NCBI RefSeq assembly: GCF_000499285.1
Contig: NZ_AWUN01000002.1
Location: 62,001-126,000, forward strand
DNA length: 64,000 nucleotides
Origin: Bifidobacterium sp. 7101
Lineage (GTDB): Bacteria; Actinomycetota; Actinomycetes; Actinomycetales; Bifidobacteriaceae
Reading direction: 5' to 3'
A program made the translations under genes and the position numbers. The stretch's first letter is position 1; every line of letters starts with the position of its first letter. The notes below the pieces were generated by a model that saw nothing but the letters and a program-made list of their open reading frames with translations, did no database searches and was not told the DNA's origin. Shown here piece by piece: positions 1 through 64,000 of this stretch.

Positions 1-451
1 CGGACCCGCCTGCGGCTTCTATCTTGCTTCTGGCCGAGGCCGAGGCCTTGACGCCCTTGAGGGTGAAAGCAGCCTTGACGTCACCATCACCCAGGACCTT
101 GACGGGGTGACCCTTGCGGACCGCTCCCTTATTGACCAGATCCTTGACGGTGACTTCGCCACCCTTGGGGAAGAGCCCTTCCAGAGCACCCAGGTTGACC
201 ACCTGGTACTCCTTCTTGAAGGGGCTCCTGAACCCGCGCAGCTTGGGCAGCCGCATGTACAGGGGCAGCTGGCCGCCTTCAAAGCCCGGACGGACCTGGT
301 AGCGGGCCTTGGTGCCCTTGGTGCCACGACCGGAGGTCTTGCCCTTGGATCCCTCGCCACGACCGACGCGGATACGGTCGCGCTTGGCGCCTGGAGCCGG
401 ACGCAGGTCATGCATCTGCAGGATGGTAGGCTCTTGCTTGTCGCTGGCCAT
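1..451 (-). CDS. rplO: 50S ribosomal protein L15 (uL15), C-terminus cut by window edge
   Basis: This is a large-subunit 23S rRNA-binding protein of the spc part of the operon. The reading frame begins with [20 protein letters not shown], followed by the Gly/Lys/Arg-rich [17 protein letters not shown] stretch and the [18 protein letters not shown] core typical of L15. About 150 codons are present with no stop before the edge; the last visible residues (KIEAAGGS) suggest only a few are missing. The ATG at 451 lies 2 bases after the rpmD stop, in keeping with co-translation. The secY gene that usually follows would lie outside the window. Confidence 0.95.
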
Positions 452-453
452 AA

Positions 454-639
454 TCAGTCTGCCTCCTCTACGTTCACCAGGTGGCGGACCTTGTCAGCCA
501 TCCCCCGGTAGACGGGGGTGTCCTCACGAAGGACTGACTGGCCGATCTTGTGAAGGCCCAGAGACCTGACGTTCTCCTTCTGGCGGTCGGTGGCATGAGC
601 CACGCCCTTGACCAGGGTGATCTTGATCTGCTTGGTCAT
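454..639 (-). CDS. rpmD: 50S ribosomal protein L30 (uL30)
   Basis: This is a 61-residue large-subunit protein starting [12 protein letters not shown], with the family's short ferredoxin-like fold length and the conserved [20 protein letters not shown] segment. The ATG at 639 overlaps the rpsE stop codon by one base (TGATG), so the two are probably translationally coupled. A GTG one codon upstream could also be read as the start, but ATG is the simpler choice. It sits between rpsE and rplO as in other Gram-positive spc operons. Confidence 0.95.
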
Positions 640-1400
640 CACTCACCTGCCTTCGACTGCTCGTCAGCCTTGGCCTTGGCCTCTTCGCGCTCCTTACGCT
701 CGTCGGCGATGCCGGCGGCACGTGCGCGCAGGAGGGAATCGGGGGCGACCTCCTCCAGAGGCAGACCGCGGCGTGCCGCGATCTCCTCGGGCTCCTCCAG
801 CTGCTTCAAGGCAGCTACAGTGGCCCGCACCATGTTGACGGCGGTGGCCGATCCCATGGATTTGCTCAGGATATCAGTGATGCCGGCACACTCCAGGACG
901 GCGCGGACCGGACCACCGGCGATAACGCCGGTCCCGGGGGCTGCAGGCCGCAGGAGAACCGTGCCGGCCGCATCGTGGCCGATCACCGGGTGGGTGACAG
1001 TGCCGCGGATACGGGGGACGGTGAACATGTGCTTCTTGGCATCCAGCTGACCCTTGGAGATGGCTGCAGGAACCTCACGGGACTTGCCGTAGCCAACGCC
1101 CACAGTGCCCTTGCCATCGCCCACGACTACCAGAGCCGCGAAGCTGAAGGTACGGCCTCCCTTGTGGACCTTGGAGACACGGTTGATGGTGACGACCCTG
1201 TCGAGCATGTCGTCACGCTCGTCGCGGTCGCGACGACCACGACGGCCATCCCTGCGGCCGTCACGGGAACCGCCACGACGACCACCGCGGCGATCATCGT
1301 TCCGGTCGTTCCGGTCCCTTCTGCCACCCTGGCTGGACTGAGTATTTGTGGAATCTTCAGTCACCTGGGTTGTTTCCTTTGTCGTTTCGTTGTCGCTCAC
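639..1400 (-). CDS. rpsE: 30S ribosomal protein S5 (uS5) with long charged N-terminal extension
   Basis: This small-subunit protein is involved in decoding fidelity. The conserved core starts near residue 65 ([17 protein letters not shown]) and includes the double-stranded-RNA-binding-like half and [15 protein letters not shown]. The first 64 residues are extra: an acidic Thr/Ser/Gln-rich start and then a run of Arg-Asp-Gly repeats ([18 protein letters not shown] and onwards). This gives 253 residues against roughly 165-240 in the family. The start is GTG at 1400 and overlaps the rplR stop by four bases (GTGA). The C-terminal tail is Lys/Glu-rich. Confidence 0.95.
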
Positions 1401-1768
1401 AGTGCCAAACCTCCCTCACGGGCGCCTTCCGCAACCGCTGCGACCCTTCCGTGGTACTTGTTGCCACCACGGTCAAAGACCACGGTGGTGATGCCGGCCT
1501 TCTTGGCCTTGGCCGCAATCTGCTCGCCCACCTTGCGGGCGGCCTCGGTCTTGGTGCCTTTGAAGGAGCCGTAGTCCGAAGCCATGGTCGACTCGCTGAC
1601 CAGGGTGACACCCCTGGTGTCGTCGACAATCTGGGCGATCATGTTGCGGTTGGTTCGTGTGACCACCAGACGGGGGCGCTCTGCCGTGCCGGAAACGCGC
1701 TTGCGCAGACGGGCATGGCGGCGCAGACGGGCGATCTTCTTGCCTTTGCCTAGTATCGAGACCGTCAT
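1397..1768 (-). CDS. rplR: 50S ribosomal protein L18 (uL18)
   Basis: This is a 5S rRNA-binding protein of 123 residues beginning [20 protein letters not shown], with the family motif [20 protein letters not shown] and the C-terminal [24 protein letters not shown]. The open frame continues about 65 codons upstream, but that part overlaps rplF and looks like out-of-frame sequence. The ATG at 1768 is therefore the start, directly following rplF. Confidence 0.95.
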
Positions 1769-1769
1769 A

Positions 1770-2309
1770 TCACTTACCAGCCTTTCCAGCCTTGCGCAGG
1801 ATGTGCTCGTCGGCGTACTTGATGCCCTTGCCCTTGTAAGGCTCGGGCGAACGCAGGGCGCGGATGTTGGCGGCAGCCTGGCCGACGGCCTGCTTGTCGA
1901 TACCGGAGACGACCACTTCGTTGGCGTTCGGCGTCTCGAAGGTGATGCCCTCCGGGGGGTCAACGGTGATGGTGTGCGAGTAGCCCAGCGAGAACTCCAG
2001 GGACTTGCCCTTGGCGACCACGCGATAGCCGGTGCCGACGATCTGCAGGTGCTTGCTGTAGCCCTTGGAGACGCCTTCGACCATGGAAGCCACGATGGAG
2101 CGGCTTAGTCCGTGCTTGGCCTTGGTGGTGCGGTCCTCGTCGGCGGGGGTCATGATGATCTCATTACCCTCGACCTTGCCGGTGATGCCCTCGGGCAGCG
2201 TGTATCCGTCCGAGCCCTTGGGACCCTTGGCGGTGAATTCCTGGCCCTTGAAGGCCACCTCCACACCTGCCGGAACGGCGATGGGGAGCTTACCGATATG
2301 CGATGCCAT
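1770..2309 (-). CDS. rplF: 50S ribosomal protein L6 (uL6)
   Basis: This is a 179-residue 23S rRNA-binding protein near the factor-binding site. It starts [18 protein letters not shown] and shows the two-lobed L6 pattern, with [21 protein letters not shown] in the middle and the C-terminal hallmark [22 protein letters not shown]. Length is normal. The gene lies between rpsH and rplR, with one base separating it from rplR. Confidence 0.96.
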
Positions 2310-2325
2310 GTTCAGCTCTCCTTTC

Positions 2326-2724
2326 TCACCATACGTAGGCGACGATCTCGCCGCCGATGCCCCTGTCGAGGCATTCCTTTTGGGTCATCAGTCCCGAGCT
2401 TGTCGAGATGATGGCGATTCCCAGCCCGCCCAGGGGCATGGGCAGGGAATCCGACTTGGCGTACCGGCGCAGACCGGGCTTGGAGACGCGCTTGATCCCC
2501 TGAATGGACTGGCGTCCATCGGGGCCGTACTTGAGCGTGATCTCCAGATCCTGCCCGACGCGCGCCTCCTTGGCGCGGTAATCGGCGATGAAACCTTCGC
2601 GCTTGAGGATCTGCGCGATGTTCGCCTTGAACTTGGAGTACGGCATGTCGACTGTTTCATGCTTGGCCGCACTCGCATTACGCAGACGTGTCAGCATGTC
2701 TGCGATGGGATCTGTCATTGTCAT
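2326..2724 (-). CDS. rpsH: 30S ribosomal protein S8 (uS8)
   Basis: This is a 132-residue 16S rRNA-binding protein organising the central domain. It starts [17 protein letters not shown] and ends with the family hallmark [22 protein letters not shown]. Length is standard. The 80 bases separating it from rpsZ contain a small perfect hairpin (CGGCAG stem, four-base loop, 2763-2778) of unknown importance. Confidence 0.96.
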
Positions 2725-2804
2725 GTGGGCTTATGCCCTTCCTCGCCGTGGTTTCCGCCGCCCGGCAGCAAACTGCCGCGACCGCGGACCTTCAGCGTCG
2801 ATCT

Positions 2805-2990
2805 TTACCAACTGGACTTCGTCACACCCGGCAGCTCACCGCGATGGGCCTTCTCGCGAAGGCAGATGCGGCACAGGCCGAACTTGCGATAGACGGAATG
2901 AGGACGACCGCAGACCTGGCAGCGCGTGTATCCACGCACCTTGAACTTCGGCTTGCGTGCCGCCTTGTTTCTCAGAGCGGTTTTTGCCAT
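2805..2990 (-). CDS. rpsZ: 30S ribosomal protein S14 type Z, zinc-binding
   Basis: This is a 61-residue S14 of the short zinc-binding type. The CxxC pairs at residues 24/27 (CQVC) and 40/43 (CRIC) form the zinc site, followed by [18 protein letters not shown]. It is encoded inside the spc operon between rplE and rpsH. High-GC Gram-positives often also encode a zinc-free, longer S14 paralogue elsewhere; none is in this window. Confidence 0.95.
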
Positions 2991-2991
2991 A

Positions 2992-3564
2992 TCAGTTCTC
3001 CTTGAAGGGGAAGCCCAGCTGCTTGAGCAGCGCGCGGGCCTCCTGATCGTTCTTGGTGGAGGTCACCACGGTGATATCCATACCACGCTGGTGATCGATC
3101 TGATCAGGATCGATCTCGTGGAACATGGACTGCTCCGTGAGACCGAAGTTGTAGTTGCCCTGGCCGTCGAACTGACGGTCACTGATGCCGCGGAAGTCGC
3201 GGATACGGGGCAGAGCCAGTGTCAGCAGACGATCCAGGAACTCCCACATGCGCACGCCGCGCAGGGTGGCGAAGGCGCCGATGGCCTGTCCCTCACGCAG
3301 ATGGAACTGCGCCACGGACTTCTTGGCCTTGGTGATCTTGGGCTTCTGGCCGGTGATGGCCGTCAGGTCCTTGACTGCGCCCTCAATCAGCTTTGAGTCG
3401 CGTGCCGCGGCACCCACACCCATGGAGACCACGACCTTCTCGATCCTGGGAACCTGCATGGGGTTGGAGAATTTGAACTCCTTCTCCAGCTCGGGCACGA
3501 TGCTCTCGCGGTACTGCTGCAGCAAACGAGGGACTGCCGGTGCTTCAACGGTGGTATCGCTCAT
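2992..3564 (-). CDS. rplE: 50S ribosomal protein L5 (uL5)
   Basis: This is a 5S rRNA-binding protein of 190 residues. Family segments include [18 protein letters not shown], the loop region [21 protein letters not shown], and the C-terminal [27 protein letters not shown]. The start ATG at 3564 overlaps the rplX stop by four bases, indicating coupled translation. The N-terminus ([12 protein letters not shown]) is slightly extended, as is usual in actinobacteria. Confidence 0.96.
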
Positions 3565-3896
3565 GACAGCTCCTTGCCTGACTTCTTGGCGAAGCGGGTG
3601 CGCACGACCTTGACCTTGCCGTCACGCGCCTCCTCCTTGATGTTCACGCCGATGCGAGTCGGCTTCTTGGTCTCCGGGTCGATGACCATCACGTTGGAGC
3701 GATGGATGGGCGCCTCGGTCGGGACGATGCCCGACTCCTGACCCTGCTGGGTGGCCCGCACATGCTTCTTGACGATCTGAATACCCTCGACGATCAAGCG
3801 GTCATTGGGCAGAATTCGCAGAACCTTGCCCTCCTTGCCGCGATCCTTGCCGCGGATGACCTTGACCTGGTCGCCTGTCTTGATCTTGGCTACCAC
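3561..3896 (-). CDS. rplX: 50S ribosomal protein L24 (uL24)
   Basis: This is an assembly-initiator ribosomal protein of 111 residues. The N-terminal KOW motif is clear ([21 protein letters not shown]), followed by [14 protein letters not shown] and a C-terminal basic tail. It starts at the ATG at 3896, one base downstream of the rplN stop, and overlaps rplE by four bases. Confidence 0.96.
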
Positions 3897-3897
3897 T

Positions 3898-4266
3898 TCA
3901 GATCACCTCCGGTGCCAGGGACACGATCTTCATGAAGCGCTTGTCGCGCAGCTCACGACCGACCGGTCCGAAGATACGAGTGCCGCGGGGCTCACGACCT
4001 GTGCCGAGGATGACCGCCGCGTTCTCGTCGAACTTGATGTAGGAGCCGTCGTGACGACGATGCTCCTTGACCGTACGGACGACGACCGCCTTGACGACCT
4101 CGCCCTTCTTGACCGACCCGCCGGGAATGGCATCCTTGACGGTGGCGACGATCACATCGCCAATGCCGGCATAGCGTCGCTTCGACCCGCCGAGCACGCG
4201 GATGGCCAGGATCTCCTTGGCACCCGTGTTGTCGGCGACCTGAAGCCGCGATTCCTGCTGAATCAT
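3898..4266 (-). CDS. rplN: 50S ribosomal protein L14 (uL14)
   Basis: This is a 122-residue intersubunit-bridge protein. It opens [20 protein letters not shown] and carries the family pattern [20 protein letters not shown] and the [27 protein letters not shown] terminus. Length is exactly typical. A spacer of about 80 bases with a hairpin separates it from rpsQ, the largest break in this half of the operon. Confidence 0.97.
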
Positions 4267-4290
4267 TGATTCTCCTTAGCCGCGCTGGTT

Positions 4291-4331
4291 CTCCGCAGAC
4301 ACCCCGCACCGGGGCGGGATGAAATGCGGAG
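4291..4331 (-). other. Inverted repeat in the rpsQ-rplN spacer
   Basis: A 7-bp outer stem (CTCCGCA at 4291-4297, TGCGGAG at 4325-4331) encloses a second GC-rich stem formed by the CCCCGC and GCGGGG tracts around 4302-4316. There is no T-run on the downstream (minus-strand) side, so an intrinsic terminator is unlikely. It may be a processing site, a translational element or fortuitous structure. Confidence 0.4.
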
Positions 4332-4345
4332 CCTGGCCGAACTTG

Positions 4346-4612
4346 TTACTTGGCGCGCTCGACGATGGAGTCGAGACGCCAGCGCTTGGTCTTGCTCAGA
4401 GGACGGGTCTCCATGATACTCACGAAGTCGCCCACATGGGCCTCGTTCTTCTCATCATGGGCCTTGACCTTGCGGTTGCTGCGGACGACCTTGCCGTACA
4501 GGGGATGGGTCGAACGCTGCTCCAGCTCGACGGTGATGGTCTTGTCCATCTTGTCGGACACGACGTAGCCGCTGCGAACCTTGCGGAAGTTGCGCTCCTG
4601 CTTGTCAGCCAT
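4346..4612 (-). CDS. rpsQ: 30S ribosomal protein S17 (uS17)
   Basis: This is a primary 16S rRNA-binding protein of 88 residues with the OB-fold signature [20 protein letters not shown] and [21 protein letters not shown]. Length is normal. It begins two bases after the rpmC stop, giving tight coupling within the operon. Confidence 0.96.
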
Positions 4613-4614
4613 GC

Positions 4615-4878
4615 TTACTTCTCCTCAGCTTTGCTCTCGGCCTTTGCTTCGGCGGGCTCCTGGCTGATGCCCAGCTCGCGCTCACGCAGGACGGTGTACA
4701 TCCTGGCGATGTCGTGCTTGACGGCCTTGAGGCGGGAGGTGTTCTCCAGCTGACCGGTTGCCGACTGGAAGCGCAGGTTGAACAGCTCTTCCTTGGACTT
4801 CTTCAGGAAATCCTCGATCTCCGCATTGGTCTTTTCATTCAGATTCTTGATGGAATACTCGGCTGTTCCGACTGACAT
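4615..4878 (-). CDS. rpmC: 50S ribosomal protein L29 (uL29)
   Basis: This is an 87-residue protein near the peptide exit tunnel. The two-helix L29 core is recognisable ([46 protein letters not shown]). It is followed by an Ala/Glu/Lys-rich tail (about 15 residues) beyond the usual end. The start at 4878 shares one base with the rplP stop. Confidence 0.96.
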
Positions 4879-5297
4879 CAGATGTCACCGCCTTCACGTG
4901 CAATAATCCGGCACTTCATGGGAAGCTTGTCAGTAGCGCGGCGAAGGGCCTCGCGGGCCACATCCTCGCTCACGCCGCCGATTTCGAAGAGCACCCGGCC
5001 GGGACGGACGTTGGCCACCCAGAACTCGGGCGCACCCTTGCCGGAACCCATTCGGGATCCCAGGGCGTGCTTGGTCAGGGGGCGATCCGGGAAGACCGTG
5101 ATCCAGACTCGGCCACCACGCTTGATGTACCGGGTCATGGCGATACGGGCCGCCTCGATCTGCCTATTGGTCAGGTAGGCCGGAGCCAGGGCCTGGATGC
5201 CGTAATCGCCGAAAGCGATCTCGTTGCCGCCCTTGGACATGCCCGAACGACCCGGACGATGCTGTTTGCGGTATTTAGTCCTCTTTGGGATAAGCAC
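4878..5297 (-). CDS. rplP: 50S ribosomal protein L16 (uL16)
   Basis: This is a late-assembly protein at the A-site side of the peptidyl transferase centre, 139 residues long. It starts [20 protein letters not shown] and has the conserved [34 protein letters not shown] block. Length is typical. It follows rpsC by three bases. Confidence 0.97.
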
Positions 5298-5300
5298 GGC

Positions 5301-6146
5301 TCACTCCTTTGCTTCGGTTGCGACGGGGGCCGAGGCGGTCTGCTCCTGAGCCGCCGCCGGCGGCGCGGCCACACCGCTGTTCTGCTTGGCTGCATCCTGC
5401 TCGCGGCGGGTGCGTCCCTCGGAGGGACGGACGCCACGACGGGGACGACGATCGCCGCGCCGACCGGGGCGGTTGTTCTGCTGAGCCTGCTGCTCCTCGA
5501 ACTGACGCTCGGTCATATCGCCCTTGTAGATCCAGACCTTGACGCCGATGCGGCCGTAGGTGGTCCTGGCCTCGAAGAAGCCATAGTCGATCAGGGCGCG
5601 CAGAGTCTGCAGAGGCACACGGCCCTCGCGGTAGAACTCCGAACGGCTCATCTCGGCTCCGCCCAGACGGCCGGACAGCTTGATCCTGATGCCCTTGGCG
5701 CCGGCCCGCATGGCATCCTGCTGAGCCTTGCGCATAGCCCGACGGAAGGTGACGCGGTTAGTCAACTGCTCGGCGATGCCCTGAGCCACCAGCTGGGCAT
5801 CGATGGAGGCGTTCTTGACCTCGAAGATGTTCAGTTGGACCTGTTTGCCGGTGATCTTCTCCAGCTTGGCGCGCACGCGCTCGGCCTCTGCTCCACGACG
5901 GCCGATGACGATGCCCGGCCGGGCGGTGTGGATGTCGACGCGCACACGGTCACGGGTCCGCTCGATGACGATCTTGGAGACGCCTGCGCGCTCCAGATCC
6001 TTGTTCATCTCCTTGCGGATCTTGTCGTCCTCGAGGACGAAGTCGCTGTAACGCTCCCCCGCCTTGTTGGAGTCGGAGTACCACTTGCTGCGGTGCTCCT
6101 CGGTGATGCCGAGTCGGTACCCAAACGGGTTGATCTTCTGCCCCAT
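5301..6146 (-). CDS. rpsC: 30S ribosomal protein S3 (uS3)
   Basis: This is a 281-residue protein of the small-subunit head at the mRNA entry channel. It opens [20 protein letters not shown], contains a type-2 KH domain with the [22 protein letters not shown] region, and has the C-terminal domain with [21 protein letters not shown]. The last 60 or so residues are a variable Arg/Gln then Ala/Glu-rich tail common in actinobacteria. The start overlaps the rplV stop by one base. Confidence 0.97.
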
Positions 6147-6505
6147 TATCGGGCTCCTTCCTTGTCGGCCACCACGACGGTGATGTGGCTGGTCCGCTTG
6201 TTGATGCGGGCCGCACGACCCTGGGCGCGGGCGCGGAACCGCTTCAGGGTGGTTCCCTCGTCCACGTAGGTCTCACGAACCATCAGCTCGTTCTCGCGGA
6301 AGGGCTGGTTGGCCTTGTCCGCCTTGACACGCGCGTTGGCGATGGCGCTCTCCAGGCACTTGCGGACCGGAACGGCCGCGTCCTGGGGGGCGAACTTCAG
6401 AATGGTCACGGCCTCGGTCGCCTGCTTGCCTCGGATGAGGTCGACGACGCGGCGAGCCTTGCGAGGCGTCACGCGAACGTGACGTGCAATTGCCTTAGCT
6501 TCCAT
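6146..6505 (-). CDS. rplV: 50S ribosomal protein L22 (uL22)
   Basis: This is a 119-residue tunnel-lining protein. It shows [21 protein letters not shown] at the N-terminus and the C-terminal [29 protein letters not shown], which includes the extended beta-hairpin loop. Length is normal. It sits between rpsS and rpsC as in all S10 operons. Confidence 0.97.
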
Positions 6506-6526
6506 GTGTCTCTACTCTCCCTCGCC

Positions 6527-6805
6527 TCAGCGGCGTGCTTTCTTGTCGTCCTTCACGTGACCCCTGAAGGTCCGGGTGGGGGCGAACTCGCCGAGCTTGT
6601 GACCGACCATGGCCTCGGTGACGAAGACCGGGACATGCTTACGGCCATCGTGCACAGCGAAAGTGTGCCCGATGAAGTCCGGGGTAATCATGGAACGACG
6701 GGACCAGGTCTTGATGACGTTCTTGGTGCCCTTCTCGTTCTGCTCGTCGACTTTCTTCTGCAAGTGGGCGTCGACGAATGGGCCCTTCTTGATGCTACGA
6801 GTCAT
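6527..6805 (-). CDS. rpsS: 30S ribosomal protein S19 (uS19)
   Basis: This is a 92-residue protein of the small-subunit head, starting [20 protein letters not shown]. It contains the family hallmark [53 protein letters not shown]. Length is exactly that of the family. Confidence 0.97.
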
Positions 6806-6820
6806 CTTTCCGACACTCCC

Positions 6821-7651
6821 TTACTTGCGGTTCTTACCATTTGGACGACGACGCACGATCATCTTGTTGGAGGCCTTCTTGGGCCTGCGGGTGCGGACCT
6901 CGCCCTTGCCCCAGGGAGACACTGGCGGCTTTCCGCCGCGAGTGCGTCCGCCATGCGGGTGGTCGACCGGGTTCATGGATTCACCACGGGTGATGGGCCT
7001 GCGTCCCATCCAGCGGGCACGTCCTGCCTTGCCAAGCTGGACGTTGGCGTGGTCGTTGTTGCCGACCTCGCCCACCGTTGCACGGCAACGGGAGTCGACG
7101 TTGCGAATCTCGCCGGAGGGCATACGCAGCTGGGCGTAAGCCCCGTCCTTGGCCACCAACTGGACGGCAGCACCGGCCGAGCGCGCGATCTTGGCGCCAC
7201 CCAGGGGCCGCAGCTCAATGGCGTGGACGATGGTGCCGGTGGGGATGTTCCGCAGGGGCAGGTTGTTGCCGGGCTTGATGTCGGCCTGGGGACCGGTCTC
7301 GATGACGTCACCCTGCTTGATGCCCTGCGGGGCGATGATGTAGCGCTTCTCGCCGTCTGCAAAGTGCAGAAGGGCGATGCGGGCCGAGCGGTTGGGATCG
7401 TATTCGATCTCAGCAACCTTGGCGGGCACGCCGTCCTTGTCCCAGCGACGGAAGTCGATGAGGCGGTACTGGCGCTTGTGTCCGCCGCCCCGATGGCGGC
7501 TGGTGACACGACCATAGGAGTTGCGTCCGCCGGTCTTACTCAGCTTGCGAACCAGCGACTTCTCGGGCTTGGAGCGCGTGATTTCGGCGAAGTCCGAAAC
7601 CGAGGCGTTGCGACGGCCCGCGGTCGTCGGCTTGTATGTACGGATAGCCAT
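6821..7651 (-). CDS. rplB: 50S ribosomal protein L2 (uL2)
   Basis: This is a 276-residue protein next to the peptidyl transferase centre and required for subunit association. It starts [20 protein letters not shown] and carries the conserved [14 protein letters not shown]-type loop, here as [23 protein letters not shown], including the essential His. Length is typical. Confidence 0.97.
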
Positions 7652-7686
7652 AATCTAGTTCTTCCTTAACTTTTCTCGGCTAGCCT

Positions 7687-7989
7687 TCAGTTGTTGGTAC
7701 CGAAGACATCGATCGACTGGCCCTCGGCCACCTTGACGATGGCGCGCTTCTCGGCGGCGCGACGACCCCAGCCCGTACGGGTCCGGGTCCGCTTGCCCTG
7801 CCGATTGAGGGTGTTGACCGATGTGACCTTCACGTTGAAGATCTGCTCGATGGCCTGCTTGATGGCGACCTTGTTGGCATCAGGGTCCACCACGAATGTG
7901 TACTGGCCGCGGTCCGAGTTGGCATAGCTCTTCTCGGAGACGACCGGGCGCAGAATGATGTCGTGTGCTGGCTTGTGAATAGCTGCCAT
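7687..7989 (-). CDS. rplW: 50S ribosomal protein L23 (uL23)
   Basis: This is a 100-residue protein at the tunnel exit, where trigger factor and SRP dock. Its sequence includes [45 protein letters not shown] and the [23 protein letters not shown] basic loop. It starts five bases after the rplD stop. Confidence 0.96.
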
Positions 7990-7994
7990 GAAAA

Positions 7995-8669
7995 TCAGGC
8001 CTCCTTGACGGTCTCGGACTTGGCGCCGCCCTTGGCAGCCAGGAAGGCATCAAAGCCATCCTTGCTGAAGACGACATCCTCGGCCGTGACCACATCGTAG
8101 GTGTTGAGCTGATCGGCGAAGAGGACATGGACGGTTGGCAGGTTCCTGACGGAGAGCCACTCGTTGATGTTCTCACGGGACAGCACGACGGTGGTGAATC
8201 TGTTGTCGACCAGGGGCAGCAGGGCTGCCTTGGCGGCCTTGGTGGACGGGGTCTCGCCAATGCCGAAGTCAACCACGTGCACGCGCCCGGCATTGACCCG
8301 GTCGGACAGAACGTAGCGCAATGCTGCGGCCTTCATCTTCTTGGGGGTGCGCTGGGAGTAGTCGCGCGGCTGCGGGCCGTGGACAATGGCGCCTCCGGTC
8401 CACTGGGGAGCGCGGATGGAGCCCTGACGAGCACGTCCGGTGCCCTTCTGCTTCCAAGGCTTACGGCCACCACCTGAGACGGTGGACCGGGTCTTGACCG
8501 AGTGTGTGCCCTGGCGGGCTGCAGCCAGCTGGGCGACAACCACCTGGTGGATCAACGGCACGTGTGAGCGGACATCCTCTTCGGCAATGCCGAAGATCTG
8601 CTCGGGTGCATCCACAGTCCCGGTGTTCTTGCCCTGGGCGTCGGTGATGTTCAGAGTCAACTTAGCCAT
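7995..8669 (-). CDS. rplD: 50S ribosomal protein L4 (uL4)
   Basis: This is a 224-residue tunnel protein. In many bacteria L4 also controls the S10 operon, which is relevant to the leader hairpin noted at 9774-9800. The basic loop ([46 protein letters not shown]) is intact, as is the globular part ending [14 protein letters not shown]. Length is normal. Confidence 0.97.
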
Positions 8670-8673
8670 GATT

Positions 8674-9327
8674 TCAGGCTCCCTTCACTGCCGAACGAAC
8701 CAGGACGATGGCGCCGCGGGGCCCGGGCAGGGCACCCTTGATGGCGATGACGCCCTTCTCGGCATCTGCGGAGACGATGGTCAGGTTCTGGACGGTCGAG
8801 GTGTCATGACCCATACGGCCGGCCATCCGCTTGCCCTTGAGGATGCGGCTGGGCGTTGCGCAAGCGCCCACTGAACCGGGACGGCGCTCGTTCTTGTGCG
8901 AACCGTGGGTGCGGCGGTAGGACTTGAAGCCCCAGCGCTTGATGGTGCCGGCAAAGCCCTTGCCCTTGGTGGTGCCGGTCACGTCGACCTCGCTGCCCTC
9001 GGGCAGCAGGTCCAGACCCAGCTCCTGGCCGGGCTGATAGCTGTCAGCATCGGCGGTGCGGACCTCGACCAGGTGGCGACGCGGGGTCACTCCGGCCTTC
9101 GCGAAGTGGCCAGCCAGCGGCTTGGTCACCTTGGTGGGGTCGATCTGCCCGTAGCCGATCTGGATGGCCTGGTAGCCGTCCTTCTCCTGGTTCTTGACCG
9201 CGGTCACCACGTTGGTGGACACGTCCACCAGGGTCACCGGGACGAAGAAGCCGTTCTCGTCCCAGACCTGGGACATGCCCAGCTTGCGGCCCAGGAGAGC
9301 CTTGCGGTTCCTCTGCTCTTCAGCCAT
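8674..9327 (-). CDS. rplC: 50S ribosomal protein L3 (uL3)
   Basis: This is a 217-residue protein of the large subunit and an early assembly factor. It starts [26 protein letters not shown]. The ATG at 9327 is preceded by AGGAGG at a good distance, so the 11 extra in-frame codons further upstream are not used. The family block [36 protein letters not shown] is present, including the Gln/His loop region. Confidence 0.96.
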
Positions 9328-9343
9328 GCGGTTTCCTCCTCCC

Positions 9344-9652
9344 CTACAGTTTGATCTCAATGTTGACGTCCGCCGGCAGATCGATGTGCATCAGCGAATC
9401 CACAGCCTTGGGCGTGGGATCCACGATGTCGATCAGGCGCTTGTGGGTGCGCATCTCGAAGTGCTCGCGGGAGTCCTTGTACTTATGAGGAGAACGGATG
9501 ACGACATACGCGTTCTTCTCAGTCGGCAGCGGAACGGGGCCAACCACAGTTGCGCCCGCGTTCGTCACCGTCTCGACGATCTTCTTCGCCGATTGGTCGA
9601 TGACCTCATGGTCATAGGACTTTAGCCTGATGCGGATTTTCTGTCCCGCCAT
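9344..9652 (-). CDS. rpsJ: 30S ribosomal protein S10 (uS10), first gene of operon
   Basis: This is a 102-residue protein of the small-subunit head, also called NusE for its part in antitermination complexes. It starts [29 protein letters not shown] and ends [10 protein letters not shown]-type ([38 protein letters not shown]). As the first gene of the run from 9652 down to the window edge, it follows a leader of over 100 bases. Confidence 0.97.
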
Positions 9653-9773
9653 TGCCGTCCGCCCTTTCTAGCGATCTATGAACTGATTACCCAGTCTGTT
9701 TCGAGGGCACGGAACGACGGCCACAGGAGACATTCCTCCCGACAGGCCTCAGCCGGATCCATGCGCAGCCGTG

Positions 9774-9800
9774 GAGAATCCCGTGGGGATGGGATTCCTC
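9774..9800 (-). promoter_or_regulatory. Hairpin in the S10 operon leader
   Basis: A perfect 7-bp stem (GAATCCC at 9776-9782, GGGATTC at 9791-9797), extendable with flanking bases, lies about 125 bases upstream of rpsJ in its probable 5' leader. S10 leaders bound by L4 are known in some bacteria; a link here is only inferred from position. I could not pick a convincing -10/-35 pair for this operon. Confidence 0.35.
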
Positions 9801-9864
9801 GCTGCACCCGCTATTGTGATTGACAAAATGCGAGCCCAAAACAGGCAACTTTCTTATTAAAGCA

Positions 9865-9920
9865 CGAGGGTTCCCCTAGAAGAATCCGGGCGTGTCGCGC
9901 CGCTTCCAGAGGAACCCTCG
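9865..9920 (-). terminator. Probable terminator after adhE
   Basis: A perfect 10-bp stem (CGAGGGTTCC at 9865-9874 and GGAACCCTCG at 9911-9920) encloses an inner GGCG/CGCC hairpin, 18 bases beyond the adhE stop. On the minus strand it is followed only by TGCTTTAATA, so the T-run is weak. Confidence 0.5.
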
Positions 9921-9937
9921 GTTCAATTCTGGCCTCG

Positions 9938-12703
9938 TCAGGCCCCTTGTGAGGCCTCCTGGACCACATCCTTGCCCTGCCGGGCAACCCTCATCCGGTG
10001 GCCCTCCTCCTGGCTGACCCCATAGTAGGCGGCCACGGCGATGTCCTTCATGTCCTCAATCAGCGGAATGCGCGGGTTGGCCGGCGTGCACTGGTCCTCA
10101 TAGGCTCGCATGCCGATCTGATCCAGGGACTGCCAGTAGAGGTCCTCGTCCACTCCGGCCGCCTGGAAGGAGTCATCCATACCCAGGCGCTCGTCCCTGT
10201 AGGATTCCACAGCACGGGCCAAGAGCTCCACACCCTCCTCGGGAGTAGCGGATTCGATGCCCAGTACGTGTGCCATCTCCCGGTAGCGCTCCGGGGCCAC
10301 ATACTCGCTGTACTTGGGCCAGCTGGTCGGCTCGTCCGGAATCCGTCCATTGTAGCGGATCACATAAGGCAGGAGGATGGAGTTGGCGCGCCCATGGGCC
10401 ACATGGCAGAGGGCTCCGATGGTATGCGCCATGCCGTGGCACATGCCAAGGAAGGCAGAACCGAAGGCCATGCCCGCCATGGTCGCCGCATTATGCATCT
10501 TCTCCTGTGCGCGCACCTTGGCCTCGCCGCCGGCAGTGCCTACGGCAGGCTCCAGGTTGTCCCAAATCAGCTTGGCCGCATGCAGGGCCATGGCGTCGGT
10601 GTAGTCATTGGCATAGACGGAAACAAAAGCCTCCATGCAGTGGGTCAGGGCATCGAAGCCCGAGTCGCAGGCCAGCTGCTTGGGCTGGGTGCGGGCCAGA
10701 ACCGGATCGACGATGGCCACGCTGGGGGTCAGGGCGTAGTCGGTGATGGGGTACTTGTACCCGGTCTTATGATCGGTGATGACCGCGAATGGGGTGACCT
10801 CCGAACCCGTGCCCGAGGATGTGGGGATGCAGACTAGCCTGGCTTTGGTGCCCAGGGGCGGAATCTTGAAGGCCCGCTTGCGGATGTCGAAGAACTTCTC
10901 CCGAACATCGGCAAAGGAGATCTCCGGGTGCTCATAGAGCAGCCACATGATCTTGGCTGCATCCATAGGGCTCCCTCCACCCACGGCGATGATGGTGTCG
11001 GGGCCGAACTCATGACGCATCATGGCCGCACCGCGCTCCACCGTCTCCACGCTGGGCTCCGGTTCCACGTAGTCGATGATGCGGAAGGTGACCGGCTCGG
11101 GCCGCGCCCGCAGCTGATCGATGATCTTGTCGACAATCCCCAGCTGCTCCATGACCTTGTCACAGACGATGACGGCCCGGCGGATACCGAACATGTCGCG
11201 CAGGTAGCGGATTGAGTTGGGCTCGAAGTAGGTCTTGGGGGGCACCTTGAACCACTGCATGTTGTTGTTCCTCCGCGCGATCCGCTTGATGTTGATCAGA
11301 TTGACCGCCTGGACGTTGCCTGACACCGAATTGCCGCCATAGGAGCCGCAGCCCAGGGTCAGGGAGGGAGCGATGGCATTGTAGATGTCGCCGATGCCGC
11401 CCAGGGAGCTGGGCTGGTTCCAAACAATCCGGCAGGCGTGCATGCGTTGGCCGTACTCGCGTACCAGCCTCTCGTCATCGGTATGGATGGCGGCTGTGTG
11501 CCCGGCGCCGTAGCGCAGCATCTGCTCACAGAGGGTGAAGCCCTCCTCCTTGTTGCTGGCCTTGAGCACAGCCTGAACCGGAGCCAGCTTCTCCAAGGTC
11601 AGGGGTTCCATGGGGCCGACCTGGTCGCATTGGGCAGCCAGGATTGTCGCATCCTCAGGTATCTCGAAGCCGGCCTGACGGGCGATGAACTGGGGGGACT
11701 TGCCCGGAACCTCGGAGTTGAGTTTAGGAGCTGGTGCATCGGCGCCGGCATGGGCCCGCACGCCGAACATGTACTCCTCCAGCTTGGCCTTCTCCTCGGG
11801 GTTGACGAAGTAAGCCTTGCGCCGCTTCATCTCCTGGATTACCCGGTCATAGACATCCTGATGGGCGATGATGGCCTGCTCTGTAGCGCAGATCATGCCG
11901 TAGTCAAAATGCTTGGACAGGATCAGGTCGTTGACTGCCCGGGGAACGTTGACCCTGCGGTCCACATAGGCCGGGGCATTGCCGGCTCCTACACCCAGGG
12001 CAGGCTTGCCCGAGGAGTAGGCGGCCTTGACCATGCCAGTGCCGCCGGTGGCCAGAATGGTGGCCACGCCGGGGTGCTGCATGAGGGCGCCGGTAGCCTC
12101 GACCGAGGGGTGCTCAATCCATTGGATGCAATCCTTTGGAGCACCTGCTTCGATGGCCGCGTCGCGGACGATCCGGGCCGCCTCCACCGAGCAGCGCTGG
12201 GCGTAAGGGTGGAATCCGAAGACGATGGGACAGCGGGTCTTCAGGGCCAGCAGCGACTTGAAAATGGCAGTCGAGGTAGGGTTGGTCACCGGGGTCACAC
12301 CGGCCACGACTCCCACCGGCTCGGCCACCTCGATGATGCCGTCCACGTCGTTCTCGCTGATGATGCCCACGGTACGCTGCCTGGCCAGGTAGTTGGTCAC
12401 GTGCTCGCAGGCGAAGATGTTCTTGGTGGCCTTGTCTTCCACCAGGCCGCGTCCGGTCTCCTCCACGGCCATCTGAGCCAGGGACAGATGCTTGTTCAGG
12501 GCCGCGATCGAGGCCTTGGCCACGATCCGATCCACCTGTTCCTGGTTGAGCTCCTCAAAGGCGCGTAAAGCCGACTGCGCGCGTACGACCAGAGCATCCA
12601 CCTCCATGCGAGCCGGCTCACTGCCGTCGACCTGGCAGCATCCCCTGCCAGCTGACGACTCCTCCACTTGATGCTCATGCTTTTGCTTCTGCGTTCCAGC
12701 CAA
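9938..12703 (-). CDS. adhE: Bifunctional acetaldehyde-CoA / alcohol dehydrogenase
   Basis: AdhE reduces acetyl-CoA to acetaldehyde and then ethanol in the cytosol, re-oxidising two NADH. The N-terminal half is a CoA-acylating aldehyde dehydrogenase with its catalytic Cys at about residue 272 (DYGMICATEQ). The C-terminal half is an iron alcohol dehydrogenase with IPTSSGTGSEVTPFAV and the metal-binding GMCHGMAHTIGALCHVAHG region. About 920 residues is normal for the fusion. I prefer a TTG start at 12703 (MAGTQKQKHEH) because AGGAGG sits nine bases upstream; the ATG at 12721 overlaps that Shine-Dalgarno site. The residues before MEVDALV are poorly conserved. A Rex-like palindrome lies about 100 bases upstream. 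Confidence 0.96.
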   Translation of the reverse strand: MAGTQKQKHEHQVEESSAGRGCCQVDGSEPARMEVDALVVRAQSALRAFEELNQEQVDRIVAKASIAALNKHLSLAQMAVEETGRGLVEDKATKNIFACEHVTNYLARQRTVGIISENDVDGIIEVAEPVGVVAGVTPVTNPTSTAIFKSLLALKTRCPIVFGFHPYAQRCSVEAARIVRDAAIEAGAPKDCIQWIEHPSVEATGALMQHPGVATILATGGTGMVKAAYSSGKPALGVGAGNAPAYVDRRVNVPRAVNDLILSKHFDYGMICATEQAIIAHQDVYDRVIQEMKRRKAYFVNPEEKAKLEEYMFGVRAHAGADAPAPKLNSEVPGKSPQFIARQAGFEIPEDATILAAQCDQVGPMEPLTLEKLAPVQAVLKASNKEEGFTLCEQMLRYGAGHTAAIHTDDERLVREYGQRMHACRIVWNQPSSLGGIGDIYNAIAPSLTLGCGSYGGNSVSGNVQAVNLINIKRIARRNNNMQWFKVPPKTYFEPNSIRYLRDMFGIRRAVIVCDKVMEQLGIVDKIIDQLRARPEPVTFRIIDYVEPEPSVETVERGAAMMRHEFGPDTIIAVGGGSPMDAAKIMWLLYEHPEISFADVREKFFDIRKRAFKIPPLGTKARLVCIPTSSGTGSEVTPFAVITDHKTGYKYPITDYALTPSVAIVDPVLARTQPKQLACDSGFDALTHCMEAFVSVYANDYTDAMALHAAKLIWDNLEPAVGTAGGEAKVRAQEKMHNAATMAGMAFGSAFLGMCHGMAHTIGALCHVAHGRANSILLPYVIRYNGRIPDEPTSWPKYSEYVAPERYREMAHVLGIESATPEEGVELLARAVESYRDERLGMDDSFQAAGVDEDLYWQSLDQIGMRAYEDQCTPANPRIPLIEDMKDIAVAAYYGVSQEEGHRMRVARQGKDVVQEASQGA

Positions 12704-12802
12704 GATATTGGCCCTCCTCATGTTCCGCGAATGCCGATAAGGGCCAGCAGAAGGTCTCAGCAGTCTCAAGACCGTGCCCGTCCATGAAAAGCATTCGTCA
12801 TA

Positions 12803-12820
12803 ACGTGACGAAAGTCACAA
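12803..12820 (-). promoter_or_regulatory. Rex-like operator upstream of adhE
   Basis: On the minus strand this reads TTGTGACTTTCGTCACGT, matching the Rex consensus TTGTGA-N6-TCACAA at the first half and at TCAC, with a perfect GTGAC-TTTC-GTCAC core. Rex senses the NADH/NAD ratio and commonly represses adhE, which fits the gene about 100 bases downstream. A second, overlapping palindrome (CGTCA/TGACG) occupies 12796-12810. Confidence 0.55.
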
Positions 12821-12979
12821 TATAGACCCGAGGGGGCACCATTGAGCCCCAGGATGAGCGAACGTTCACTTGAAGCGTGTCGTGTGGGAATTCGTGGTTT
12901 TTCTGGTCATTTTCCGCACCGCAACGTGCGCTTTGTCGTTCGCTTGGGACTTGGCCGTCCAAGCGTGAATCCAGGCATG

Positions 12980-13012
12980 AAAAATCCCCAAGGTCCGTGA
13001 GGACCTCGGGGA
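12980..13012 (-). terminator. Terminator of the rplM-rpsI operon
   Basis: This is a strong intrinsic terminator 18 bases after the rpsI stop: a 12-bp stem (12985-12996 with 13001-13012, one mismatch) with a four-base loop, followed by TTTTT on the minus strand. Confidence 0.9.
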
Positions 13013-13030
13013 TAAAGGAAACTGCGAACG

Positions 13031-13522
13031 TCAGCGCTTGGAGAACTGCGGTGCGCGACGGGCCTTGTGCAGACCGGCCTTCTTGCGCTCCACCACGCGG
13101 GCGTCACGGGTCAGGAACCCGGCCTTCTTCAAGGCAGGACGGTTGGCGTCACGGTCGATGGCGTTCAGGGCGCGTGCGACACCCAGGCGGACTGCGCCGG
13201 CCTGGCCGGTCACACCGCCGCCCTCGACGCGCACAACCACATCGAACTTGTTCTCGAGCTTGAGCAGCACGATGGGCGAGTTGACCTCGCGCTGATGCAG
13301 CTTGCTGGGGAAGTACTCCTCCAGGGTGTGCCCGTTGATGCTCCACTTGCCGGAACCGGGAATCAGACGGACGCGGGCGACTGCCTCCTTGCGGCGGCCG
13401 GTGCCATAGCCCGGCTCGATGGCGGAGGTGCCGGTGCCTGCACCGGCGTTGGTCTCGGAAGTGTAGGAAGCGCTGGTCTCCTCGGCCTCAAGAACCGCGG
13501 AGCTGTTGTTGTTGTCAGCCAT
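13031..13522 (-). CDS. rpsI: 30S ribosomal protein S9 (uS9)
   Basis: This protein's C-terminal tail reaches the P-site tRNA. The core begins near residue 38 ([19 protein letters not shown]) and ends with the hallmark [25 protein letters not shown]. The first 37 residues are an acidic, Ser/Thr/Gly-rich extension common in actinobacterial S9, giving 163 residues. It follows rplM by 20 bases in the usual rplM-rpsI pair. Confidence 0.97.
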
Positions 13523-13542
13523 AGTGATTATCTCCTCTGGTC

Positions 13543-13992
13543 CTACTTGGCCTGCTGGGCGACCTGATGGATCTTGTACTCAATGGGCTGCTGAGAGGTG
13601 TGAGGATGCTCCTCGCCTGCGAACACCCGCAGCCTGGTCAGCTGGACCTTGGCCAGCTTGTTCTTGGGCAGCATGCCCTTTACCGCCGTCATGACGATGC
13701 GCTCGGGGTTGTGCTCCATCAACTGCCCGTAGGAGTCGCGACGCAGACCGCCAGGACGGCCGGAGTGGGTGTAGAGCACCTTGTCGGTCTTGTTGCCCGT
13801 CAGCACCATCTTGGAAGCGTTGATGACGATGACGTTGTTGCCTGAGTCAGCGTAGGGCGCATAGGTGGGCTTGTTCTTGCCGCGCAGCAGATCGGCCACC
13901 TGGGCTGCCAGACGCCCCAGCACCACACCGGAAGCGTCGACGATATACCAGTCATGTGTCAGATCGGCTGGTTTCGGGGTGAAAGTCTTCAC
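13543..13992 (-). CDS. rplM: 50S ribosomal protein L13 (uL13)
   Basis: This is an early-assembly large-subunit protein of 149 residues. It starts [29 protein letters not shown] and carries the family's [24 protein letters not shown] and [18 protein letters not shown] blocks. It is the first gene of the rplM-rpsI operon. A recognisable promoter lies about 160 bases upstream and a strong terminator follows rpsI. Confidence 0.97.
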
Positions 13993-14147
13993 GATTCAAC
14001 CTTTTCCTTGCATTGTGTTTCGGGCTCTCCGCGCCGCATGCTGCCATGCTGGCCGAAAGCCATGTATTCCGTGGGCTCCCTGAAAGTCCTAGACGGCGAG
14101 TGGGAAAAGCGCTTTGAGGACCCCTTAGGGAAACACAACAATCCATT

Positions 14148-14175
14148 ATTGTAACGCCTGAGTGCCGTTCGTCAA
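14148..14175 (-). promoter_or_regulatory. Promoter of rplM-rpsI
   Basis: On the minus strand a -35 box TTGACG (14170-14175) and a -10 box TACAAT (14148-14153) are separated by 16 bases. This implies a 5' leader of about 150 bases before rplM, long enough for autoregulation, though I see no specific structure that proves it. Confidence 0.65.
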
Positions 14176-14195
14176 AATTCGCGTCGGACCCAGTC

Positions 14196-14828
14196 TCAGC
14201 GGGAGGCCGCTGCCCTTGCCACCTGCCCGTCCGGGTCCTCGCGAAGGGCATCAAGGGTCGCCTGCCCGGTGTTGGGATTCAGGGCCACGGCCCGGCGCAC
14301 CATAGCGGCCAGCACACGAGGGGCATTCTGTTCATTGCGAGTGCCCAGAGCTCCCAGAAAGTCCAGGGTGTCAGCATCGGTACGCTCGTCCTGGGCACCT
14401 TCCAGGCGCATCTTCCAGGAAGTCATGGGGTTGGTCAACGCAGCAGCCCTGACTCCGGCATCCTCGTCCTTGGTGAGCAGACCAGCCAGCCAGTTCTTGT
14501 CGTCCTTGTTGGCAGCCACCGCCCGACGGACCTCCGGGCTGGAATCCTGGGAGAGCTTGACCAGGATGTTGGGGAAGGGCATGGTCTGCGCCAGGTAGAT
14601 CCTGTCCTCCACCGGCGTGTGCTCGTTGCCGGCCACGGCCTCCAACAATGCCGTGAAGCGGGAGAAGGCGGCCTGGTCGGACCTGTCGGGCAGGGGGCTG
14701 CGGGCGAATTCGTGCAGCTCGGCCGTATCTGTAGAGTGCCTGAGCCTTTCATAGAAAACGGTCAGGGCCTCGTGGGGCTTGCCGGCTGACGGGGATTCGG
14801 TTTCCGGTTGGTCCTGGGGATTGGTCAT
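14196..14828 (-). CDS. Helical-repeat-like protein of unknown function
   Basis: The 210 residues start with a disordered, polar N-terminus (about 20 residues). An all-helical remainder follows, with repeated patterns such as SSPEVRRAVAANKDDKNWLAGLL and DEDAGVRAAALTNPMTSWKMRL, which resemble HEAT or variant leucine-rich repeats. No catalytic motif, signal peptide or membrane segment is visible. The gene is monocistronic, divergent from yigZ, with its start about 110 bases from it. A protein-interaction role is a guess from the repeat character only. Confidence 0.8.
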   Translation of the reverse strand: MTNPQDQPETESPSAGKPHEALTVFYERLRHSTDTAELHEFARSPLPDRSDQAAFSRFTALLEAVAGNEHTPVEDRIYLAQTMPFPNILVKLSQDSSPEVRRAVAANKDDKNWLAGLLTKDEDAGVRAAALTNPMTSWKMRLEGAQDERTDADTLDFLGALGTRNEQNAPRVLAAMVRRAVALNPNTGQATLDALREDPDGQVARAAASR

Positions 14829-14936
14829 GCGGCCAGCTTAGGTCGCCTCCTTGATAACAGGCTCGGCCCGGGATCCCCTCTAGCATGGAGATAGCGCAGG
14901 AACCGAGGAGACGATAGGCATAGGAGGCAAACCGAT

Positions 14937-15602
14937 TTGCTCACCATACTGGATACGCCGCAGAAACCGGCCGCAGGCTCTCTGACCGATCGGAAGTCCG
15001 AGTTCATCGGCCAGGCCTGCCATATAGAGGACCAGGAGGCGGCCATGGCCTTCGTCCAGGAGGTCCGCCTGCAGCACCCCAAGGCCCGGCACGTCTGCCA
15101 CTGCGCGATCTGGGGACCCGAGGGCCGCACCAGCGAGCGCATGAGCGATGACGGTGAGCCCTCCGGAACGGCCGGTAAACCCATACTTGAGGTCATGCGT
15201 CGGCAGGGGCTGACCGACTGCGTCCTGACCGTAACCCGATACTTCGGAGGGATCCTTCTTGGGTCGGGAGGATTGATCCGGGCCTATTCCTCGGCAGCCT
15301 CCCTGGCACTCAAGGCGGCGAAATCGGCACGCATACTCCTGACGCAGCGCTTCACGATCACTGTGGACTACCCGGAGTACGACCCTCTCCGCCGTCTGAT
15401 CCGCAACTATGGAGGCCACGTGGAGACCGAGGACTTCACCGATAGGGTCCGATTGACCTACGACCTGGAGCCCACAGCGGTGCCGGCTTTTGATGGTCGG
15501 CTGGACGACCTTCTGCAGGGCCGGGCCCAACCCAGTGCACTGGGTGAAGGCCGCAGGCTGATTCCCCTGTCGAAGGACAAGGCTTCATCTGCCTCCCGAT
15601 AG
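14937..15602 (+). CDS. yigZ: IMPACT/YigZ family protein
   Basis: The 221-residue protein has the N-terminal UPF0029 domain (SLTDRKSEFIGQACHIEDQE, the DGEPSGTAGKPILEVMRRQGLTDCVLTVTRYFGGILLGSGGLIRAYSSA block) and a C-terminal DUF1949 ferredoxin-like domain. The biochemical role in bacteria is not settled; the eukaryotic relative IMPACT acts in translation control. The start is a TTG at 14937, chosen because AGGAGG precedes it by nine bases and no closer ATG fits. Confidence 0.92.
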   Translation: MLTILDTPQKPAAGSLTDRKSEFIGQACHIEDQEAAMAFVQEVRLQHPKARHVCHCAIWGPEGRTSERMSDDGEPSGTAGKPILEVMRRQGLTDCVLTVTRYFGGILLGSGGLIRAYSSAASLALKAAKSARILLTQRFTITVDYPEYDPLRRLIRNYGGHVETEDFTDRVRLTYDLEPTAVPAFDGRLDDLLQGRAQPSALGEGRRLIPLSKDKASSASR

Positions 15603-16130
15603 CCAAGGAAAACCGTACAGCCGCTGCCTGGCTGTGGTCTACCCTGCCGGACAGGTTCATGCCAAGTACCGCCGGTCCTCTGCCACGCAGACCAGGACCC
15701 TTCCAGGCCACGACATGAGAAAGAATATAGAAACCAAAGAAAACACAGAGAAATAAAGGCCATTGGAAATCGACAAGACCGGCAATCGTCCAAGATCAAC
15801 GATCACCGGTCATCAGGCGGAGACGAGGAGATTCGAACTCCTGGACCGCTTGCGCAGTCAACACCTTAGCAGGGTGCCCCTTTCGGCCACTCAGGCACGT
15901 CTCCATGCAGGCTCCCGAGCCGGGACCTTAGCCCCAAAGTTTCGAGAACAAAACAATAGAATACCATGATTGACCGACCTGACTCGCCGGGGCGACAGGA
16001 AGCGGCGAGGTGGAGCACAGAACCGTTTACTTTTATGGACAAAAACCACAAAAATGAATTTTTCCCGAGAATTTACGTTTGAGAATAATTTATCGCATGT
16101 TCCTCCGGGGCCTCCTTATATCATGGAGCC
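15603..16130. other. Intergenic region yigZ-dinB containing tRNA-Ser
   Basis: Apart from the tRNA-Ser gene I see nothing coding. The first 200 bases become A-rich around 15720-15760. The last 200 bases before dinB are AT-rich and probably hold its promoter. I looked for a LexA-type box (GAAC-N4-GTTC) and found none. Confidence 0.5.
15818..15904 (-). tRNA. tRNA-Ser (GCT)
   Basis: The 87-base cloverleaf has the acceptor stem GGAGACG/CGTCTCC, anticodon loop CTGCTAA (anticodon GCT, reading AGC/AGU), the long variable arm of class II tRNAs, and a T-loop GTTCGAATC. No CCA is encoded. Confidence 0.95.
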
Positions 16131-17402
16131 ATGAGTACCGCACCAAGGCTTGCAGCCGCCAAGAAGGACTGGGGACATGACGAGACCGGCTGCACGGTGC
16201 TGCACATTGACATGGATGCCTTCTACGCCTCCTGCGAAGTCGCCCGACACCCGCAATTGCAAGGCCGGCCGGTCATCATAGGTACAGGACGGCGTTCGGT
16301 GGTCTCCGCCGCCAGCTACGAGGCCAGGTCCTTCGGCATCAACTCGGCGATGCCCCTGGCACGCGCCAGACGACTGTGCCCTCAAGGGGTCTTCCTCCCG
16401 GTTGACATGGCCTATTACCGGGGCATCTCACGACGGATATTTGATACGGTTTTCTCACGAATCACCGATCAGATCGAACAGGTCTCTGTGGACGAATGCT
16501 ACATGGACGTGTCCGGGGCGCTCATGCACTGGGGTATGCCCACGGCCATCGCCCGGTGGATCCGATCCAGCGTGGCATGTCAGTTCCACGTGACCTGTTC
16601 AGTGGGCATCGCCACCAACAAGTTGGTGGCCAAGATGGCCTCAACCAATGCCAAGCCCGACGGCATGCTGCTGATCCCCAAGGCCCGGCAGGCCGAGTTC
16701 GTCCAGCTGATGCCCCTGCGCGGCATTCCCGGCATCGGCCCTGCCTTGGAGAAGCGGCTCAACGCCTGGGCCATCAAGGATGTAGCCGACCTGGCCACCA
16801 TGAGCGAGCGCGATCTGACTCGGGCCACAGGCTCGAGTCTTACAGCCAGGAAGCTGGCACAGGCCTCCCATGGACTGGACGACGATCCGGTCCAGCCGCG
16901 GGCGCCAGAGAAGTCCCTGGGCGCGGAACGCACCTTTCTGCACGACACCACCAGCATGAAGCAGGTCTGCGACCTCCTGCGCGTCTGCAGCAACGAGGTG
17001 GCCACGGGACTGCGATCGCACGACCTGATCGCCCGGACCATCACTGTCAAACTGCGCTTCGATGATTTGCGCTATATGACCAAGGCCCACACCCTGGAAA
17101 CACCGGTCAACTCAGCCAACCGCATCTATCCGCAAGCGGTCGGCCTGCTCAAGGCCATGCTGGGGCTGCCCGATGGTGTGCCCATGGACACACCCCTTCC
17201 CCGGCTGATCCGTCTGGCCGGTGTCAGCGCATCCGGTCTGAGCCGGGTGGAGGACACTCCCATCCAGCCGTCCCTGGACGACATCATCCACGAGAGCAAA
17301 CGTCACACGGGCAGCGAGGCCCAACGCCTGGATCAGGCAGAGGCCACCATGGACTCCATCAGGAGCCGCTATGGCAAGGGCTCAGTCAGCATGGGCCTCT
17401 AA
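16131..17402 (+). CDS. dinB: DNA polymerase IV (Y-family translesion polymerase)
   Basis: This error-prone polymerase bypasses lesions. At 423 residues it has the palm motif HIDMDAFYASCE (first catalytic Asp), the SVDECYMDVSG motif (Asp-Glu pair), a helix-hairpin-helix with LRGIPGIGPALEKRL, and a C-terminal little-finger domain. The C-terminus does not end in a clear beta-clamp motif that I can point to. It overlaps the end of dapC by four bases in a convergent arrangement. No SOS box was found upstream. Confidence 0.95.
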   Translation: MSTAPRLAAAKKDWGHDETGCTVLHIDMDAFYASCEVARHPQLQGRPVIIGTGRRSVVSAASYEARSFGINSAMPLARARRLCPQGVFLPVDMAYYRGISRRIFDTVFSRITDQIEQVSVDECYMDVSGALMHWGMPTAIARWIRSSVACQFHVTCSVGIATNKLVAKMASTNAKPDGMLLIPKARQAEFVQLMPLRGIPGIGPALEKRLNAWAIKDVADLATMSERDLTRATGSSLTARKLAQASHGLDDDPVQPRAPEKSLGAERTFLHDTTSMKQVCDLLRVCSNEVATGLRSHDLIARTITVKLRFDDLRYMTKAHTLETPVNSANRIYPQAVGLLKAMLGLPDGVPMDTPLPRLIRLAGVSASGLSRVEDTPIQPSLDDIIHESKRHTGSEAQRLDQAEATMDSIRSRYGKGSVSMGL

Positions 17403-18529
17403 GCGACGCTTCGCAGACGTCCCAGCGCCAGCTCCAGCTGCTCGTCAGCGATGGTTGACGAGAACCGCAGATAGTGGCCATCCCCATAGAATTCACCGGG
17501 ACTGGCCAGAATACCCAGACGGGACAGGTCAGCCATATCGGCCCAACAGTCTCCCGAGCGGGCTTGTGCCCAGATATAGAGACCTCCCTGAGGCATGACG
17601 GCATCGTACCCGTAAGAGCTGAGAGCTTCAGCCAGGACATGCAGACGACGGGCGTAGACCTCGCGCTGTGCCATCACAGCCTCGCCGTCCTCCAGAGCGG
17701 CCCTCATGGCCCGCTGCACCGGACCCGGCACAATCAGTCCCACCTGCTTGCGGTAGGCGGTCATGGCCTCCACCAGATGAGCATCTCCGGCAACCAGTGC
17801 TGCCCTGTACCCAGCCATGTTGGACTGCTTGCTCATCGAGTACAGACAGAGTATCCCAATGGCATCGCCGCCACAGACTTGAGGCTCCAGGATGCAGGGC
17901 GCGGCTCGGGTGGGCCCTGACCAATCCAGCATGGCATAACACTCGTCGCTCATGACCGTCGCCCCTATCGAACGGGCCGCCCGCACGACCTTAGCGAGCC
18001 CAGCTTGGTCGATGATCCGCCCACTGGGGTTGCCTGGCGAATTGATCCATATTGCACGCACACCAGGCAGATTCACCCAAGAATCTATATCTGTCGGATC
18101 GTCCACGGTCGTGACCTGTGCTCCGGCCAGCTGGGTTCCGATGGCATAGGTGGGATAGGATACCTTCGGCTGCACCACCCGGTCCCCTGGTCCCAGATGC
18201 AGAAGGGAGGCCATGAGCGCCACCGCCTCCTTGGACCCAACCGTGGGCACCAGGTCCGCGTCCACGGCATCCAGATCGACCCCCCGATAGCGAAGGAACC
18301 AGTCGACCGCAGCCTGCCTCAGGGGACCATCACCGGCAGTTTTTGGATAACCTCGTGCCTGGCCATCATCCGAAGCCGCCGCCAAAGCATCCCTGACAGA
18401 CCTGGGTACAGGATCCACCGGCGAACCCACCGACAGGTCGACCAGACCGCCGGGGCACTGCTCAGCACGCCGCCGGTAAGAATCAATCCTTGACCAGTCG
18501 TAGGGGGATTCGAAAGAGTGGAAGCCCAT
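17399..18529 (-). CDS. dapC: N-succinyldiaminopimelate aminotransferase (DapC type)
   Basis: This is a fold-type I PLP aminotransferase of 376 residues, probably converting N-succinyl-2-amino-6-ketopimelate in lysine and peptidoglycan precursor synthesis. The PLP lysine lies in LYSMSKQSNMAGYRAALVAG, with NSPGNPSG and the C-terminal arginine in YLRFSS. Its place directly downstream of a 7Fe ferredoxin gene is the conserved actinobacterial arrangement for DapC. A stem-loop between the two genes may reduce read-through. The exact substrate is assigned by family and context. Confidence 0.88.
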   Translation of the reverse strand: MGFHSFESPYDWSRIDSYRRRAEQCPGGLVDLSVGSPVDPVPRSVRDALAAASDDGQARGYPKTAGDGPLRQAAVDWFLRYRGVDLDAVDADLVPTVGSKEAVALMASLLHLGPGDRVVQPKVSYPTYAIGTQLAGAQVTTVDDPTDIDSWVNLPGVRAIWINSPGNPSGRIIDQAGLAKVVRAARSIGATVMSDECYAMLDWSGPTRAAPCILEPQVCGGDAIGILCLYSMSKQSNMAGYRAALVAGDAHLVEAMTAYRKQVGLIVPGPVQRAMRAALEDGEAVMAQREVYARRLHVLAEALSSYGYDAVMPQGGLYIWAQARSGDCWADMADLSRLGILASPGEFYGDGHYLRFSSTIADEQLELALGRLRSVA

Positions 18530-18552
18530 GGCCCGCCTTTCTCTTATAAATA

Positions 18553-18583
18553 AGCCGCGGTGGGATGGCTCCCATCCGCGGCT
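18553..18583 (-). terminator. Stem-loop between ferredoxin and dapC
   Basis: An 8-bp stem AGCCGCGG/CCGCGGCT with an inner TGGGA/TCCCA extension lies 18 bases after the ferredoxin stop and is followed on the minus strand by TATTTATAAG. The T-run is interrupted, so partial termination that still allows some dapC transcription is plausible. Confidence 0.55.
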
Positions 18584-18600
18584 CGTCAGCCTTTATCGAC

Positions 18601-18918
18601 TTACTTGTTGGGTGGCAGGGCCGCCACACCCTCCGGATCGTGATCGTAGGGGCCGACCGCAGCAGCGCCGCCGGCATCCCCCACCTCGGCGAAGAAATCA
18701 GTAGCCGCGTCCTTGTACCAGGTCCACTCCTCGGGCAGGTCGTCCTCGTAGAAGATGGCCTCCACCGGGCAGACCGGCTCGCAGGCACCGCAGTCCACGC
18801 ACTCGTTGGGGTTGATGTAGAGCGAACGGACGCCCTCATAGATGCAGTCCACCGGGCATTCGTCCACGCAGGCCTTGTCCTTGACGTCCACGCAGGGCTG
18901 AGCGATGACGTAGGTCAT
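18601..18918 (-). CDS. fdxA: 7Fe ferredoxin ([3Fe-4S][4Fe-4S])
   Basis: This is a 105-residue soluble electron carrier. The first cluster motif is C-x7-C-x3-CP (residues 9, 17, 21), typical of a [3Fe-4S] site. The second is [12 protein letters not shown] (C-x2-C-x2-C-x3-CP) for a [4Fe-4S] cluster. The YIHP-like [11 protein letters not shown] and [13 protein letters not shown] segments match actinobacterial FdxA. It is the first gene of a probable unit with dapC. The C-terminal 30 residues are variable and Gly/Ala-rich. Confidence 0.93.
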
Positions 18919-18974
18919 GGGTTACCTCCTGAGTATGCGAGTACTCACTCTACACTGCAGCGCCGACGCTCCAG

Positions 18975-20498
18975 TCAGTCCAAACCGGCCTGCGTGGCCT
19001 TGGATATCTTCCCGCTGAGCTGATGCCGACCGAGCAGGGAGTGCCGGTAGGAATAGCCGAAGTATATGGCCAATCCTGCAGCCAGCCAGACTACGAATCG
19101 GATCCAGGTCAGCACGGTGAGGTTGAGCATGAGCCAGAGGCAGGCCAGGGCGATCAGAATGGGAACCCAGGGGTTGCCTGGCATCTTGAAGGACCGGGGC
19201 AGGTCAGGCCGGCGCTTGCGCATGATGGGCAGAGAGATGGCCACCAGCAGGAAGGCCGAGAGCGTGCCGATATTGACCATGTCGGACAAGACGTCTATGG
19301 GGAAGCAGGAGGCCACCACGGCCACCACGATGCCACCCAGGATCTGAATGCGGGCAGGCGTGCCATGACGACCAGTGCGGGACAGGGCACGTGGAAGAAG
19401 TCCGTCGCGGCTCATGGCGAAGACAATACGGGTCAGCCCCAGCAGGAGCACCATGACCACGGTGGTCAGCCCCACCACGATGCCGAAGGAAATGATCTTG
19501 GCGGCCCAGGGAGCACCGACCATCTCGAAGCCGGTGGCCAGGGAGGGGTTCTTGGCCTTGGCCAGATCCTTGTAGGAGACCATGCCGGTGGTGACGATGG
19601 CGACCAGTATGTACAGGGTGATGACGATCAGCATGCCCAGGCCGATTCCGCGGGGAATGGTCTTGTGAGGTTCCTTGGCCTCCTCGGAGGTAGTAGCTAC
19701 AATATCAAAGCCCACGAAGGCGAAGAAGACCAGGGCAGCGCCTGAGAGGATGCCGGGGACACCGTAGATGGTGGGCTGCATGCCCGAGACCCACTGCCAG
19801 AGCGGCTGGCCCATGATTCCCGGCACGCTGGCACCAGGAACAGCCGAGGCCGGTTCGGACGGCGGGATGAAGGGCCGGTAGTTGTCCAACTTGACATAGA
19901 AGAAGCCCACCACGATGACGAAGACCACAATGCCGATCTTGAGGACGGTCAAGGCGCCGTCGAACCGGGCAGAAAGTTTGGTGCCCAGAACCAGAAGGAC
20001 CGTGAAGAGGGTGACTACCGCCAGCGGGGCCAGGTCCACGTCCAGGCCGCCCACATGGAAGCTGGAGCTGAATGAGGTGCCCCCCATCAGATGGATGAAG
20101 TCGTTCAGGTAGACGCCCCAGTACTTGGAGATGACCGAGGCGGCCATGAGCATCTCCAGAATCAGGTCCCAGCCGATGATCCAGGCCACCAGTTCACCCA
20201 TGGTGTTGTAGGTAAAGGTGTAGGCCGAGCCTGAAACCGGGATCATGGAGGCGAACTCCGCGTAACACATGACGGCTGCCGCGCAGACGATGCCTGCGAT
20301 GACGAAGGAGATGATGACGGCCGGCCCCGCATGGAAGGCCGCCGCCTGGGCCCCCACCGAGAAGATGCCGGCGCCTACGGCCACTGCGACGGCCATGATG
20401 GCCAGGTCCCAGGTGGTCAGCGTCCGTTTGAGCGACCTGCCCTCCTCCCCGGTCTCTGCCAGGGTCTGTTCAACCGATTTCTTCCTGAATAATTCCAT
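18975..20498 (-). CDS. APC-family amino acid permease
   Basis: This is an integral membrane amino acid transporter of 507 residues with about 12-13 hydrophobic helices. The first helix has the APC substrate-binding signature (IMAVAVAVGAGIFSVGAQAA), and the middle has FFAFVGFDIVATTSEEAKEPHKTIPRGI, typical of the YfnA/cationic amino acid transporter branch. I chose the ATG at 20498 (MELFRKKSVEQTL) because GGGAGCAGG precedes it; the open frame extends another 79 codons upstream without family resemblance. Substrate cannot be told from sequence. A perfect palindrome, AAGTCCGGACTT, lies about 70 bases upstream. Confidence 0.9.
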   Translation of the reverse strand: MELFRKKSVEQTLAETGEEGRSLKRTLTTWDLAIMAVAVAVGAGIFSVGAQAAAFHAGPAVIISFVIAGIVCAAAVMCYAEFASMIPVSGSAYTFTYNTMGELVAWIIGWDLILEMLMAASVISKYWGVYLNDFIHLMGGTSFSSSFHVGGLDVDLAPLAVVTLFTVLLVLGTKLSARFDGALTVLKIGIVVFVIVVGFFYVKLDNYRPFIPPSEPASAVPGASVPGIMGQPLWQWVSGMQPTIYGVPGILSGAALVFFAFVGFDIVATTSEEAKEPHKTIPRGIGLGMLIVITLYILVAIVTTGMVSYKDLAKAKNPSLATGFEMVGAPWAAKIISFGIVVGLTTVVMVLLLGLTRIVFAMSRDGLLPRALSRTGRHGTPARIQILGGIVVAVVASCFPIDVLSDMVNIGTLSAFLLVAISLPIMRKRRPDLPRSFKMPGNPWVPILIALACLWLMLNLTVLTWIRFVVWLAAGLAIYFGYSYRHSLLGRHQLSGKISKATQAGLD

Positions 20499-20568
20499 CC
20501 TGCTCCCAATCGTGAGGTATTGTGCCGTAAGCTCCTCCGGCCCATCACTATAGGAGATGGGAATACAC

Positions 20569-20580
20569 AAGTCCGGACTT
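20569..20580 (-). promoter_or_regulatory. 12-bp palindrome upstream of the permease
   Basis: AAGTCCGGACTT is a perfect palindrome with a CG centre, the size and form of a LacI/TetR half-site pair, between the uxaC end and the permease start. No regulator can be assigned. Confidence 0.3.
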
Positions 20581-20661
20581 TGCCCATTTCGGGATACTAC
20601 CCGCTGGGGAGCACGACCGGAACCACCTAATGCAAGCCGTGCGCTTCCGCTAACCTGCGCA

Positions 20662-22068
20662 TCAGCTCTTGAAAAGTGCCAGGGCGTTCTCATAGGAGAC
20701 CGCGCGGACCAGAGGGGCAAGATACTCCTCGTCATCAGGAATGACGCCTTGGGCCGCCCAGTCGCCCAGGAGACCGCAGAGCACCCTGCGGAAGAGCTCG
20801 TGCCTGGGGAAGGACAGGAAGCTGCGGGAGTCAGTGGTCATACCCACTGCATTGCCCAGGAGTGAGGTTTCTGCCAGAACCTCAAGCTGGCGGCGCATCC
20901 CGGTGATGGTGTCGTTGAACCACCAGGCGTTGCCAAGCTGAAGCTGGCCCCGATCATCGCCGCCGAAGCAGCCCAGGTCAGTGGCTATGGCCATGTAGTC
21001 GTTGGGATTGAGGGAATAGACGATGATCCTGGGCAGGGTGTTCGAGCGCTGCGCCTGGTCAAGGAGGGCCGCCAGGGGGGCGGCCACCGAACCGTCCGCC
21101 ATGGCGTCATAACCCGTGTCGGCACCCAGCCGCTGGAAGGCTGTCGAATTGTTGTTGCGGCTGGCATGAAGATGGAGCTGCATGGTCCAACCTTTATCCT
21201 TGTAGATCCGCATGAGCTCAAGGAGGAGGGCTGCACGGTATTGGGCCTGCTCCTGCCTGCCCAGCCCGGACCCGGCTCTGGCCTTGCTGAAGATGGCATC
21301 CAGCTGCTCAACAGTCGCCGGAGCGAACTCCACCACATCGACAGCATGGTCGGAGAGTCTGGAACCATGCTGATGGAAGTAATCCACACGACTGTGCAGA
21401 GCGTCGACCAGGTCGCTGAAGTCATTGATAGGCTTGCCACAGACCGACTCCATTATGCCGATCCACTCGCCATACCCCTTGGCGGTCGGGTTCAGGGCCG
21501 CATCCGGGCGGAAGGCAGGGACCATCCTGAAGGACTCCCCCTCCTCAGCAAATCGATCGTGGTACTCCAGACTGTCCTCAGGGGAATCCGTGGTGCAGAC
21601 CACCTTGACGTTCATGCGACGCAGAAGCGCTCTTCGCGAGAAGTCCGGAGTGGCCAGCTGCTCGTTGGTCTTGTCAAAGATGGACCTGGCGGTCTTGGTG
21701 GTCAAGGGTTCGCAGATGCCGAAGTACCTCCGTAGCTCCATGTGCGTCCACAGATAGACCGGGCTGCCCACAGCCTGTTCCATGGTCCGGGCATAAGCCA
21801 TGAATTTGCCCCAAGGGTCGCCGTCACCGGTGATCAGCCGTTCCGGAACGCCATTGGCCCTCTCCAACCGCCATTTATAATGGTCTCCATAATTGTGACC
21901 ATCCGTCAGCCAGGCATCGACGATATTATCGAAGTTGGGGTCCTCATAGATCTCCTTGGCGTGCAGATGGCAATGATAATCCACCAAAGGAAGATTCTCA
22001 GCCACATCATGGAACAACTCCCGAGACAGCTGCGTCCCGAGAAGAAAATCGTCATCCAGAAAAGCCAC
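20662..22068 (-). CDS. uxaC: Glucuronate (hexuronate) isomerase
   Basis: UxaC converts D-glucuronate to D-fructuronate and D-galacturonate to D-tagaturonate, the first cytosolic step of hexuronate use. The amidohydrolase-like metal site is suggested by LPLVDYHCHLHAKEIYED near the N-terminus; WTMQLHLHASRNNN and GMTTDSRSFLSFPRHELFRRVLC are family blocks. I chose the GTG at 22068 (M-AFLDDDFLLGTQLS) since AAGGAG lies six bases upstream and the resulting 468 residues match the family. The upstream open frame adds 31 unsupported codons. It lies downstream of the LacI regulator on the same strand. Confidence 0.93.
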   Translation of the reverse strand: MAFLDDDFLLGTQLSRELFHDVAENLPLVDYHCHLHAKEIYEDPNFDNIVDAWLTDGHNYGDHYKWRLERANGVPERLITGDGDPWGKFMAYARTMEQAVGSPVYLWTHMELRRYFGICEPLTTKTARSIFDKTNEQLATPDFSRRALLRRMNVKVVCTTDSPEDSLEYHDRFAEEGESFRMVPAFRPDAALNPTAKGYGEWIGIMESVCGKPINDFSDLVDALHSRVDYFHQHGSRLSDHAVDVVEFAPATVEQLDAIFSKARAGSGLGRQEQAQYRAALLLELMRIYKDKGWTMQLHLHASRNNNSTAFQRLGADTGYDAMADGSVAAPLAALLDQAQRSNTLPRIIVYSLNPNDYMAIATDLGCFGGDDRGQLQLGNAWWFNDTITGMRRQLEVLAETSLLGNAVGMTTDSRSFLSFPRHELFRRVLCGLLGDWAAQGVIPDDEEYLAPLVRAVSYENALALFKS

Positions 22069-22257
22069 TACAAACTCCTTAGTCGAAAACAGCAGGTCCG
22101 GCATTCGAATTTCCGCGTTGCTCTCAATTCTCCTGTACGGGCCAAGGGGCAGGCGGGGCATCTACACGATCGGAACTCTCATATGCTGTTAGTCAGACTA
22201 TGCGCGCCAGAAAAGGCACAGCATGATGTTGCCATGATTTGTCGGGACCTGCCCTGA

Positions 22258-23289
22258 TCAGGAACCTGACGCAGCCTTGCCCGTACTCTGTCTGATGACC
22301 AGACGGGCCGGAACCGTCGGGGCTACAGACAGGTTGGCTCCGGAAAGGCGCTGCATGAGGAGGTCGGCGGCTCCCCGTCCAAGGGCTGAAAGGGACATAT
22401 GAATGGTGGTCAGAGGCGGACTGCTCACCATGGACATGATGTCGTTGTCGAACCCGATGACCGAGACATCACGAGGACACTCGCAACCAAGCCGTCTTAA
22501 GGCCGCGATCAGGCCTATCGCCATCAAGTCGTTGTGGGCAATGACCGCTCCCGTAGGATTCTCCAGATATTTCTCGGCAAAGGAATAGCCTCCGTAAAAG
22601 GTGGGGGCGCAAGGCAGCGAGCGCTTGACGTTCATCCCCTTGGCCTCACCCTCATTGAAGATGTGCCGCCACCGTATGCCACCTGACCAGGAGGCTGCCG
22701 GTCCGTCCAAATAGGTAAGACTCCGGTACCCCAATGCGTGCAGGTAATCGACCGCCTGACATGCCCCCTTGGACGAGTCGATGCTGATGCTGGAGACGCC
22801 CCGAACATTACGGTTGACGCTGACCAGAGGACGCAGCTGGGCGCACTTGCGGATCATGGCATCGGGCATCCTAGGAGAGACCAGGATGATTCCCGAGACC
22901 ACGGGGGCGACCGCATCGATGATCCTGCGCTCCCTGGTGATGGACTCCCGCGTATCAAGAATCAGGGTTTCGAAGTGGAAACGCTCGCACTCGTCCTGGA
23001 TATTGCGGATGACGCCTGTGAAAAACTGATTGCCCAGGTCGGGCACAATGACCGCCACCAGCCCCCTGCCCTGGGAGTCTGACCTGCTGTCGACCATGTC
23101 GCTGTGATAACCCAACGAATCAGCGACCCGCTGAACCATCCGAGCGGTCGAAATGCTGACCCGATCCGGACGCGAAAAGGTGCGCGAGACCGTTGAAGGA
23201 GACACACCAGCCTGGCGGGCCACATCATATATGGTGATGCGGCGGCTGCCCTTGGAGGAACCGTCATCCGAATCTGCTTCGGTCTTCAT
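22258..23289 (-). CDS. LacI-family transcriptional regulator of the uronate genes
   Basis: The 343-residue regulator has an N-terminal helix-turn-helix and hinge (ITIYDVARQAGVSPSTVSRTFSRPDRVS) and a periplasmic-binding-protein-like effector domain (GLVAVIVPDLGNQFFTGVIRNIQ, VIAHNDLMAIGLIAAL, VSVIGFDNDIMS). It sits between uxaC (same strand) and uxuB-uxuA (divergent), so it probably controls hexuronate catabolism, with a uronate or pathway intermediate as ligand. Ligand and operator are inferred; I could not find one palindrome shared by all promoters of the island. Confidence 0.9.
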   Translation of the reverse strand: MKTEADSDDGSSKGSRRITIYDVARQAGVSPSTVSRTFSRPDRVSISTARMVQRVADSLGYHSDMVDSRSDSQGRGLVAVIVPDLGNQFFTGVIRNIQDECERFHFETLILDTRESITRERRIIDAVAPVVSGIILVSPRMPDAMIRKCAQLRPLVSVNRNVRGVSSISIDSSKGACQAVDYLHALGYRSLTYLDGPAASWSGGIRWRHIFNEGEAKGMNVKRSLPCAPTFYGGYSFAEKYLENPTGAVIAHNDLMAIGLIAALRRLGCECPRDVSVIGFDNDIMSMVSSPPLTTIHMSLSALGRGAADLLMQRLSGANLSVAPTVPARLVIRQSTGKAASGS

Positions 23290-23535
23290 CTATCCGTATC
23301 AGCCTTTCCTCCTCAGCCCCATGGCGCATGGAACACAGGCTAACGAGGCCGAGTACTTCTTAGCTTCCAAGTATAAGAAATTCCCCAGTGCCCATAACAG
23401 CCCACAGCAGTCTGGTGAGAAACAAACGGCAACTCCGAAGGTACACAAGCTCCGACTTGGGTAGGTTCGCAAGCAGGGGGTCTAGCGAATACGCCCAGTC
23501 CCCGCGGAATGGCTTTTTGATAAAGGAAGACACCG

Positions 23536-25179
23536 ATGCTTCACCTGAGCGACGAGATACATAATAAGACTGCAGCCTGGCAGGAAGCGGGCGTGACCTT
23601 GCCAACCTATGACATTGAGGCCATGCGCCAGGCCACCAAGCGCTCGCCTACCTGGGTCCACTTCGGAGCAGGCAACCTCTTCAGGGCAGTTCACGCCCCC
23701 ATTGCCCAACAACTTCTGGATTCAGGAGCCACCGACCGAGGCATATTGGCAGCCGAATCCTTCGACCCTGCCATCATCGACCAGGCCTACACCCCCTTCG
23801 ACGGCCGCTATCTTCAGGTCATCCTGAAAGCGGATGGATCCATGAAAACCTCCTTGGTCGCCTCCGTTGCGGGCGCCTACCCGCTGGGCGAGGACCCGAA
23901 GCCCTTGCATGATCTGAAGCTGGTCTTCCGCAATCCAAGCCTGCAGATGGTCACCACGACCATCACCGAGAAAGGCTATGCCCTGGTCGACTCCCAAGCC
24001 CGGCCGCTGCCGTGGATCGCTCCGGAATTCGAGGGCGGACCCGACAAAGCCAAGAGCGCCATCGCAGTCATCACGGCCCTCCTGCTGGAGCGCTACCAGG
24101 CCGGTGCCCTTCCACTGGCCCTGGTCAGCACCGACAACTTCTCACGAAACGGTGAGCGGTTCGGCCAAGCCGTCAGACAGATGGCTGACGAATGGATAGG
24201 AAGGGGCCTGGCCGAAAAAGGCTTCGGCGACTACCTCAGAGACAAGAACAAGATCACCTTCCCGCTGACCATGATCGACAGAATCACTCCCAACCCTGAC
24301 AAGGAGGTGGGTCGCCGTCTCAAGGCTCTGGGCATCGCCGATGCGGAACCTTTCCGGACCAGGGGCGGAACCGCTATGGCCCCCTATACCAACACTGAGG
24401 AAACCTGGTATTGGGTTGTCGAGGACGACTTCCCTGCAGGACGCCCGCCTCTGGAGAAGGCAGGGGTCTACATGGCCGACAAGGATACGGTCAACGCCGC
24501 CGACCAGATGAAGGTCACCACCTGCCTGAACCCCCTGCACACGGCCCTGGCCGTCTTCGGGATGCTCCTAGGATATCCGACCATGTCAAAGACCATCGCC
24601 GACCCGGACCTCAAGGCTTTGGTCACCCGCCTGGGGTATGTGGAAGGACTGCCCGTGGTCGAGGACCCGGGCATCTTCTCCCCCAAGGAGTTCCTCCGCC
24701 AGGTCATCGAGATCAGGGTCCCCAATCCTGGCCTGCCCGATACACCGGCACGCATCTGCGCCGACACCTCCCAGAAGATTCCGGTCAGATACGGAATCAC
24801 CATCAGCAAGTACATCCAAGCCAAGGACCTTGACACCGCCGATCTGGAAGCCATCCCACTGATCATCGCCGCCTGGCTGCGGCTGCTGATCGGTTCGAAC
24901 AGCAATGGAACTAACGATGCCGGACGGCCGGTCAAGTTGAGCCCAGACCCGCGCCTGGAGGAGCTTCAAAGGATTCTGGTTGACATCCCACTCAATGGGT
25001 CAGCCAAGAAGGAGACTCTGACGACGACCATCAAGTCCATCCTGGCCGATACCTCCATCTTCGGAACCGATCTGAACACCACCCCGCTGGCCGACAAAAT
25101 CGAGACCTTCCTGACCGCCATGTGCCAGGGCAATGGCGCTGTAGCGAGCACCCTTCACAAGGCTGCAAGCGCCTGGTGA
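23536..25179 (+). CDS. uxuB: Mannitol dehydrogenase family oxidoreductase, probable fructuronate reductase
   Basis: This is a 547-residue NAD-dependent polyol/uronate dehydrogenase. The N-terminal nucleotide-binding region has WVHFGAGNLFRAVHAPIAQQL, and the C-terminal family domain includes PLTMIDRITPNPDKEV and the catalytic-region MKVTTCLNPLHTALAVFG. Adjacent to uxuA and near uxaC, it most likely reduces D-fructuronate to D-mannonate. Mannitol 2-dehydrogenase activity is the main alternative, since the two share a fold. It begins the divergent uxuBA unit. Confidence 0.85.
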   Translation: MLHLSDEIHNKTAAWQEAGVTLPTYDIEAMRQATKRSPTWVHFGAGNLFRAVHAPIAQQLLDSGATDRGILAAESFDPAIIDQAYTPFDGRYLQVILKADGSMKTSLVASVAGAYPLGEDPKPLHDLKLVFRNPSLQMVTTTITEKGYALVDSQARPLPWIAPEFEGGPDKAKSAIAVITALLLERYQAGALPLALVSTDNFSRNGERFGQAVRQMADEWIGRGLAEKGFGDYLRDKNKITFPLTMIDRITPNPDKEVGRRLKALGIADAEPFRTRGGTAMAPYTNTEETWYWVVEDDFPAGRPPLEKAGVYMADKDTVNAADQMKVTTCLNPLHTALAVFGMLLGYPTMSKTIADPDLKALVTRLGYVEGLPVVEDPGIFSPKEFLRQVIEIRVPNPGLPDTPARICADTSQKIPVRYGITISKYIQAKDLDTADLEAIPLIIAAWLRLLIGSNSNGTNDAGRPVKLSPDPRLEELQRILVDIPLNGSAKKETLTTTIKSILADTSIFGTDLNTTPLADKIETFLTAMCQGNGAVASTLHKAASAW

Positions 25180-25253
25180 CATCGGCAGTCCACTGATTGA
25201 ACAAGGCAGGCAATGGCCGGGTCCGCCCGATCCGGATGTAAGGAGAAAACATC

Positions 25254-26381
25254 ATGCACATGGGATTCCGCTGGTATGGCCAGGGCAACGACACCATCAG
25301 CCTGGACGATATTCGTCAGATTCCTGGGGTGGAGACCATCGTCTGGTCCCTGCACCATAAACAGGCAGGCGAGGTTTGGCAGCCGGACGAAATCGAAGAT
25401 GCCATGTCCACAATCACCGAGTTGTCCGCCAGGGATCGGGCGGCAGGCGTAACCAAGACCTTCAACGCCGACGTGGTTGAGTCTGTCAACGTTCATGAGT
25501 CCATCAAGACCGGTTCGACGGTCCTCGGAATCAGCCGGGACCAGGCCATTGACGCCTACATCGAGACCGTAGCCAACCTGGGCAAGGCCGGGGTCAAAGT
25601 CGTCACCTACAACTTCATGCCGGTCTTCGACTGGCTGCGCACGGAGATGTTCCACCCTTGCCCAGACGGGTCCACCGCCCTCTACTACAACCAGCACCAA
25701 GTGGACCAGCTCAGCCCGCAGGGAATCATCGACGAAACCCTGAAGGGGGCCGGATCCCTGACTGTGCCCGGCTGGGAACCTGAACGGCTTGCCCATCTTC
25801 CTGAACTGATGGAGGCTTATCAGGGAATGGACCACGAGCAGATGTACGCCAACTACAAGTACTTCCTGGACGCCGTGGTCCCCACCTGCGAGCGCTACGG
25901 GGTCAAACTGGCCGTCCACCCAGACGACCCTGCCTTCGACCTGTTCGGCTGGCCGCGCGTGGTCTCCAGCAAGGAGGGAATCCAGCAAGTGCTGGACCTG
26001 AATCCCAGCCCCTGCAATGGGCTGTGCCTGTGCCTGGGATCCTTCTCATCCAGACGGGGCAACGACGCCGTGGATGCAGTCAAAACCTTCATGGACAGGA
26101 TCTACTTCAGCCACGTGCGCAACATCCGGTTCACCGATGAGCAGGGCTCATTCTACGAGGTGGGTCACCGCGCTAGCGAGGGGAACGTGGACACCGTCGG
26201 CATCATGAAGGCCTACGCCGAGGCCGATTACCAGGGCTACATCCGCCCCGACCATGGACGGCATTTGTGGAGCGAGAACACGGAGGCCGGCAGACCGCGG
26301 CCAGGCTACGGCCTTTATGACCGTGCCATGGGCATCCAGTATCTGCTTGGAGTCTGGGACGCTTACCGCTACAACCGTTGA
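25254..26381 (+). CDS. uxuA: Mannonate dehydratase
   Basis: UxuA dehydrates D-mannonate to 2-keto-3-deoxy-gluconate. The 375-residue TIM-barrel protein starts MHMGFRWYGQGNDTISLDDIRQIPGV and shows YNFMPVFDWLRTEMFH, VKLAVHPDDPAFDLFGWPRVVS and the C-terminal YIRPDHGRHLWSE metal-site region. It lies 74 bases downstream of uxuB with a good Shine-Dalgarno (AAGGAG). The kinase and aldolase needed to process the product are not in the window. Confidence 0.95.
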   Translation: MHMGFRWYGQGNDTISLDDIRQIPGVETIVWSLHHKQAGEVWQPDEIEDAMSTITELSARDRAAGVTKTFNADVVESVNVHESIKTGSTVLGISRDQAIDAYIETVANLGKAGVKVVTYNFMPVFDWLRTEMFHPCPDGSTALYYNQHQVDQLSPQGIIDETLKGAGSLTVPGWEPERLAHLPELMEAYQGMDHEQMYANYKYFLDAVVPTCERYGVKLAVHPDDPAFDLFGWPRVVSSKEGIQQVLDLNPSPCNGLCLCLGSFSSRRGNDAVDAVKTFMDRIYFSHVRNIRFTDEQGSFYEVGHRASEGNVDTVGIMKAYAEADYQGYIRPDHGRHLWSENTEAGRPRPGYGLYDRAMGIQYLLGVWDAYRYNR

Positions 26382-26709
26382 TGAAGTATAAGCCAGGCAA
26401 GGGGGCCCTTTATTTTCTCATTGCCGCCGCTCTAGCACCTTATTGCTTGGTCTCATCCGCCAAGACAAGCCTGGCCCGACGGCGAAGCAGACCTGAAATG
26501 TGAAGCAGAAGGAATCCTTAACAATAAGGAAGTGTCTGATGCCAGTCAGGGTCAATCGCAAACCCGACCCGGCATCAGACACTTATTCAGTGTTCCCGCC
26601 AGGACCACGCCCTGCAGGAAGTCTCTTTCAACCTTGGAAAGCCAACATACTGCAAATGCGATAGTCAAAATTGCCTCGAGGCAACTGACCCCTCGTTTGC
26701 GCTGTTGGC
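26382..26709. other. Convergent intergenic region uxuA-uxaB
   Basis: This 328-base region has no gene. It holds a small GC hairpin just after uxuA (AAGGG/CCCTT near 26399-26412) and, further on, two adjacent strong hairpins at 26515-26584 described separately. Confidence 0.5.
26515..26584. terminator. Double hairpin between convergent uxuA and uxaB
   Basis: The first hairpin is TCCTTA-ACAA-TAAGGA (26515-26530). It abuts a 14-bp perfect stem (26530-26543 with 26571-26584, AAGTGTCTGATGCC and complement) that continues inward as GGGTC/GACCC with a five-base bulge. The position suits a bidirectional terminator, but the flanking T-runs are poor on both strands. Confidence 0.5.
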
Positions 26710-28155
26710 TCATGCCAATCGGTCAATCAGGGGCTGGACACCCCGGTCAGCCAAATCGTCCAGGTTCTTCTGCATAGCTTCCGTTAGTCCAGCAATCCTG
26801 GTCAGGTCATGGCCCCAAATGGAAGCATCGGAAAGAATCCGATTGACAAAATCCTCCTGACCAGCAGCCTTGTGGAAGGCATCGATGACCTTTTGATCAT
26901 CCTGAATCTTCACAGCCTCACCGGCCTTGCCGCCATAAGTCCACAATAGGCAGGACAGCGCCAGGATGATGCGTTCGGGAAGCCCACACCCCTGCTCTAG
27001 GTTGGCCGTGACCAGCGGGAGAAGACGGGAGACGAATTTGGAGACCGAGTTCAACCCTATCGAGTCCAAAGAATGCTGGACAAAGGGGTTGTCGAACCGC
27101 TCGCGAACCGCAGCAGCGAAGTTCTCCAGCTCCTCCTTGGGCAGGGTCTGAACGGGAATAATCTCCTCCTCCATCTCGCGGGTAATGAAAGAGCGCATGG
27201 TCTTATCGCCCATGACCTGTCCTACAGTCTTGAATCCGGCCAGCCGAGCCACCTGGGCCATGGTGGTATGAGGACCGTTGAGCAGATAAACCTTGCGCTC
27301 ACGGTAGGGCTGTACAGCATCGCAGGTCACCAGGTCGATTCCTGCCTTCCGCGCGGGAAGCAGCTCTTGAACCTTGCGCTGGGCGGTCTGGTCTCCGGCT
27401 ACGACCCAGAGCAGAAAGGGTTCGGCCTTGACCATGTTCTGGTCCTCGTAGCCCAGCATCTCCCAAAGCTCCTGGGCATCTTCGCGCGGGTAGCCGGGGA
27501 CTATCCGATCCACGAGAGTGGATACGAAAGTGTTCTCCCGATCGAGCCATTCGATGAAGTCCTTACCCCATCCGAACCGTTCAGCGACATTTATCAGAGC
27601 CCGATGCAAGGCCGGACCGTTGTCAGCGATGAGCTCACAGGGCATAATCAGGTAGCCTGGCATGGACCTGTCGAACCTCCGCTTGAGCAGATCAGCCAAC
27701 TTCGCCGGATATCCCGCTGGTGGCTGATCCGTGACCTTATCCCCATCGTTGACGGCAATGCCTGCTTCGGTGGTATTGGAGATGATGATCTGCGTGTCGG
27801 GATCATCGGCAAGAGCCAGAAACCCCTCCCAGTCCCGGTAGGGGTTGATAGTCCTGCCGATGGAGTCAATCAACTCATGGCTGCGGACCGGCTGTCCATC
27901 CTTGAGACCTTCCAAAACGACTGTATAGAGCCCTTCCTGGTCCTCCAGGGCTTGGACTCTGCCATTTGCACGGGGCTGGACCACTGCTACGTTTCCCCCA
28001 AACACGCCCTTGTTGTTGAGCTGCTGCACTATCCACTCAACAAATCCTCTGAGGAAATTTCCCTCACCGAACTGTATGATCCTGATGGGCCGTCGAGTTG
28101 CCTTTGAACTGGTCAATCCCAGATGCATGGCCACTGCTTCCTGCAGTCTTTCCAC
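26710..28155 (-). CDS. uxaB: Tagaturonate reductase (altronate oxidoreductase)
   Basis: UxaB reduces D-tagaturonate to D-altronate with NADH. The 481-residue protein begins with a GTG at 28155 preceded by AGAGGA. The NAD-binding motif RRPIRIIQFGEGNFLRGFVEWIVQQLN follows near residue 25, and VYLLNGPHTTMAQVARLAG and VSKFVSRLLPLV lie further on. The open frame runs 79 codons further upstream, but that part is unlike the family. No uxaA (altronate dehydratase) lies nearby, so the galacturonate branch is incomplete in this window. Confidence 0.88.
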   Translation of the reverse strand: MERLQEAVAMHLGLTSSKATRRPIRIIQFGEGNFLRGFVEWIVQQLNNKGVFGGNVAVVQPRANGRVQALEDQEGLYTVVLEGLKDGQPVRSHELIDSIGRTINPYRDWEGFLALADDPDTQIIISNTTEAGIAVNDGDKVTDQPPAGYPAKLADLLKRRFDRSMPGYLIMPCELIADNGPALHRALINVAERFGWGKDFIEWLDRENTFVSTLVDRIVPGYPREDAQELWEMLGYEDQNMVKAEPFLLWVVAGDQTAQRKVQELLPARKAGIDLVTCDAVQPYRERKVYLLNGPHTTMAQVARLAGFKTVGQVMGDKTMRSFITREMEEEIIPVQTLPKEELENFAAAVRERFDNPFVQHSLDSIGLNSVSKFVSRLLPLVTANLEQGCGLPERIILALSCLLWTYGGKAGEAVKIQDDQKVIDAFHKAAGQEDFVNRILSDASIWGHDLTRIAGLTEAMQKNLDDLADRGVQPLIDRLA

Positions 28156-28455
28156 AATGCTTCCTCTCCGTCCTTTTGCCTGGCGCCCGCTGACCGCCAT
28201 GTCCTGGGAAACCGCATAACTTTCCTTCCATAACCAGGACTGATGGATCCGACAGGCCTGTCTCAACCAGCGACAAAGCGGGTGAAGGTCCGATTCGATC
28301 ATTGCAGTTTTCAAGCTATGCGATAGGGGAATGGCAGAGGAATATGTTGCCGGCTGTTGCTTGTCCTGGCATTGCTGATGGGCATCTGTCAAAAACAGAC
28401 CCTCAGATCTTCGGATCGATCTGAGGGTCGGAAGAAGAGGATCCTGAAGATGGGG
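28156..28455. other. Intergenic region uxaB-murB
   Basis: Three hundred bases contain the murB terminator (28390-28429) and, closer to uxaB, its presumed promoter, which I cannot define. No further gene is supported. Confidence 0.4.
28390..28429 (-). terminator. Terminator of murB
   Basis: A perfect 12-bp stem (GACCCTCAGATC at 28398-28409 and its complement at 28418-28429) with an eight-base loop, followed on the minus strand by TGTTTTTG, lies about 27 bases after the murB stop. Confidence 0.9.
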
Positions 28456-29688
28456 CTACCAGGCCAAGTCGATGCCCGGAGTAACGGGCTCGGGAATCAG
28501 GCGGATGCCGAAGGTGGAATCGACGCCTTTCTGTATGGCACGGGCCAGGGCCACCATGTCGTCTGAGCCGGCACCTCCCCGGTTGGTCAAGGCCAGCGTG
28601 TGCACGTCGGACAGGGCGGCAGCCGACCCCTGCTCCAAGGCGAATCCCTTGTGGAAACCTGAATGATCAATCAGCCAAGCTGCAGAGGTCTTGACCAATG
28701 CCGAACCCTCGACAGGGTAACGAGGGGCATCCGCCGGCAGGGCATCAGCGGCCTCACGAGTGATGATCGGATTGGTGAAGAAACTCCCGCAGCTGTGGCG
28801 GTCAAGCAACACCCGCTCGCCCCTGGGGCCGTGAAGGTCATCCTGGACCGACTCCAGAGCCTCTTCCAGGTCGGAGGTTCGACGGCATGATCCCATCCAA
28901 TCGGTCAGGTACCGGTAGGGATCCTCCAACATCCCCTTGTCTGCTCTGACGGTCAGAACCGCCTGTCGAATCCGCTCAAGGGGAAGCGTTGCTCCTGGCT
29001 CCACGCCCAGTGCCTTGGCCAGCTGGACCGAACCCACCCGAGCTTCTGATCCGTGTCGCAGGACCAGGGTGACCGAAAGCACCACGTAGCGCGGCGTTGG
29101 GAAGAACCGTGCGTCGGGCACAGCCGGCGCCTGGTACATGGTCTGCTTGAGCAGGGAGGTCCTGTATCCGAAATCCAAATCCGAGGCGTGCAAATAAGCG
29201 GTGACTTTGTCCTGGCGATCCCAGACCTCAACCGAGTCGACCAGGCGTCCGACCTCCTGGCCGTAGGCGCCGATGTTCTGGACTACCGAAGCCCCGACAG
29301 TACCTGGGATGCCGGATAGACCCTCCAACCCGATCAGGTGCATGCGCACGCAGTAGGAGACGAGGTCATCCCAGTTGGTCCCAGCCGTGGCATTGATGTG
29401 AACGACGGGAAGGCCACCCTCAGGCGGTGCCACCTCGTCAGGCACGCTGATGTCCTGACGGGTATCACGCACAACCACGCCCGGGAAATCCTGGTCAGAG
29501 GCAAGCAGGTTGGACCCCCCACCGATCAGGCAGAGAGGCAGCCTCTTGGAATCCGCGCCCTCCACAGCCTCGATCATATCCACACGGCTTCGGGGCTGAA
29601 CGAAGGCGGCCATGCTCCCGCCCACACCTATGGTGGTGATATCGGCAAATGTCGGAGTTGAGATGTTGGCAGTGGCTGCTTCTGACAT
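28456..29688 (-). CDS. murB: UDP-N-acetylmuramate dehydrogenase
   Basis: MurB reduces UDP-GlcNAc-enolpyruvate to UDP-MurNAc in peptidoglycan synthesis, using FAD and NADPH. At 410 residues, family blocks include FADITTIGVGGSMAAFVQP, GLEGLSGIPGTVGASVVQNIGAYGQE and the catalytic-Ser region HSCGSFFTNPIITREAAD. I use the ATG at 29688; a GTG three codons upstream is possible and neither has a strong Shine-Dalgarno. It is divergent from the sulfhydrylase gene and has its own terminator. Confidence 0.95.
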   Translation of the reverse strand: MSEAATANISTPTFADITTIGVGGSMAAFVQPRSRVDMIEAVEGADSKRLPLCLIGGGSNLLASDQDFPGVVVRDTRQDISVPDEVAPPEGGLPVVHINATAGTNWDDLVSYCVRMHLIGLEGLSGIPGTVGASVVQNIGAYGQEVGRLVDSVEVWDRQDKVTAYLHASDLDFGYRTSLLKQTMYQAPAVPDARFFPTPRYVVLSVTLVLRHGSEARVGSVQLAKALGVEPGATLPLERIRQAVLTVRADKGMLEDPYRYLTDWMGSCRRTSDLEEALESVQDDLHGPRGERVLLDRHSCGSFFTNPIITREAADALPADAPRYPVEGSALVKTSAAWLIDHSGFHKGFALEQGSAAALSDVHTLALTNRGGAGSDDMVALARAIQKGVDSTFGIRLIPEPVTPGIDLAW

Positions 29689-29697
29689 GTATTTCAC

Positions 29698-30017
29698 TGT
29701 ATCATCGCAGGCGACAGAGTTGATCTAGAGCCTTTCTTGCCTACCAGCCATCTGATCTGCTGTCCTGATCTGCCTTCTCGACCCACTGGCTCGATACAGT
29801 GAATTACGGCAGACAAAAGCAAAATATAGAGCCGCACATGGGTAGGTGCTCTTGATTTATCCGCGGTCAGCCGATGCTACCAACAAGGACGGCAGAGTCT
29901 GAATAACCTCTTATAAGGAACGCCTATAGAGGCGCTGTTGTCTCAGCATCCGAAAACGGGTTTGATAATCCCTGAAGCACGCCAACGTCTAGGCCACATT
30001 CAGAGGAGCGGGCCGTC
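29698..30017. other. Divergent intergenic region murB-metY
   Basis: This 320-base region contains promoters for both genes that I cannot place with confidence. A short perfect hairpin, CGCCT-ATAG-AGGCG, occupies 29921-29934. I compared the leader of the sulfhydrylase gene with SAM-I and SAM-IV riboswitch patterns from memory and found no match. Confidence 0.4.
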
Positions 30018-31349
30018 ATGAGCAAAGGATTCGCAACAAAAGCCGTCCATGACGGCTATGACTGTCAAAACCTTGTCGGAGGCGCGGCCAGCGTCCCCAT
30101 CTATCAGTCGGCCGCCTTTGACATGGTCACTGCCGACCGGGGGGATGCCCTGGCCGCCGGTGAAATTCAAGGATTCTCCTACTCACGCCTGGCAAACCCC
30201 ACGGTCAAGGTCCTGGAGGACCGCCTGGCCAGCCTGGAGGGGGGCAAGGGGGCCGTGGCCATGGCCTCAGGGATGGCCGCCGTGTCATCAGCCCTCATGT
30301 GTGCAGCCGAGGGCGGCGGGAGGCTGATCTCCCCGGTCGACCTCTATGGGACCTCCGTGGATGCCATGAAGACTTTCTTCCCCAACTTCGGTATTGAGAC
30401 GGATTTCGTGGACGACATCAACGACCTTGATGCAGTGGAATCCCTGATCCAGGACAACACCAGGGCCATCTTCGCCGAGTCCGTGGCCAATCCGTCCACA
30501 GCCATCGCCGACATCCCCGGTCTGGCCGACCTGGCCCACCGGCATGGGCTGGCCCTGATCATAGACAATACGGTGCCCACGCCATATCTGCTCAACCCAA
30601 TCGACTTCGGTGCCGACATCGTCGTCCACTCGACCACCAAGGGGATCAGCGGCCACGGCAACGCCCTGGGCGGGGTCATCGTGGATGCAGGACGGTTCGA
30701 CTGGGGCAACGGCCGCTTCCCGCAGATGAGCCAGCCCGAACTGATCATCAGCGACGAGCGGCACGGGTCCATGGTCAGCTTTCTGGAAGCCTTCGGCAAG
30801 ATGGCCTTCCTCCACAGGGTCCATACCAAGTACCTGCATACCTTCGGGGCGGTCATGAGCCCCTTCACCGCCTACCTACAGCTGACCGGCCTTGAGACCC
30901 TGGCACAGCGGGTCGCTGCCGAGGTGAAGACGGCGGAAGTCCTGGCCCGCCATCTGCTGACCATCCCCCAGGTGGAGCGGGTCAACTATTCGGGTATTCC
31001 CGAGGGCCGGCACCAGGGCGATGCGGACCAGCAGGACCGCCTGGCCTCGACCCTGCTGCCCAAGGGTGTCGGCACCATCCTCTCCTTCAAAGTCCAGGGA
31101 GGCTATGAGCAGGTCAAGCGCATCGTGGACTCGGTGCGTCTCATGAGCTACATGCCCAACATCGGCGACTGCCGCACCCTGATTGTGGACCCGGCCAGGA
31201 TCACCCACAGGGAGGTTCCGGGCCCCTATCGCCTCAGCGCAGGCGTGGGCGACGATCTGATTCGAATCTCCGTGGGTCTGGAGAACCCGGGCGACCTGAT
31301 CGCCGACCTGGATCATGCCTTTGCGGCCGCCTACCGGGACACTCTCTGA
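30018..31349 (+). CDS. metY: O-acetylhomoserine sulfhydrylase-like PLP enzyme
   Basis: This is a Cys/Met-metabolism PLP enzyme (fold type I) of 443 residues. The PLP lysine lies in DIVVHSTTKGISGHGNALGGVIVD; FSYSRLANPTVKVLEDRLASLEGG and the C-terminal LIRISVGLENPGDLIADLDHAF are family blocks. Length and the KGISGHG motif favour the O-acetylhomoserine (thiol)-lyase branch, which makes homocysteine or methionine precursors. Methionine gamma-lyase is a less likely alternative. It is monocistronic, with a GGAG-type Shine-Dalgarno (GAGGAGCGGG) before the ATG. Confidence 0.85.
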   Translation: MSKGFATKAVHDGYDCQNLVGGAASVPIYQSAAFDMVTADRGDALAAGEIQGFSYSRLANPTVKVLEDRLASLEGGKGAVAMASGMAAVSSALMCAAEGGGRLISPVDLYGTSVDAMKTFFPNFGIETDFVDDINDLDAVESLIQDNTRAIFAESVANPSTAIADIPGLADLAHRHGLALIIDNTVPTPYLLNPIDFGADIVVHSTTKGISGHGNALGGVIVDAGRFDWGNGRFPQMSQPELIISDERHGSMVSFLEAFGKMAFLHRVHTKYLHTFGAVMSPFTAYLQLTGLETLAQRVAAEVKTAEVLARHLLTIPQVERVNYSGIPEGRHQGDADQQDRLASTLLPKGVGTILSFKVQGGYEQVKRIVDSVRLMSYMPNIGDCRTLIVDPARITHREVPGPYRLSAGVGDDLIRISVGLENPGDLIADLDHAFAAAYRDTL

Positions 31350-31426
31350 AGACCGAGCCCCTATATCGCAAAACCCATAATGCAGGGCAGGCATGTAGAC
31401 AGATTTGCATAAGGAAACACCCTTGC

Positions 31427-31458
31427 ATAAAAAAGAACCCGGCCAAATGGTCGGGTTC
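31427..31458 (-). terminator. Terminator of rpmG
   Basis: A strong stem (GAACCCGGCC at 31435-31444 paired with the GGTCGGGTTC side ending at 31458, with one GU pair), followed by TTTTTT on the minus strand, lies about 26 bases after the rpmG stop. It may also stop transcripts from the converging metY. Confidence 0.88.
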
Positions 31459-31483
31459 CGATGAAGCCAAAAGACGGGAAAAC

Positions 31484-31651
31484 TCAGCGGGTCTCCCGGT
31501 GCAGGGTATGCTTGCCGCAACGGGGGCAGAACTTCTTGAGCTCCAGACGGTCAGGAGTGTTACGACGGTTCTTGGTCGTAATGTAATTACGCTCCTTGCA
31601 CACGGTGCACGCCAGCGTAATGCCAGGACGGATATCTGCGGCTTTTGCCAT
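31484..31651 (-). CDS. rpmG: 50S ribosomal protein L33 (bL33), zinc-binding form
   Basis: This is a short gene of 55 codons starting [20 protein letters not shown] and ending [16 protein letters not shown]. Two CxxC pairs (Cys15/18 and Cys42/45) mark the zinc-binding form. It lies downstream of the Tyr-Thr-Met tRNA genes, an arrangement common in actinobacteria. Confidence 0.95.
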
Positions 31652-31697
31652 GGTTCACCTCTATAGTCGTTGCACGACCGACGTATGTCGGCCACAG

Positions 31698-31771
31698 TAG
31701 CGAGGAAGAGACTCGAACTCTTGACCTTACGATTATGAGTCGTACGCTCTAGCCAGCTGAGCTACCCCGCC
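31698..31771 (-). tRNA. tRNA-Met (CAT)
   Basis: The 74-base cloverleaf starts GGCGGGGTAGCTCAGCTGG, with anticodon loop CTCATAA (CAT) and T-loop GTTCGAGTC. The features look like elongator Met; a tRNA-Ile2 with modified C34 cannot be excluded by sequence alone. Confidence 0.92.
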
Positions 31772-31775
31772 AGAG

Positions 31776-31847
31776 AGCCTCGGGTGAGAATCGGACTCAC
31801 GACCTCTTCCTTACCAAGGAAGTGCTCTGCCACTGAGCTACCGAGGC
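31776..31847 (-). tRNA. tRNA-Thr (GGT)
   Basis: The 72-base cloverleaf has the perfect acceptor stem GCCTCGG/CCGAGGC, anticodon loop TTGGTAA (GGT, reading ACC/ACU) and T-loop GTCCGATTC. It lies four bases from tRNA-Met. Confidence 0.95.
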
Positions 31848-31848
31848 G

Positions 31849-31930
31849 TGGCGGATAGAGGATTCGAACCTCTGAAGCATTACGCGGCTGATTTACAGTC
31901 AGCTCCCTTTGACCGCTTGGGAAATCCGCC
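31849..31930 (-). tRNA. tRNA-Tyr (GTA)
   Basis: The 82-base class II tRNA has the acceptor stem GGCGGAT/ATCCGCC, anticodon loop CTGTAAA (GTA), a long variable arm and T-loop GTTCGAATC. It is the first of three tRNA genes in a probable tRNA-rpmG transcript. Confidence 0.95.
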
Positions 31931-31999
31931 ATGCCGCACTAGAACCGGAGCTCCGTACGGCAACTTGCCTATAATGACATGTTTTTCCGTTTTCCGCAA

Positions 32000-32039
32000 G
32001 TCCCGCTCCAACGTCGTGTCTTCCCTGTCAGAGCGGGAC
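32000..32039 (-). terminator. Possible terminator after nrdF1
   Basis: A perfect 9-bp stem (GTCCCGCTC at 32000-32008 and complement at 32031-32039) lies eight bases beyond the nrdF1 stop. The following minus-strand sequence (TTGCGGAAAACGG) is not T-rich, so efficiency is uncertain. Confidence 0.45.
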
Positions 32040-32047
32040 CGGACAGG

Positions 32048-33103
<1,056 letters not shown>

Positions 33104-33150
33104 TCAGTCTACCGCATGGACGGACCGACCTGTGGATGTGGATACCAAAG

Positions 33151-33182
33151 GGTCGGTGCCGCCCTTGAAGACGGCACCGACC
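33151..33182 (-). terminator. Stem-loop between nrdE and nrdF1
   Basis: A perfect 11-bp stem (GGTCGGTGCCG at 33151-33161, complement at 33172-33182) with a ten-base loop lies about 30 bases after the nrdE stop, followed on the minus strand by CTTTGGTATCC. It could partly uncouple nrdF1 from nrdE or stabilise the nrdE message. Confidence 0.45.
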
Positions 33183-33213
33183 AGTGATTGCATATGTCTT
33201 AAGGACAGGTGCC

Positions 33214-35409
33214 TTAAAGCATGCAGCTGACGCAGCCCTCGACCTCGGTGCCCTCCAGCGCCTGCTGGCGGATCCTGATGTAGTAGAGGGTCTTGATCCC
33301 CTTGCGCCAGGCGTAGATCTGAGCCTTGTTCAGATCGCGGGTGGTGGCCGTGTCGGGGAAGAAGAGGGTCAGCGAGAGCCCTTGATCCACATGCTGGGTG
33401 GCCTCGGCGTAGGTGTCCACGATCTTCTTCCAGCCGATCTCGTAGGCATCCTCGAAGTAGTCCAGGTTGTCGTTGGTCATGTAGGGGGCCGGGTAGTAGA
33501 CGCGCCCGATCTTGCCCTCCTTGCGGATCTCGATCTTGGATGCGATCGGGTGGATGGAGCTGGTGGAGTGGTTGATGTAGGAGATGGATCCGGTCGGCGG
33601 AACAGCCTGGAGGTTCTGGTTGTAGATACCGTCCTTGAGGATGGCCGCCTGAAGTTCTTTCCAGTCCTCAACCGTGGGAATGTGGACCTGGTACTGGTCG
33701 AAGAGGTCCTTGATCCGCTGGGTCCTGGGCTCCAGGGAACGGCTGCCCTCGGTGTACTTGTCGAAGTAGTTCCCCTGCCCTGCCGGCTTGGCATAGTCGG
33801 ACTTGGCGAAGGAGGCGAAGGCCTTCCCCCGCTCCACGGCCAGGGCATGGGAGGCCCTGTAGGCGTGGTAGGCCACGGTCATGAAGTACATGTCCGTGAA
33901 GTCCAGCCCCTCCTCGGACCCGTAGTGGATGCCCTCGCGGGCCAGGAAACCATGGAGGTTCATCTGACCCAGACCGATGGCATGGCCCTCGTCGTTGCCC
34001 CGCTTGATGGAGGGGACGGCCTCGATATTGGTGTGGTCGGAGACGGAGGTCAGTGCCCGCACCGAGGTTTCGACCGTGTCGGCCAGGCCGCCGTCCATGG
34101 CCTTGGCGATGTTGAGGGACCCCAGATTGCATGAGATGTCACGGCCGATATGCTCATAGTCCAGGTTCTCGGAGTAGGTGCTGGGCTCCTGGACCTGCAG
34201 GATCTCCGAGCAGAGGTTGGACATGGTGATCCGGCCGTCGATGGGGTTGGCCTTGTTGACCGTGTCCTCGAAGAGGATGTAGGGGTAGCCGGACTCGAAC
34301 TGGATCTCGGCCAGGGTCATGAAGAAGTCGCGGGCGTCAATGTACTTCTTGTGAATCCGCTTGTCCTTGACCATCTCCTCGTAGTGCTCGGTGATGGAGA
34401 TGTCGGCAAAGGGCTTGCCGTAGACCCGCTCCACGTCGTAGGGCGAGAAGAGGGCCATGGGCTCCTTGCGCTTGGCCAGCTCGAAGGTGATGTCAGGGAT
34501 GACCACGCCCAGGGCCAGGGACTTGATGCGGATCTTTTCATCTGCATTCTCCCGCTTGGTGTCCAGGAAGCGCATGATGTCAGGATGGTGGGCCGACAGG
34601 TAGACGGCGCCGGCACCCTGGCGGGCACCCAGCTGGTTGGCGTAGGAGAAGGAATCCTCCAGGAGCTTCATGACCGGGACCACGCCGCTGGACTGGTTCT
34701 CGATGTGCTTGATGGGTGCACCCATCTCACGCAGGTTGCTGAGCAGCAGGGCCACGCCGCCGCCCCTCTTGGACAGCTGCAGGGCGGCGTTGACGCCACG
34801 GGAGATGGACTCCATGTTGTCCTCGATACGCACCAGGAAGCAGGAGACCGGCTCGCCGCGCTGGGCCTTGCCCAGATTCAGGAAGGTTGGGGTGGCGGGC
34901 TGGAAGCGTCCGGAGATGATCTCATCCGTGTACTTCATGGCGGCCTGCTCGTCTCCGTCGGCCAGCTCCAGGGCCACGGCCACGCAGCGCTGGGGGAAGT
35001 CCTCCAGGTAGCGCTTGCCGTCGAAGGTCTTCAGCGCGTAGGAAGTGTAGAACTTGAAGGCGCCCAGGAAGGTCTCGAACTCGAAGCCGCTCTCGGCCGC
35101 ATGCTTGTAGATCCTGTCCAGAAACTCCGGGGTGTAGCTCTCGAAGACCTTCCGGTCATAGTACTCGTGGTCCAGAAGGTAGGCGATCCTCTCGGCCGTG
35201 GAGGGGAAGGTCATGGTGTTGGGACCCACGTGCCGGTCCATGTACTGGCGCTCGGCCTCATGGTCCTTGTCGAACTGGATCCTGCCGTCCTTGTCATACA
35301 GGTTCAGCATGGCGTTCAGGGCATGGTAGTCGTGAGCCGGATCGAAGGTCTCCTCATCCTCGGATGCGGTCCTGTCCAGAGCCAGGGACGTGTCCTCGTT
35401 TGCTCCCAT
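33214..35409 (-). CDS. nrdE: Class Ib ribonucleotide reductase catalytic subunit
   Basis: NrdE reduces ribonucleoside diphosphates. The 731-residue protein shows the redox and radical cysteines ([30 protein letters not shown]), the [20 protein letters not shown] motif and the [24 protein letters not shown]-terminus, whose CxxC-type pair is the site reduced by NrdH/thioredoxin. It lacks the N-terminal ATP-cone of class Ia. I use the ATG at 35409 (AAGGA eight bases upstream). It is the only catalytic subunit in the window and would have to serve both NrdF proteins. Confidence 0.97.
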
Positions 35410-35460
35410 CGGGTGTCCTTTCATGAATGTGGCAATGATGATACGTGTAAGAAAATTTGC

Positions 35461-35958
35461 TCAGGACTCGGGGTGGTTGCGGAAGAAATCCACGACCCCG
35501 CGGCGGACCTTCTCCTGGTCCTCCTTGGTGCCCATGAGCTCGAAATAGTAGAGGAAGGGCACATTGCACTTGCGGGAGATGATATCCCCCGCCATGCAGA
35601 AGGCCTCCCCGAAGTTGGTGTTGCCCGAGGCGATGACCCCGCGGATACCGGCCCGGTTGGCCGGATCATTCAGGAAGCGCTTGATCTGGGGCATGACCGC
35701 CTTCTTGGCTGATCCTCCCCCATAGGTGGGGACCATCAGGATGTAGGGCTGCCGAATGTTGAGCGGCGGGTCCTTGGGCCTCAGAGGGATGCGGAAGACG
35801 TCAATCCCCTCGTCATCCAAATGGCAGTTGGCGATGAACCGGGCGGTGTTGCGCGAGGCCGATGAGAAGTAGACCACGGCCCCCAGGCGCTGACCCTGGG
35901 CGGCGAACTCGGGAGCACTGAGCTCCGAATCAGTTCCGGCGGTCTGCTGTTGCTCCAT
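35461..35958 (-). CDS. nrdI: Flavodoxin-like NrdI, first copy
   Basis: NrdI is an FMN protein that supplies the oxidant for NrdF activation. In 165 residues it shows the FMN-binding YFSSASRNTARFI loop, [20 protein letters not shown] and the GVIASGNTNFGEAFCMAGD loop that contacts the flavin. The N-terminal 25 residues are extra and variable. It starts the nrdI1-nrdE-nrdF1 unit, 51 bases upstream of nrdE. A pair of NrdR-like boxes lies about 100-140 bases upstream of its start. Confidence 0.94.
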   Translation of the reverse strand: MEQQQTAGTDSELSAPEFAAQGQRLGAVVYFSSASRNTARFIANCHLDDEGIDVFRIPLRPKDPPLNIRQPYILMVPTYGGGSAKKAVMPQIKRFLNDPANRAGIRGVIASGNTNFGEAFCMAGDIISRKCNVPFLYYFELMGTKEDQEKVRRGVVDFFRNHPES

Positions 35959-36051
35959 GCTTCCTCCTGATCAGGCCATCCAGAGCCTGTCTTGACGGTT
36001 ATGTCCGCCCTGAGAACGGACCGATCAGAACCCGCCCAACGCGAGCCTGAA

Positions 36052-36098
36052 CTACTATATGTGCTATCGATATCGAAAACGGTGAGCATATATAGGGT
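36052..36098 (-). promoter_or_regulatory. Candidate NrdR box pair upstream of nrdI1
   Basis: Two 16-base sites, CTACTATATGTGCTAT (36052-36067) and TGAGCATATATAGGGT (36083-36098), match the NrdR consensus ACACWATATATWGTGT at roughly 10-11 positions each and start 31 bp apart, the spacing used by paired NrdR boxes. They lie between nrdF2 and nrdI1, suggesting a second NrdR-controlled promoter. The matches are weaker than those at 37706-37753. Confidence 0.55.
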
Positions 36099-36133
36099 TT
36101 TCTGTGCCCAATATCACACCGGTTCCAACTGGA

Positions 36134-37198
36134 CTAGAAGTCCCAGTCGTCGTCGTCCGTGGACTCGGAGTGCCCCATAACGTAGGAGGAGCCCGAACCC
36201 GAGAAGAAATCATGGTTCTCGTTGGCCGATGGCGACAGGGCCGCCAGGATCTCCGAACTGACATCGGTCTGGTCGGCTGCGAACCGGGCCGGGTAGCCCA
36301 GGTTCATCAGCGCCTTGTTGGCATTGTAGCGAACGAAGGCGAAGACATCCTCGACGAAGGGGAAGCCCTCATAAATCTGCCCGGAGTAAACCATCTCCAG
36401 ATCATAGAGCTTGTCCAGCAAATCATTGGTGAACTTCTCCAGCATGGCCTGGTCGGCCTGGGTCCTCTCCTCAAGACCCCGCTGATACTTGTAGCCCGAG
36501 TAGTAGCCGTGGATGGCCTTGTCGCGCAGGATCAGCCGAATCATGTCAGCCGTGTTCATCAGCTTGGCATGGCTGGAGAAGTAGAGGGGCAGGTAGAAGC
36601 CCGCATAAAGCATGAGGGAGGAGAGCATGGTGGAGGCCACCTTGCGCTTCAGAGGATCCTCGCTGACATACTCGTGCAGGACTGTGTGGACGCGCTCCTG
36701 GAGGACGTCGTTGGCCACAGCCCAGCGGTAGGCCTTGTCGATCTCCTCGCTGGAGCAGAGGGTGGAGAAGACCGAGGAGTAGGAGCGGGCATGGACCGAC
36801 TGCATGAAGGCGATGTTGGTGTAGATGGCCTGCTCCTGCTCGGTGCGGGCGTGATCGATCTGCACCAGCTCGCCGATGGTGGCCTGGGTGGTGTCCAGCA
36901 TGGTCAGTCCGGCGAAGACGCGGACCGTGGTCTGGCGCTCGTGATCGGTCAGCGTGTTCCAGGATGGGATGTCGTTGGACAGCGGCACCTTCTCGGGCAG
37001 CCAGAAGTTGGAGACCAGACGGTTCCAGACCTCCAGATCCTTCTCGTCGGTGATCTTGTTCCAGTTGACCGGGCGAATCCTGGCCTCAGGGGTGACACGG
37101 TATTGGGGCGGGGTGATGGATTGGCGCATCATCTCGTCGTCGGCATAGACGCCGGCCTCTGACTTGGTGCTTTCTTGCGTGCTTTCCTGCTGGCTCAT
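36134..37198 (-). CDS. Probable class Ie (metal-free, QSK-type) ribonucleotide reductase radical subunit
   Basis: This 354-residue NrdF paralogue has three of the four carboxylate metal ligands replaced: Glu to Gln133 (MQSVHARSY, codon 36800-36802), Glu to Ser193 ([12 protein letters not shown], codon 36620-36622) and Glu to Lys227 (RDKAIHGYY, codon 36518-36520). Asp102, both histidines (136, 230) and the radical Tyr140 remain. Gln-Ser-Lys in this order is the known QSK signature of class Ie beta subunits, which need no metal and carry a DOPA radical made from the tyrosine with NrdI's help. The fold is otherwise intact and the DDDDWDF tail for NrdE binding is kept. It overlaps nrdI2 by four bases. 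Confidence 0.9.
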
Positions 37199-37683
37199 GA
37201 CAAAACCGCCTTTCGTGAATCAGTCGACTGCTGCTGGAGCTGCACTCCCATACCGGCCAGAATGGCCCTGACCGCTTGAACATCCTCCGAGGTGCCCAGC
37301 AGCTCGAAGCGATAGAGCTCAGGGACACCGCACCGGCGGGCTATCAGCGGGCCGGCCGCACAATAGGCGCTGCCGAAGTTTCGGTTGCCCGAGGTGACGA
37401 CCCCGCGAATCAGCCCGCGGTTGACCGGATTGTTCAGGAAGTGGATGACCTGCTTGGGCACGGCTCCCTTGGCTGACCCACCACCATAGGTGGGCACCAG
37501 CAGAAGGTAGGGCGCATCCATAACGGGCATGGGCTGGCGTCGTTCATACAGAGGGATGCGGATGGGCTCCTTTACGCCCAGCCGCTGAACAAAGCGGTGG
37601 GTGTTGTTGGAGACGCTGGAGAAATACACCAGCCTGAAGGCGCCATCGGGAGGATCGTGCCGATCCACATCTGCTGAAGACAT
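37195..37683 (-). CDS. nrdI: Flavodoxin-like NrdI, second copy, paired with class Ie subunit
   Basis: The 162-residue protein has the FMN-binding [13 protein letters not shown] loop, [16 protein letters not shown] and [18 protein letters not shown]. The ATG at 37683 ([12 protein letters not shown]) is chosen since AAGGAG lies 11 bases upstream; 20 further in-frame codons upstream run through the NrdR boxes. Its stop overlaps the start of the class Ie nrdF2, so the two are probably made together, as expected if this NrdI supplies superoxide for tyrosine-to-DOPA conversion. It differs substantially from the other copy. Confidence 0.92.
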
Positions 37684-37705
37684 AGTGACTGCTGCTCCTT
37701 GGTAA

Positions 37706-37753
37706 ACACTATATATTGGATAGACTTGGCCAGCCAACCACAATATATAGGTT
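37706..37753 (-). promoter_or_regulatory. NrdR box pair upstream of nrdI2-nrdF2
   Basis: ACACTATATATTGGAT (37706-37721) and CCACAATATATAGGTT (37738-37753) match the NrdR consensus ACACWATATATWGTGT at about 14 and 13 of 16 positions, starting 32 bp apart, immediately upstream of nrdI2. NrdR represses nrd genes when (d)ATP is plentiful. Confidence 0.8.
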
Positions 37754-37861
37754 TATCCAAGACGACACAAGTTCACAACGGCAAAACCGCCCCCGCTGTG
37801 ACATTCCATACAAGAGCGAAGACGGCAAGCATTTACATTTACGTTCGCGCCATTGCGACCG

Positions 37862-38986
37862 TTAGTCAGAGATCTGGTCCTGCGGCAAACCCTGTCGGCG
37901 CAGGTCCGCGCAAACCTCCAGGACCCGGTCGTTGGCCTCCCGCTCCCCCACAGTGATGCGGATGCCCTCGCCAGGGAAGGTTCTGACAGACAGGCCGGCG
38001 TCGCGGAAACGCTGATCAGCCTGTGCGGCGGCCTGGCCCAGAGGCAGCCAGTAGTAGTTGGCCCGAGGTTCGGGGATATTCCACCCCTGCTCCTTCAAAC
38101 CAGACAGGATTCTGGCCCGTTCCTGCTTGAGTGCCTGGACCCGTTCGGCCAGGCGATCCTGTGCGTCCAGGCTGGCCATTGCCGCCGTCTGGGCCACATC
38201 GGTGACGCCGAAGGGCAGGGCCACCTTGTTCATGCCGGCAATGATCGGCTCGGCAGCCACGGCGTATCCGATTCGCAGACCGGCCAGTCCGTAGGCCTTC
38301 GAGAAGGTCCGGGCCACTATCACATTGGGGTGCTCGCGCATGAGCGACAATCCGTCGGCTCGATCAGGGTCGTCGTTGAACTGTATGTAAGCCTCATCAA
38401 AGAGCACCGGCAGATCGGCGGGCAGGGCTTGCAACAGCTGTTCGGCCTGGCCGCGGTCGACGTTGGTCGCAGTTGGATTATTGGGATTGTTGACAATGAC
38501 CAGTCTGGTGTGGTCGTTGACCGCGGCGATCATGGCATCGATGTCATGCCGCCCCTGCTTATCCAGGGGCACGGGCACTCCGGTGGCGCCAGCCATGGTG
38601 ACGATGATGGGATAGGCCTCGAAACTGCGCCAGGGATAGACCACCTGGTCGCCATGACCAGCCACCAGGTCAACCAGCTGGGTGATGACCTCGGTGGATC
38701 CGCATCCCAGCTGGATGCATGCGGGATCGACGCCGTGCATCTGGGCCAGCCGCTCTACCAGAAGGGTGCCACGCATGTCGGGATAGCGGTTCAAATGGCC
38801 CAGGGCTTGCTGGGAGACGGTCTGAAGCACGCCGGGCAAGGGCGGGTATGGGTTCTCGTTGCTGGAGATCTTGTAACTGGTCAACCCGGGAACAGATGGT
38901 GCCGGGCTGCCCTGCCGGTATCCGGGGAGGGAATCAATGCTGGCGCGATGACGATAGTACATGGACACCATGCTAGTGGCCGCCAT
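37862..38986 (-). CDS. HisC/Pat-type aminotransferase, probably aromatic
   Basis: This is a fold-type I PLP aminotransferase of 374 residues. The PLP lysine lies in VARTFSKAYGLAGLRIGYAV; YKISSNENPYPPLPGV, NNPNNPTAT and the C-terminal IRITVGEREANDRVLEV are HisC-family blocks. With no histidine gene nearby, the actinobacterial aromatic aminotransferase (Pat, last step of phenylalanine/tyrosine synthesis) is more likely than histidinol-phosphate aminotransferase, but sequence alone does not decide. The ATG at 38986 follows AGGGA by five bases. Confidence 0.82.
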   Translation of the reverse strand: MAATSMVSMYYRHRASIDSLPGYRQGSPAPSVPGLTSYKISSNENPYPPLPGVLQTVSQQALGHLNRYPDMRGTLLVERLAQMHGVDPACIQLGCGSTEVITQLVDLVAGHGDQVVYPWRSFEAYPIIVTMAGATGVPVPLDKQGRHDIDAMIAAVNDHTRLVIVNNPNNPTATNVDRGQAEQLLQALPADLPVLFDEAYIQFNDDPDRADGLSLMREHPNVIVARTFSKAYGLAGLRIGYAVAAEPIIAGMNKVALPFGVTDVAQTAAMASLDAQDRLAERVQALKQERARILSGLKEQGWNIPEPRANYYWLPLGQAAAQADQRFRDAGLSVRTFPGEGIRITVGEREANDRVLEVCADLRRQGLPQDQISD

Positions 38987-39030
38987 ATGTCCCTGCGGCG
39001 TTTGTTCCGCTGCACGGTACTGACGAGACG

Positions 39031-39067
39031 CAAATGGCCCCTGGTCCTTCTGCGGGACCAGGGGCCA
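39031..39067 (-). terminator. Terminator of groES
   Basis: A perfect 13-bp stem (TGGCCCCTGGTCC at 39035-39047, complement at 39055-39067) with a short loop, followed by a short ATTTG on the minus strand, lies 15 bases after the groES stop. Confidence 0.8.
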
Positions 39068-39081
39068 CTATCACCGCCTCG

Positions 39082-39375
39082 CTACTTGAGGATGGCCAGA
39101 ACGTCGCGTGCGGACACAATCAGGTAGTCCTCGCCGCCGTAGTTGACCTCGGTGCCGCCGTACTTGGAGTACAGAACCTTGTCGCCAACCTTGACATCCA
39201 TGGGGATGCGCTCGCCCTTGTCGTCACGACGGCCGGGGCCTGCCGCCAGCACCTCGCCCTGCTGGGGCTTCTCCTTGGCGGTATCGGGGATGACCAGTCC
39301 GGAAGCGGTCTTGGTCTCCGCCTCAGCCTGCTTGATGACGATCTTGTCTTCCAACGGTGTGAGTGAAATCGACAC
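39082..39375 (-). CDS. groES: Co-chaperonin GroES (Cpn10)
   Basis: This is the 97-residue lid of the GroEL chaperonin. It starts at a GTG ([23 protein letters not shown]) preceded by AGGAGG, and contains [23 protein letters not shown] (with the mobile loop) and [11 protein letters not shown]. groEL is not adjacent, so it must lie elsewhere in the genome. A perfect CIRCE element upstream indicates HrcA control. Confidence 0.96.
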
Positions 39376-39491
39376 TGTGGACCTCCTACATCTTGTGAGA
39401 ACAGCCAATGAACCCACGCCGGAACGTCGATGAGAGGCTGACGAACACTCACCACGCATTCCTTTGCGCTACAAGTCATAGTAGCGCGAAA

Positions 39492-39518
39492 TTAGCACTC
39501 TGCCAACTTGAGTGCTAA
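39492..39518 (-). promoter_or_regulatory. CIRCE element (HrcA operator) of groES
   Basis: TTAGCACTC-N9-GAGTGCTAA is a perfect match to the HrcA operator consensus, about 120 bases upstream of the groES start. Confidence 0.95.
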
Positions 39519-39557
39519 CGCTGGTGGTGAAAGAGGGGTCGTCGATTGGCTCCTCTG

Positions 39558-40988
39558 TCAGGACTTGGCTGCCGGACGACGCCGGGCCAATATAGCCTCC
39601 ACGCCGATGGACAGGGAGTCCTCGCTGCGATCAGGCGCCTCGACCTGGGCCTGCATCTCCCGCTTGTGAAAGTCGTCGGGCTGCCCATCGGCCTTCTTCT
39701 TTTCGGGGGGACGGGCCACGGAGACCTGCCGGGTGGACTTGATCTCCAGGCTGTGAGGGCCCTCATCTTCGTTATGCTTGCCATCCTTGTCTGATCCCTC
39801 GCCACGGTCTGATCCCAAGGAGAAGGAAATCAGATCCTGGCCAGCCGCCATACCGAAGGCATCCAAGGCCGGAGATGGATTGATACGTTCGAGTTCGTTG
39901 GTGGCATCGTCCTGGGCCTTAGCCGAAGACGATGATTCTCCGGATGTGGAGGACTGAGCCGACGAAGCTGAGTGCTCTTTGCCGGCAGACACAGAGACCG
40001 ATCCAGACTTACCTGACCGGGTGGTAGCGGATTGCACGGATGCCGACTGCGGAGAGGCAACTGACTTGTCCACTGACGACTTGGACGCTGCTGGCTTGGA
40101 GGCAGCCCTTTGGACCCTTGAAGATTTGGTAGTTGCTGGTTTCGAAGCCTCCGGTCGAGAAGCCGCTTGTTTGGCTGGGGTCCGTTCAGAGGCTTTCTTG
40201 GCGGCGGACGGCTTGTTCGACGTATGCCCGGTCTGTGCAGCAGTCTTTTCGCTCAACTTGGCGGACCCGGCTGAACTCTTGGCCTTGCTGCTACTGACTG
40301 CAGACTTTGCGGGCTTGGACGAATTGTGCTGCCTGGCTTTGAGGGCTGCCTGCTGATCAGCCTTGGCCTGGACCAGTGTTCGACGAATCTCACCCTGGTC
40401 AAGCACATCCGTGGCAGTTTCCGCGCGACCCTCATTCTTGGCCTGCCCAGGTTTGCTGGGGGTCTTGCTCTTAGTCAGAATGGCTGCCTGCTGACGACGC
40501 TGCCGGGCACGCCGCTGGGCTAAATTGCGCTCCCAGGCTCGGGCCTGGGCTGAAGCATGGGCACCTGCGGCCAATACCATTATCACCAAGGCCAGAGGAA
40601 CCAAAGTAAACCATGGGCTGTAGCCCATGAGGAAGGAGAGTCCAGTCACCAGCAGGGTGATGACCAAGAGGGCAAGGACCAGAATGCGACGACGACGTAT
40701 GGCCGCGCGGCGCAACTGTCTGATCTGCTTGATGCGCTGGGCCTGACTGCGCCGGTTGCCATCCTGCTGCCCTTGCTGCATGACCAACCCTTTCACCGTC
40801 CTCGACTGCCTGTCGCAGAACCTCATGCCGTCTTCCCGACCCACCATGTGCAGGGAGGTGGAAAGCCTGTCCTGGCGATGCTCCGAGGCCCGCTTCATGC
40901 CTTTGACGGTGCGAAACGGCAGCCAACCCAGCACCAGAATCACCGCAATCACCAAAACCACAATGCTGCTGAGTGATTCATAAACCAT
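39558..40988 (-). CDS. SepX/GlpR-like actinobacterial membrane protein
   Basis: The 476-residue protein has one N-terminal membrane helix (about 6-23, SSIVVLVIAVILVLGWLPF), a basic segment, and a helical pair at about 102-145 (RILVLALLVITLLVTGLSFLM and FTLVPLALVIMVLAAGAHA). A long Ser/Ala/Lys-rich low-complexity region follows (about 170-355), then an acidic, Arg-ended C-terminus. The topology and its place next to rimJ and 5-FCL match the mycobacterial Rv0996 position, occupied by the divisome protein SepX/GlpR. I therefore infer a cell-division role; sequence identity is too low by eye to be certain. Confidence 0.75.
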   Translation of the reverse strand: MVYESLSSIVVLVIAVILVLGWLPFRTVKGMKRASEHRQDRLSTSLHMVGREDGMRFCDRQSRTVKGLVMQQGQQDGNRRSQAQRIKQIRQLRRAAIRRRRILVLALLVITLLVTGLSFLMGYSPWFTLVPLALVIMVLAAGAHASAQARAWERNLAQRRARQRRQQAAILTKSKTPSKPGQAKNEGRAETATDVLDQGEIRRTLVQAKADQQAALKARQHNSSKPAKSAVSSSKAKSSAGSAKLSEKTAAQTGHTSNKPSAAKKASERTPAKQAASRPEASKPATTKSSRVQRAASKPAASKSSVDKSVASPQSASVQSATTRSGKSGSVSVSAGKEHSASSAQSSTSGESSSSAKAQDDATNELERINPSPALDAFGMAAGQDLISFSLGSDRGEGSDKDGKHNEDEGPHSLEIKSTRQVSVARPPEKKKADGQPDDFHKREMQAQVEAPDRSEDSLSIGVEAILARRRPAAKS

Positions 40989-41064
40989 AGGTACTACGTT
41001 AGTTGACGGTATGCCCCAAGCGGCAAGTCAAACCCAGCGTGTCGACCATGTCCGCCCCAGAAGC

Positions 41065-41718
41065 TTATAGACGAGCCAGCAAATCGGGATCGAATTGGTC
41101 ACTGACCCAGGCAAAGGTCAGGTGATCCCGCCACTGTCCGTTTACATACATATAGCTGCGGCGCAGTCCCTCCGACTCCATTCCCAGCTTTTGGACCACA
41201 CGTAGGGAGCGCTGGTTTTCAGGCAGAATCGCCACCTCCAGACGGTGCAGATGGGGCCCCCTCCTGTCCCTGAAGGCCCAATTCGCCAACATGGCCAAAG
41301 CCAGGGGTGCGAATCCGTGACCGATCCAATCCTGGTCCACCCAATAGCCCACAGTCGCCGTGCACATGGACCCATAGCGGATGGCGCCCAGGGAAATCTG
41401 CCCCACTATGCTCTGATGAAACTCCATCAGAAAGACCGCTGAGGTGCCCTCCTGCCGGGAATGCTCCAACTCCTGCATCCACTGGGCATAGGTCATGCCG
41501 GGTCCATGACGGGGATCCCCTGATTCCCATGGGGCCAGCCAATCACGATTCCTCCATCGGACCGCGTTCCAGGCTGCCTGGTCCCCCTCGCGGATGGGCC
41601 TAAGCAGGAAATCCCCATGGCCTGGGGGCGGAGTCAGACGATCAGGCAGATCCAGGGCATTGTTCGAACGGGCTCGGGAACCCTGCCAGACCTGGCGGAA
41701 GGTATGCAGAACCGACAT
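41065..41718 (-). CDS. rimJ: GNAT acetyltransferase, RimJ/RimL type
   Basis: This is a 217-residue acetyl-CoA-dependent N-acetyltransferase. The RimJ/L pattern includes LRPIREGDQAAWNAVRWRNRDWLAPWES, TVGYWVDQDWIGHGFAPLALAMLANWAF (acetyl-CoA loop) and HRLEVAILPENQRSLRVVQKLGM. RimJ/RimL act on N-termini of ribosomal proteins S5 or L12 in E. coli; the target here is unknown. The gene lies in the conserved actinobacterial neighbourhood with 5-FCL and the SepX/GlpR-like gene. Confidence 0.88.
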   Translation of the reverse strand: MSVLHTFRQVWQGSRARSNNALDLPDRLTPPPGHGDFLLRPIREGDQAAWNAVRWRNRDWLAPWESGDPRHGPGMTYAQWMQELEHSRQEGTSAVFLMEFHQSIVGQISLGAIRYGSMCTATVGYWVDQDWIGHGFAPLALAMLANWAFRDRRGPHLHRLEVAILPENQRSLRVVQKLGMESEGLRRSYMYVNGQWRDHLTFAWVSDQFDPDLLARL

Positions 41719-41797
41719 GATTCCATGTTCTCACCGAACGGCATCCGAGGCAGGCATACGTCCATTAGGGAGAGCCCCTGCTGGTAGAACTGAGTGC

Positions 41798-42475
41798 ATG
41801 AACAAGCAGGAACGCATCGATATGGACAAACAGAATCGGCGCGGCCGGCTGCTGGAAGCTCGACGGCGCATCAATCGGGCCCAATGCCTGGACGCAGGCC
41901 GTAAGTTGGCCGACCTGTTGGCCGACCAGGTGCTTGCCAAGGTCGAGCGCTCCCAAGGCCGCCAGAGCCTGACCGTGGCTGCCTTTGCCTCCATTCGCGG
42001 GGAGATAGCCATGGACCCCAGCCTGGACCTCCTGCTGGGCCGGGGCTACCAGGTGCTTATCCCCATGCTTGGCACGGGCACCCAAGTAGGTTGGGGACGC
42101 CTCCAATCAGAGCGGGATCTGAATGACATGAAGCGGATTCCCGGCTGGCGGCCGGACGAACCCGATATGTCGGCCCTGCCAGCACAGGCCTTGAATCAAG
42201 CCGGTCTGATCCTGGTGCCCGCACTGGCCATCGACCATGCCGGCATTCGTCTGGGTCGGGGCGGGGGCTGGTATGACCGGGCTCTGTGCCTGCGAGCAGA
42301 ACAGACTCCGGTGGTGGGCATCTGCTGGCCCGGCGAATTCGTGGAAAAACCTCTGCCGCATCTGGACCATGATCTTCCTGTGGATGCCGTCCTGACGCCC
42401 GAAGGTTTCACGCCCACAGCCGCAGGTCTGTCACGAGGGCCCAGAGCGGACCATAATGGTGATGAACAAGACTGA
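41798..42475 (+). CDS. 5-formyltetrahydrofolate cyclo-ligase
   Basis: This enzyme converts 5-formyl-THF to 5,10-methenyl-THF with ATP. The family block GLILVPALAIDHAGIRLGRGGGWYDRAL (substrate and Mg-ATP site) is clear, as is VVGICWPGEFVEKPLPHLDHDLPVDAVLTPEG. I use the ATG at 41798 (225 residues); another ATG at 41822 is possible. The open frame extends 68 codons further upstream over the neighbouring gene and is not supported. It is divergent from rimJ. Confidence 0.92.
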   Translation: MNKQERIDMDKQNRRGRLLEARRRINRAQCLDAGRKLADLLADQVLAKVERSQGRQSLTVAAFASIRGEIAMDPSLDLLLGRGYQVLIPMLGTGTQVGWGRLQSERDLNDMKRIPGWRPDEPDMSALPAQALNQAGLILVPALAIDHAGIRLGRGGGWYDRALCLRAEQTPVVGICWPGEFVEKPLPHLDHDLPVDAVLTPEGFTPTAAGLSRGPRADHNGDEQD

Positions 42476-42576
42476 CGAAAGGCCCGGTGCCGATTCTTCT
42501 GGTCGAAGCCACCACTAGGATATTGGGTGTTGAACCAATCGTCGCGCGAACCGACCATCAGCGGAGGGAAAGAACG

Positions 42577-42792
42577 GTGCCCACCTATCATTATCGTTGC
42601 AAGAACTGCGGATACGACTTTACCAAGGAGCAGTCTTTCAACGACGAGCCCATCACCATCTGCCCCAAGTGCGGGCAGCAGCAGGTCCGCAAGGTCTTCT
42701 CCGCAGTGCCCATCGAGTTCAAGGGCCATGGTTTCTACCGGACCGACGGAGCCTCATCTTCCTCCTCTTCAAGCTCCACAAGCAGCAAGTAG
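42577..42792 (+). CDS. FmdB-family zinc ribbon protein
   Basis: The 71-residue protein starts at a GTG (M-PTYHYRCKNCGYDF) preceded by GGAGG. Two CxxC pairs (CKNC and CPKC) form a zinc ribbon, followed by a FmdB-type VRKVFSAVPIEFKGHGFYRTD and a poly-Ser tail. FmdB proteins are small putative regulatory or chaperone-partner proteins. In mycobacteria this family also lies near mscL and 5-FCL. Confidence 0.9.
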   Translation: MPTYHYRCKNCGYDFTKEQSFNDEPITICPKCGQQQVRKVFSAVPIEFKGHGFYRTDGASSSSSSSSTSSK

Positions 42793-42864
42793 ACCGAGAG
42801 GCACATTCGACCACATCGACCATGCGGACCCATATGCCTGCCAAAATCCTGACAGGCTGGGCGC

Positions 42865-43683
42865 ATGGTCGATTTTTCCATATTCAGCAATAAGGACAAG
42901 CCTTCAGCTGCCGCCGGTTCCCTGACCCGCCGACGGCGGCTTTTTAAGCTGCGACATGCGGGAGCCGCCCTGGCATTGGGGCTGGCAGTCTTCTGCACCC
43001 TGCAGATCCTGGTCCAGGCCCAGGGCCGCCTGTCAATACTGGTCGCCTCGCGGCCTATTGCACGCGGATTAGCCATCGAGCCTGGCATGGTTGAAACGCG
43101 AATCCTGCATGGCAGGGAACTGCTGCCCGGCCTGATCTCTTCGTTTGGACAAGTACGTGGGCGGCGGCTGATGATCAGTCTTCACACAGGGCAACCGCTG
43201 ACCACGGCCATGATCAGCAACAGACCTGCACAGCCGCCCGGGACCACCCCGGTGACCGTCCGCCTGGCCGATGATCCAGGAGACCTGCAGGCTGGCGACA
43301 AAGTGAATTTGCTGGCCTCGGGAGACTGCCCAGCCGGTGCCGGCGCGCATTCTGCACATCAGAATCCTCTGCCACCCTCCTCAGCGCGAGACCGGCCTAG
43401 CGCTAACAGGGAACCTGAGTTTCCCCATGTCCAGCAAGTCAAGAGCCGGCAGACATCGACTCCCGAGCAGACCCCAGGCGGTGGACACTGCATGATAGCC
43501 GAGCAGGCACTGGCTCTGCAGCCGGCACAGACCATCGCCAGGGATCGATCCGATCTGGATGGACGGGAGGGCAATCAAGTCCGCCAAGGGTCCCAGGCCG
43601 TCTTCGCCCTGGACGCCAGTCAGGCTCTGCTCCTGTTATCGCTGGATCCATCCATCCCGGTCATTGCCATCCGACCCGACAAA
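42865..43683 (+). CDS. SAF-domain (CpaB/RcpC-like) protein without a stop at its expected end
   Basis: The protein starts MVDFSIFSNKDK, has one membrane helix at about 33-52 (GAALALGLAVFCTLQILV) and then a SAF domain (ILVASRPIARGLAIEPGMVETRIL, GRRLMISLHTGQPLTTAMI, VRLADDPGDLQAGDKVNLLASG). After a linker comes AVFALDASQALLLLSLDPSIPVIAIRPDK, the usual last strand. Here, near codon 273, the family sequence stops making sense, but the frame stays open to 45999, through mscL and into antisense of the next gene. The end given is where homology stops, not a stop codon. One base lost or gained near 43680 would lead to a TAA at 43743-43745. Confidence 0.7.
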
Positions 43684-43804
43684 ACTTCTGCATCGACACC
43701 CTCCAATCATGTCGGAAAACCGAAACAATCCTGGGCCCGCGATAATGGAGAAAGAAGCAGGCATGGGCTTTCCATGCCTCATATCAGCTACGGAAGGATG
43801 CAGA

Positions 43805-44332
43805 ATGGCCTCGATCAACCAGGTGGCGGCCAAAGATACCGCCGAAGCAGTCCACAAAATCTCGCAACTCAGCAACAAGGGCGTGCTGGGCGAATTCAAG
43901 CAGTTCATCTCGCGTGGGTCCATGGTCGATATGGCCGTGGGTGTGGTCATGGGTTCAGCAGTGACCAGCGTGGTCAACGCCATCGTCAACAATCTGATCA
44001 GCCCCCTGATTGCCATGATCTTCGGCAAACCGGACCTGTCGGGACTCCTGACCATCACCTACCGGAACGCCACAATCTCCTTCGGCGCCATTCTGACAGC
44101 CCTGCTCAACTTCCTCTTGATCGCCATCGCCGTCTACTTCTGCATCATCATGCCCATCAACAAGTTGCGGCAGTTGAGCCGGGCGGCCTCGGGCATCAAG
44201 GACCAGCCCAACGCTCCAAGCCCCCAGGACCAGAGCCTTCAGTTGCTGCGCCAGATTGCCGACGACATCCACCAATCAACGAACACAGACGGTCAACAGG
44301 TCGGAACCAGACTGCCCAAGAGCCAGAACTAG
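43805..44332 (+). CDS. mscL: Large-conductance mechanosensitive channel
   Basis: MscL is a pentameric osmotic safety valve in the cytoplasmic membrane. The 175-residue protein starts MASINQVAAKDTAEAVHKIS, an N-terminal extension of about 30 residues compared with E. coli. It then has GVLGEFKQFISRGSMVDMAVGVVMGSAVTSVV (helix TM1), a short loop, TM2 (FGAILTALLNFLLIAIAVYFCIIMPIN) and a charged cytoplasmic helix. A GGAAGGATG Shine-Dalgarno precedes the ATG. Confidence 0.94.
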   Translation: MASINQVAAKDTAEAVHKISQLSNKGVLGEFKQFISRGSMVDMAVGVVMGSAVTSVVNAIVNNLISPLIAMIFGKPDLSGLLTITYRNATISFGAILTALLNFLLIAIAVYFCIIMPINKLRQLSRAASGIKDQPNAPSPQDQSLQLLRQIADDIHQSTNTDGQQVGTRLPKSQN

Positions 44333-44341
44333 GCCCGACAG

Positions 44342-44575
44342 TCAGTCGCCGCGCTCATTGGGGAAGAGCCCCCAGTGAGGCGGCAGCTCGCCCAGAATCC
44401 GTCGGTCATCCCCGTCAAGCCGATCCTGTGTACAGATACGGTCCTGGGGATCCTCCTCGATGCCATCAACATCGAACCGCTCCTTGCCTGGACGAACCAC
44501 CCGCCGATGCCGACGTCGGTGCGGAGCCGCAGGCTCATCGAACTGATTATCGCGATCCAGCTGATTATCCGCCAT
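44342..44575 (-). CDS. Small acidic/Arg-rich protein coupled to the helicase-like gene
   Basis: The 77-residue protein starts MADNQLDRDNQFDEPAAPHR, with an Arg/His-rich stretch (RRRHRRVVRPGKERFD) and an end DDRRILGELPPHWGLFPNERGD. Its ATG overlaps the stop of the 1240-codon gene by one base (TGATG), which argues for translational coupling. No known domain, signal peptide or membrane segment is visible. It is convergent with mscL. Its function is unknown; it may act with the two upstream products. Confidence 0.7.
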   Translation of the reverse strand: MADNQLDRDNQFDEPAAPHRRRHRRVVRPGKERFDVDGIEEDPQDRICTQDRLDGDDRRILGELPPHWGLFPNERGD

Positions 44576-47500
44576 CAACGCGCCTGCTGGTAGATATCGG
44601 CAAGACGGGCAACGATCCTGTCGGCTTCTTTATCGGGGTTGACAAAGGCCGAAACACTCCAGACGGTCATGACCGACCAGCCAAGATACTGCAAGTCCTC
44701 AGTGGTGAACCGGTGACGCTCCCGGGTGGACTGGGTGTGCATGAACTCGGCATCGTCGGTCAACACGGCCAAAGCATAGGGCTTGTTCTTGAGCCCCACC
44801 ACCAGCGGAATTCGGGGCGCCTGATCGTACCCGTAATCCAGGGCTACATCCAGCCCCCGGGTCCGCAAGCGCTGGGCAAGATCCCCGAAGAGCACATTAG
44901 TGGACTGCTCGGCTTGCTCGGGCCGTGTCGGTTCCGTATCAGGATGCTCAACCCAGTTCAACAGATCCTTGAGCAAACGCGGTCCGGGCTGGTGAATGCG
45001 GTCGGCCTCCAGATCATCAGCCGAGAATGCCGCGACGATGTCCAGATTCCGATCCGGCAGGACCAGAGCATCCAGCAACATGCCCTTGCCCCCTTCGCCT
45101 TCCAGATCGCCGAACTGCTGCAGAAGACGGCCGTGGGTGGTCTTCGCAAAACCCAGAGTAAGGATCACGTCCGTGGCCCTGGCTCCGCAGACCTCGTCAA
45201 TGCCAACGATGCGTACATGCCGCAGGAACTTGGCGAAAGCCCTGTCCTTGGCCGCTGCCGACTTGAGTTCGGCGCCCAGCCTGGAGCGGTGGGTTGCCGA
45301 CAGGGTGACCACAGTCAGCAGATAGCTGTTCGGCACCAGGGAGAAGGATCCGGCCTTGCGTCGGAGCATGTCGACAACGGCGGCCACCTCCTGTTGGCTG
45401 GACTCGACCAGCCCAGTGGCCATTACAGGGACGCCAGCACCCTCCACCCTGGTCAGGGTTACCCTCCCAGGCTCCCGGCAATCAGGGACGGGCGCCGACA
45501 GATCCCCATAGCCATGATCCTTCAGGAAGGTGTCCAGCCGAATCGAGCGGCGCGAGGGCCGGGCTTTGACCGTGACCGGGACCAGATGGTCGACCAGCTG
45601 CAAGAGGCCATCCGAGGTGATGGTAGGCCGGTGGGCGATGACCGCCACCTGCCGGGCACGAGCCAGCACGGTCAGCACCTGGATGGAAGGCATATGGGCT
45701 CCGGCATCGATGATGACCGTGTCAGCCAGCTGTGTCGGATTCGTCCTGGTCGCCAACGTAGCCGGAGTCGCAATGATGATGGGCTTGGCCGCCGACAGGA
45801 TGCCGGGGTGGGCCTGCTGGAAGACCGCAAGGGAGGCACCGGGACTGCCGGCCAGCATGGTGTGCAGCTGATTGGCCTCCTGGGTGCGGGAGAAGAGCAG
45901 CTCGGACAGGCGCTTCTCGCTCTCCTGGGCAACCATGGGCCCTACGCTGGCCACGTGCTGTGCATCCACCTGGCTGAAGCGGTCGGCTGCATTGGATAGG
46001 GCGGAACCGTCCTGGTTGGAGATGATCTGCGAGGAGCGCATGATGTCATCGAAGACCGTGGTCCACCAGGTCAGCTGCAATTCAGCCCGTACCGCCTTGC
46101 CCCCAACCTGACGGTTGCGCAGGTCCTGGACCAGATCCTGCAACCCCGCCTTGTTGAATTCGTCCTCCAGGGCGCAGCGCTCAGGCAAGGTATCCAGGGC
46201 TGTATGGTCGTCAAAGAGGGCCTTGAGCCGCTCCTCAACCTTGTTCAAGTCCATGGTCTCAAGATCGCCGCCAGCCGGAGTCGAGGCCAGAACGGTGTCC
46301 AGAGCCGTCATGTCGCGAATCAGGGATTCCTGAGTATCGATGATGACGTCCAGCTTGGGCGGCAGGACCGGCCAGCCGCCGTGGGGGACAAAAGTCCGCC
46401 ATTGCTCTGCCTGCTTGGAGACCACCACCAGCGACTCATGCAGATCCTCGACCTGGGCACCGGGCCTGAGCAGGCTCTTGGCCTCCTTGACCAGACGTCG
46501 GCGTTCCCAGAATCCCAGATTGGTGCCATTGGCCTTGCGGTCGGCCTTGGACTTGGTGGCCTCGATCATGGCGGGAATGTCACGCTCGAAGATGGAGGGC
46601 TGGAAGACATCCAGTACCCGGCGCAGATTCTTGAGGACGACCACCTGCCTACCCCAATCCTTGACGGTGGCCGGCACGGGGAATCCGCAGGTCTCCACAG
46701 TGGATTTGACCTGTTCGCGGGTGTCCGGCAGAAGCCGCTGCAGCAGGCGAACCACACGGGAGTATGCGTCCACAGCCTCGTTCTCGCTGACCAGGGTGGC
46801 GCCGAACCAAGGCGTGTCCTGAGGACCGATCACGAATTCGCCCAGCTCGGCAGCCCTTTCCAGCTTGTCTGCCCAGGCATCCAGCTCGGGCTGCAGGTTG
46901 TGGGCCGTGGCCGCGCCCAGACGGACACGGGTGGCAGGGTGCGTAGGCATATTGGCGATGTTGGCCAGATTCTGAATGGTCTGGTAGGCCGAAACCCCCC
47001 AGCTGGAATCCACTCCATGCAGATCACCCAGGTAGCGGGTCAGCCGGGAGCGGACACCCACAAGCTCGTCAGCCACCTGATCGAAGTGTTCGCTGGCCTT
47101 GCCGGGTTTGAACCCCACTGCATCGATCAGCCGCTGGTCCAGGACCCGGCCCAGCTGGTCGTCGGTCAGGTCAAGAGCCATGTCCGCCATCCCGGCGGCA
47201 TCCAGACGACGCTGGAAGCGCCGCTTCTCCTCCACCACGCAGGGCACATAGAGTACGGTTCTTCCAGCAGTGACGCAGCGCGAGGCGATGGCCAGAGCAT
47301 CGTCGGCGCTGTGGCGGCCGGTCTGCTCATCCACGAGCACGCTGTGTCCGGTCGCCACCAGCTGGGCGGCATAACGGACCCGGTTGTCCACATCTCCGGC
47401 TTCGAACTCACTGTGAGGGTCTGCATCGAAGGGGCTGTAGTCAGGCACAGGTCCGCCCTTGAGCCGCTCGGAGGCAGCCTGGTCGCCAGCCAAGGCATCC

Positions 47501-48297
47501 AGCAGATCGTTGCCGGTGGACCCGGTGGTCATCCGGTCCAGAATCCGAAGGCTCTCGCCCAGCAGCTGGGCCGACGGCTCGATAAAGCATCCCAGAACGA
47601 TTTTCCGTTCGATGGTGAAGTCGCTGATATGCGGCGTGATCAGGGCCGTCATGTCCTTGAACAGGGATGAAGTTTCGGGGGTGCCGCCCTGATAGTGGGA
47701 AGCTGAAAACAGACGGTCAGGATCCAGGGTGATGCCCCGCTCACGCATGGCCGAGATCAGGGCAGGATTAAGGTCCACCTTGCCTGTGAACCTGATGGAG
47801 GCCCTGGAGGCCCCCTGTGTGCTCTCGTCGATACGCACGGGATAGAGCAGCACGGGCATGTCGCGCCCCTGCCAGGCAGCCACTCCCACCACCATGGAAA
47901 GCTGGGCGAAACCGCTGGCACGCTCCTTGGCAGCCTGATCGTCCAGAACCCGCTCCATGCGCCGGTGGGCTGCTCGCAGCATCCCACGGTCTCGGAAGAG
48001 CGCATCCAAATGGACCTGGCCGCTGGCGAAAAGCTGGGCGATGCCTGAAGGATGCGCATGCGTCAGGTCCATCTGCGCCGCCAACTGCGACACATTCTCC
48101 AAGGGGGTCAGGCCCACCTGGTTCTGGTAATCCTGGCGCCATCCTCGAATTCGCTCCAGGGGAGTCGACGGAGCCTTGACCTCTTCTGCCGCGCGATCGG
48201 AGGAAGAACCAGCCGTTGATGCCTGGGCATCTTCAGCACGTTTGTCCTCTTCCGATCCCCCGGTGCTCATTACCGTCTCGCTCATCCGTTCACTCAC
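44575..48297 (-). CDS. DUF4011/SF1-helicase-like protein with eroded active sites
   Basis: This 1240-residue cytosolic protein resembles large DUF4011 helicases in layout: an N-terminal DUF4011-like region (RDMPVLLYPVRIDES, KVDLNPALISAM, IVLGCFIEPSAQLL), an SF1 helicase body, and a C-terminal Vsr/MTES_1575-like domain (STRERHRFTTEDLQYLGWSVMTVWSVSAFVNP). The Walker A place reads LVDEQTGRHSAD (about 321-332), without GKS/T. The motif II place reads TVIIDAGAH (Asp864) instead of DEA. In the nuclease-like end, the expected Asp and Glu are Pro and Leu/Thr. It looks like an intact but enzymatically dead member. It overlaps the FHA gene by four bases and the small downstream gene by one. Confidence 0.8.
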   Translation of the reverse strand: MSERMSETVMSTGGSEEDKRAEDAQASTAGSSSDRAAEEVKAPSTPLERIRGWRQDYQNQVGLTPLENVSQLAAQMDLTHAHPSGIAQLFASGQVHLDALFRDRGMLRAAHRRMERVLDDQAAKERASGFAQLSMVVGVAAWQGRDMPVLLYPVRIDESTQGASRASIRFTGKVDLNPALISAMRERGITLDPDRLFSASHYQGGTPETSSLFKDMTALITPHISDFTIERKIVLGCFIEPSAQLLGESLRILDRMTTGSTGNDLLDALAGDQAASERLKGGPVPDYSPFDADPHSEFEAGDVDNRVRYAAQLVATGHSVLVDEQTGRHSADDALAIASRCVTAGRTVLYVPCVVEEKRRFQRRLDAAGMADMALDLTDDQLGRVLDQRLIDAVGFKPGKASEHFDQVADELVGVRSRLTRYLGDLHGVDSSWGVSAYQTIQNLANIANMPTHPATRVRLGAATAHNLQPELDAWADKLERAAELGEFVIGPQDTPWFGATLVSENEAVDAYSRVVRLLQRLLPDTREQVKSTVETCGFPVPATVKDWGRQVVVLKNLRRVLDVFQPSIFERDIPAMIEATKSKADRKANGTNLGFWERRRLVKEAKSLLRPGAQVEDLHESLVVVSKQAEQWRTFVPHGGWPVLPPKLDVIIDTQESLIRDMTALDTVLASTPAGGDLETMDLNKVEERLKALFDDHTALDTLPERCALEDEFNKAGLQDLVQDLRNRQVGGKAVRAELQLTWWTTVFDDIMRSSQIISNQDGSALSNAADRFSQVDAQHVASVGPMVAQESEKRLSELLFSRTQEANQLHTMLAGSPGASLAVFQQAHPGILSAAKPIIIATPATLATRTNPTQLADTVIIDAGAHMPSIQVLTVLARARQVAVIAHRPTITSDGLLQLVDHLVPVTVKARPSRRSIRLDTFLKDHGYGDLSAPVPDCREPGRVTLTRVEGAGVPVMATGLVESSQQEVAAVVDMLRRKAGSFSLVPNSYLLTVVTLSATHRSRLGAELKSAAAKDRAFAKFLRHVRIVGIDEVCGARATDVILTLGFAKTTHGRLLQQFGDLEGEGGKGMLLDALVLPDRNLDIVAAFSADDLEADRIHQPGPRLLKDLLNWVEHPDTEPTRPEQAEQSTNVLFGDLAQRLRTRGLDVALDYGYDQAPRIPLVVGLKNKPYALAVLTDDAEFMHTQSTRERHRFTTEDLQYLGWSVMTVWSVSAFVNPDKEADRIVARLADIYQQAR

Positions 48298-49883
48298 TTC
48301 CGCACGGCGTTCAGATATTCGTGATACCCGTCATTGTTGCGCAGGGCCGCGTCGATGTCCTGGTCGCCCTGAGCCTCCAACCAAGCGTACAGATCATCAT
48401 AGAGAGACGGATTCATCGCCAGGAAAGGCAGCAGCTGCCGATGCTTGGCCATGGCGAACTGCAGGGCGAAGTCCCCGGTACGCTTGGCATCATCTGAGCT
48501 CATCCCGTCCACTACGATGGCCTCCTGGCTACGGTCGTAGTTCCCCTTGGAGACCCGTTCGAAGACGGATCCGGGCTCGAAGGCTGGCTGATAACGCTGG
48601 TCATCACCTTGCTCGTCCGCTTGCTGGGGACGCCGGGCCTGATCCGATTCCTTCTTGGACAGGCGGGCCAATTCTACAGCTCCCAGCGGGGTGAACCCCT
48701 GAGCCGAGTCCGCTTGGTCTCTCCGACCCTGCCGTGACTGGCCGTCCGCATAGCCGCTGCGGCCGGAAGTTGCACGATCGTCACGATGACCACGATCGTC
48801 ACGGACATCACGGGCATCGCGAGCATCCCGGTCGTAGCGAATCTGATCAGAAGCGGATTCAGCGGAACGGGAACGGCGAGCATCTGCGAAAAGGTCGCGG
48901 TCGACAGGCTGACTATCCTCCTCCTGGGTGCCGACCAGCGGCAGGCCCTGCTCGGATTCTTGCTCCTGCCATGGCAGAGGCCGACGAGCTTCGCCACGGG
49001 CGCCCTGGGCCTGGAAGTCATTTGCACGCCGGTCACCCTGGCGGTCTTCGAATGCCCTGTCATCCGGCTGATCGGCATAGACCCTGCGACGGTCCGATTC
49101 CTGATCATCCGCTGAGTCTGCATCAGCCGCCCCCCTGTCAGCCTGGCCACGCTCGGCTGAATCAGAGTCGTCAGAATACCGGGCTTGCGAGCCCCGCGAA
49201 TCTGCGGGCTGCGACGGATTGTCCTGCGAGTCGCGAGCGAATGGGGCAGACCTGGGACGATCTTGTGGAGCGCTGTCGGCCTCTTGGGAGGAATCGGCTG
49301 TCTTGGCGGCGCCCAGAGCCATATCGTGCAGGGCAGTGACCCTGTTGCGGACCCCATCGGCCTTGAAGATGCCAGTGGGCTCGCCGGCGCGCATGTCCAG
49401 AATGTCATCGACGGACATTTCAGCTGCATCAGGTTCAACCATGCCACGGGGCTGTGTGGAGTATGAGAACAGGTCAGGCACCCGGGTCGAAGGGTCGGTC
49501 TTATCTTCTTCAGGATTGCTGATGCGCACGAAGTCGACAGGGACATCACCGAATTGGAAACGAGCCGAGCTGCTGGACAGGGGAAAGGCGGCATCCACAG
49601 GCAGCCTGACCAGGGATCCGTCGGACTGGATCAGATAGGACCCATTGGTGGAACCCATGTCGCGCAGAGTGGCCAGACCATCCTTGTCGACGGCGAAAAT
49701 GGCATGTCGTTTGGACATGGATTTAGTCTTATCGGGCACCTCCAGACGACGCCGACCATCATCGGCCAGTGGACGCAGAGGCTTGCGGCCGATCTCGACG
49801 GTCTCGCCAGGCTTGAGCCGGGTCTCTTCCGCCCCATTGAACTTGACTATCCACACCTGCCCCGGTCGCCGATCGTCACTCAC
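48294..49883 (-). CDS. FHA-domain protein with long disordered linker
   Basis: The 529-residue protein has an N-terminal forkhead-associated domain (about 10-115) with ETVEIGRKP, the phosphothreonine-binding MSKRHAIF and DMGSTNGSYL motifs. A disordered Asp/Arg/Ser/Gln-rich middle follows (about 195-420, with repeats such as RDARDARDVRDD). The helical C-terminal domain of about 75 residues (DFALQFAMAKHRQLLPFLAMNPSLYDDLYAWLEAQGD) resembles domains repeated in other actinobacterial proteins. FHA domains read Thr phosphorylation by Ser/Thr kinases. Its stop overlaps the start of the helicase-like gene, so the two products probably work together. Confidence 0.88.
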   Translation of the reverse strand: MSDDRRPGQVWIVKFNGAEETRLKPGETVEIGRKPLRPLADDGRRRLEVPDKTKSMSKRHAIFAVDKDGLATLRDMGSTNGSYLIQSDGSLVRLPVDAAFPLSSSSARFQFGDVPVDFVRISNPEEDKTDPSTRVPDLFSYSTQPRGMVEPDAAEMSVDDILDMRAGEPTGIFKADGVRNRVTALHDMALGAAKTADSSQEADSAPQDRPRSAPFARDSQDNPSQPADSRGSQARYSDDSDSAERGQADRGAADADSADDQESDRRRVYADQPDDRAFEDRQGDRRANDFQAQGARGEARRPLPWQEQESEQGLPLVGTQEEDSQPVDRDLFADARRSRSAESASDQIRYDRDARDARDVRDDRGHRDDRATSGRSGYADGQSRQGRRDQADSAQGFTPLGAVELARLSKKESDQARRPQQADEQGDDQRYQPAFEPGSVFERVSKGNYDRSQEAIVVDGMSSDDAKRTGDFALQFAMAKHRQLLPFLAMNPSLYDDLYAWLEAQGDQDIDAALRNNDGYHEYLNAVRK

Positions 49884-50142
49884 GTTTTCGACCTCCCAAA
49901 TCTGCAGCCGCCTTCACTCGGTACTATCGCCTATTCTGTCATGAAACCCAGAGATAGGATTGATTGCGTGCCGAATTAACTGATAAAGGACACATGAAAG
50001 GCTGGCGGGCATGCCGGTGCAGTGAACCCTTCCTGCAGGCATGGCTTTGGCAACGACGCGATCGACTCGATCGACAAGAAACGGCGGCCGCCCTTACTCT
50101 GGATCCAACCATCAGAGTCAAGCAACGACCGCCGTTGTCGGA

Positions 50143-51678
50143 TCAGTCCTGGCCGTCCTCTCCCTCGTCGTGGTCATCAGCTGGGTGTGGAGTCATATGG
50201 ACGACGAATTGGTCATCCTCGGGCACCGTGCTGCGGTTGAGGTGGTCGGAGCTCGACATGTGGCAGGAGACCGTCCCGAAGGCCGGTACGCTTATCGATC
50301 GCCACCTGGCTCCCCAGCCATTGACGGTCAGGGCAGCCTGGATGGGCACTCCGGTCGGATTGTAGAGGATGACGCTGAGCTCACCGTCGTCGCGAACGAA
50401 GGCGACCGAACCCAGACCGCCGGTCCGGCCGTCGCGGGTATGGCTGGTGGAGGCCACCCTGCGAGCGCCGACCGGTACGTCCTGTCCGAAATTGCGAAGC
50501 ATGAAGTATTCCAGATTGCGTCTGACCCCGCCGGTTCGTGAGTCGACAGTGATGACCCCGCGCCGGCCCATGGTTCGCGCCCAGCTGGGCAGACCTTGCT
50601 CATCCAGGGCCAGATTCCACAGGTCGATCATGCCCACGCCCTGACGGACCAGTCCGATGCCTATCTCCCCGAACATGACGTGGCTTGCCTCGTCCACCCG
50701 CTCGTCCAGCATGCAGCGGCGCTCACTCATGACCGAGCGCCATCCCGGGAACTGTCTGGTGGCGTTCACCACCCACTTGGGCAGGCCGGAGTATGTATGC
50801 ATGGCCGTCCCGGCGAAGCTCAGGGCCTCCACAGGAGTCATATAGTCGCTGACCGGGCGACTGAAGAACCTCAGACCGTCATCACCGAAGAAGATCTCCA
50901 CCTCGGGGAAGCTACGGTCCAGTGCCGGACGCAGGTAGTCCACGCCCCAGCGCACCAGCTCCTCAGGAGTCCAGATCGTCATGGGCCATGGCGGATTGTT
51001 GGAGGGCTCGTTCTGCATGGTCACTGCCGAGATGGGAATCCCCAACTTCTGGTAGGCCTCAATAAACCGGACAAAGTAGCGAGCATAGGCGGCATCGACC
51101 GTGTCACGTGAACGGTAGCCGTTGCCGCAGTATTGACCCAGCCGCAAACGCCCAGCCCCGTCCAGCCGACCGCTGTCCTTCATCCAGGCGGGTGCACTCC
51201 AGGGAGAGGCCAGGATCCGCACGCCCGGGTTGATGGCCATGATCTCCTGAAGGACGGGTACCACGTACTTCATGTCCCTGGTGGCCTCGGGCGAGCCTGG
51301 CTTCCCCTGCCCAATGGAGAAGTAGGCCATGCCCGGATCCGACATAACCCCTTCGGGCAAATCATCATAGGAGTAGTAGCGCTGGCTGGAGAAATCGCAG
51401 GACCCCATCGAGATCCTCAGGGTGGAAAGGCCCGCCTGAGCCGGGTCGAAGAGCTCGGTGAGAATCCGATGACGCTGGTCGGCATCCATGGCCGTCATGA
51501 ACAGGTAGGCGCTGGAGTCCGTCAGAGCAGCACCGGCCCCCTCCCAATACTGGTAGCGCCTAGTTGGATCGATGACGATAGGGACGGCTGCGCCGGGTCC
51601 ACTCGTCGTCTCTGGAATCGCTATCGGTTCTCGCCGCTGGGACAGATCCCCTGCCGTTGCGGTCCAAATCTCCTTCAT
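50143..51678 (-). CDS. GH30 family glycoside hydrolase, second of tandem pair
   Basis: This is a 511-residue retaining beta-glycosidase of the glucosylceramidase-like GH30 type. The acid/base Glu224 lies in AVTMQNEPSN and the nucleophile Glu319 in MSERRCML; LASPWSAPAWMK and the C-terminal beta-domain (VAFVRDDGELSVILYNPTGVPIQAALTVNGW) are family blocks. There is no signal peptide, so it acts on imported sugars inside the cell. The closest relative seen is the adjacent upstream gene. The exact substrate (beta-glucoside, beta-1,6-glucan, beta-xyloside) cannot be told. Confidence 0.92.
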   Translation of the reverse strand: MKEIWTATAGDLSQRREPIAIPETTSGPGAAVPIVIDPTRRYQYWEGAGAALTDSSAYLFMTAMDADQRHRILTELFDPAQAGLSTLRISMGSCDFSSQRYYSYDDLPEGVMSDPGMAYFSIGQGKPGSPEATRDMKYVVPVLQEIMAINPGVRILASPWSAPAWMKDSGRLDGAGRLRLGQYCGNGYRSRDTVDAAYARYFVRFIEAYQKLGIPISAVTMQNEPSNNPPWPMTIWTPEELVRWGVDYLRPALDRSFPEVEIFFGDDGLRFFSRPVSDYMTPVEALSFAGTAMHTYSGLPKWVVNATRQFPGWRSVMSERRCMLDERVDEASHVMFGEIGIGLVRQGVGMIDLWNLALDEQGLPSWARTMGRRGVITVDSRTGGVRRNLEYFMLRNFGQDVPVGARRVASTSHTRDGRTGGLGSVAFVRDDGELSVILYNPTGVPIQAALTVNGWGARWRSISVPAFGTVSCHMSSSDHLNRSTVPEDDQFVVHMTPHPADDHDEGEDGQD

Positions 51679-51729
51679 GTTCGTACGCCTCCTTCTGCCG
51701 GGCTCTTCCCGGCATCGCCATTCCGGTCC

Positions 51730-53271
51730 TTAGTCCTGTCCGGGAGCCTTGTCATCCACGGTGTACTCAGGCAGTTGCAGGGCGAAGTCCTCATCCTCGG
51801 GTACGGCCGAATCATTGATCCGCTCGCTCGTCGTCACGTGCATGGTCACGGTCCCCCAGGCCGGCACGGTCACACTCTGCCAGCGGTCCCCCCAGCCGTT
51901 GATGGTGACAGCCGCCTTGATAGGCTTGCCTGTGGGGTTGTAAATATGTGCGGCGATGGATGCATCCGGCGCCAGGAAGGCCACTGAGCCCAGCGAACCA
52001 CTCCAGCCGTCCGGGGTGTAGTTGCTGGAGTCGATCACCACTGAGCCCGGTTCCACGTCCTGGCCGAAACTACGGAGCATGAAATACTCCAGGTTTCTGC
52101 GGACCTTGCCGCTGCCATGATCGATGGTGACCACCCCGCGTCTACCGTCGGCACCGATCTGGTTGGGCAGCCCACGCTCGTCCAGGGCCATGTTCCACAG
52201 GGTGATAAAGGAAGAGCCATGGCGGACCAGCCAGTTGCCGATGACCCCGGACATGATGTGAGCGGCATCCTCGGGGGTCTGGTCCAGCATGCAGCGACGT
52301 TCAGTCATGCCATAGATCCACTGCGGATAGACCCGGTTGGCATAGTCCAGTTGCGGGTAGTCGTTGTCATAGGTGTGCAGCGTCAGACCATCGATGGAAC
52401 GGGCCTGCTCGGCTGTGACATCCTTGTCGACCGGTCCGGTCAGGCAATGTGCCGAGTCGTCGTTGATGAAGATGCGCACCTGGGAGTGCCGACGGTCCAG
52501 CGCAGGACGCAGGAATCGGTGGGCGAAGTCGGCCTGCTGGGCCAGAGTCCAGGTCATGGCCGGCCAAGGGGCGGCGTTGGAGGGTTCGTTCTGCACAGTG
52601 ACCGCCCAGATAGGGATGCCTATGGCTTCCATCTCGTCGATGTAGCGGGCGAAGTACCGGGCATAGACGCCCTCTATGGAATCCTCAAGCGGATCATAGC
52701 CGTTGCCGGTCCACTCGTCGAAGCGCAGGTGGCCGCCCATGCACAGGTGGCCGGTGCTCTTCATCCAGGCCGGGGCGCTCCAAGGCGAGGCGATGATCTT
52801 TACCGCAGGATTGATGGACAGAATCTCCTGGACAACGGGGATGATGTACTTGTAGTCCTTGGTGGCGTCCGGAGCGCCCGGCTCGCCCTCGCCCAGGGAG
52901 AATTTAGTCAGGTCCTTGTCATGCTCGCCATAGGGAATGTCGTCGTAGGTGTAGTAGGGCTGGGAAGATGGCTCGCAGGAGCCCAGGGGGATGCGGATAA
53001 CCGAAAAGCCGCCCTTGTCAGGGTTGAACATGTCATCCAGCAGGGCATGCCTTTGCTGTGCGGATTGGCTGCCCCAGATCAGTGAAGCGGCGGCATCGGT
53101 GATGGCGGCTCCGGCACCGAGCCAGGGCTGATGCCGTTGGCAGGGATCGATGACGATGGGCTTGGCATCCTTGGGCCTCTCCCCCATCGGAGGGGCTTGC
53201 AGGGGCCGGCGGCGATCGGTCAGGTCTCCGGAGGTCACGGTCCAGAACTGGTTGGTGAAAGTGATGGTCAT
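51730..53271 (-). CDS. GH30 family glycoside hydrolase, first of tandem pair
   Basis: The 513-residue paralogue of the following gene has acid/base Glu229 (AVTVQNEPSN) and nucleophile Glu324 (MTERRCML), with ASPWSAPAWMKSTGH and the C-terminal HIYNPTGKPIKAAVTINGWGDRW. It is cytosolic (no signal peptide). I use the ATG at 53271 (MTITFTNQFWTVTSGDL), preceded by GAGAG; 13 more codons upstream are in frame but not supported. It leads a two-gene unit with a 51-base spacer. A TTGCAA-centred repeat lies about 95 bases upstream. Confidence 0.92.
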   Translation of the reverse strand: MTITFTNQFWTVTSGDLTDRRRPLQAPPMGERPKDAKPIVIDPCQRHQPWLGAGAAITDAAASLIWGSQSAQQRHALLDDMFNPDKGGFSVIRIPLGSCEPSSQPYYTYDDIPYGEHDKDLTKFSLGEGEPGAPDATKDYKYIIPVVQEILSINPAVKIIASPWSAPAWMKSTGHLCMGGHLRFDEWTGNGYDPLEDSIEGVYARYFARYIDEMEAIGIPIWAVTVQNEPSNAAPWPAMTWTLAQQADFAHRFLRPALDRRHSQVRIFINDDSAHCLTGPVDKDVTAEQARSIDGLTLHTYDNDYPQLDYANRVYPQWIYGMTERRCMLDQTPEDAAHIMSGVIGNWLVRHGSSFITLWNMALDERGLPNQIGADGRRGVVTIDHGSGKVRRNLEYFMLRSFGQDVEPGSVVIDSSNYTPDGWSGSLGSVAFLAPDASIAAHIYNPTGKPIKAAVTINGWGDRWQSVTVPAWGTVTMHVTTSERINDSAVPEDEDFALQLPEYTVDDKAPGQD

Positions 53272-53363
53272 GATTGCTCTCTCGTTGTCGTATCTGGGCA
53301 TCGGCGTCACGGTCGATAGGACAGAGCCTTAGCTTAGTTGCGGTTCTAATCATGAAAAAATTG

Positions 53364-53379
53364 TTGCAATCTATTGCAA
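53364..53379 (-). promoter_or_regulatory. TTGCAA repeat, possible operator of the GH30 pair
   Basis: TTGCAATCTATTGCAA consists of two TTGCAA palindromes ten bases apart, followed by TC on the plus strand (extended direct repeat TTGCAATC). It is about 95 bases upstream of the first GH30 gene. This is a plausible site for a sugar-responsive repressor; no regulator gene is nearby. Confidence 0.4.
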
Positions 53380-53526
53380 TCGTTCCGGCTATAGGTCATC
53401 CCTATGCCCCAGGGCGGCTGAAACTGCGTCCACAACAGCGGGACGAACATACGTATATCCCGTGTGAACGTCGGCTCTGCACGGGGCAGCGCAACCATCC
53501 CTGTGCGCACGGTCGGACAAGATATA

Positions 53527-53564
53527 GAAAAAGCCCCGCGCTGTCGATGACAGCACAGGGCCTT
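53527..53564 (-). terminator. Terminator of rplJ-rplL
   Basis: A stem of about 14 bp with two GU pairs (AGCCCCGCGCTGTC side at 53532-53545, complement at 53550-53563), followed by TTTTTC on the minus strand, lies 33 bases after the rplL stop. Confidence 0.88.
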
Positions 53565-53596
53565 CAAGCATGCAGTTGCTCAGACAGAGCCGATGA

Positions 53597-53977
53597 CTAC
53601 TTGAGCTCGACAGTGGCGCCGGCCTCTTCCAGCTGGGCCTTGGCCTTGTCGGCGTCTTCCTTCTTGGCACCTTCCAGGACGGTCTTGGGGGCACCGTCAA
53701 CCAGAGCCTTGGCATCGGCCAGACCCAGGTTGGTGATGGCCTTGACAGCCTTGATGACCTGGATCTTCTTGTCGCCGATGGCGGAGAGGACGACGTCGAA
53801 CTCGGTCTTCTCCTCCTCAGCAGGAGCAGCAGCACCGGGAGCAGCGGCGGCCACGGCCACAGGGGCGGAGGCCTCGACGTCGAACTCGTCCTCGAACTTC
53901 TTGACGAAGTCGGACAGCTCGACCAGAGTCATTTCCTTGAACGCGTCGATGAGCTCGTCAGCGGAGAGCTTGGCCAT
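53597..53977 (-). CDS. rplL: 50S ribosomal protein L7/L12 (bL12)
   Basis: This 126-residue stalk protein recruits translation factors. It has the N-terminal dimerisation helices ([32 protein letters not shown]), a flexible Ala/Gly/Pro hinge, and the C-terminal factor-binding domain ([42 protein letters not shown]). Length is typical. It is downstream of rplJ and ends in a strong terminator. Confidence 0.97.
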
Positions 53978-54080
53978 AATGGCTTCCTTTCATTTGTGGC
54001 GACCGGCATTGACTGGTAGGCCGACCACCGAACATCTTTTCTTGTGTTTGCCGTATGAATCCGGGCCAGTGGCCGTGGAC

Positions 54081-54602
54081 TCAGGCGGCCTTTTCCTGCT
54101 TCTCGCGCAGGGCGTCGAACGTGCGCACGGCCTTGGTAGGCACAGCGACGAACAGGTTGGCGGCCTTGGACATGGTGCCCTTGAGCGCGCCGGCCATCCG
54201 GGAGAGCAGAACATCGCGGGATTCCAGATCCGCGATCTTCTTCATGGCATCCGCGTCAGCAACAGCTCCATCGATGAAGCCGCCCTTGACAATCAGTGCC
54301 GGGTTGTCCTTGGCGAAATCACGCAGCGTCTTGGCGGCATTGACGTAATCACCCTTGACGAAGGTGATGGCGCAGGGGCCGGCAAGCATCTCATCGAGAC
54401 CCTCGATTCCAGCCTCTTTGGCCGCAATCCGGGCTAGCGTGTTCTTCGCCACGTTGTAGGAAGTATCGCGGCCTAGCTTGTTTCGCAGATCGGCGACCTG
54501 CGGAACACTGAGCCCGCGGTACTCGGTGAGGATGATGGCATCGGCGTCACGGAACTTGTCCGTCAGCCTGGCGACAGCCTCTTCCTTTTCGGGCCTTTTC
54601 AT
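54081..54602 (-). CDS. rplJ: 50S ribosomal protein L10 (uL10)
   Basis: This 173-residue base of the L12 stalk starts MKRPEKEEAVARLTDKFRDAD, preceded by AGGAAGG. The family segment AIILTEYRGLSVPQVADLRNKL is present, and the C-terminal helix (FDALREKQEKAA) that binds L12 dimers is intact. The frame is open 40 codons further upstream through the leader, which is not translated in my reading. rplK-rplA are not adjacent here; mtnN lies upstream instead. Confidence 0.95.
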   Translation of the reverse strand: MKRPEKEEAVARLTDKFRDADAIILTEYRGLSVPQVADLRNKLGRDTSYNVAKNTLARIAAKEAGIEGLDEMLAGPCAITFVKGDYVNAAKTLRDFAKDNPALIVKGGFIDGAVADADAMKKIADLESRDVLLSRMAGALKGTMSKAANLFVAVPTKAVRTFDALREKQEKAA

Positions 54603-54978
54603 GGCGTTCCTTCCTAGACAGACCTCTGGAGGGAGCCGGACGACCAAGCATGGCAGGCAAAAAGAAAGCCCTGCCGACAGGCAGAGCGGAAAACAGGTCG
54701 CGAGGACCGATTTGAAACTCAACCTGTGCTGGCTCGATCAACCGAACTTAGGAGACCCAAGGGTCCCGACCAACGGTCTTTGGTATGCAAGGGGCAATAC
54801 TACACAGATCAGCCACGACCGTCAAATCCGCAGACACGACAAGTTCAGCACCAGCCGGATCCGAGGACCGCAAGACCGCAGCAGATTTATGGTTCACAAA
54901 CCTTAACGGCGCAACCAATCAGCTCACATGCCCACGGTCGCCAGGCCAGACACCCAGGAGCTCCTTACCGATCTGCGA
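54603..54978. other. Leader/promoter region between mtnN and rplJ
   Basis: This 376-base region holds the rplJ leader with an attenuator-like hairpin (54657-54688) and presumably the rplJ promoter further up. No gene is supported in it. Confidence 0.5.
54657..54688 (-). promoter_or_regulatory. Attenuator-like hairpin in the L10 leader
   Basis: On the minus strand a CTGCC-TGT-CGGCAG-type hairpin is followed at once by TTTCTTTTT, about 60 bases upstream of the rplJ start, making an intrinsic-terminator-like element inside the leader. rplJ leaders are controlled by L10-L12 in other bacteria, including by attenuation in Bacillus. The L10-binding part is not identified here. Confidence 0.45.
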
Positions 54979-55713
54979 TCAGAGCCCGCGCACGATGCCC
55001 AGCACCAGCCTGGCGGCCGTGTCGGCGTATTCGGAGATGTCGAACTCCCGGAAAACCTCGTAGTCGGTATCGGCGTTGTCGCTCAAAGCGCGGATGACCA
55101 GAGCCGGAACCTTGTTGCGGGCCGCCACGTGGCAGACGGCTGCTCCCTCCATCTCGACCGCATCGGCCCCGGTCTGCTCCTTGACCTGGGCAATCTTCTC
55201 CGGGCTGTCCACAAAGTAGTTGCCCGTGGCAATAATGCCGACGATGTGCTTGATTCCCATGGCATCCAGAGTGCGGCCTGCCAGATCCAACAGGTGAGGG
55301 TCCGAATGGAACTCCTCGGTGCCGGGGGCCGACTGGGCCACCAACCGCATGTCCGTGTCCAGATAGCGCAGGGTGCCTCCAAGAACCACGTCGTTGATGT
55401 GCAGGTCCTTGTTCAGGTTGCCGGCAATGCCGGAGAAGATCACGGCCCTGGGATGGAAGGCATCAATCAGATACTGCGTGGTGGCGGCGATGTTGACCGT
55501 ACCCATGCCGCCCACTGTGGCAGCCAGTCGAACCGGGCCCTGCGACCCCTCAAGGGTTCCACATATGACTTTCAGCCCAGCATCGCTGGCGTGCGAATCC
55601 TGATCCGCCTGCTTCAGGCCTTGGCCAATCAGGGCCACCTCCTCGTCCATGGCTCCTATGACGACAACCGGCCGTCGATCTTCACCCTCCAGGGAACCGT
55701 CTGTTTTGCTCAT
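54979..55713 (-). CDS. mtnN: 5'-methylthioadenosine/S-adenosylhomocysteine nucleosidase
   Basis: This enzyme cleaves MTA and SAH (and 5'-deoxyadenosine) to adenine, recycling methylation by-products and feeding LuxS/AI-2 where present. The 244-residue protein has VVVIGAMDEEVALIGQGL, VGGMGTVNIAATTQYLID, GIAGNLN and the catalytic ADAVEMEGAAVCHVA and IRALSDNAD motifs (the Asp of SDNAD is the general acid). The ATG at 55713 follows AAGGAG by six bases; an ATG six codons upstream lacks such a site. Confidence 0.93.
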   Translation of the reverse strand: MSKTDGSLEGEDRRPVVVIGAMDEEVALIGQGLKQADQDSHASDAGLKVICGTLEGSQGPVRLAATVGGMGTVNIAATTQYLIDAFHPRAVIFSGIAGNLNKDLHINDVVLGGTLRYLDTDMRLVAQSAPGTEEFHSDPHLLDLAGRTLDAMGIKHIVGIIATGNYFVDSPEKIAQVKEQTGADAVEMEGAAVCHVAARNKVPALVIRALSDNADTDYEVFREFDISEYADTAARLVLGIVRGL

Positions 55714-55777
55714 GCCTGACTCCTTATCCATGTTTCACCCGCGACTGCGGCCCGACCAGCCTACTGCAGGCCGTAAG

Positions 55778-56998
55778 TCAACGAGCCGCGCCGCGACGAC
55801 GGTCCACTGCCTGTGCCAGCTCCTCCAGCAGGTCCTCAGTGTCAGGCCAGGAGATGCAGCGGTCAGTGATCGAACACCCATAAACCAGTTGGTCCAGGGG
55901 GGCCGGCTTCTGATTGCCTCCACGTATGAAGCTTTCCATCATCAGCCCGGTAAAGCCTTCCTCGCCGTCGCCTATCCGCTGGGCCAACTCATGGACAACC
56001 TGGATCTGGCGCCGCTCATCCTTGCCGGAATTGCCATGGGAGGCATCGATAAGCAGTCCGTGGGCAGCCGCGCTGTCCTTGGGCATGCGCTGGCGCAGCA
56101 CGGCGAGCGCCGCCCGCACCGAGTCCTGATCGTAGTTGGGACCGGATTTGGAGCCGCGAAGGACCAGGTGGCAGTCGGGATTGCCCATGGTCGCAACGGC
56201 TGCAGCCTGACCCTCGTGGTCTATGCCGAAGAAGGTGTGGCGTTGCGAGGCCGCGTAGCAGGAGTCGATGGCCACATCCACGCTGCCGTCCGTGGCGTTC
56301 TTGAAGCCGATGGGCATGGACATGCCGCTGGCCAGCTGTCGATGGACCTGGCTCTCCGTGTTCCGAGCACCTATAGCCCCCCAGCTGACCGCGTCAGAAA
56401 TGTACTGTGGCGATGTAGGCTCAAGGAATTCCGTGGCCGCCGGAAGCCCGGTCTCCAGCACACCCAGAAGGATGCGCCGTGCCAGAACCAGTCCCTTCTG
56501 GATGTTGTGGCTGCCGTCCAGGTCGGGGTCGTTGATCAGCCCCTTCCAACCGACCGTGGTCCTGGGCTTCTCGAAGTAGACCCGCATGACAATCAGCAGC
56601 CGATCCTTCAACCTCTCATTGACGGCCGACAGACGACGGGCATAGTCCAGCGCGGCATCGGGGTCGTGAATGGAACAGGGGCCCACAATGACCAACAGCC
56701 TGTCGTCCCGTCCATGCAGACAGTCCACAATCTCCTGCCGGGAGCGGATGACCAGGTCCTTGGCCCGGCCATCCAAGGGGTATCGGGTCAGCATCTGCGC
56801 GGGCGAAGGCAGGCGGTCAAGCTCAAAGACCCGCCTGTTGACAATCCGACCTATGCCTACCTCGTCTTCCCACCTGGGCACGTTCCCGGTCTGCAGGGGG
56901 TTGACGCCGGCCGCCAGCGCCTTGTGCACCAGTTCAACCTCGTAGGCCTTACTGGGTCGGGGCAGAGGCTCCTGTGGCTCATCCTTCATCCCACTCAT
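55778..56998 (-). CDS. DAHP synthase (AroG/F class), second of tandem pair
   Basis: The enzyme condenses PEP and erythrose-4-phosphate, the first step of the shikimate pathway. In 406 residues it has IVGPCSIHDPDAALDYARRL, MRVYFEKPRTTVGWKGLINDPDLDGS, IGARNTESQVHRQLASGMSMPIGFKNATDGS and LIDASHGNSGKD. Its start overlaps the stop of the upstream paralogue by four bases. A 125-bp tract is identical in the two genes. Two isoenzymes usually differ in feedback by aromatic amino acids; which applies here is not visible. Confidence 0.95.
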   Translation of the reverse strand: MSGMKDEPQEPLPRPSKAYEVELVHKALAAGVNPLQTGNVPRWEDEVGIGRIVNRRVFELDRLPSPAQMLTRYPLDGRAKDLVIRSRQEIVDCLHGRDDRLLVIVGPCSIHDPDAALDYARRLSAVNERLKDRLLIVMRVYFEKPRTTVGWKGLINDPDLDGSHNIQKGLVLARRILLGVLETGLPAATEFLEPTSPQYISDAVSWGAIGARNTESQVHRQLASGMSMPIGFKNATDGSVDVAIDSCYAASQRHTFFGIDHEGQAAAVATMGNPDCHLVLRGSKSGPNYDQDSVRAALAVLRQRMPKDSAAAHGLLIDASHGNSGKDERRQIQVVHELAQRIGDGEEGFTGLMMESFIRGGNQKPAPLDQLVYGCSITDRCISWPDTEDLLEELAQAVDRRRGAAR

Positions 56999-58140
56999 GC
57001 CTTCATCCTTTCCCGACGGGCTTGCACGGCATCGGCCAGAATCTGCAGCAGTTCCTCGGTCCTGTCCCAGGCAATGCAGGCGTCGGTGACGGACCGACCG
57101 AAGACCAGCTGGTCCAGTGGGGCCGGCTTCTGGTGACCGCCCTCAAGAAAACTCTCCATCATGACACCCGACAGGCCCTGCTCGCCCTTGGCAAGACGGT
57201 CTGCCAGTTCCTCGACCACCCGGGCCTCGCGTACGGGGTCCTTGCCGCAGTTGCCATGGGCTGCGTCCACAATCAGACCCCGGCATGCACCAGGGCCCAA
57301 CGGCGCCTGATGCAGGACCTCCAGGGCGGACCGGACGGATTCCGCATCGTAATTGGGTCCATGACTGGAACCGCGCAGAATAATGTGGCAGTCAGGGTTG
57401 CCCATGGTCTCCGCAGCGATGACATGACCATCCAGGTTGATGGACAGGAAATGATGCTCGGATGCCGCAGCCAGACAGGAATCGACCGCAGCCTCTACAC
57501 TGCCCTCGGTCGAGTTCTTGAAGCCCATGGGCATGGACATGCCGCTGGCCAGCTCCCTGTGGACCTGGCTCTCTGTATTCCGAGCACCTATGGCCCCCCA
57601 GCTGACCGCGTCGGAAAGATACTGTGGGGTGATGGGATCCAGCCATTCTGTGGCCGCCGGAATCCCCTGGCCCAGGACCTGCCAGAGCACCTGACGGGCC
57701 AGACGAATCCCCTTGCGAATGTTGAATGTTCCATCCAGGTCGGGGTCGTTGATCAGCCCCTTCCAACCGACCGTGGTCCTGGGCTTCTCGAAGTAGACCC
57801 GCATGACAATCAGCAGCCGATCCTTCAACCTCTCATTGACGGCCGACAGACGACGGGCGTACTCCAGAGCAGCCTCCGGGTCGTGAATGGAGCAGGGGCC
57901 GGTGATGACCAGCAGCCTGTCATCCCGCCCATGCAGAACATCGCGAATGGCCTGGCGGGAGTCCCGGACCAGCTCCATACGCTTCGAATCCAGGGGCCGC
58001 GAGCGCAGAAAAACCCTAGGTGCCGGGATGGGATCCAGCTGACGAATGTTGACATCCACTGTTTCGGGAAAGACGGCCGTATCGGCAAAATACTGCCGCT
58101 CCTCTTCCGGGATGATATCCGGTTCCTTGACGAATGCCAC
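56995..58140 (-). CDS. DAHP synthase (AroG/F class), first of tandem pair
   Basis: The 381-residue class I DAHP synthase has ITGPCSIHDPEAALEYARRL, MRVYFEKPRTTVGWKGLINDPDLDGT, IGARNTESQVHRELASGMSMPMGFKNSTEGS and IVDAAHGNCGKD. It leads a two-gene unit, coupled by a 4-bp overlap to its paralogue. Two hairpins lie between pepC and its start (58195-58253), which may be part of its leader. Confidence 0.95.
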   Translation of the reverse strand: MAFVKEPDIIPEEERQYFADTAVFPETVDVNIRQLDPIPAPRVFLRSRPLDSKRMELVRDSRQAIRDVLHGRDDRLLVITGPCSIHDPEAALEYARRLSAVNERLKDRLLIVMRVYFEKPRTTVGWKGLINDPDLDGTFNIRKGIRLARQVLWQVLGQGIPAATEWLDPITPQYLSDAVSWGAIGARNTESQVHRELASGMSMPMGFKNSTEGSVEAAVDSCLAAASEHHFLSINLDGHVIAAETMGNPDCHIILRGSSHGPNYDAESVRSALEVLHQAPLGPGACRGLIVDAAHGNCGKDPVREARVVEELADRLAKGEQGLSGVMMESFLEGGHQKPAPLDQLVFGRSVTDACIAWDRTEELLQILADAVQARRERMKA

Positions 58141-58194
58141 GGTCGCTCTCCTCTCTGTCGCGCTACGACGATCATGCCCGAATTACTTATGGCC

Positions 58195-58253
58195 GTCCAC
58201 ATCCGGGCCAATGTGGACAATCCGTTCCCGAGATCCTCTAGACCACGGGAACG
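58195..58253 (-). promoter_or_regulatory. Two hairpins upstream of the DAHP synthase pair
   Basis: GTCCACAT-N8-ATGTGGAC (58195-58202/58211-58218) and CGTTCCCG-N15-CGGGAACG (58223-58230/58246-58253) are perfect 8-bp inverted repeats in tandem between the pepC stop and the DAHP synthase start. Neither is followed by a T-run on the minus strand. They could be a pepC terminator, an operator, or leader structure for aromatic feedback. Confidence 0.4.
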
Positions 58254-58293
58254 AACAGTTAGATGGGTAAATATGGCTCAATGGCGCTGTTGC

Positions 58294-59658
58294 TCAGGCC
58301 AAGGCACCCATGGGGTCCCAGGCGGGCAGCATGATGGCCTCCTGGTCGAAGGCCTGGCGATACTGCTCGGACAGCATGGACTTGGGAACGGCCACCTCGT
58401 AGACATACTGGCTGAACCAGTCGTCGCTCATGGTGAAGTAGCCCTTGTTGGCGATGTCCCCGCCCCAGGAGTTCTCAACCCGCCAACGGTTGGTGGTCCG
58501 GCCGTCATCGGCCACATCCACGCCTACGAATGCCATGGCATGGTTCTGGGCCGAATCGCCGAAGCGCACCCGCTGCTCCTTGTCCATGTCGAAGTCCACA
58601 CCGTAGACCCGACCGTACTCGAACAGGTCGGTTGCCCACTGACCGGCCTTGCGGTCCATCATGGGGTGGCAGTCGGCGCCGAACCAGACCGGCAGTCCCT
58701 GCTCGCTCATCAGGCGACGGGCGCAGTCCTTCATGACCTCCACCGGGACGTTCAGGTACTCGGTGGGATCGCCGCCAGCCACGTTGCCCAGGTGCTCGAT
58801 GCCGATCTTGCGGCCCTTGGGGTGCTCGGGGCGCGGATCGTCGACCAGGCAGACATAGTCCTCAAGCCCGGCATTCACATAGCGCTTCCAGAACTCCTGC
58901 GGGGTGATCCGCCCATCCCGGTGGAAGACGCCGTCCTTGTCGGTCCACTCCCAGTCGAAGCTGGTGGGCGGGGTGCCCAGATGAATGGTCAGGATACGGT
59001 GACCAGCCTCCAGGGTCCGGTCGATGATCTCATCGATGCCGTCCGGGTTGGCCACCATGTGAGCCGTGGCCTGGTGAAGCAGACGACGCAGCTGATCGTT
59101 CATCTGGCTGGTGTTCTGGGAGGAGGCGGTCTCGGGATAGTACTGCTTGGGCACTGCGCCGTACTTCTTATAGATGTTCATGGCCATGATCCACTGGCCG
59201 CCATCGCCCATGACATCGCCCATCAGGAAGCGCATGAGCTGGGAGTCCACGGGCTCGCCGGCCCGCACCAGAGCCGCCACGTCACGCAGGAAGTAGTTGA
59301 CGCGCTCAAGCTTGTCATAGTACATGGCGTAGTTCTGGGACAGCTCGAAGTCGCCCATGGGGTTGGCGGTGCTTTCGCCATCAATGTTCAGAGCCTTGCG
59401 GGCCACGAATCGAGCCACATTCAGCGAGCTGAAGAGCCAGCAACGGCCGGAGTGCGCCTGCGAGGTGACCGTGCCATTGTCAATGCTGACCGAGAATCGG
59501 TGCTGGAGCAGGCGGGAGCGATTATAGTTATGAGCCACTTCGTCAATACCTACCTGAGTGACGGCGTTCATGGCGACGTGGTTGGCCTCGCGCTCATCGA
59601 AAGCGGTGCGGAGGCTCTCCAAACGGGTCTGATCCAGTGGTGTCAGTGCTGATGTCAT
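58294..59658 (-). CDS. pepC: Aminopeptidase C / bleomycin hydrolase (peptidase C1B)
   Basis: This is a cytosolic papain-fold aminopeptidase forming hexameric rings in its family. In 454 residues, the catalytic Cys73 lies in SGRCWLFSSLNVAR, His in SAQNHAMAFVGVDV and Asn in RVENSWGGD. It contributes to peptide use. It is monocistronic, upstream of the DAHP synthase pair on the same strand. Confidence 0.95.
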   Translation of the reverse strand: MTSALTPLDQTRLESLRTAFDEREANHVAMNAVTQVGIDEVAHNYNRSRLLQHRFSVSIDNGTVTSQAHSGRCWLFSSLNVARFVARKALNIDGESTANPMGDFELSQNYAMYYDKLERVNYFLRDVAALVRAGEPVDSQLMRFLMGDVMGDGGQWIMAMNIYKKYGAVPKQYYPETASSQNTSQMNDQLRRLLHQATAHMVANPDGIDEIIDRTLEAGHRILTIHLGTPPTSFDWEWTDKDGVFHRDGRITPQEFWKRYVNAGLEDYVCLVDDPRPEHPKGRKIGIEHLGNVAGGDPTEYLNVPVEVMKDCARRLMSEQGLPVWFGADCHPMMDRKAGQWATDLFEYGRVYGVDFDMDKEQRVRFGDSAQNHAMAFVGVDVADDGRTTNRWRVENSWGGDIANKGYFTMSDDWFSQYVYEVAVPKSMLSEQYRQAFDQEAIMLPAWDPMGALA

Positions 59659-59770
59659 ACGGTCTGTCCTTGTTTCCTTTCATGCGGATGTATCTGCATC
59701 CCTGCATCCAGCATAGCGGGAATCGGTCATCGAGGGTTCGTCTGGAGGAGGATGTGGACAACTGTACCTA

Positions 59771-60787
59771 TCAAGCCAGAGAGAAGCGCTGGGCTGCATT
59801 AATCACTGCCAGGACCACCAGGACGGCCAGCCCAAGAGATATCCAGCCCTTATAGGTTCCGTGGCGTGAGCGGTTGGCGCGCAGGTAGTCTGCCAGCTGT
59901 CCCCGGATCAGCCAGAGGACGACCAGTCCCCCAACCAGGCCCAGAATGGTCATCCCTTGGTTAATCATCGCGCCGGTGCGGGCAGGCACCGTCTGGGTCA
60001 GCCACATCATGGCGTCAGCCAGGACCAGGTTGTTGAAGATATGCAGAGCCATGGACCAGAGGATGGAGTATTCCATGGCGATGAAGCCCAGGACCAGACC
60101 CAGCAGGAAGGTGAACAGACTCTGGGTGATGTCTCCGTGCAGACAGGCAAAGATAAAGGAGGAGGTGACGATGGCGAAGGTCCGTCCATAGGGTCTGAGC
60201 CTGCCCATGACCACGCCGCGCAGCAGGAACTCCTCGACGACGGGGACCAGGATGGCCGTGTCCAGGGGAGATAGGAACCCGTGCTGGCCCGCAGCGATCT
60301 GGGAGGTGGTGGAATGGTAGACCAGCCCCAGGGCCTGGGATCCCTGGTTGACCACCCAGGTGAAGCCAGTCTCGATGCTGCTGGCCAGCATGATCAACAG
60401 AATGGCCCCGATCAGCAAGGCCGGACCGGGATTAGTCTGAGCCTTGTAGCGCACCGGGTTGGAGCCACGGCCGAGCAGGTCCTGGCCGCGAGTACCGAAG
60501 AGAAAGACCAGCATAACCAGATCACCCAGCAGATCGGCCAGACCTGGTTGACGAGCAATGCCCAGGGCTGTTGCCACCGAGGGAAGATTCAGAACTCCCG
60601 CAATCAGGTTGGCCACCACCAGGTACAACAGAGCATAAAGAGATTGCAGGTCCACACCACGACGCACCTGGGCACTCCATGAGCGTACAGGTCCTTCAGA
60701 TGCGCTCGACTCTTCCTGTCTGCCCGCATCCGTCTCGATCGAATTCGTGGCAGACACATGTGATGATGCGTGCTGTGAATGCTGCAT
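59771..60787 (-). CDS. CPBP-family intramembrane metalloprotease
   Basis: The 338-residue membrane protein has an N-terminal hydrophilic stretch of about 40 residues and about eight hydrophobic segments. The CAAX-protease/bacteriocin-processing motifs are present: EExxxR in VPVVEEFLLRGVVMGRL, FxxxH in FIFACLHGD, and a third motif HxxxN in MALHIFNNLVLA. I use the ATG at 60787 (MQHSQHASSHVS), preceded by GGGAGAG. The substrate is unknown; no bacteriocin gene is adjacent. Confidence 0.9.
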   Translation of the reverse strand: MQHSQHASSHVSATNSIETDAGRQEESSASEGPVRSWSAQVRRGVDLQSLYALLYLVVANLIAGVLNLPSVATALGIARQPGLADLLGDLVMLVFLFGTRGQDLLGRGSNPVRYKAQTNPGPALLIGAILLIMLASSIETGFTWVVNQGSQALGLVYHSTTSQIAAGQHGFLSPLDTAILVPVVEEFLLRGVVMGRLRPYGRTFAIVTSSFIFACLHGDITQSLFTFLLGLVLGFIAMEYSILWSMALHIFNNLVLADAMMWLTQTVPARTGAMINQGMTILGLVGGLVVLWLIRGQLADYLRANRSRHGTYKGWISLGLAVLVVLAVINAAQRFSLA

Positions 60788-60909
60788 GACGCTCTCCCAA
60801 CCCTTTGACCTCTGGCCTGCACCCTTCCACAATTGACTCTAGGCCAAGGCAGCGGTTCGGATCGAGATTGACGCCCATGCCGGTTCGGCATGAGGTCACG
60901 CAATTTCCA

Positions 60910-60956
60910 GGAAAACAGAAAGGCCGGGTTGCAAATCATGCCTACAACCCGGCCTT
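60910..60956 (-). terminator. Terminator of the DivIVA-like gene
   Basis: A perfect 11-bp stem (AAGGCCGGGTT at 60920-60930, complement at 60946-60956), followed on the minus strand by TCTGTTTTCC, lies 22 bases after the stop of the coiled-coil gene. Confidence 0.8.
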
Positions 60957-60978
60957 GACGAATATAGATGTTCGCTGA

Positions 60979-62703
60979 TCAGTCCCGATCGGTCGGGGTC
61001 ACGTCATCGTTGATGGGCGGAATGACCGTGGTCTCCTGGTCAGCGACCGCCTTCTCCGCCTGTCCATCCTTGGCCTGGGCCGGCGCATCATCGGCCTGGA
61101 CGGATGCATCGGGCAGGACGCTCGGCGCCGGGGAGGGCAGGACCTGAGTCGGCATATTGGCCGAGGAACGGACAGCCACAGCTGCGCTGACATCATCCTT
61201 GGAATCGTTGACGGAATCAGCTGCCGCGTCATCAGCTGCCAGGTCATCGGCTGGCTGGCTCGTTTCGACAGAATCGACCGAAGTCTGAGTGGCTTCTTCC
61301 TGGGTCTCGGTGACGGGCTGGCCGGCACTTTCATCCTCGCCTTCGGCCTTCCGCGCCGGAGCCGGCAGCGGGTCCGCGGCAGGCACAGCATTGACCACAG
61401 GCACGCTGGGAGCCTGCCCCTCGTCCTCGTCATTGACCACAGCCTCATCGTGGAAGCCATCGAAGTTACCGAAGGACTTGGAGAAGATGTTCCGCAGCTC
61501 GTCAACCCGGGAGGTGATGGTGGCTTCCCTGTGCTGCAGCTTGGTGATGTGGTCCTTGAGCCCGTCCAGTTCAGCCTGGGCGGCCTTGCGATGGGCCTCG
61601 ACCTCGGCCTGGGCGCGCTGCTTGGCCTCCTCCAGCAGCTGGCTGGCCTTGCGCTCGGACTCCTCACGCTTGAAGGAGGCGAACGAATCGGCATCCTTGC
61701 GGGTTGCCTTGGCCTGTTCTATCAGCTCCTGGGTCTCCTTCTCGGTCTTGACCCGCCGTTCCTCCAGGCTCTTGAGCAGCTCGCCCACCTTCTTGGTGGC
61801 ATCCTCCTGCTGGGCTGCGATGTCGGAGCGGACCTGCTCGGCCTCGGCGTTGACCTTGGCCATGGTCTCGGCGCTGGTGACCTTGGACTCGTCCACGATC
61901 TGCTGGGCCTCGGACTTGGCCTTGTCGGTGATCTCCGAAGCCTGCCTGCGGGCGTCGTTCAGGCTCTTGGAGACCTGCTCGCGCACGTCGGCCAGCTTCT
62001 TGTTGGCCTCGGCCAGGGCCTTCTGAATCTGATCGTTGGCATCCTTCTTGAGCTTGGCGATCTCCTCGTCGCTCTTGCGCCGCTTGTCGGCGATCTCCTT
62101 GGCAGCCTTGGCCTTCTGCTCGGACAGCTCCTTGTCCTGGGTGGCCTTGCTGGTGGCCAGTCGCTTCTCATGCTCCTCGCGGGAGTTCTGCAGCTCCAGA
62201 TCCAGGGCCTGACGGCGTTCCGCCACGACCTTGTCTGCTGCGGACTTGCTCTGCTCGCTCTGCTGCTTGGCGGTGGTGGTGACGGTCCTGGCTTCGTCGT
62301 TTGCTGCCTCGACGATGGACTTGGCCTTGGCGTTGGCCTCGTCCACGATGTGCTTGGCTTCAAGCTGGGCCTCGTTGACCAGGGTCGTCGCCTTCTCCTG
62401 GGCGGAGGTCTTGGTGGACGCCGCATCCTGCTTGGCGCGGTTGAGCAGCTCGGTGCTGGTCTGCTCGGCCGAAGCCAACAGCTGCTGGGCATTGGCTCCA
62501 AGGGAGGCGAAGGAGTTGCGCGGCTGTTCGACCTTGCGTGACTTGGCCTCCTGAAGCTCAGCCTCCAGCTTCAGAATGCGATCATCATCAGCCTTGATCT
62601 GCTGACGCAACCGGGCCAGATTGCTCCGCGAGGCCGCCAGGGCCTGGTCGACCCGCTCCTTGTCATAACCTCGCAGGACAACGGGAAACTGATCTTCGGC
62701 CAT
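60979..62703 (-). CDS. DivIVA-domain coiled-coil protein
   Basis: The 574-residue protein has an N-terminal DivIVA-like segment (MAEDQFPVVLRGYDKERVDQALAASRSNLARL) and then a very long coiled coil rich in Ala/Glu/Lys (about 60-410, many AKxEAQQIVDEA-type heptads). A disordered acidic C-terminus (about 420-574) follows. This is the pattern of actinobacterial polar-growth scaffold proteins related to DivIVA/Wag31 and Scy. I use the ATG at 62703 with AGGAG seven bases upstream; seven codons upstream are also open. A role in cell shape or polarity is inferred from the family. Confidence 0.88.
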   Translation of the reverse strand: MAEDQFPVVLRGYDKERVDQALAASRSNLARLRQQIKADDDRILKLEAELQEAKSRKVEQPRNSFASLGANAQQLLASAEQTSTELLNRAKQDAASTKTSAQEKATTLVNEAQLEAKHIVDEANAKAKSIVEAANDEARTVTTTAKQQSEQSKSAADKVVAERRQALDLELQNSREEHEKRLATSKATQDKELSEQKAKAAKEIADKRRKSDEEIAKLKKDANDQIQKALAEANKKLADVREQVSKSLNDARRQASEITDKAKSEAQQIVDESKVTSAETMAKVNAEAEQVRSDIAAQQEDATKKVGELLKSLEERRVKTEKETQELIEQAKATRKDADSFASFKREESERKASQLLEEAKQRAQAEVEAHRKAAQAELDGLKDHITKLQHREATITSRVDELRNIFSKSFGNFDGFHDEAVVNDEDEGQAPSVPVVNAVPAADPLPAPARKAEGEDESAGQPVTETQEEATQTSVDSVETSQPADDLAADDAAADSVNDSKDDVSAAVAVRSSANMPTQVLPSPAPSVLPDASVQADDAPAQAKDGQAEKAVADQETTVIPPINDDVTPTDRD

Positions 62704-62847
62704 GGAAACACTCCTCTTCGCCACCAGGACATGCCGGCCCGCGACAAGGTTGTCTTCGGTCCGGTGGATTTACCTCGACTCTACCCCATGGCAGGCCAAA
62801 ATTCGCCGTCTGACCTGCCGCCGACACATTGGCCTTACATACCGGTC

Positions 62848-63576
62848 TCAGGCAATAAGAATAGGGCTGGAGGAGGGCCTGCGGTAGTAGCGAATGGTCT
62901 CGTTGACCACCTCGCGCACAGCCTGTATCTGCTGGTTCAGGGGCAGGCCGCACTCCTGACCGCCGCTTTCGTTGACCAGGGGAAGGCTGACGAACCCGGC
63001 CAGGACATCCTTGTGTCCTGCGGCCCATGCCAACAGGTTGTAGAAGAGCGCGTTGCAGACATAAGTCCCCGCGTCCGAGCTCAGCGTGGCGGGAATGCCA
63101 CAGGTGCCGAAATCGTGCAGGATGGCCCTCAAGGGCAGCCGTGTCCAGTAGGCGGCCGGACCCTGGGGGTCGATGGGCTGACGGCTGGCCTCGCGGTCGT
63201 TATCTTGAGGCTCCTGCTCCCCCAAGTTCTCACGGTCATCAGCGTCGTCCTCCTTGAGGTTGACGGCGCAACGCTCCATGGCGATGCCGCGAGCCCGACG
63301 CTTGAGACCTGTGGCGATGATGATATCGGGGCGCACCCGCTCTATGGCCTCATGCAGTATGGGCCAGGCCTTGGCGAAGCTGACTGGCATGGTGACGGAG
63401 GAAATAGCCAGGTCCACGCCCTCCAAAGGGTCCTCCTCGGTGGGGCCGACAGGGCGCATGCCCTCCATGCCATGCTCGGCCAGAGCCTGTGAGACCTCAT
63501 AGGAGGGGTTGACGTCAACACCCTGGTAATGGTCGTATCCGGCTACGATGACCTTGATCTGCTCCATGTGCCCCAT
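62848..63576 (-). CDS. Pyroglutamyl-peptidase I-like protein lacking the catalytic His
   Basis: The 242-residue protein belongs to peptidase family C15: VIVAGYDHYQGVDVNPSYEV, the Glu in GIAMERCAVNL (Glu101) and the nucleophile in SSDAGTYVCNALFYNL (Cys174). Where the family has GFIHVP with the third catalytic residue, this protein reads GFVSLP (Ser197). A family-atypical insert of about 30 polar residues follows the Glu motif (KEDDADDRENLGEQ and onward). It may be inactive, use another His, or have a changed reaction. An ATG at 63567 is an alternative start. Confidence 0.82.
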   Translation of the reverse strand: MGHMEQIKVIVAGYDHYQGVDVNPSYEVSQALAEHGMEGMRPVGPTEEDPLEGVDLAISSVTMPVSFAKAWPILHEAIERVRPDIIIATGLKRRARGIAMERCAVNLKEDDADDRENLGEQEPQDNDREASRQPIDPQGPAAYWTRLPLRAILHDFGTCGIPATLSSDAGTYVCNALFYNLLAWAAGHKDVLAGFVSLPLVNESGGQECGLPLNQQIQAVREVVNETIRYYRRPSSSPILIA

Positions 63577-63589
63577 GGTACACAGGGCT

Positions 63590-64000
63590 TCACCCGGCCA
63601 GGGAGCGCGCTATCCATTCAGCCATGGGCACGTCCGAGGGCAGGGTGATCTTCATGTTGGTCACGCTGCCGGCCACGATGGCCACCGGCTCCTCAGGCAG
63701 GTAGTCCACCACAACCCGGGTGTCATCAGTGGGATGGAAATCGGGGTCCGCGGCAGCCAGGTCGTAGGCCTTGCGGAGCGTGCTGAAACGGAAGGCCTGC
63801 GGGGTCTGGGCCCGGAACATGTTGTCACGGTCGGGCACCTGGCGCACCACCTTGCGTCCGCCCAGGTCACCGCCCATCAGCATGGTGTCGGTCGAGGCCA
63901 CGGCCACGGTTGCGGCGTTGAAGGTATCCAAGGCATCGATGCAGCCATCGATGGACTCCTGGCTGACGAAGGGGCGTACCGCGTCGTGGATGAGCAGCTT
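63590..64000 (-). CDS. ispD: 2-C-methyl-D-erythritol 4-phosphate cytidylyltransferase, N-terminus cut
   Basis: This is the C-terminal half of a nucleotidyltransferase of the non-mevalonate isoprenoid pathway (MEP to CDP-ME). The frame enters from the right edge as KLLIHDAVRPFVSQESIDGCIDAL, a strong IspD hallmark, and continues MFRAQTPQAFRFSTLRKAYDLA and VVVDYLPEEPVAIVAGSVTNMKITLPSD. The N-terminal CTP-binding part lies outside the window. TarI-type cytidylyltransferases are related, but the VTNMKIT end suits IspD. Confidence 0.93.
   Translation of the reverse strand, partial: KLLIHDAVRPFVSQESIDGCIDALDTFNAATVAVASTDTMLMGGDLGGRKVVRQVPDRDNMFRAQTPQAFRFSTLRKAYDLAAADPDFHPTDDTRVVVDYLPEEPVAIVAGSVTNMKITLPSDVPMAEWIARSLAG

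Follow-up and report, generated by a model that had tools for sequence, protein, structure and literature searches.

Can a protein built like a helicase-nuclease be retained for another job once its catalytic residues are gone? This question is raised by a locus in Bifidobacterium sp. 7101, a member of the Bifidobacterium asteroides group. The window, i.e. the whole stretch of 64,000 nucleotides that was analyzed, includes a unit of three genes: one for a protein with FHA and LRV domains (FHA-LRV), one for a very large protein, referred to here as the giant, and one for a small protein with a PPHW motif. Elsewhere in the family the giant is tagged as a "DNA helicase" or placed near anti-phage defense, and it appears to be neither. 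In the literature library searched, DUF4011 occurs in three papers, but no paper on the gene family in Actinobacteria and no published function for it were found, and the locus is absent from the main text of the Bifidobacterium breve essential-gene paper (PMC5514069).

An earlier note on this DNA had described the three overlapping genes as a unit, and their coordinates and product lengths (529, 1240 and 77 amino acids) were confirmed (Table 1). The FHA-LRV gene and the gene for the giant overlap by 4 bases (GTGA), and the latter overlaps the small gene by 1 base (TGATG). The overlaps of the giant gene with its neighbors are conserved across Bifidobacteriaceae, where the reading frames are also intact.

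Table 1. Features of the locus, in window positions; residue numbers are those of the respective protein
Feature	Position	Strand	Remarks
mscL	43805..44332	+	Convergent neighbor, locus marker, outside the unit
Small partner protein gene	44342..44575	-	77 aa
PPHW motif of small protein, residues 65-68	44372..44383	-	Invariant in alignment; C-terminal in relatives
Giant, catalytically dead DUF4011/Upf1-like helicase-nuclease	44575..48297	-	1240 aa
MTES_1575/Vsr-type nuclease fold, residues 1140-1232	44602..44880	-	Pfam E 1.3e-10; catalytic D, E absent
Former motif VI region, residues 1069-1091	45025..45093	-	Arginine finger gone
Former motif II IDAGAH, residues 863-868	45694..45711	-	FDEASQ in L158
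Central helical insert, residues 411-650	46348..47067	-	All-helical in model; top conservation in Bifidobacteriaceae
Former Walker A slot EQTGRHSADD, residues 324-333	47299..47328	-	Alignment with L158
FHA-LRV protein gene	48294..49883	-	529 aa; first of the three genes
LRV_2 domain, C-terminal, residues 474-516	48336..48464	-	Pfam PF25591 E 9.1e-11
FHA domain, residues 31-84	49632..49793	-	Pfam FHA E 1.5e-5

Fold and catalytic motifs of the giant

The AlphaFold2 model of the giant (pLDDT 79.7) was compared with known structures and matched IGHMBP2 (Z 17.4), Dna2 (16.9), Sen1 (16.8) and UPF1 (16.8). Two RecA-like domains in the SF1B arrangement were recognized in this comparison (Z 16.6-17.4), and the predicted fold is that of an Upf1-like SF1 helicase of the DUF4011/MTES_1575 kind. 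A search of the PDB with the amino acid sequence of the giant returned zero matches. Homology to DUF4011/ProA-type proteins over the helicase core and the nuclease was found with the ProA profile (E 4.6e-52, 176.8 bits) and by full-length alignment with L158, an active orthologue (DUF4011 + AAA_11/AAA_12 + MTES_1575) that served as reference for the state of the motifs. The Pfam DUF4011 model did not match the giant of the window; it matched L158, with which the giant aligns, at residues 34-168 (E 6e-8). The Pfam match to MTES_1575 and the LRV_2 domain are additions to the earlier description of the unit.

The loss of the Walker A lysine, the motif II acidic residues and the nuclease residues, proposed before from the sequence of the giant, was borne out by comparison with L158 and extends to motifs III, V and VI. 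Motif I changes from GPPGTGKSQT in L158 to EQTGRHSADD (from residue 324), motif II from DEASQ to DAGAH (residue 864), motif III from GDERQLP to AHRPTIT, motif V from QGDERD to CGARAT and motif VI from NVAITRAR to LDALVLPD. Motif IV reads RPSR in place of HYRS, in a region where the alignment is less certain. In the nuclease, VDLAV...VETD is replaced by IPLVV...VLTD, and the catalytic D and E are both missing. The degenerate motifs occupy positions like those of SF1 helicases in the model: motif I follows the first core strand, the Walker A slot lying between strand 320-324 and helix 330-343, and motif II sits on its own strand. An intact ATP site elsewhere in the protein would have refuted the earlier proposal, and none was seen in the predicted structure. 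The dead motifs are common to all 48 Bifidobacteriaceae representatives compared, three divergent ones among them, and therefore are not an accident of a single strain.

That the giant is a cryptic enzyme, binding ATP or another nucleotide in a non-canonical manner, seems very improbable. A RecA-like core is still predicted, and D859, beside the former motif II, and three residues of the nuclease (D1181, R1192 and R1196) hardly vary. However, the P-loop glycines and lysine, DE, QLP, QGDE and the arginine finger have all been lost, and the replacements at the lysine position differ widely among lineages (R, Q, A, G, L, H, V, S, T and P).

An intact enzyme was kept by two families, at the same core locus that the dead giants occupy in most others; long active relatives are scattered sporadically through other Actinomycetes. 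The variety of replacements had suggested many separate losses of the Walker lysine, an idea that was dropped when a maximum likelihood tree built without the motif columns needed only four changes. A tree forcing the dead sequences into one clade was 29.5 lnL units worse and was not rejected (p-AU 0.19). Since both trees stand, anything from one to about four losses is possible. With intact orthologues at the same locus, active and dead forms can be compared directly.

Conservation and distribution

The dN/dS of the giant was 0.042, compared to 0.026 for rplL, 0.090 for mscL and 0.206 for 5-FCL. These values indicate that it is under strong purifying selection and is not decaying. Although the catalytic motifs are destroyed, as they might be in a decaying pseudogene or a sequencing artifact, this explanation, to which we gave practically no weight, was refuted by the low dN/dS, the frames intact throughout the family and the conserved gene overlaps. 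The strong conservation implies that the giant has an important non-enzymatic job. The proposal that a DUF4011-type helicase-nuclease gave rise to a conserved protein with a non-enzymatic function thus gained support from the selection values, the family-wide retention and the existence of intact orthologues elsewhere.

The region under strongest constraint differs between active and dead proteins. Conservation in the active proteins is highest at motifs I, II/III and V/VI (0.84-0.85), while in the Bifidobacteriaceae giants it reaches 0.68-0.74 in the central insert and 0.62-0.65 in the motif regions. By this measure, constraint has shifted from the catalytic motifs to the insert. The pattern bears on a possible role as a pseudohelicase that binds nucleic acid in replication, repair or RNA handling, its core clamping or recognizing DNA or RNA and recruiting factors while the small protein serves as adaptor. 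The top structural matches are Upf1-like helicases bound to RNA or DNA, the helicase fold survives although the ATP site does not, the giant belongs to the core genome, and a precedent exists in the PriA of Deinococcus radiodurans (PMC4504706). Nevertheless, we consider this role unlikely: the nucleic acid-contacting motifs Ia, IV and V are eroded as well, conservation peaks in the helical insert rather than along the canonical DNA track, and no repair or replication gene was found linked to the giant at its locus.

The giant is a chromosomal core gene, present in one copy at a fixed locus. It was found as a single copy in 128 of 130 good Bifidobacteriaceae genomes, and homologues were present in 295 of 297 sampled Actinomycetales genomes (292 of the 294 good ones). 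The protein is older than the earlier note supposed, with homologues throughout the sampled Actinomycetales. Outside Bifidobacteriaceae, mscL was convergent to the giant at 47 of 79 examined loci; in Actinomyces oris the gene at this position is named as such.

This distribution weighs against the giant being an anti-phage sensor or guard today, i.e. a dead helicase that detects phage products and passes the signal on by way of the FHA protein or its small partner. Among curated families the anti-phage ProA and Hhe are closest, the PADLOC candidate PDC-S37 is also near, and the related long active proteins are sporadic in other Actinomycetes. However, the score of 177 bits is far below the curated cut-off of 1500, the dN/dS is very low, and the patchy, mobile or island-borne distribution expected of a defense system was not observed. 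Phage records contained nothing beyond one weak match, and the one near-full match on plasmids lies on a 415-kb replicon in the usual chromosomal gene order. A present-day defense function, suggested earlier, is accordingly improbable, and annotations and defense-system surveys that score the giant as an active helicase or a defense gene may be in error. What they score is apparently a protein without enzymatic activity that nearly all bifidobacteria and a large part of Actinomycetales have retained.

Partner proteins and proposed role

The small protein had no match in Pfam or NCBIfam. It is conserved at nearly all Bifidobacteriaceae giant loci, and its C-terminal PPHW motif accompanies the giant across 15 families. 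A PPHW partner is present at about 63 of 79 non-bifidobacterial loci; in 12 of these it is fused to the C-terminus of the giant. A PPHW fusion is also found in two divergent relatives, L073 and L075. Judging from these associations, the small protein is the older, conserved partner of the giant. Relatives occur in most Actinomycetes examined, including many genomes without a giant, and the small protein must therefore act also alone or with another partner. Its neighbors in those genomes were varied, with mscL frequently convergent, and no shared function was seen among them.

In Bifidobacterium reuteri (L058) the giant and the small protein are joined in a genuine open frame through a one-base shift relative to relatives, which may be a sequencing error. 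For this reason the fusion was kept only as a folding vehicle. Its model gave no confident interface between the two parts (pLDDT 26-47 in the small part, 62-64 in the PPHW helix). This case has no bearing on the fusions of other families or on those of L073 and L075.

A homologue of the FHA-LRV protein adjoins the giant at 88 of 91 Bifidobacteriaceae loci and was not found outside this family; from this pattern, the gene is taken as an addition specific to Bifidobacteriaceae. Of the three-gene coupling claimed earlier, the link to the small protein is thus old and conserved, while that to the FHA protein is limited to one family. Consequently, phospho-control is not the general role of the complex. 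The usual phosphothreonine-binding positions of the FHA domain (G-R33, S57, H60 and N80-G81) are invariant or nearly so in the alignment, as in a phosphothreonine reader. The LRV_2 family has one further occurrence in the genome of the window.

Taking these data together, we propose, with a probability of about 0.55, that in bifidobacteria the giant is a non-enzymatic scaffold that binds the PPHW protein and is phospho-tuned by the FHA protein. The ancestor would have been a DUF4011/Upf1-like helicase-nuclease long resident on the chromosomes of Actinomycetales. In the Bifidobacteriaceae giant the ATPase and nuclease activities would have been lost while the fold was kept under strong purifying selection, so that the helicase fold and the large helical insert may form a platform, perhaps still able to bind nucleic acid. 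The small protein would dock on it through its C-terminal helix-PPHW motif, the docking partner being encoded next to the giant in most lineages and as its C-terminal tail in several. The FHA-LRV protein, added ahead of the operon in Bifidobacteriaceae, is expected to recruit the complex to a partner that a Ser/Thr kinase has phosphorylated on threonine, or to free the complex from that partner. The loss of the catalytic motifs, the conservation, the locus, the link to the small protein in gene order and fusions and the intact binding residues of the FHA domain are observations. Physical binding of giant and small protein, the phospho-control and a housekeeping rather than a defense role are what we infer here.

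A wider and more tentative version, which we hold at slightly worse than even odds, is that of an undescribed actinobacterial core complex serving a housekeeping process. The ancient PPHW protein would be its functional center, the Actinomycetales helicase-nuclease would have been captured as a dedicated non-enzymatic scaffold, and phosphothreonine control by FHA-LRV would have come later, in Bifidobacteriaceae. The pairing with a protein of most Actinomycetes offers a concrete handle on a conserved function.

Comparison with known systems

In Pseudomonas aeruginosa, a DUF4011 gene that flanks cDHS1 and adjoins a conserved small gene is described as occurring in every isolate (PMC10250203); the likeness, across phyla, is to the description of the gene pair. 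The D. radiodurans PriA, a published pseudohelicase with a role in replication restart (PMC4504706), resembles the giant in combining a conserved bacterial helicase fold with the absence of helicase activity, and belongs to a helicase family unrelated to that of the giant. The Upf1-like SF1B helicases (UPF1, IGHMBP2, Sen1, SETX, Dna2 and Aquarius) have the same predicted fold, with Z scores of 14-17 over 430-510 residues, but the identity is 11-14% and the giant is devoid of an ATP site. Dna2, like the lineage of the giant, joins a nuclease to an Upf1-like helicase; in the giant the nuclease is C-terminal and of the Vsr/MTES_1575 type.

The giant matches, by alignment, the domain order of the DUF4011/ProA/Hhe anti-phage helicase-nucleases (NF058533, NF042953; PF13195 + AAA_11/AAA_12 + PF18741). 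Homology to ProA is clear, reaching E 2.7e-242 with the active orthologue L158, although the giant falls far short of the cut-off of the NF058533 equivalog. Unlike these systems, of about 1800-1900 amino acids, the giant is a shorter, single-copy core protein encoded at a fixed locus that lacks every catalytic motif and is linked with a PPHW protein, joined in Bifidobacteriaceae by FHA-LRV.

Gene organization and loss of catalytic motifs

The three overlapping genes described in the earlier note were confirmed in their coordinates, with overlaps of 4 bases (FHA/giant) and 1 base (giant/small); the 3′ end of the unit lies 9 bases from the convergent mscL gene.

Genes of the three-gene unit
Gene	Position in the window	Strand
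FHA protein gene	49883-48294	minus
Giant gene	48297-44575	minus
Small protein gene	44575-44342	minus

Pfam searches identified FHA and C-terminal LRV_2 domains in the FHA protein; in the giant they identified a domain of the MTES_1575 nuclease type. The top NCBIfam match of the giant was the anti-phage protein ProA (E 4.6e-52, 177 bits, with a cut-off of 1500), and PADLOC assigned it to the candidate family PDC-S37. Directly upstream of the FHA gene is a tandem pair of genes that resemble glycosyl hydrolase genes and each other (window 50143-53310, minus strand; products of 511 and 526 aa).

Orthologues of the giant from two families, coded f4 and f16 in the genome search, retain GPPGTGKSQT, DEASQ and the nuclease residues. 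Alignment to one of this active type, L158 (domains DUF4011, AAA_11, AAA_12 and MTES_1575), bore out the losses of the Walker A lysine, the motif II acidic pair and the nuclease residues noticed before: none of motifs I, II, III, V and VI survives in the window giant, nor do the nuclease D and E, and motif IV also differs, although the alignment is weaker there. The P-loop and motif II are missing from all 48 Bifidobacteriaceae representatives. The predicted fold is kept. An AlphaFold2 model of residues 41-1240 (pLDDT 79.7, pTM 0.62) matched the Upf1-like SF1 helicases IGHMBP2 (Z 17.4), Dna2 (16.9), Sen1 and UPF1 (16.8 each) and Aquarius (~15), and in it the former P-loop lies between strand 320-324 and helix 330-343, the expected position of the ATP site.

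Conservation was measured as the mean share of the commonest residue in each region. Motifs I, II/III and V/VI are the most conserved regions of the active giants (0.84-0.85); the same regions drop to 0.62-0.65 in Bifidobacteriaceae, where the central helical insert (residues 411-650) is now best conserved (0.68-0.74). Constraint thus appears to have moved from the catalytic motifs to the insert, a trend rather than a test because only 9 active proteins were compared.

Partners of the giant

Gene order and fusion both associate the giant with the small protein, which had no match in Pfam or NCBIfam. At the C-terminus its relatives share a motif of the DDxRxLRExPPHW type. A small-protein match adjoins the giant in 87/91 Bifidobacteriaceae loci and the FHA gene does so in 88/91, many of these loci being near copies. 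Among the exceptions, at loci L073 and L075 the PPHW tail ends the giant itself, and at L077 the small frame carries PPHF instead. Outside Bifidobacteriaceae, a separate same-strand PPHW frame follows the giant in 46 of 79 loci; a direct scan added five separate frames and 12 giants with PPHW as their own C-terminus (f5, f9, f12, f16, f17), for a total of ~63/79. In these loci 19 other frames among ~6400 have such an ending. The PPHW protein accompanies both active and dead giants; none was seen next to the five outgroup-type loci (f25, f32, f33, f38). When the B. reuteri giant-small fusion frame was folded in search of an interface, the small part came out disordered, with pLDDT 26-47; only the helix that directly precedes PPHW scored higher (62-64), and the model gave no confident contact between the two parts.

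A 34-column motif profile found one match apiece in 164/246 Actinomycetes genomes, many lacking the giant, with some weak matches (E near 0.01) expected by chance. In several giant-less genomes (f21, f33, f38, f40) the small gene is again convergent to mscL, its ending often being PPHH. Small proteins of loci L286-L299 and L301-L305 and of the profile-matched genomes show the pattern DExDxGWGE, then LxxxPPH[WH], and their genes often converge on mscL. In family f34 (L215, L220, L248) the giant gene is separated from the small PPHW gene by a CBS-domain-like frame.

The phosphopeptide-site residues of the FHA protein are invariant or nearly so in the alignment, and its linker is variable. Since no FHA gene was found beside the giant in the loci examined outside Bifidobacteriaceae, the simplest reading is that it was acquired later and in this family only. 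The genome that contains the window encodes a second LRV_2 protein, L163 (G000:C1:71477-71650), near an RsmI-like rRNA methyltransferase gene.

Descent, distribution and selection

The mscL gene is convergent to the giant in 47/79 loci outside Bifidobacteriaceae, across 12 families, active f4 and f16 members included. That active and dead giants have this one locus in common points to an active ancestor there, with the gene passed on vertically since. In Actinomyces oris the genes are annotated, in order, as universal stress protein, "DNA helicase", hypothetical protein (104 aa), mscL, SAF-domain protein, 5-FCL, glp and GNAT; the window, its genes named from their sequence, shares the mscL, SAF and 5-FCL neighbours and has an FmdB-type gene in addition. 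An apparently active DUF4011 helicase-nuclease is kept at the mscL locus in f4/f16 (L158, L165, L166, L224, L225, L226, L240), with the PPHW motif fused or in the next gene. With the motif columns left out, the gene tree resolved almost all families as clades and placed f4+f16 (mostly active) next to a large dead clade. The Walker lysine requires four changes on this tree; a single loss was not rejected (p-AU 0.19).

The giant is a core rather than an accessory gene: present as one copy in its own genome, it has a homologue in 143/151 Bifidobacteriaceae genomes (128/130 among the good ones), and a broad-profile search found the family in 295/297 Actinomycetales genomes. Further relatives were taken from ~20 other families. 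The dN/dS check suggested earlier gave 0.042 in the B. asteroides group, compared with 0.090 for mscL, 0.206 for 5-FCL and 0.026 for the ribosomal protein gene rplL. The giant gene is under selection and is not decaying. The FHA and small-protein genes gave ~0.19 each.

Possible role and known parallels

The defence-type origin proposed in the earlier note holds as regards ancestry, which the giant has in common with anti-phage families. A defence role today is nevertheless unlikely: its present behaviour differs from that of a defence gene, since it is nearly universal, fixed at its locus, slowly evolving and hardly found on mobile elements: phage records held one weak match, and the single near-full plasmid match was to a 415-kb Actinomyces replicon, where the genes stand in their usual order. 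The giant would rather be a scaffold that binds the PPHW protein and, in Bifidobacteriaceae, the FHA protein would read a phosphothreonine.

No description of the family was found in the literature searched. The nearest parallels are the PriA pseudohelicase of D. radiodurans and, in P. aeruginosa, a DUF4011 gene of the core genome. The latter and its conserved small neighbour flank a defence hotspot (PMC10250203), and this pair is a possible parallel in another phylum.
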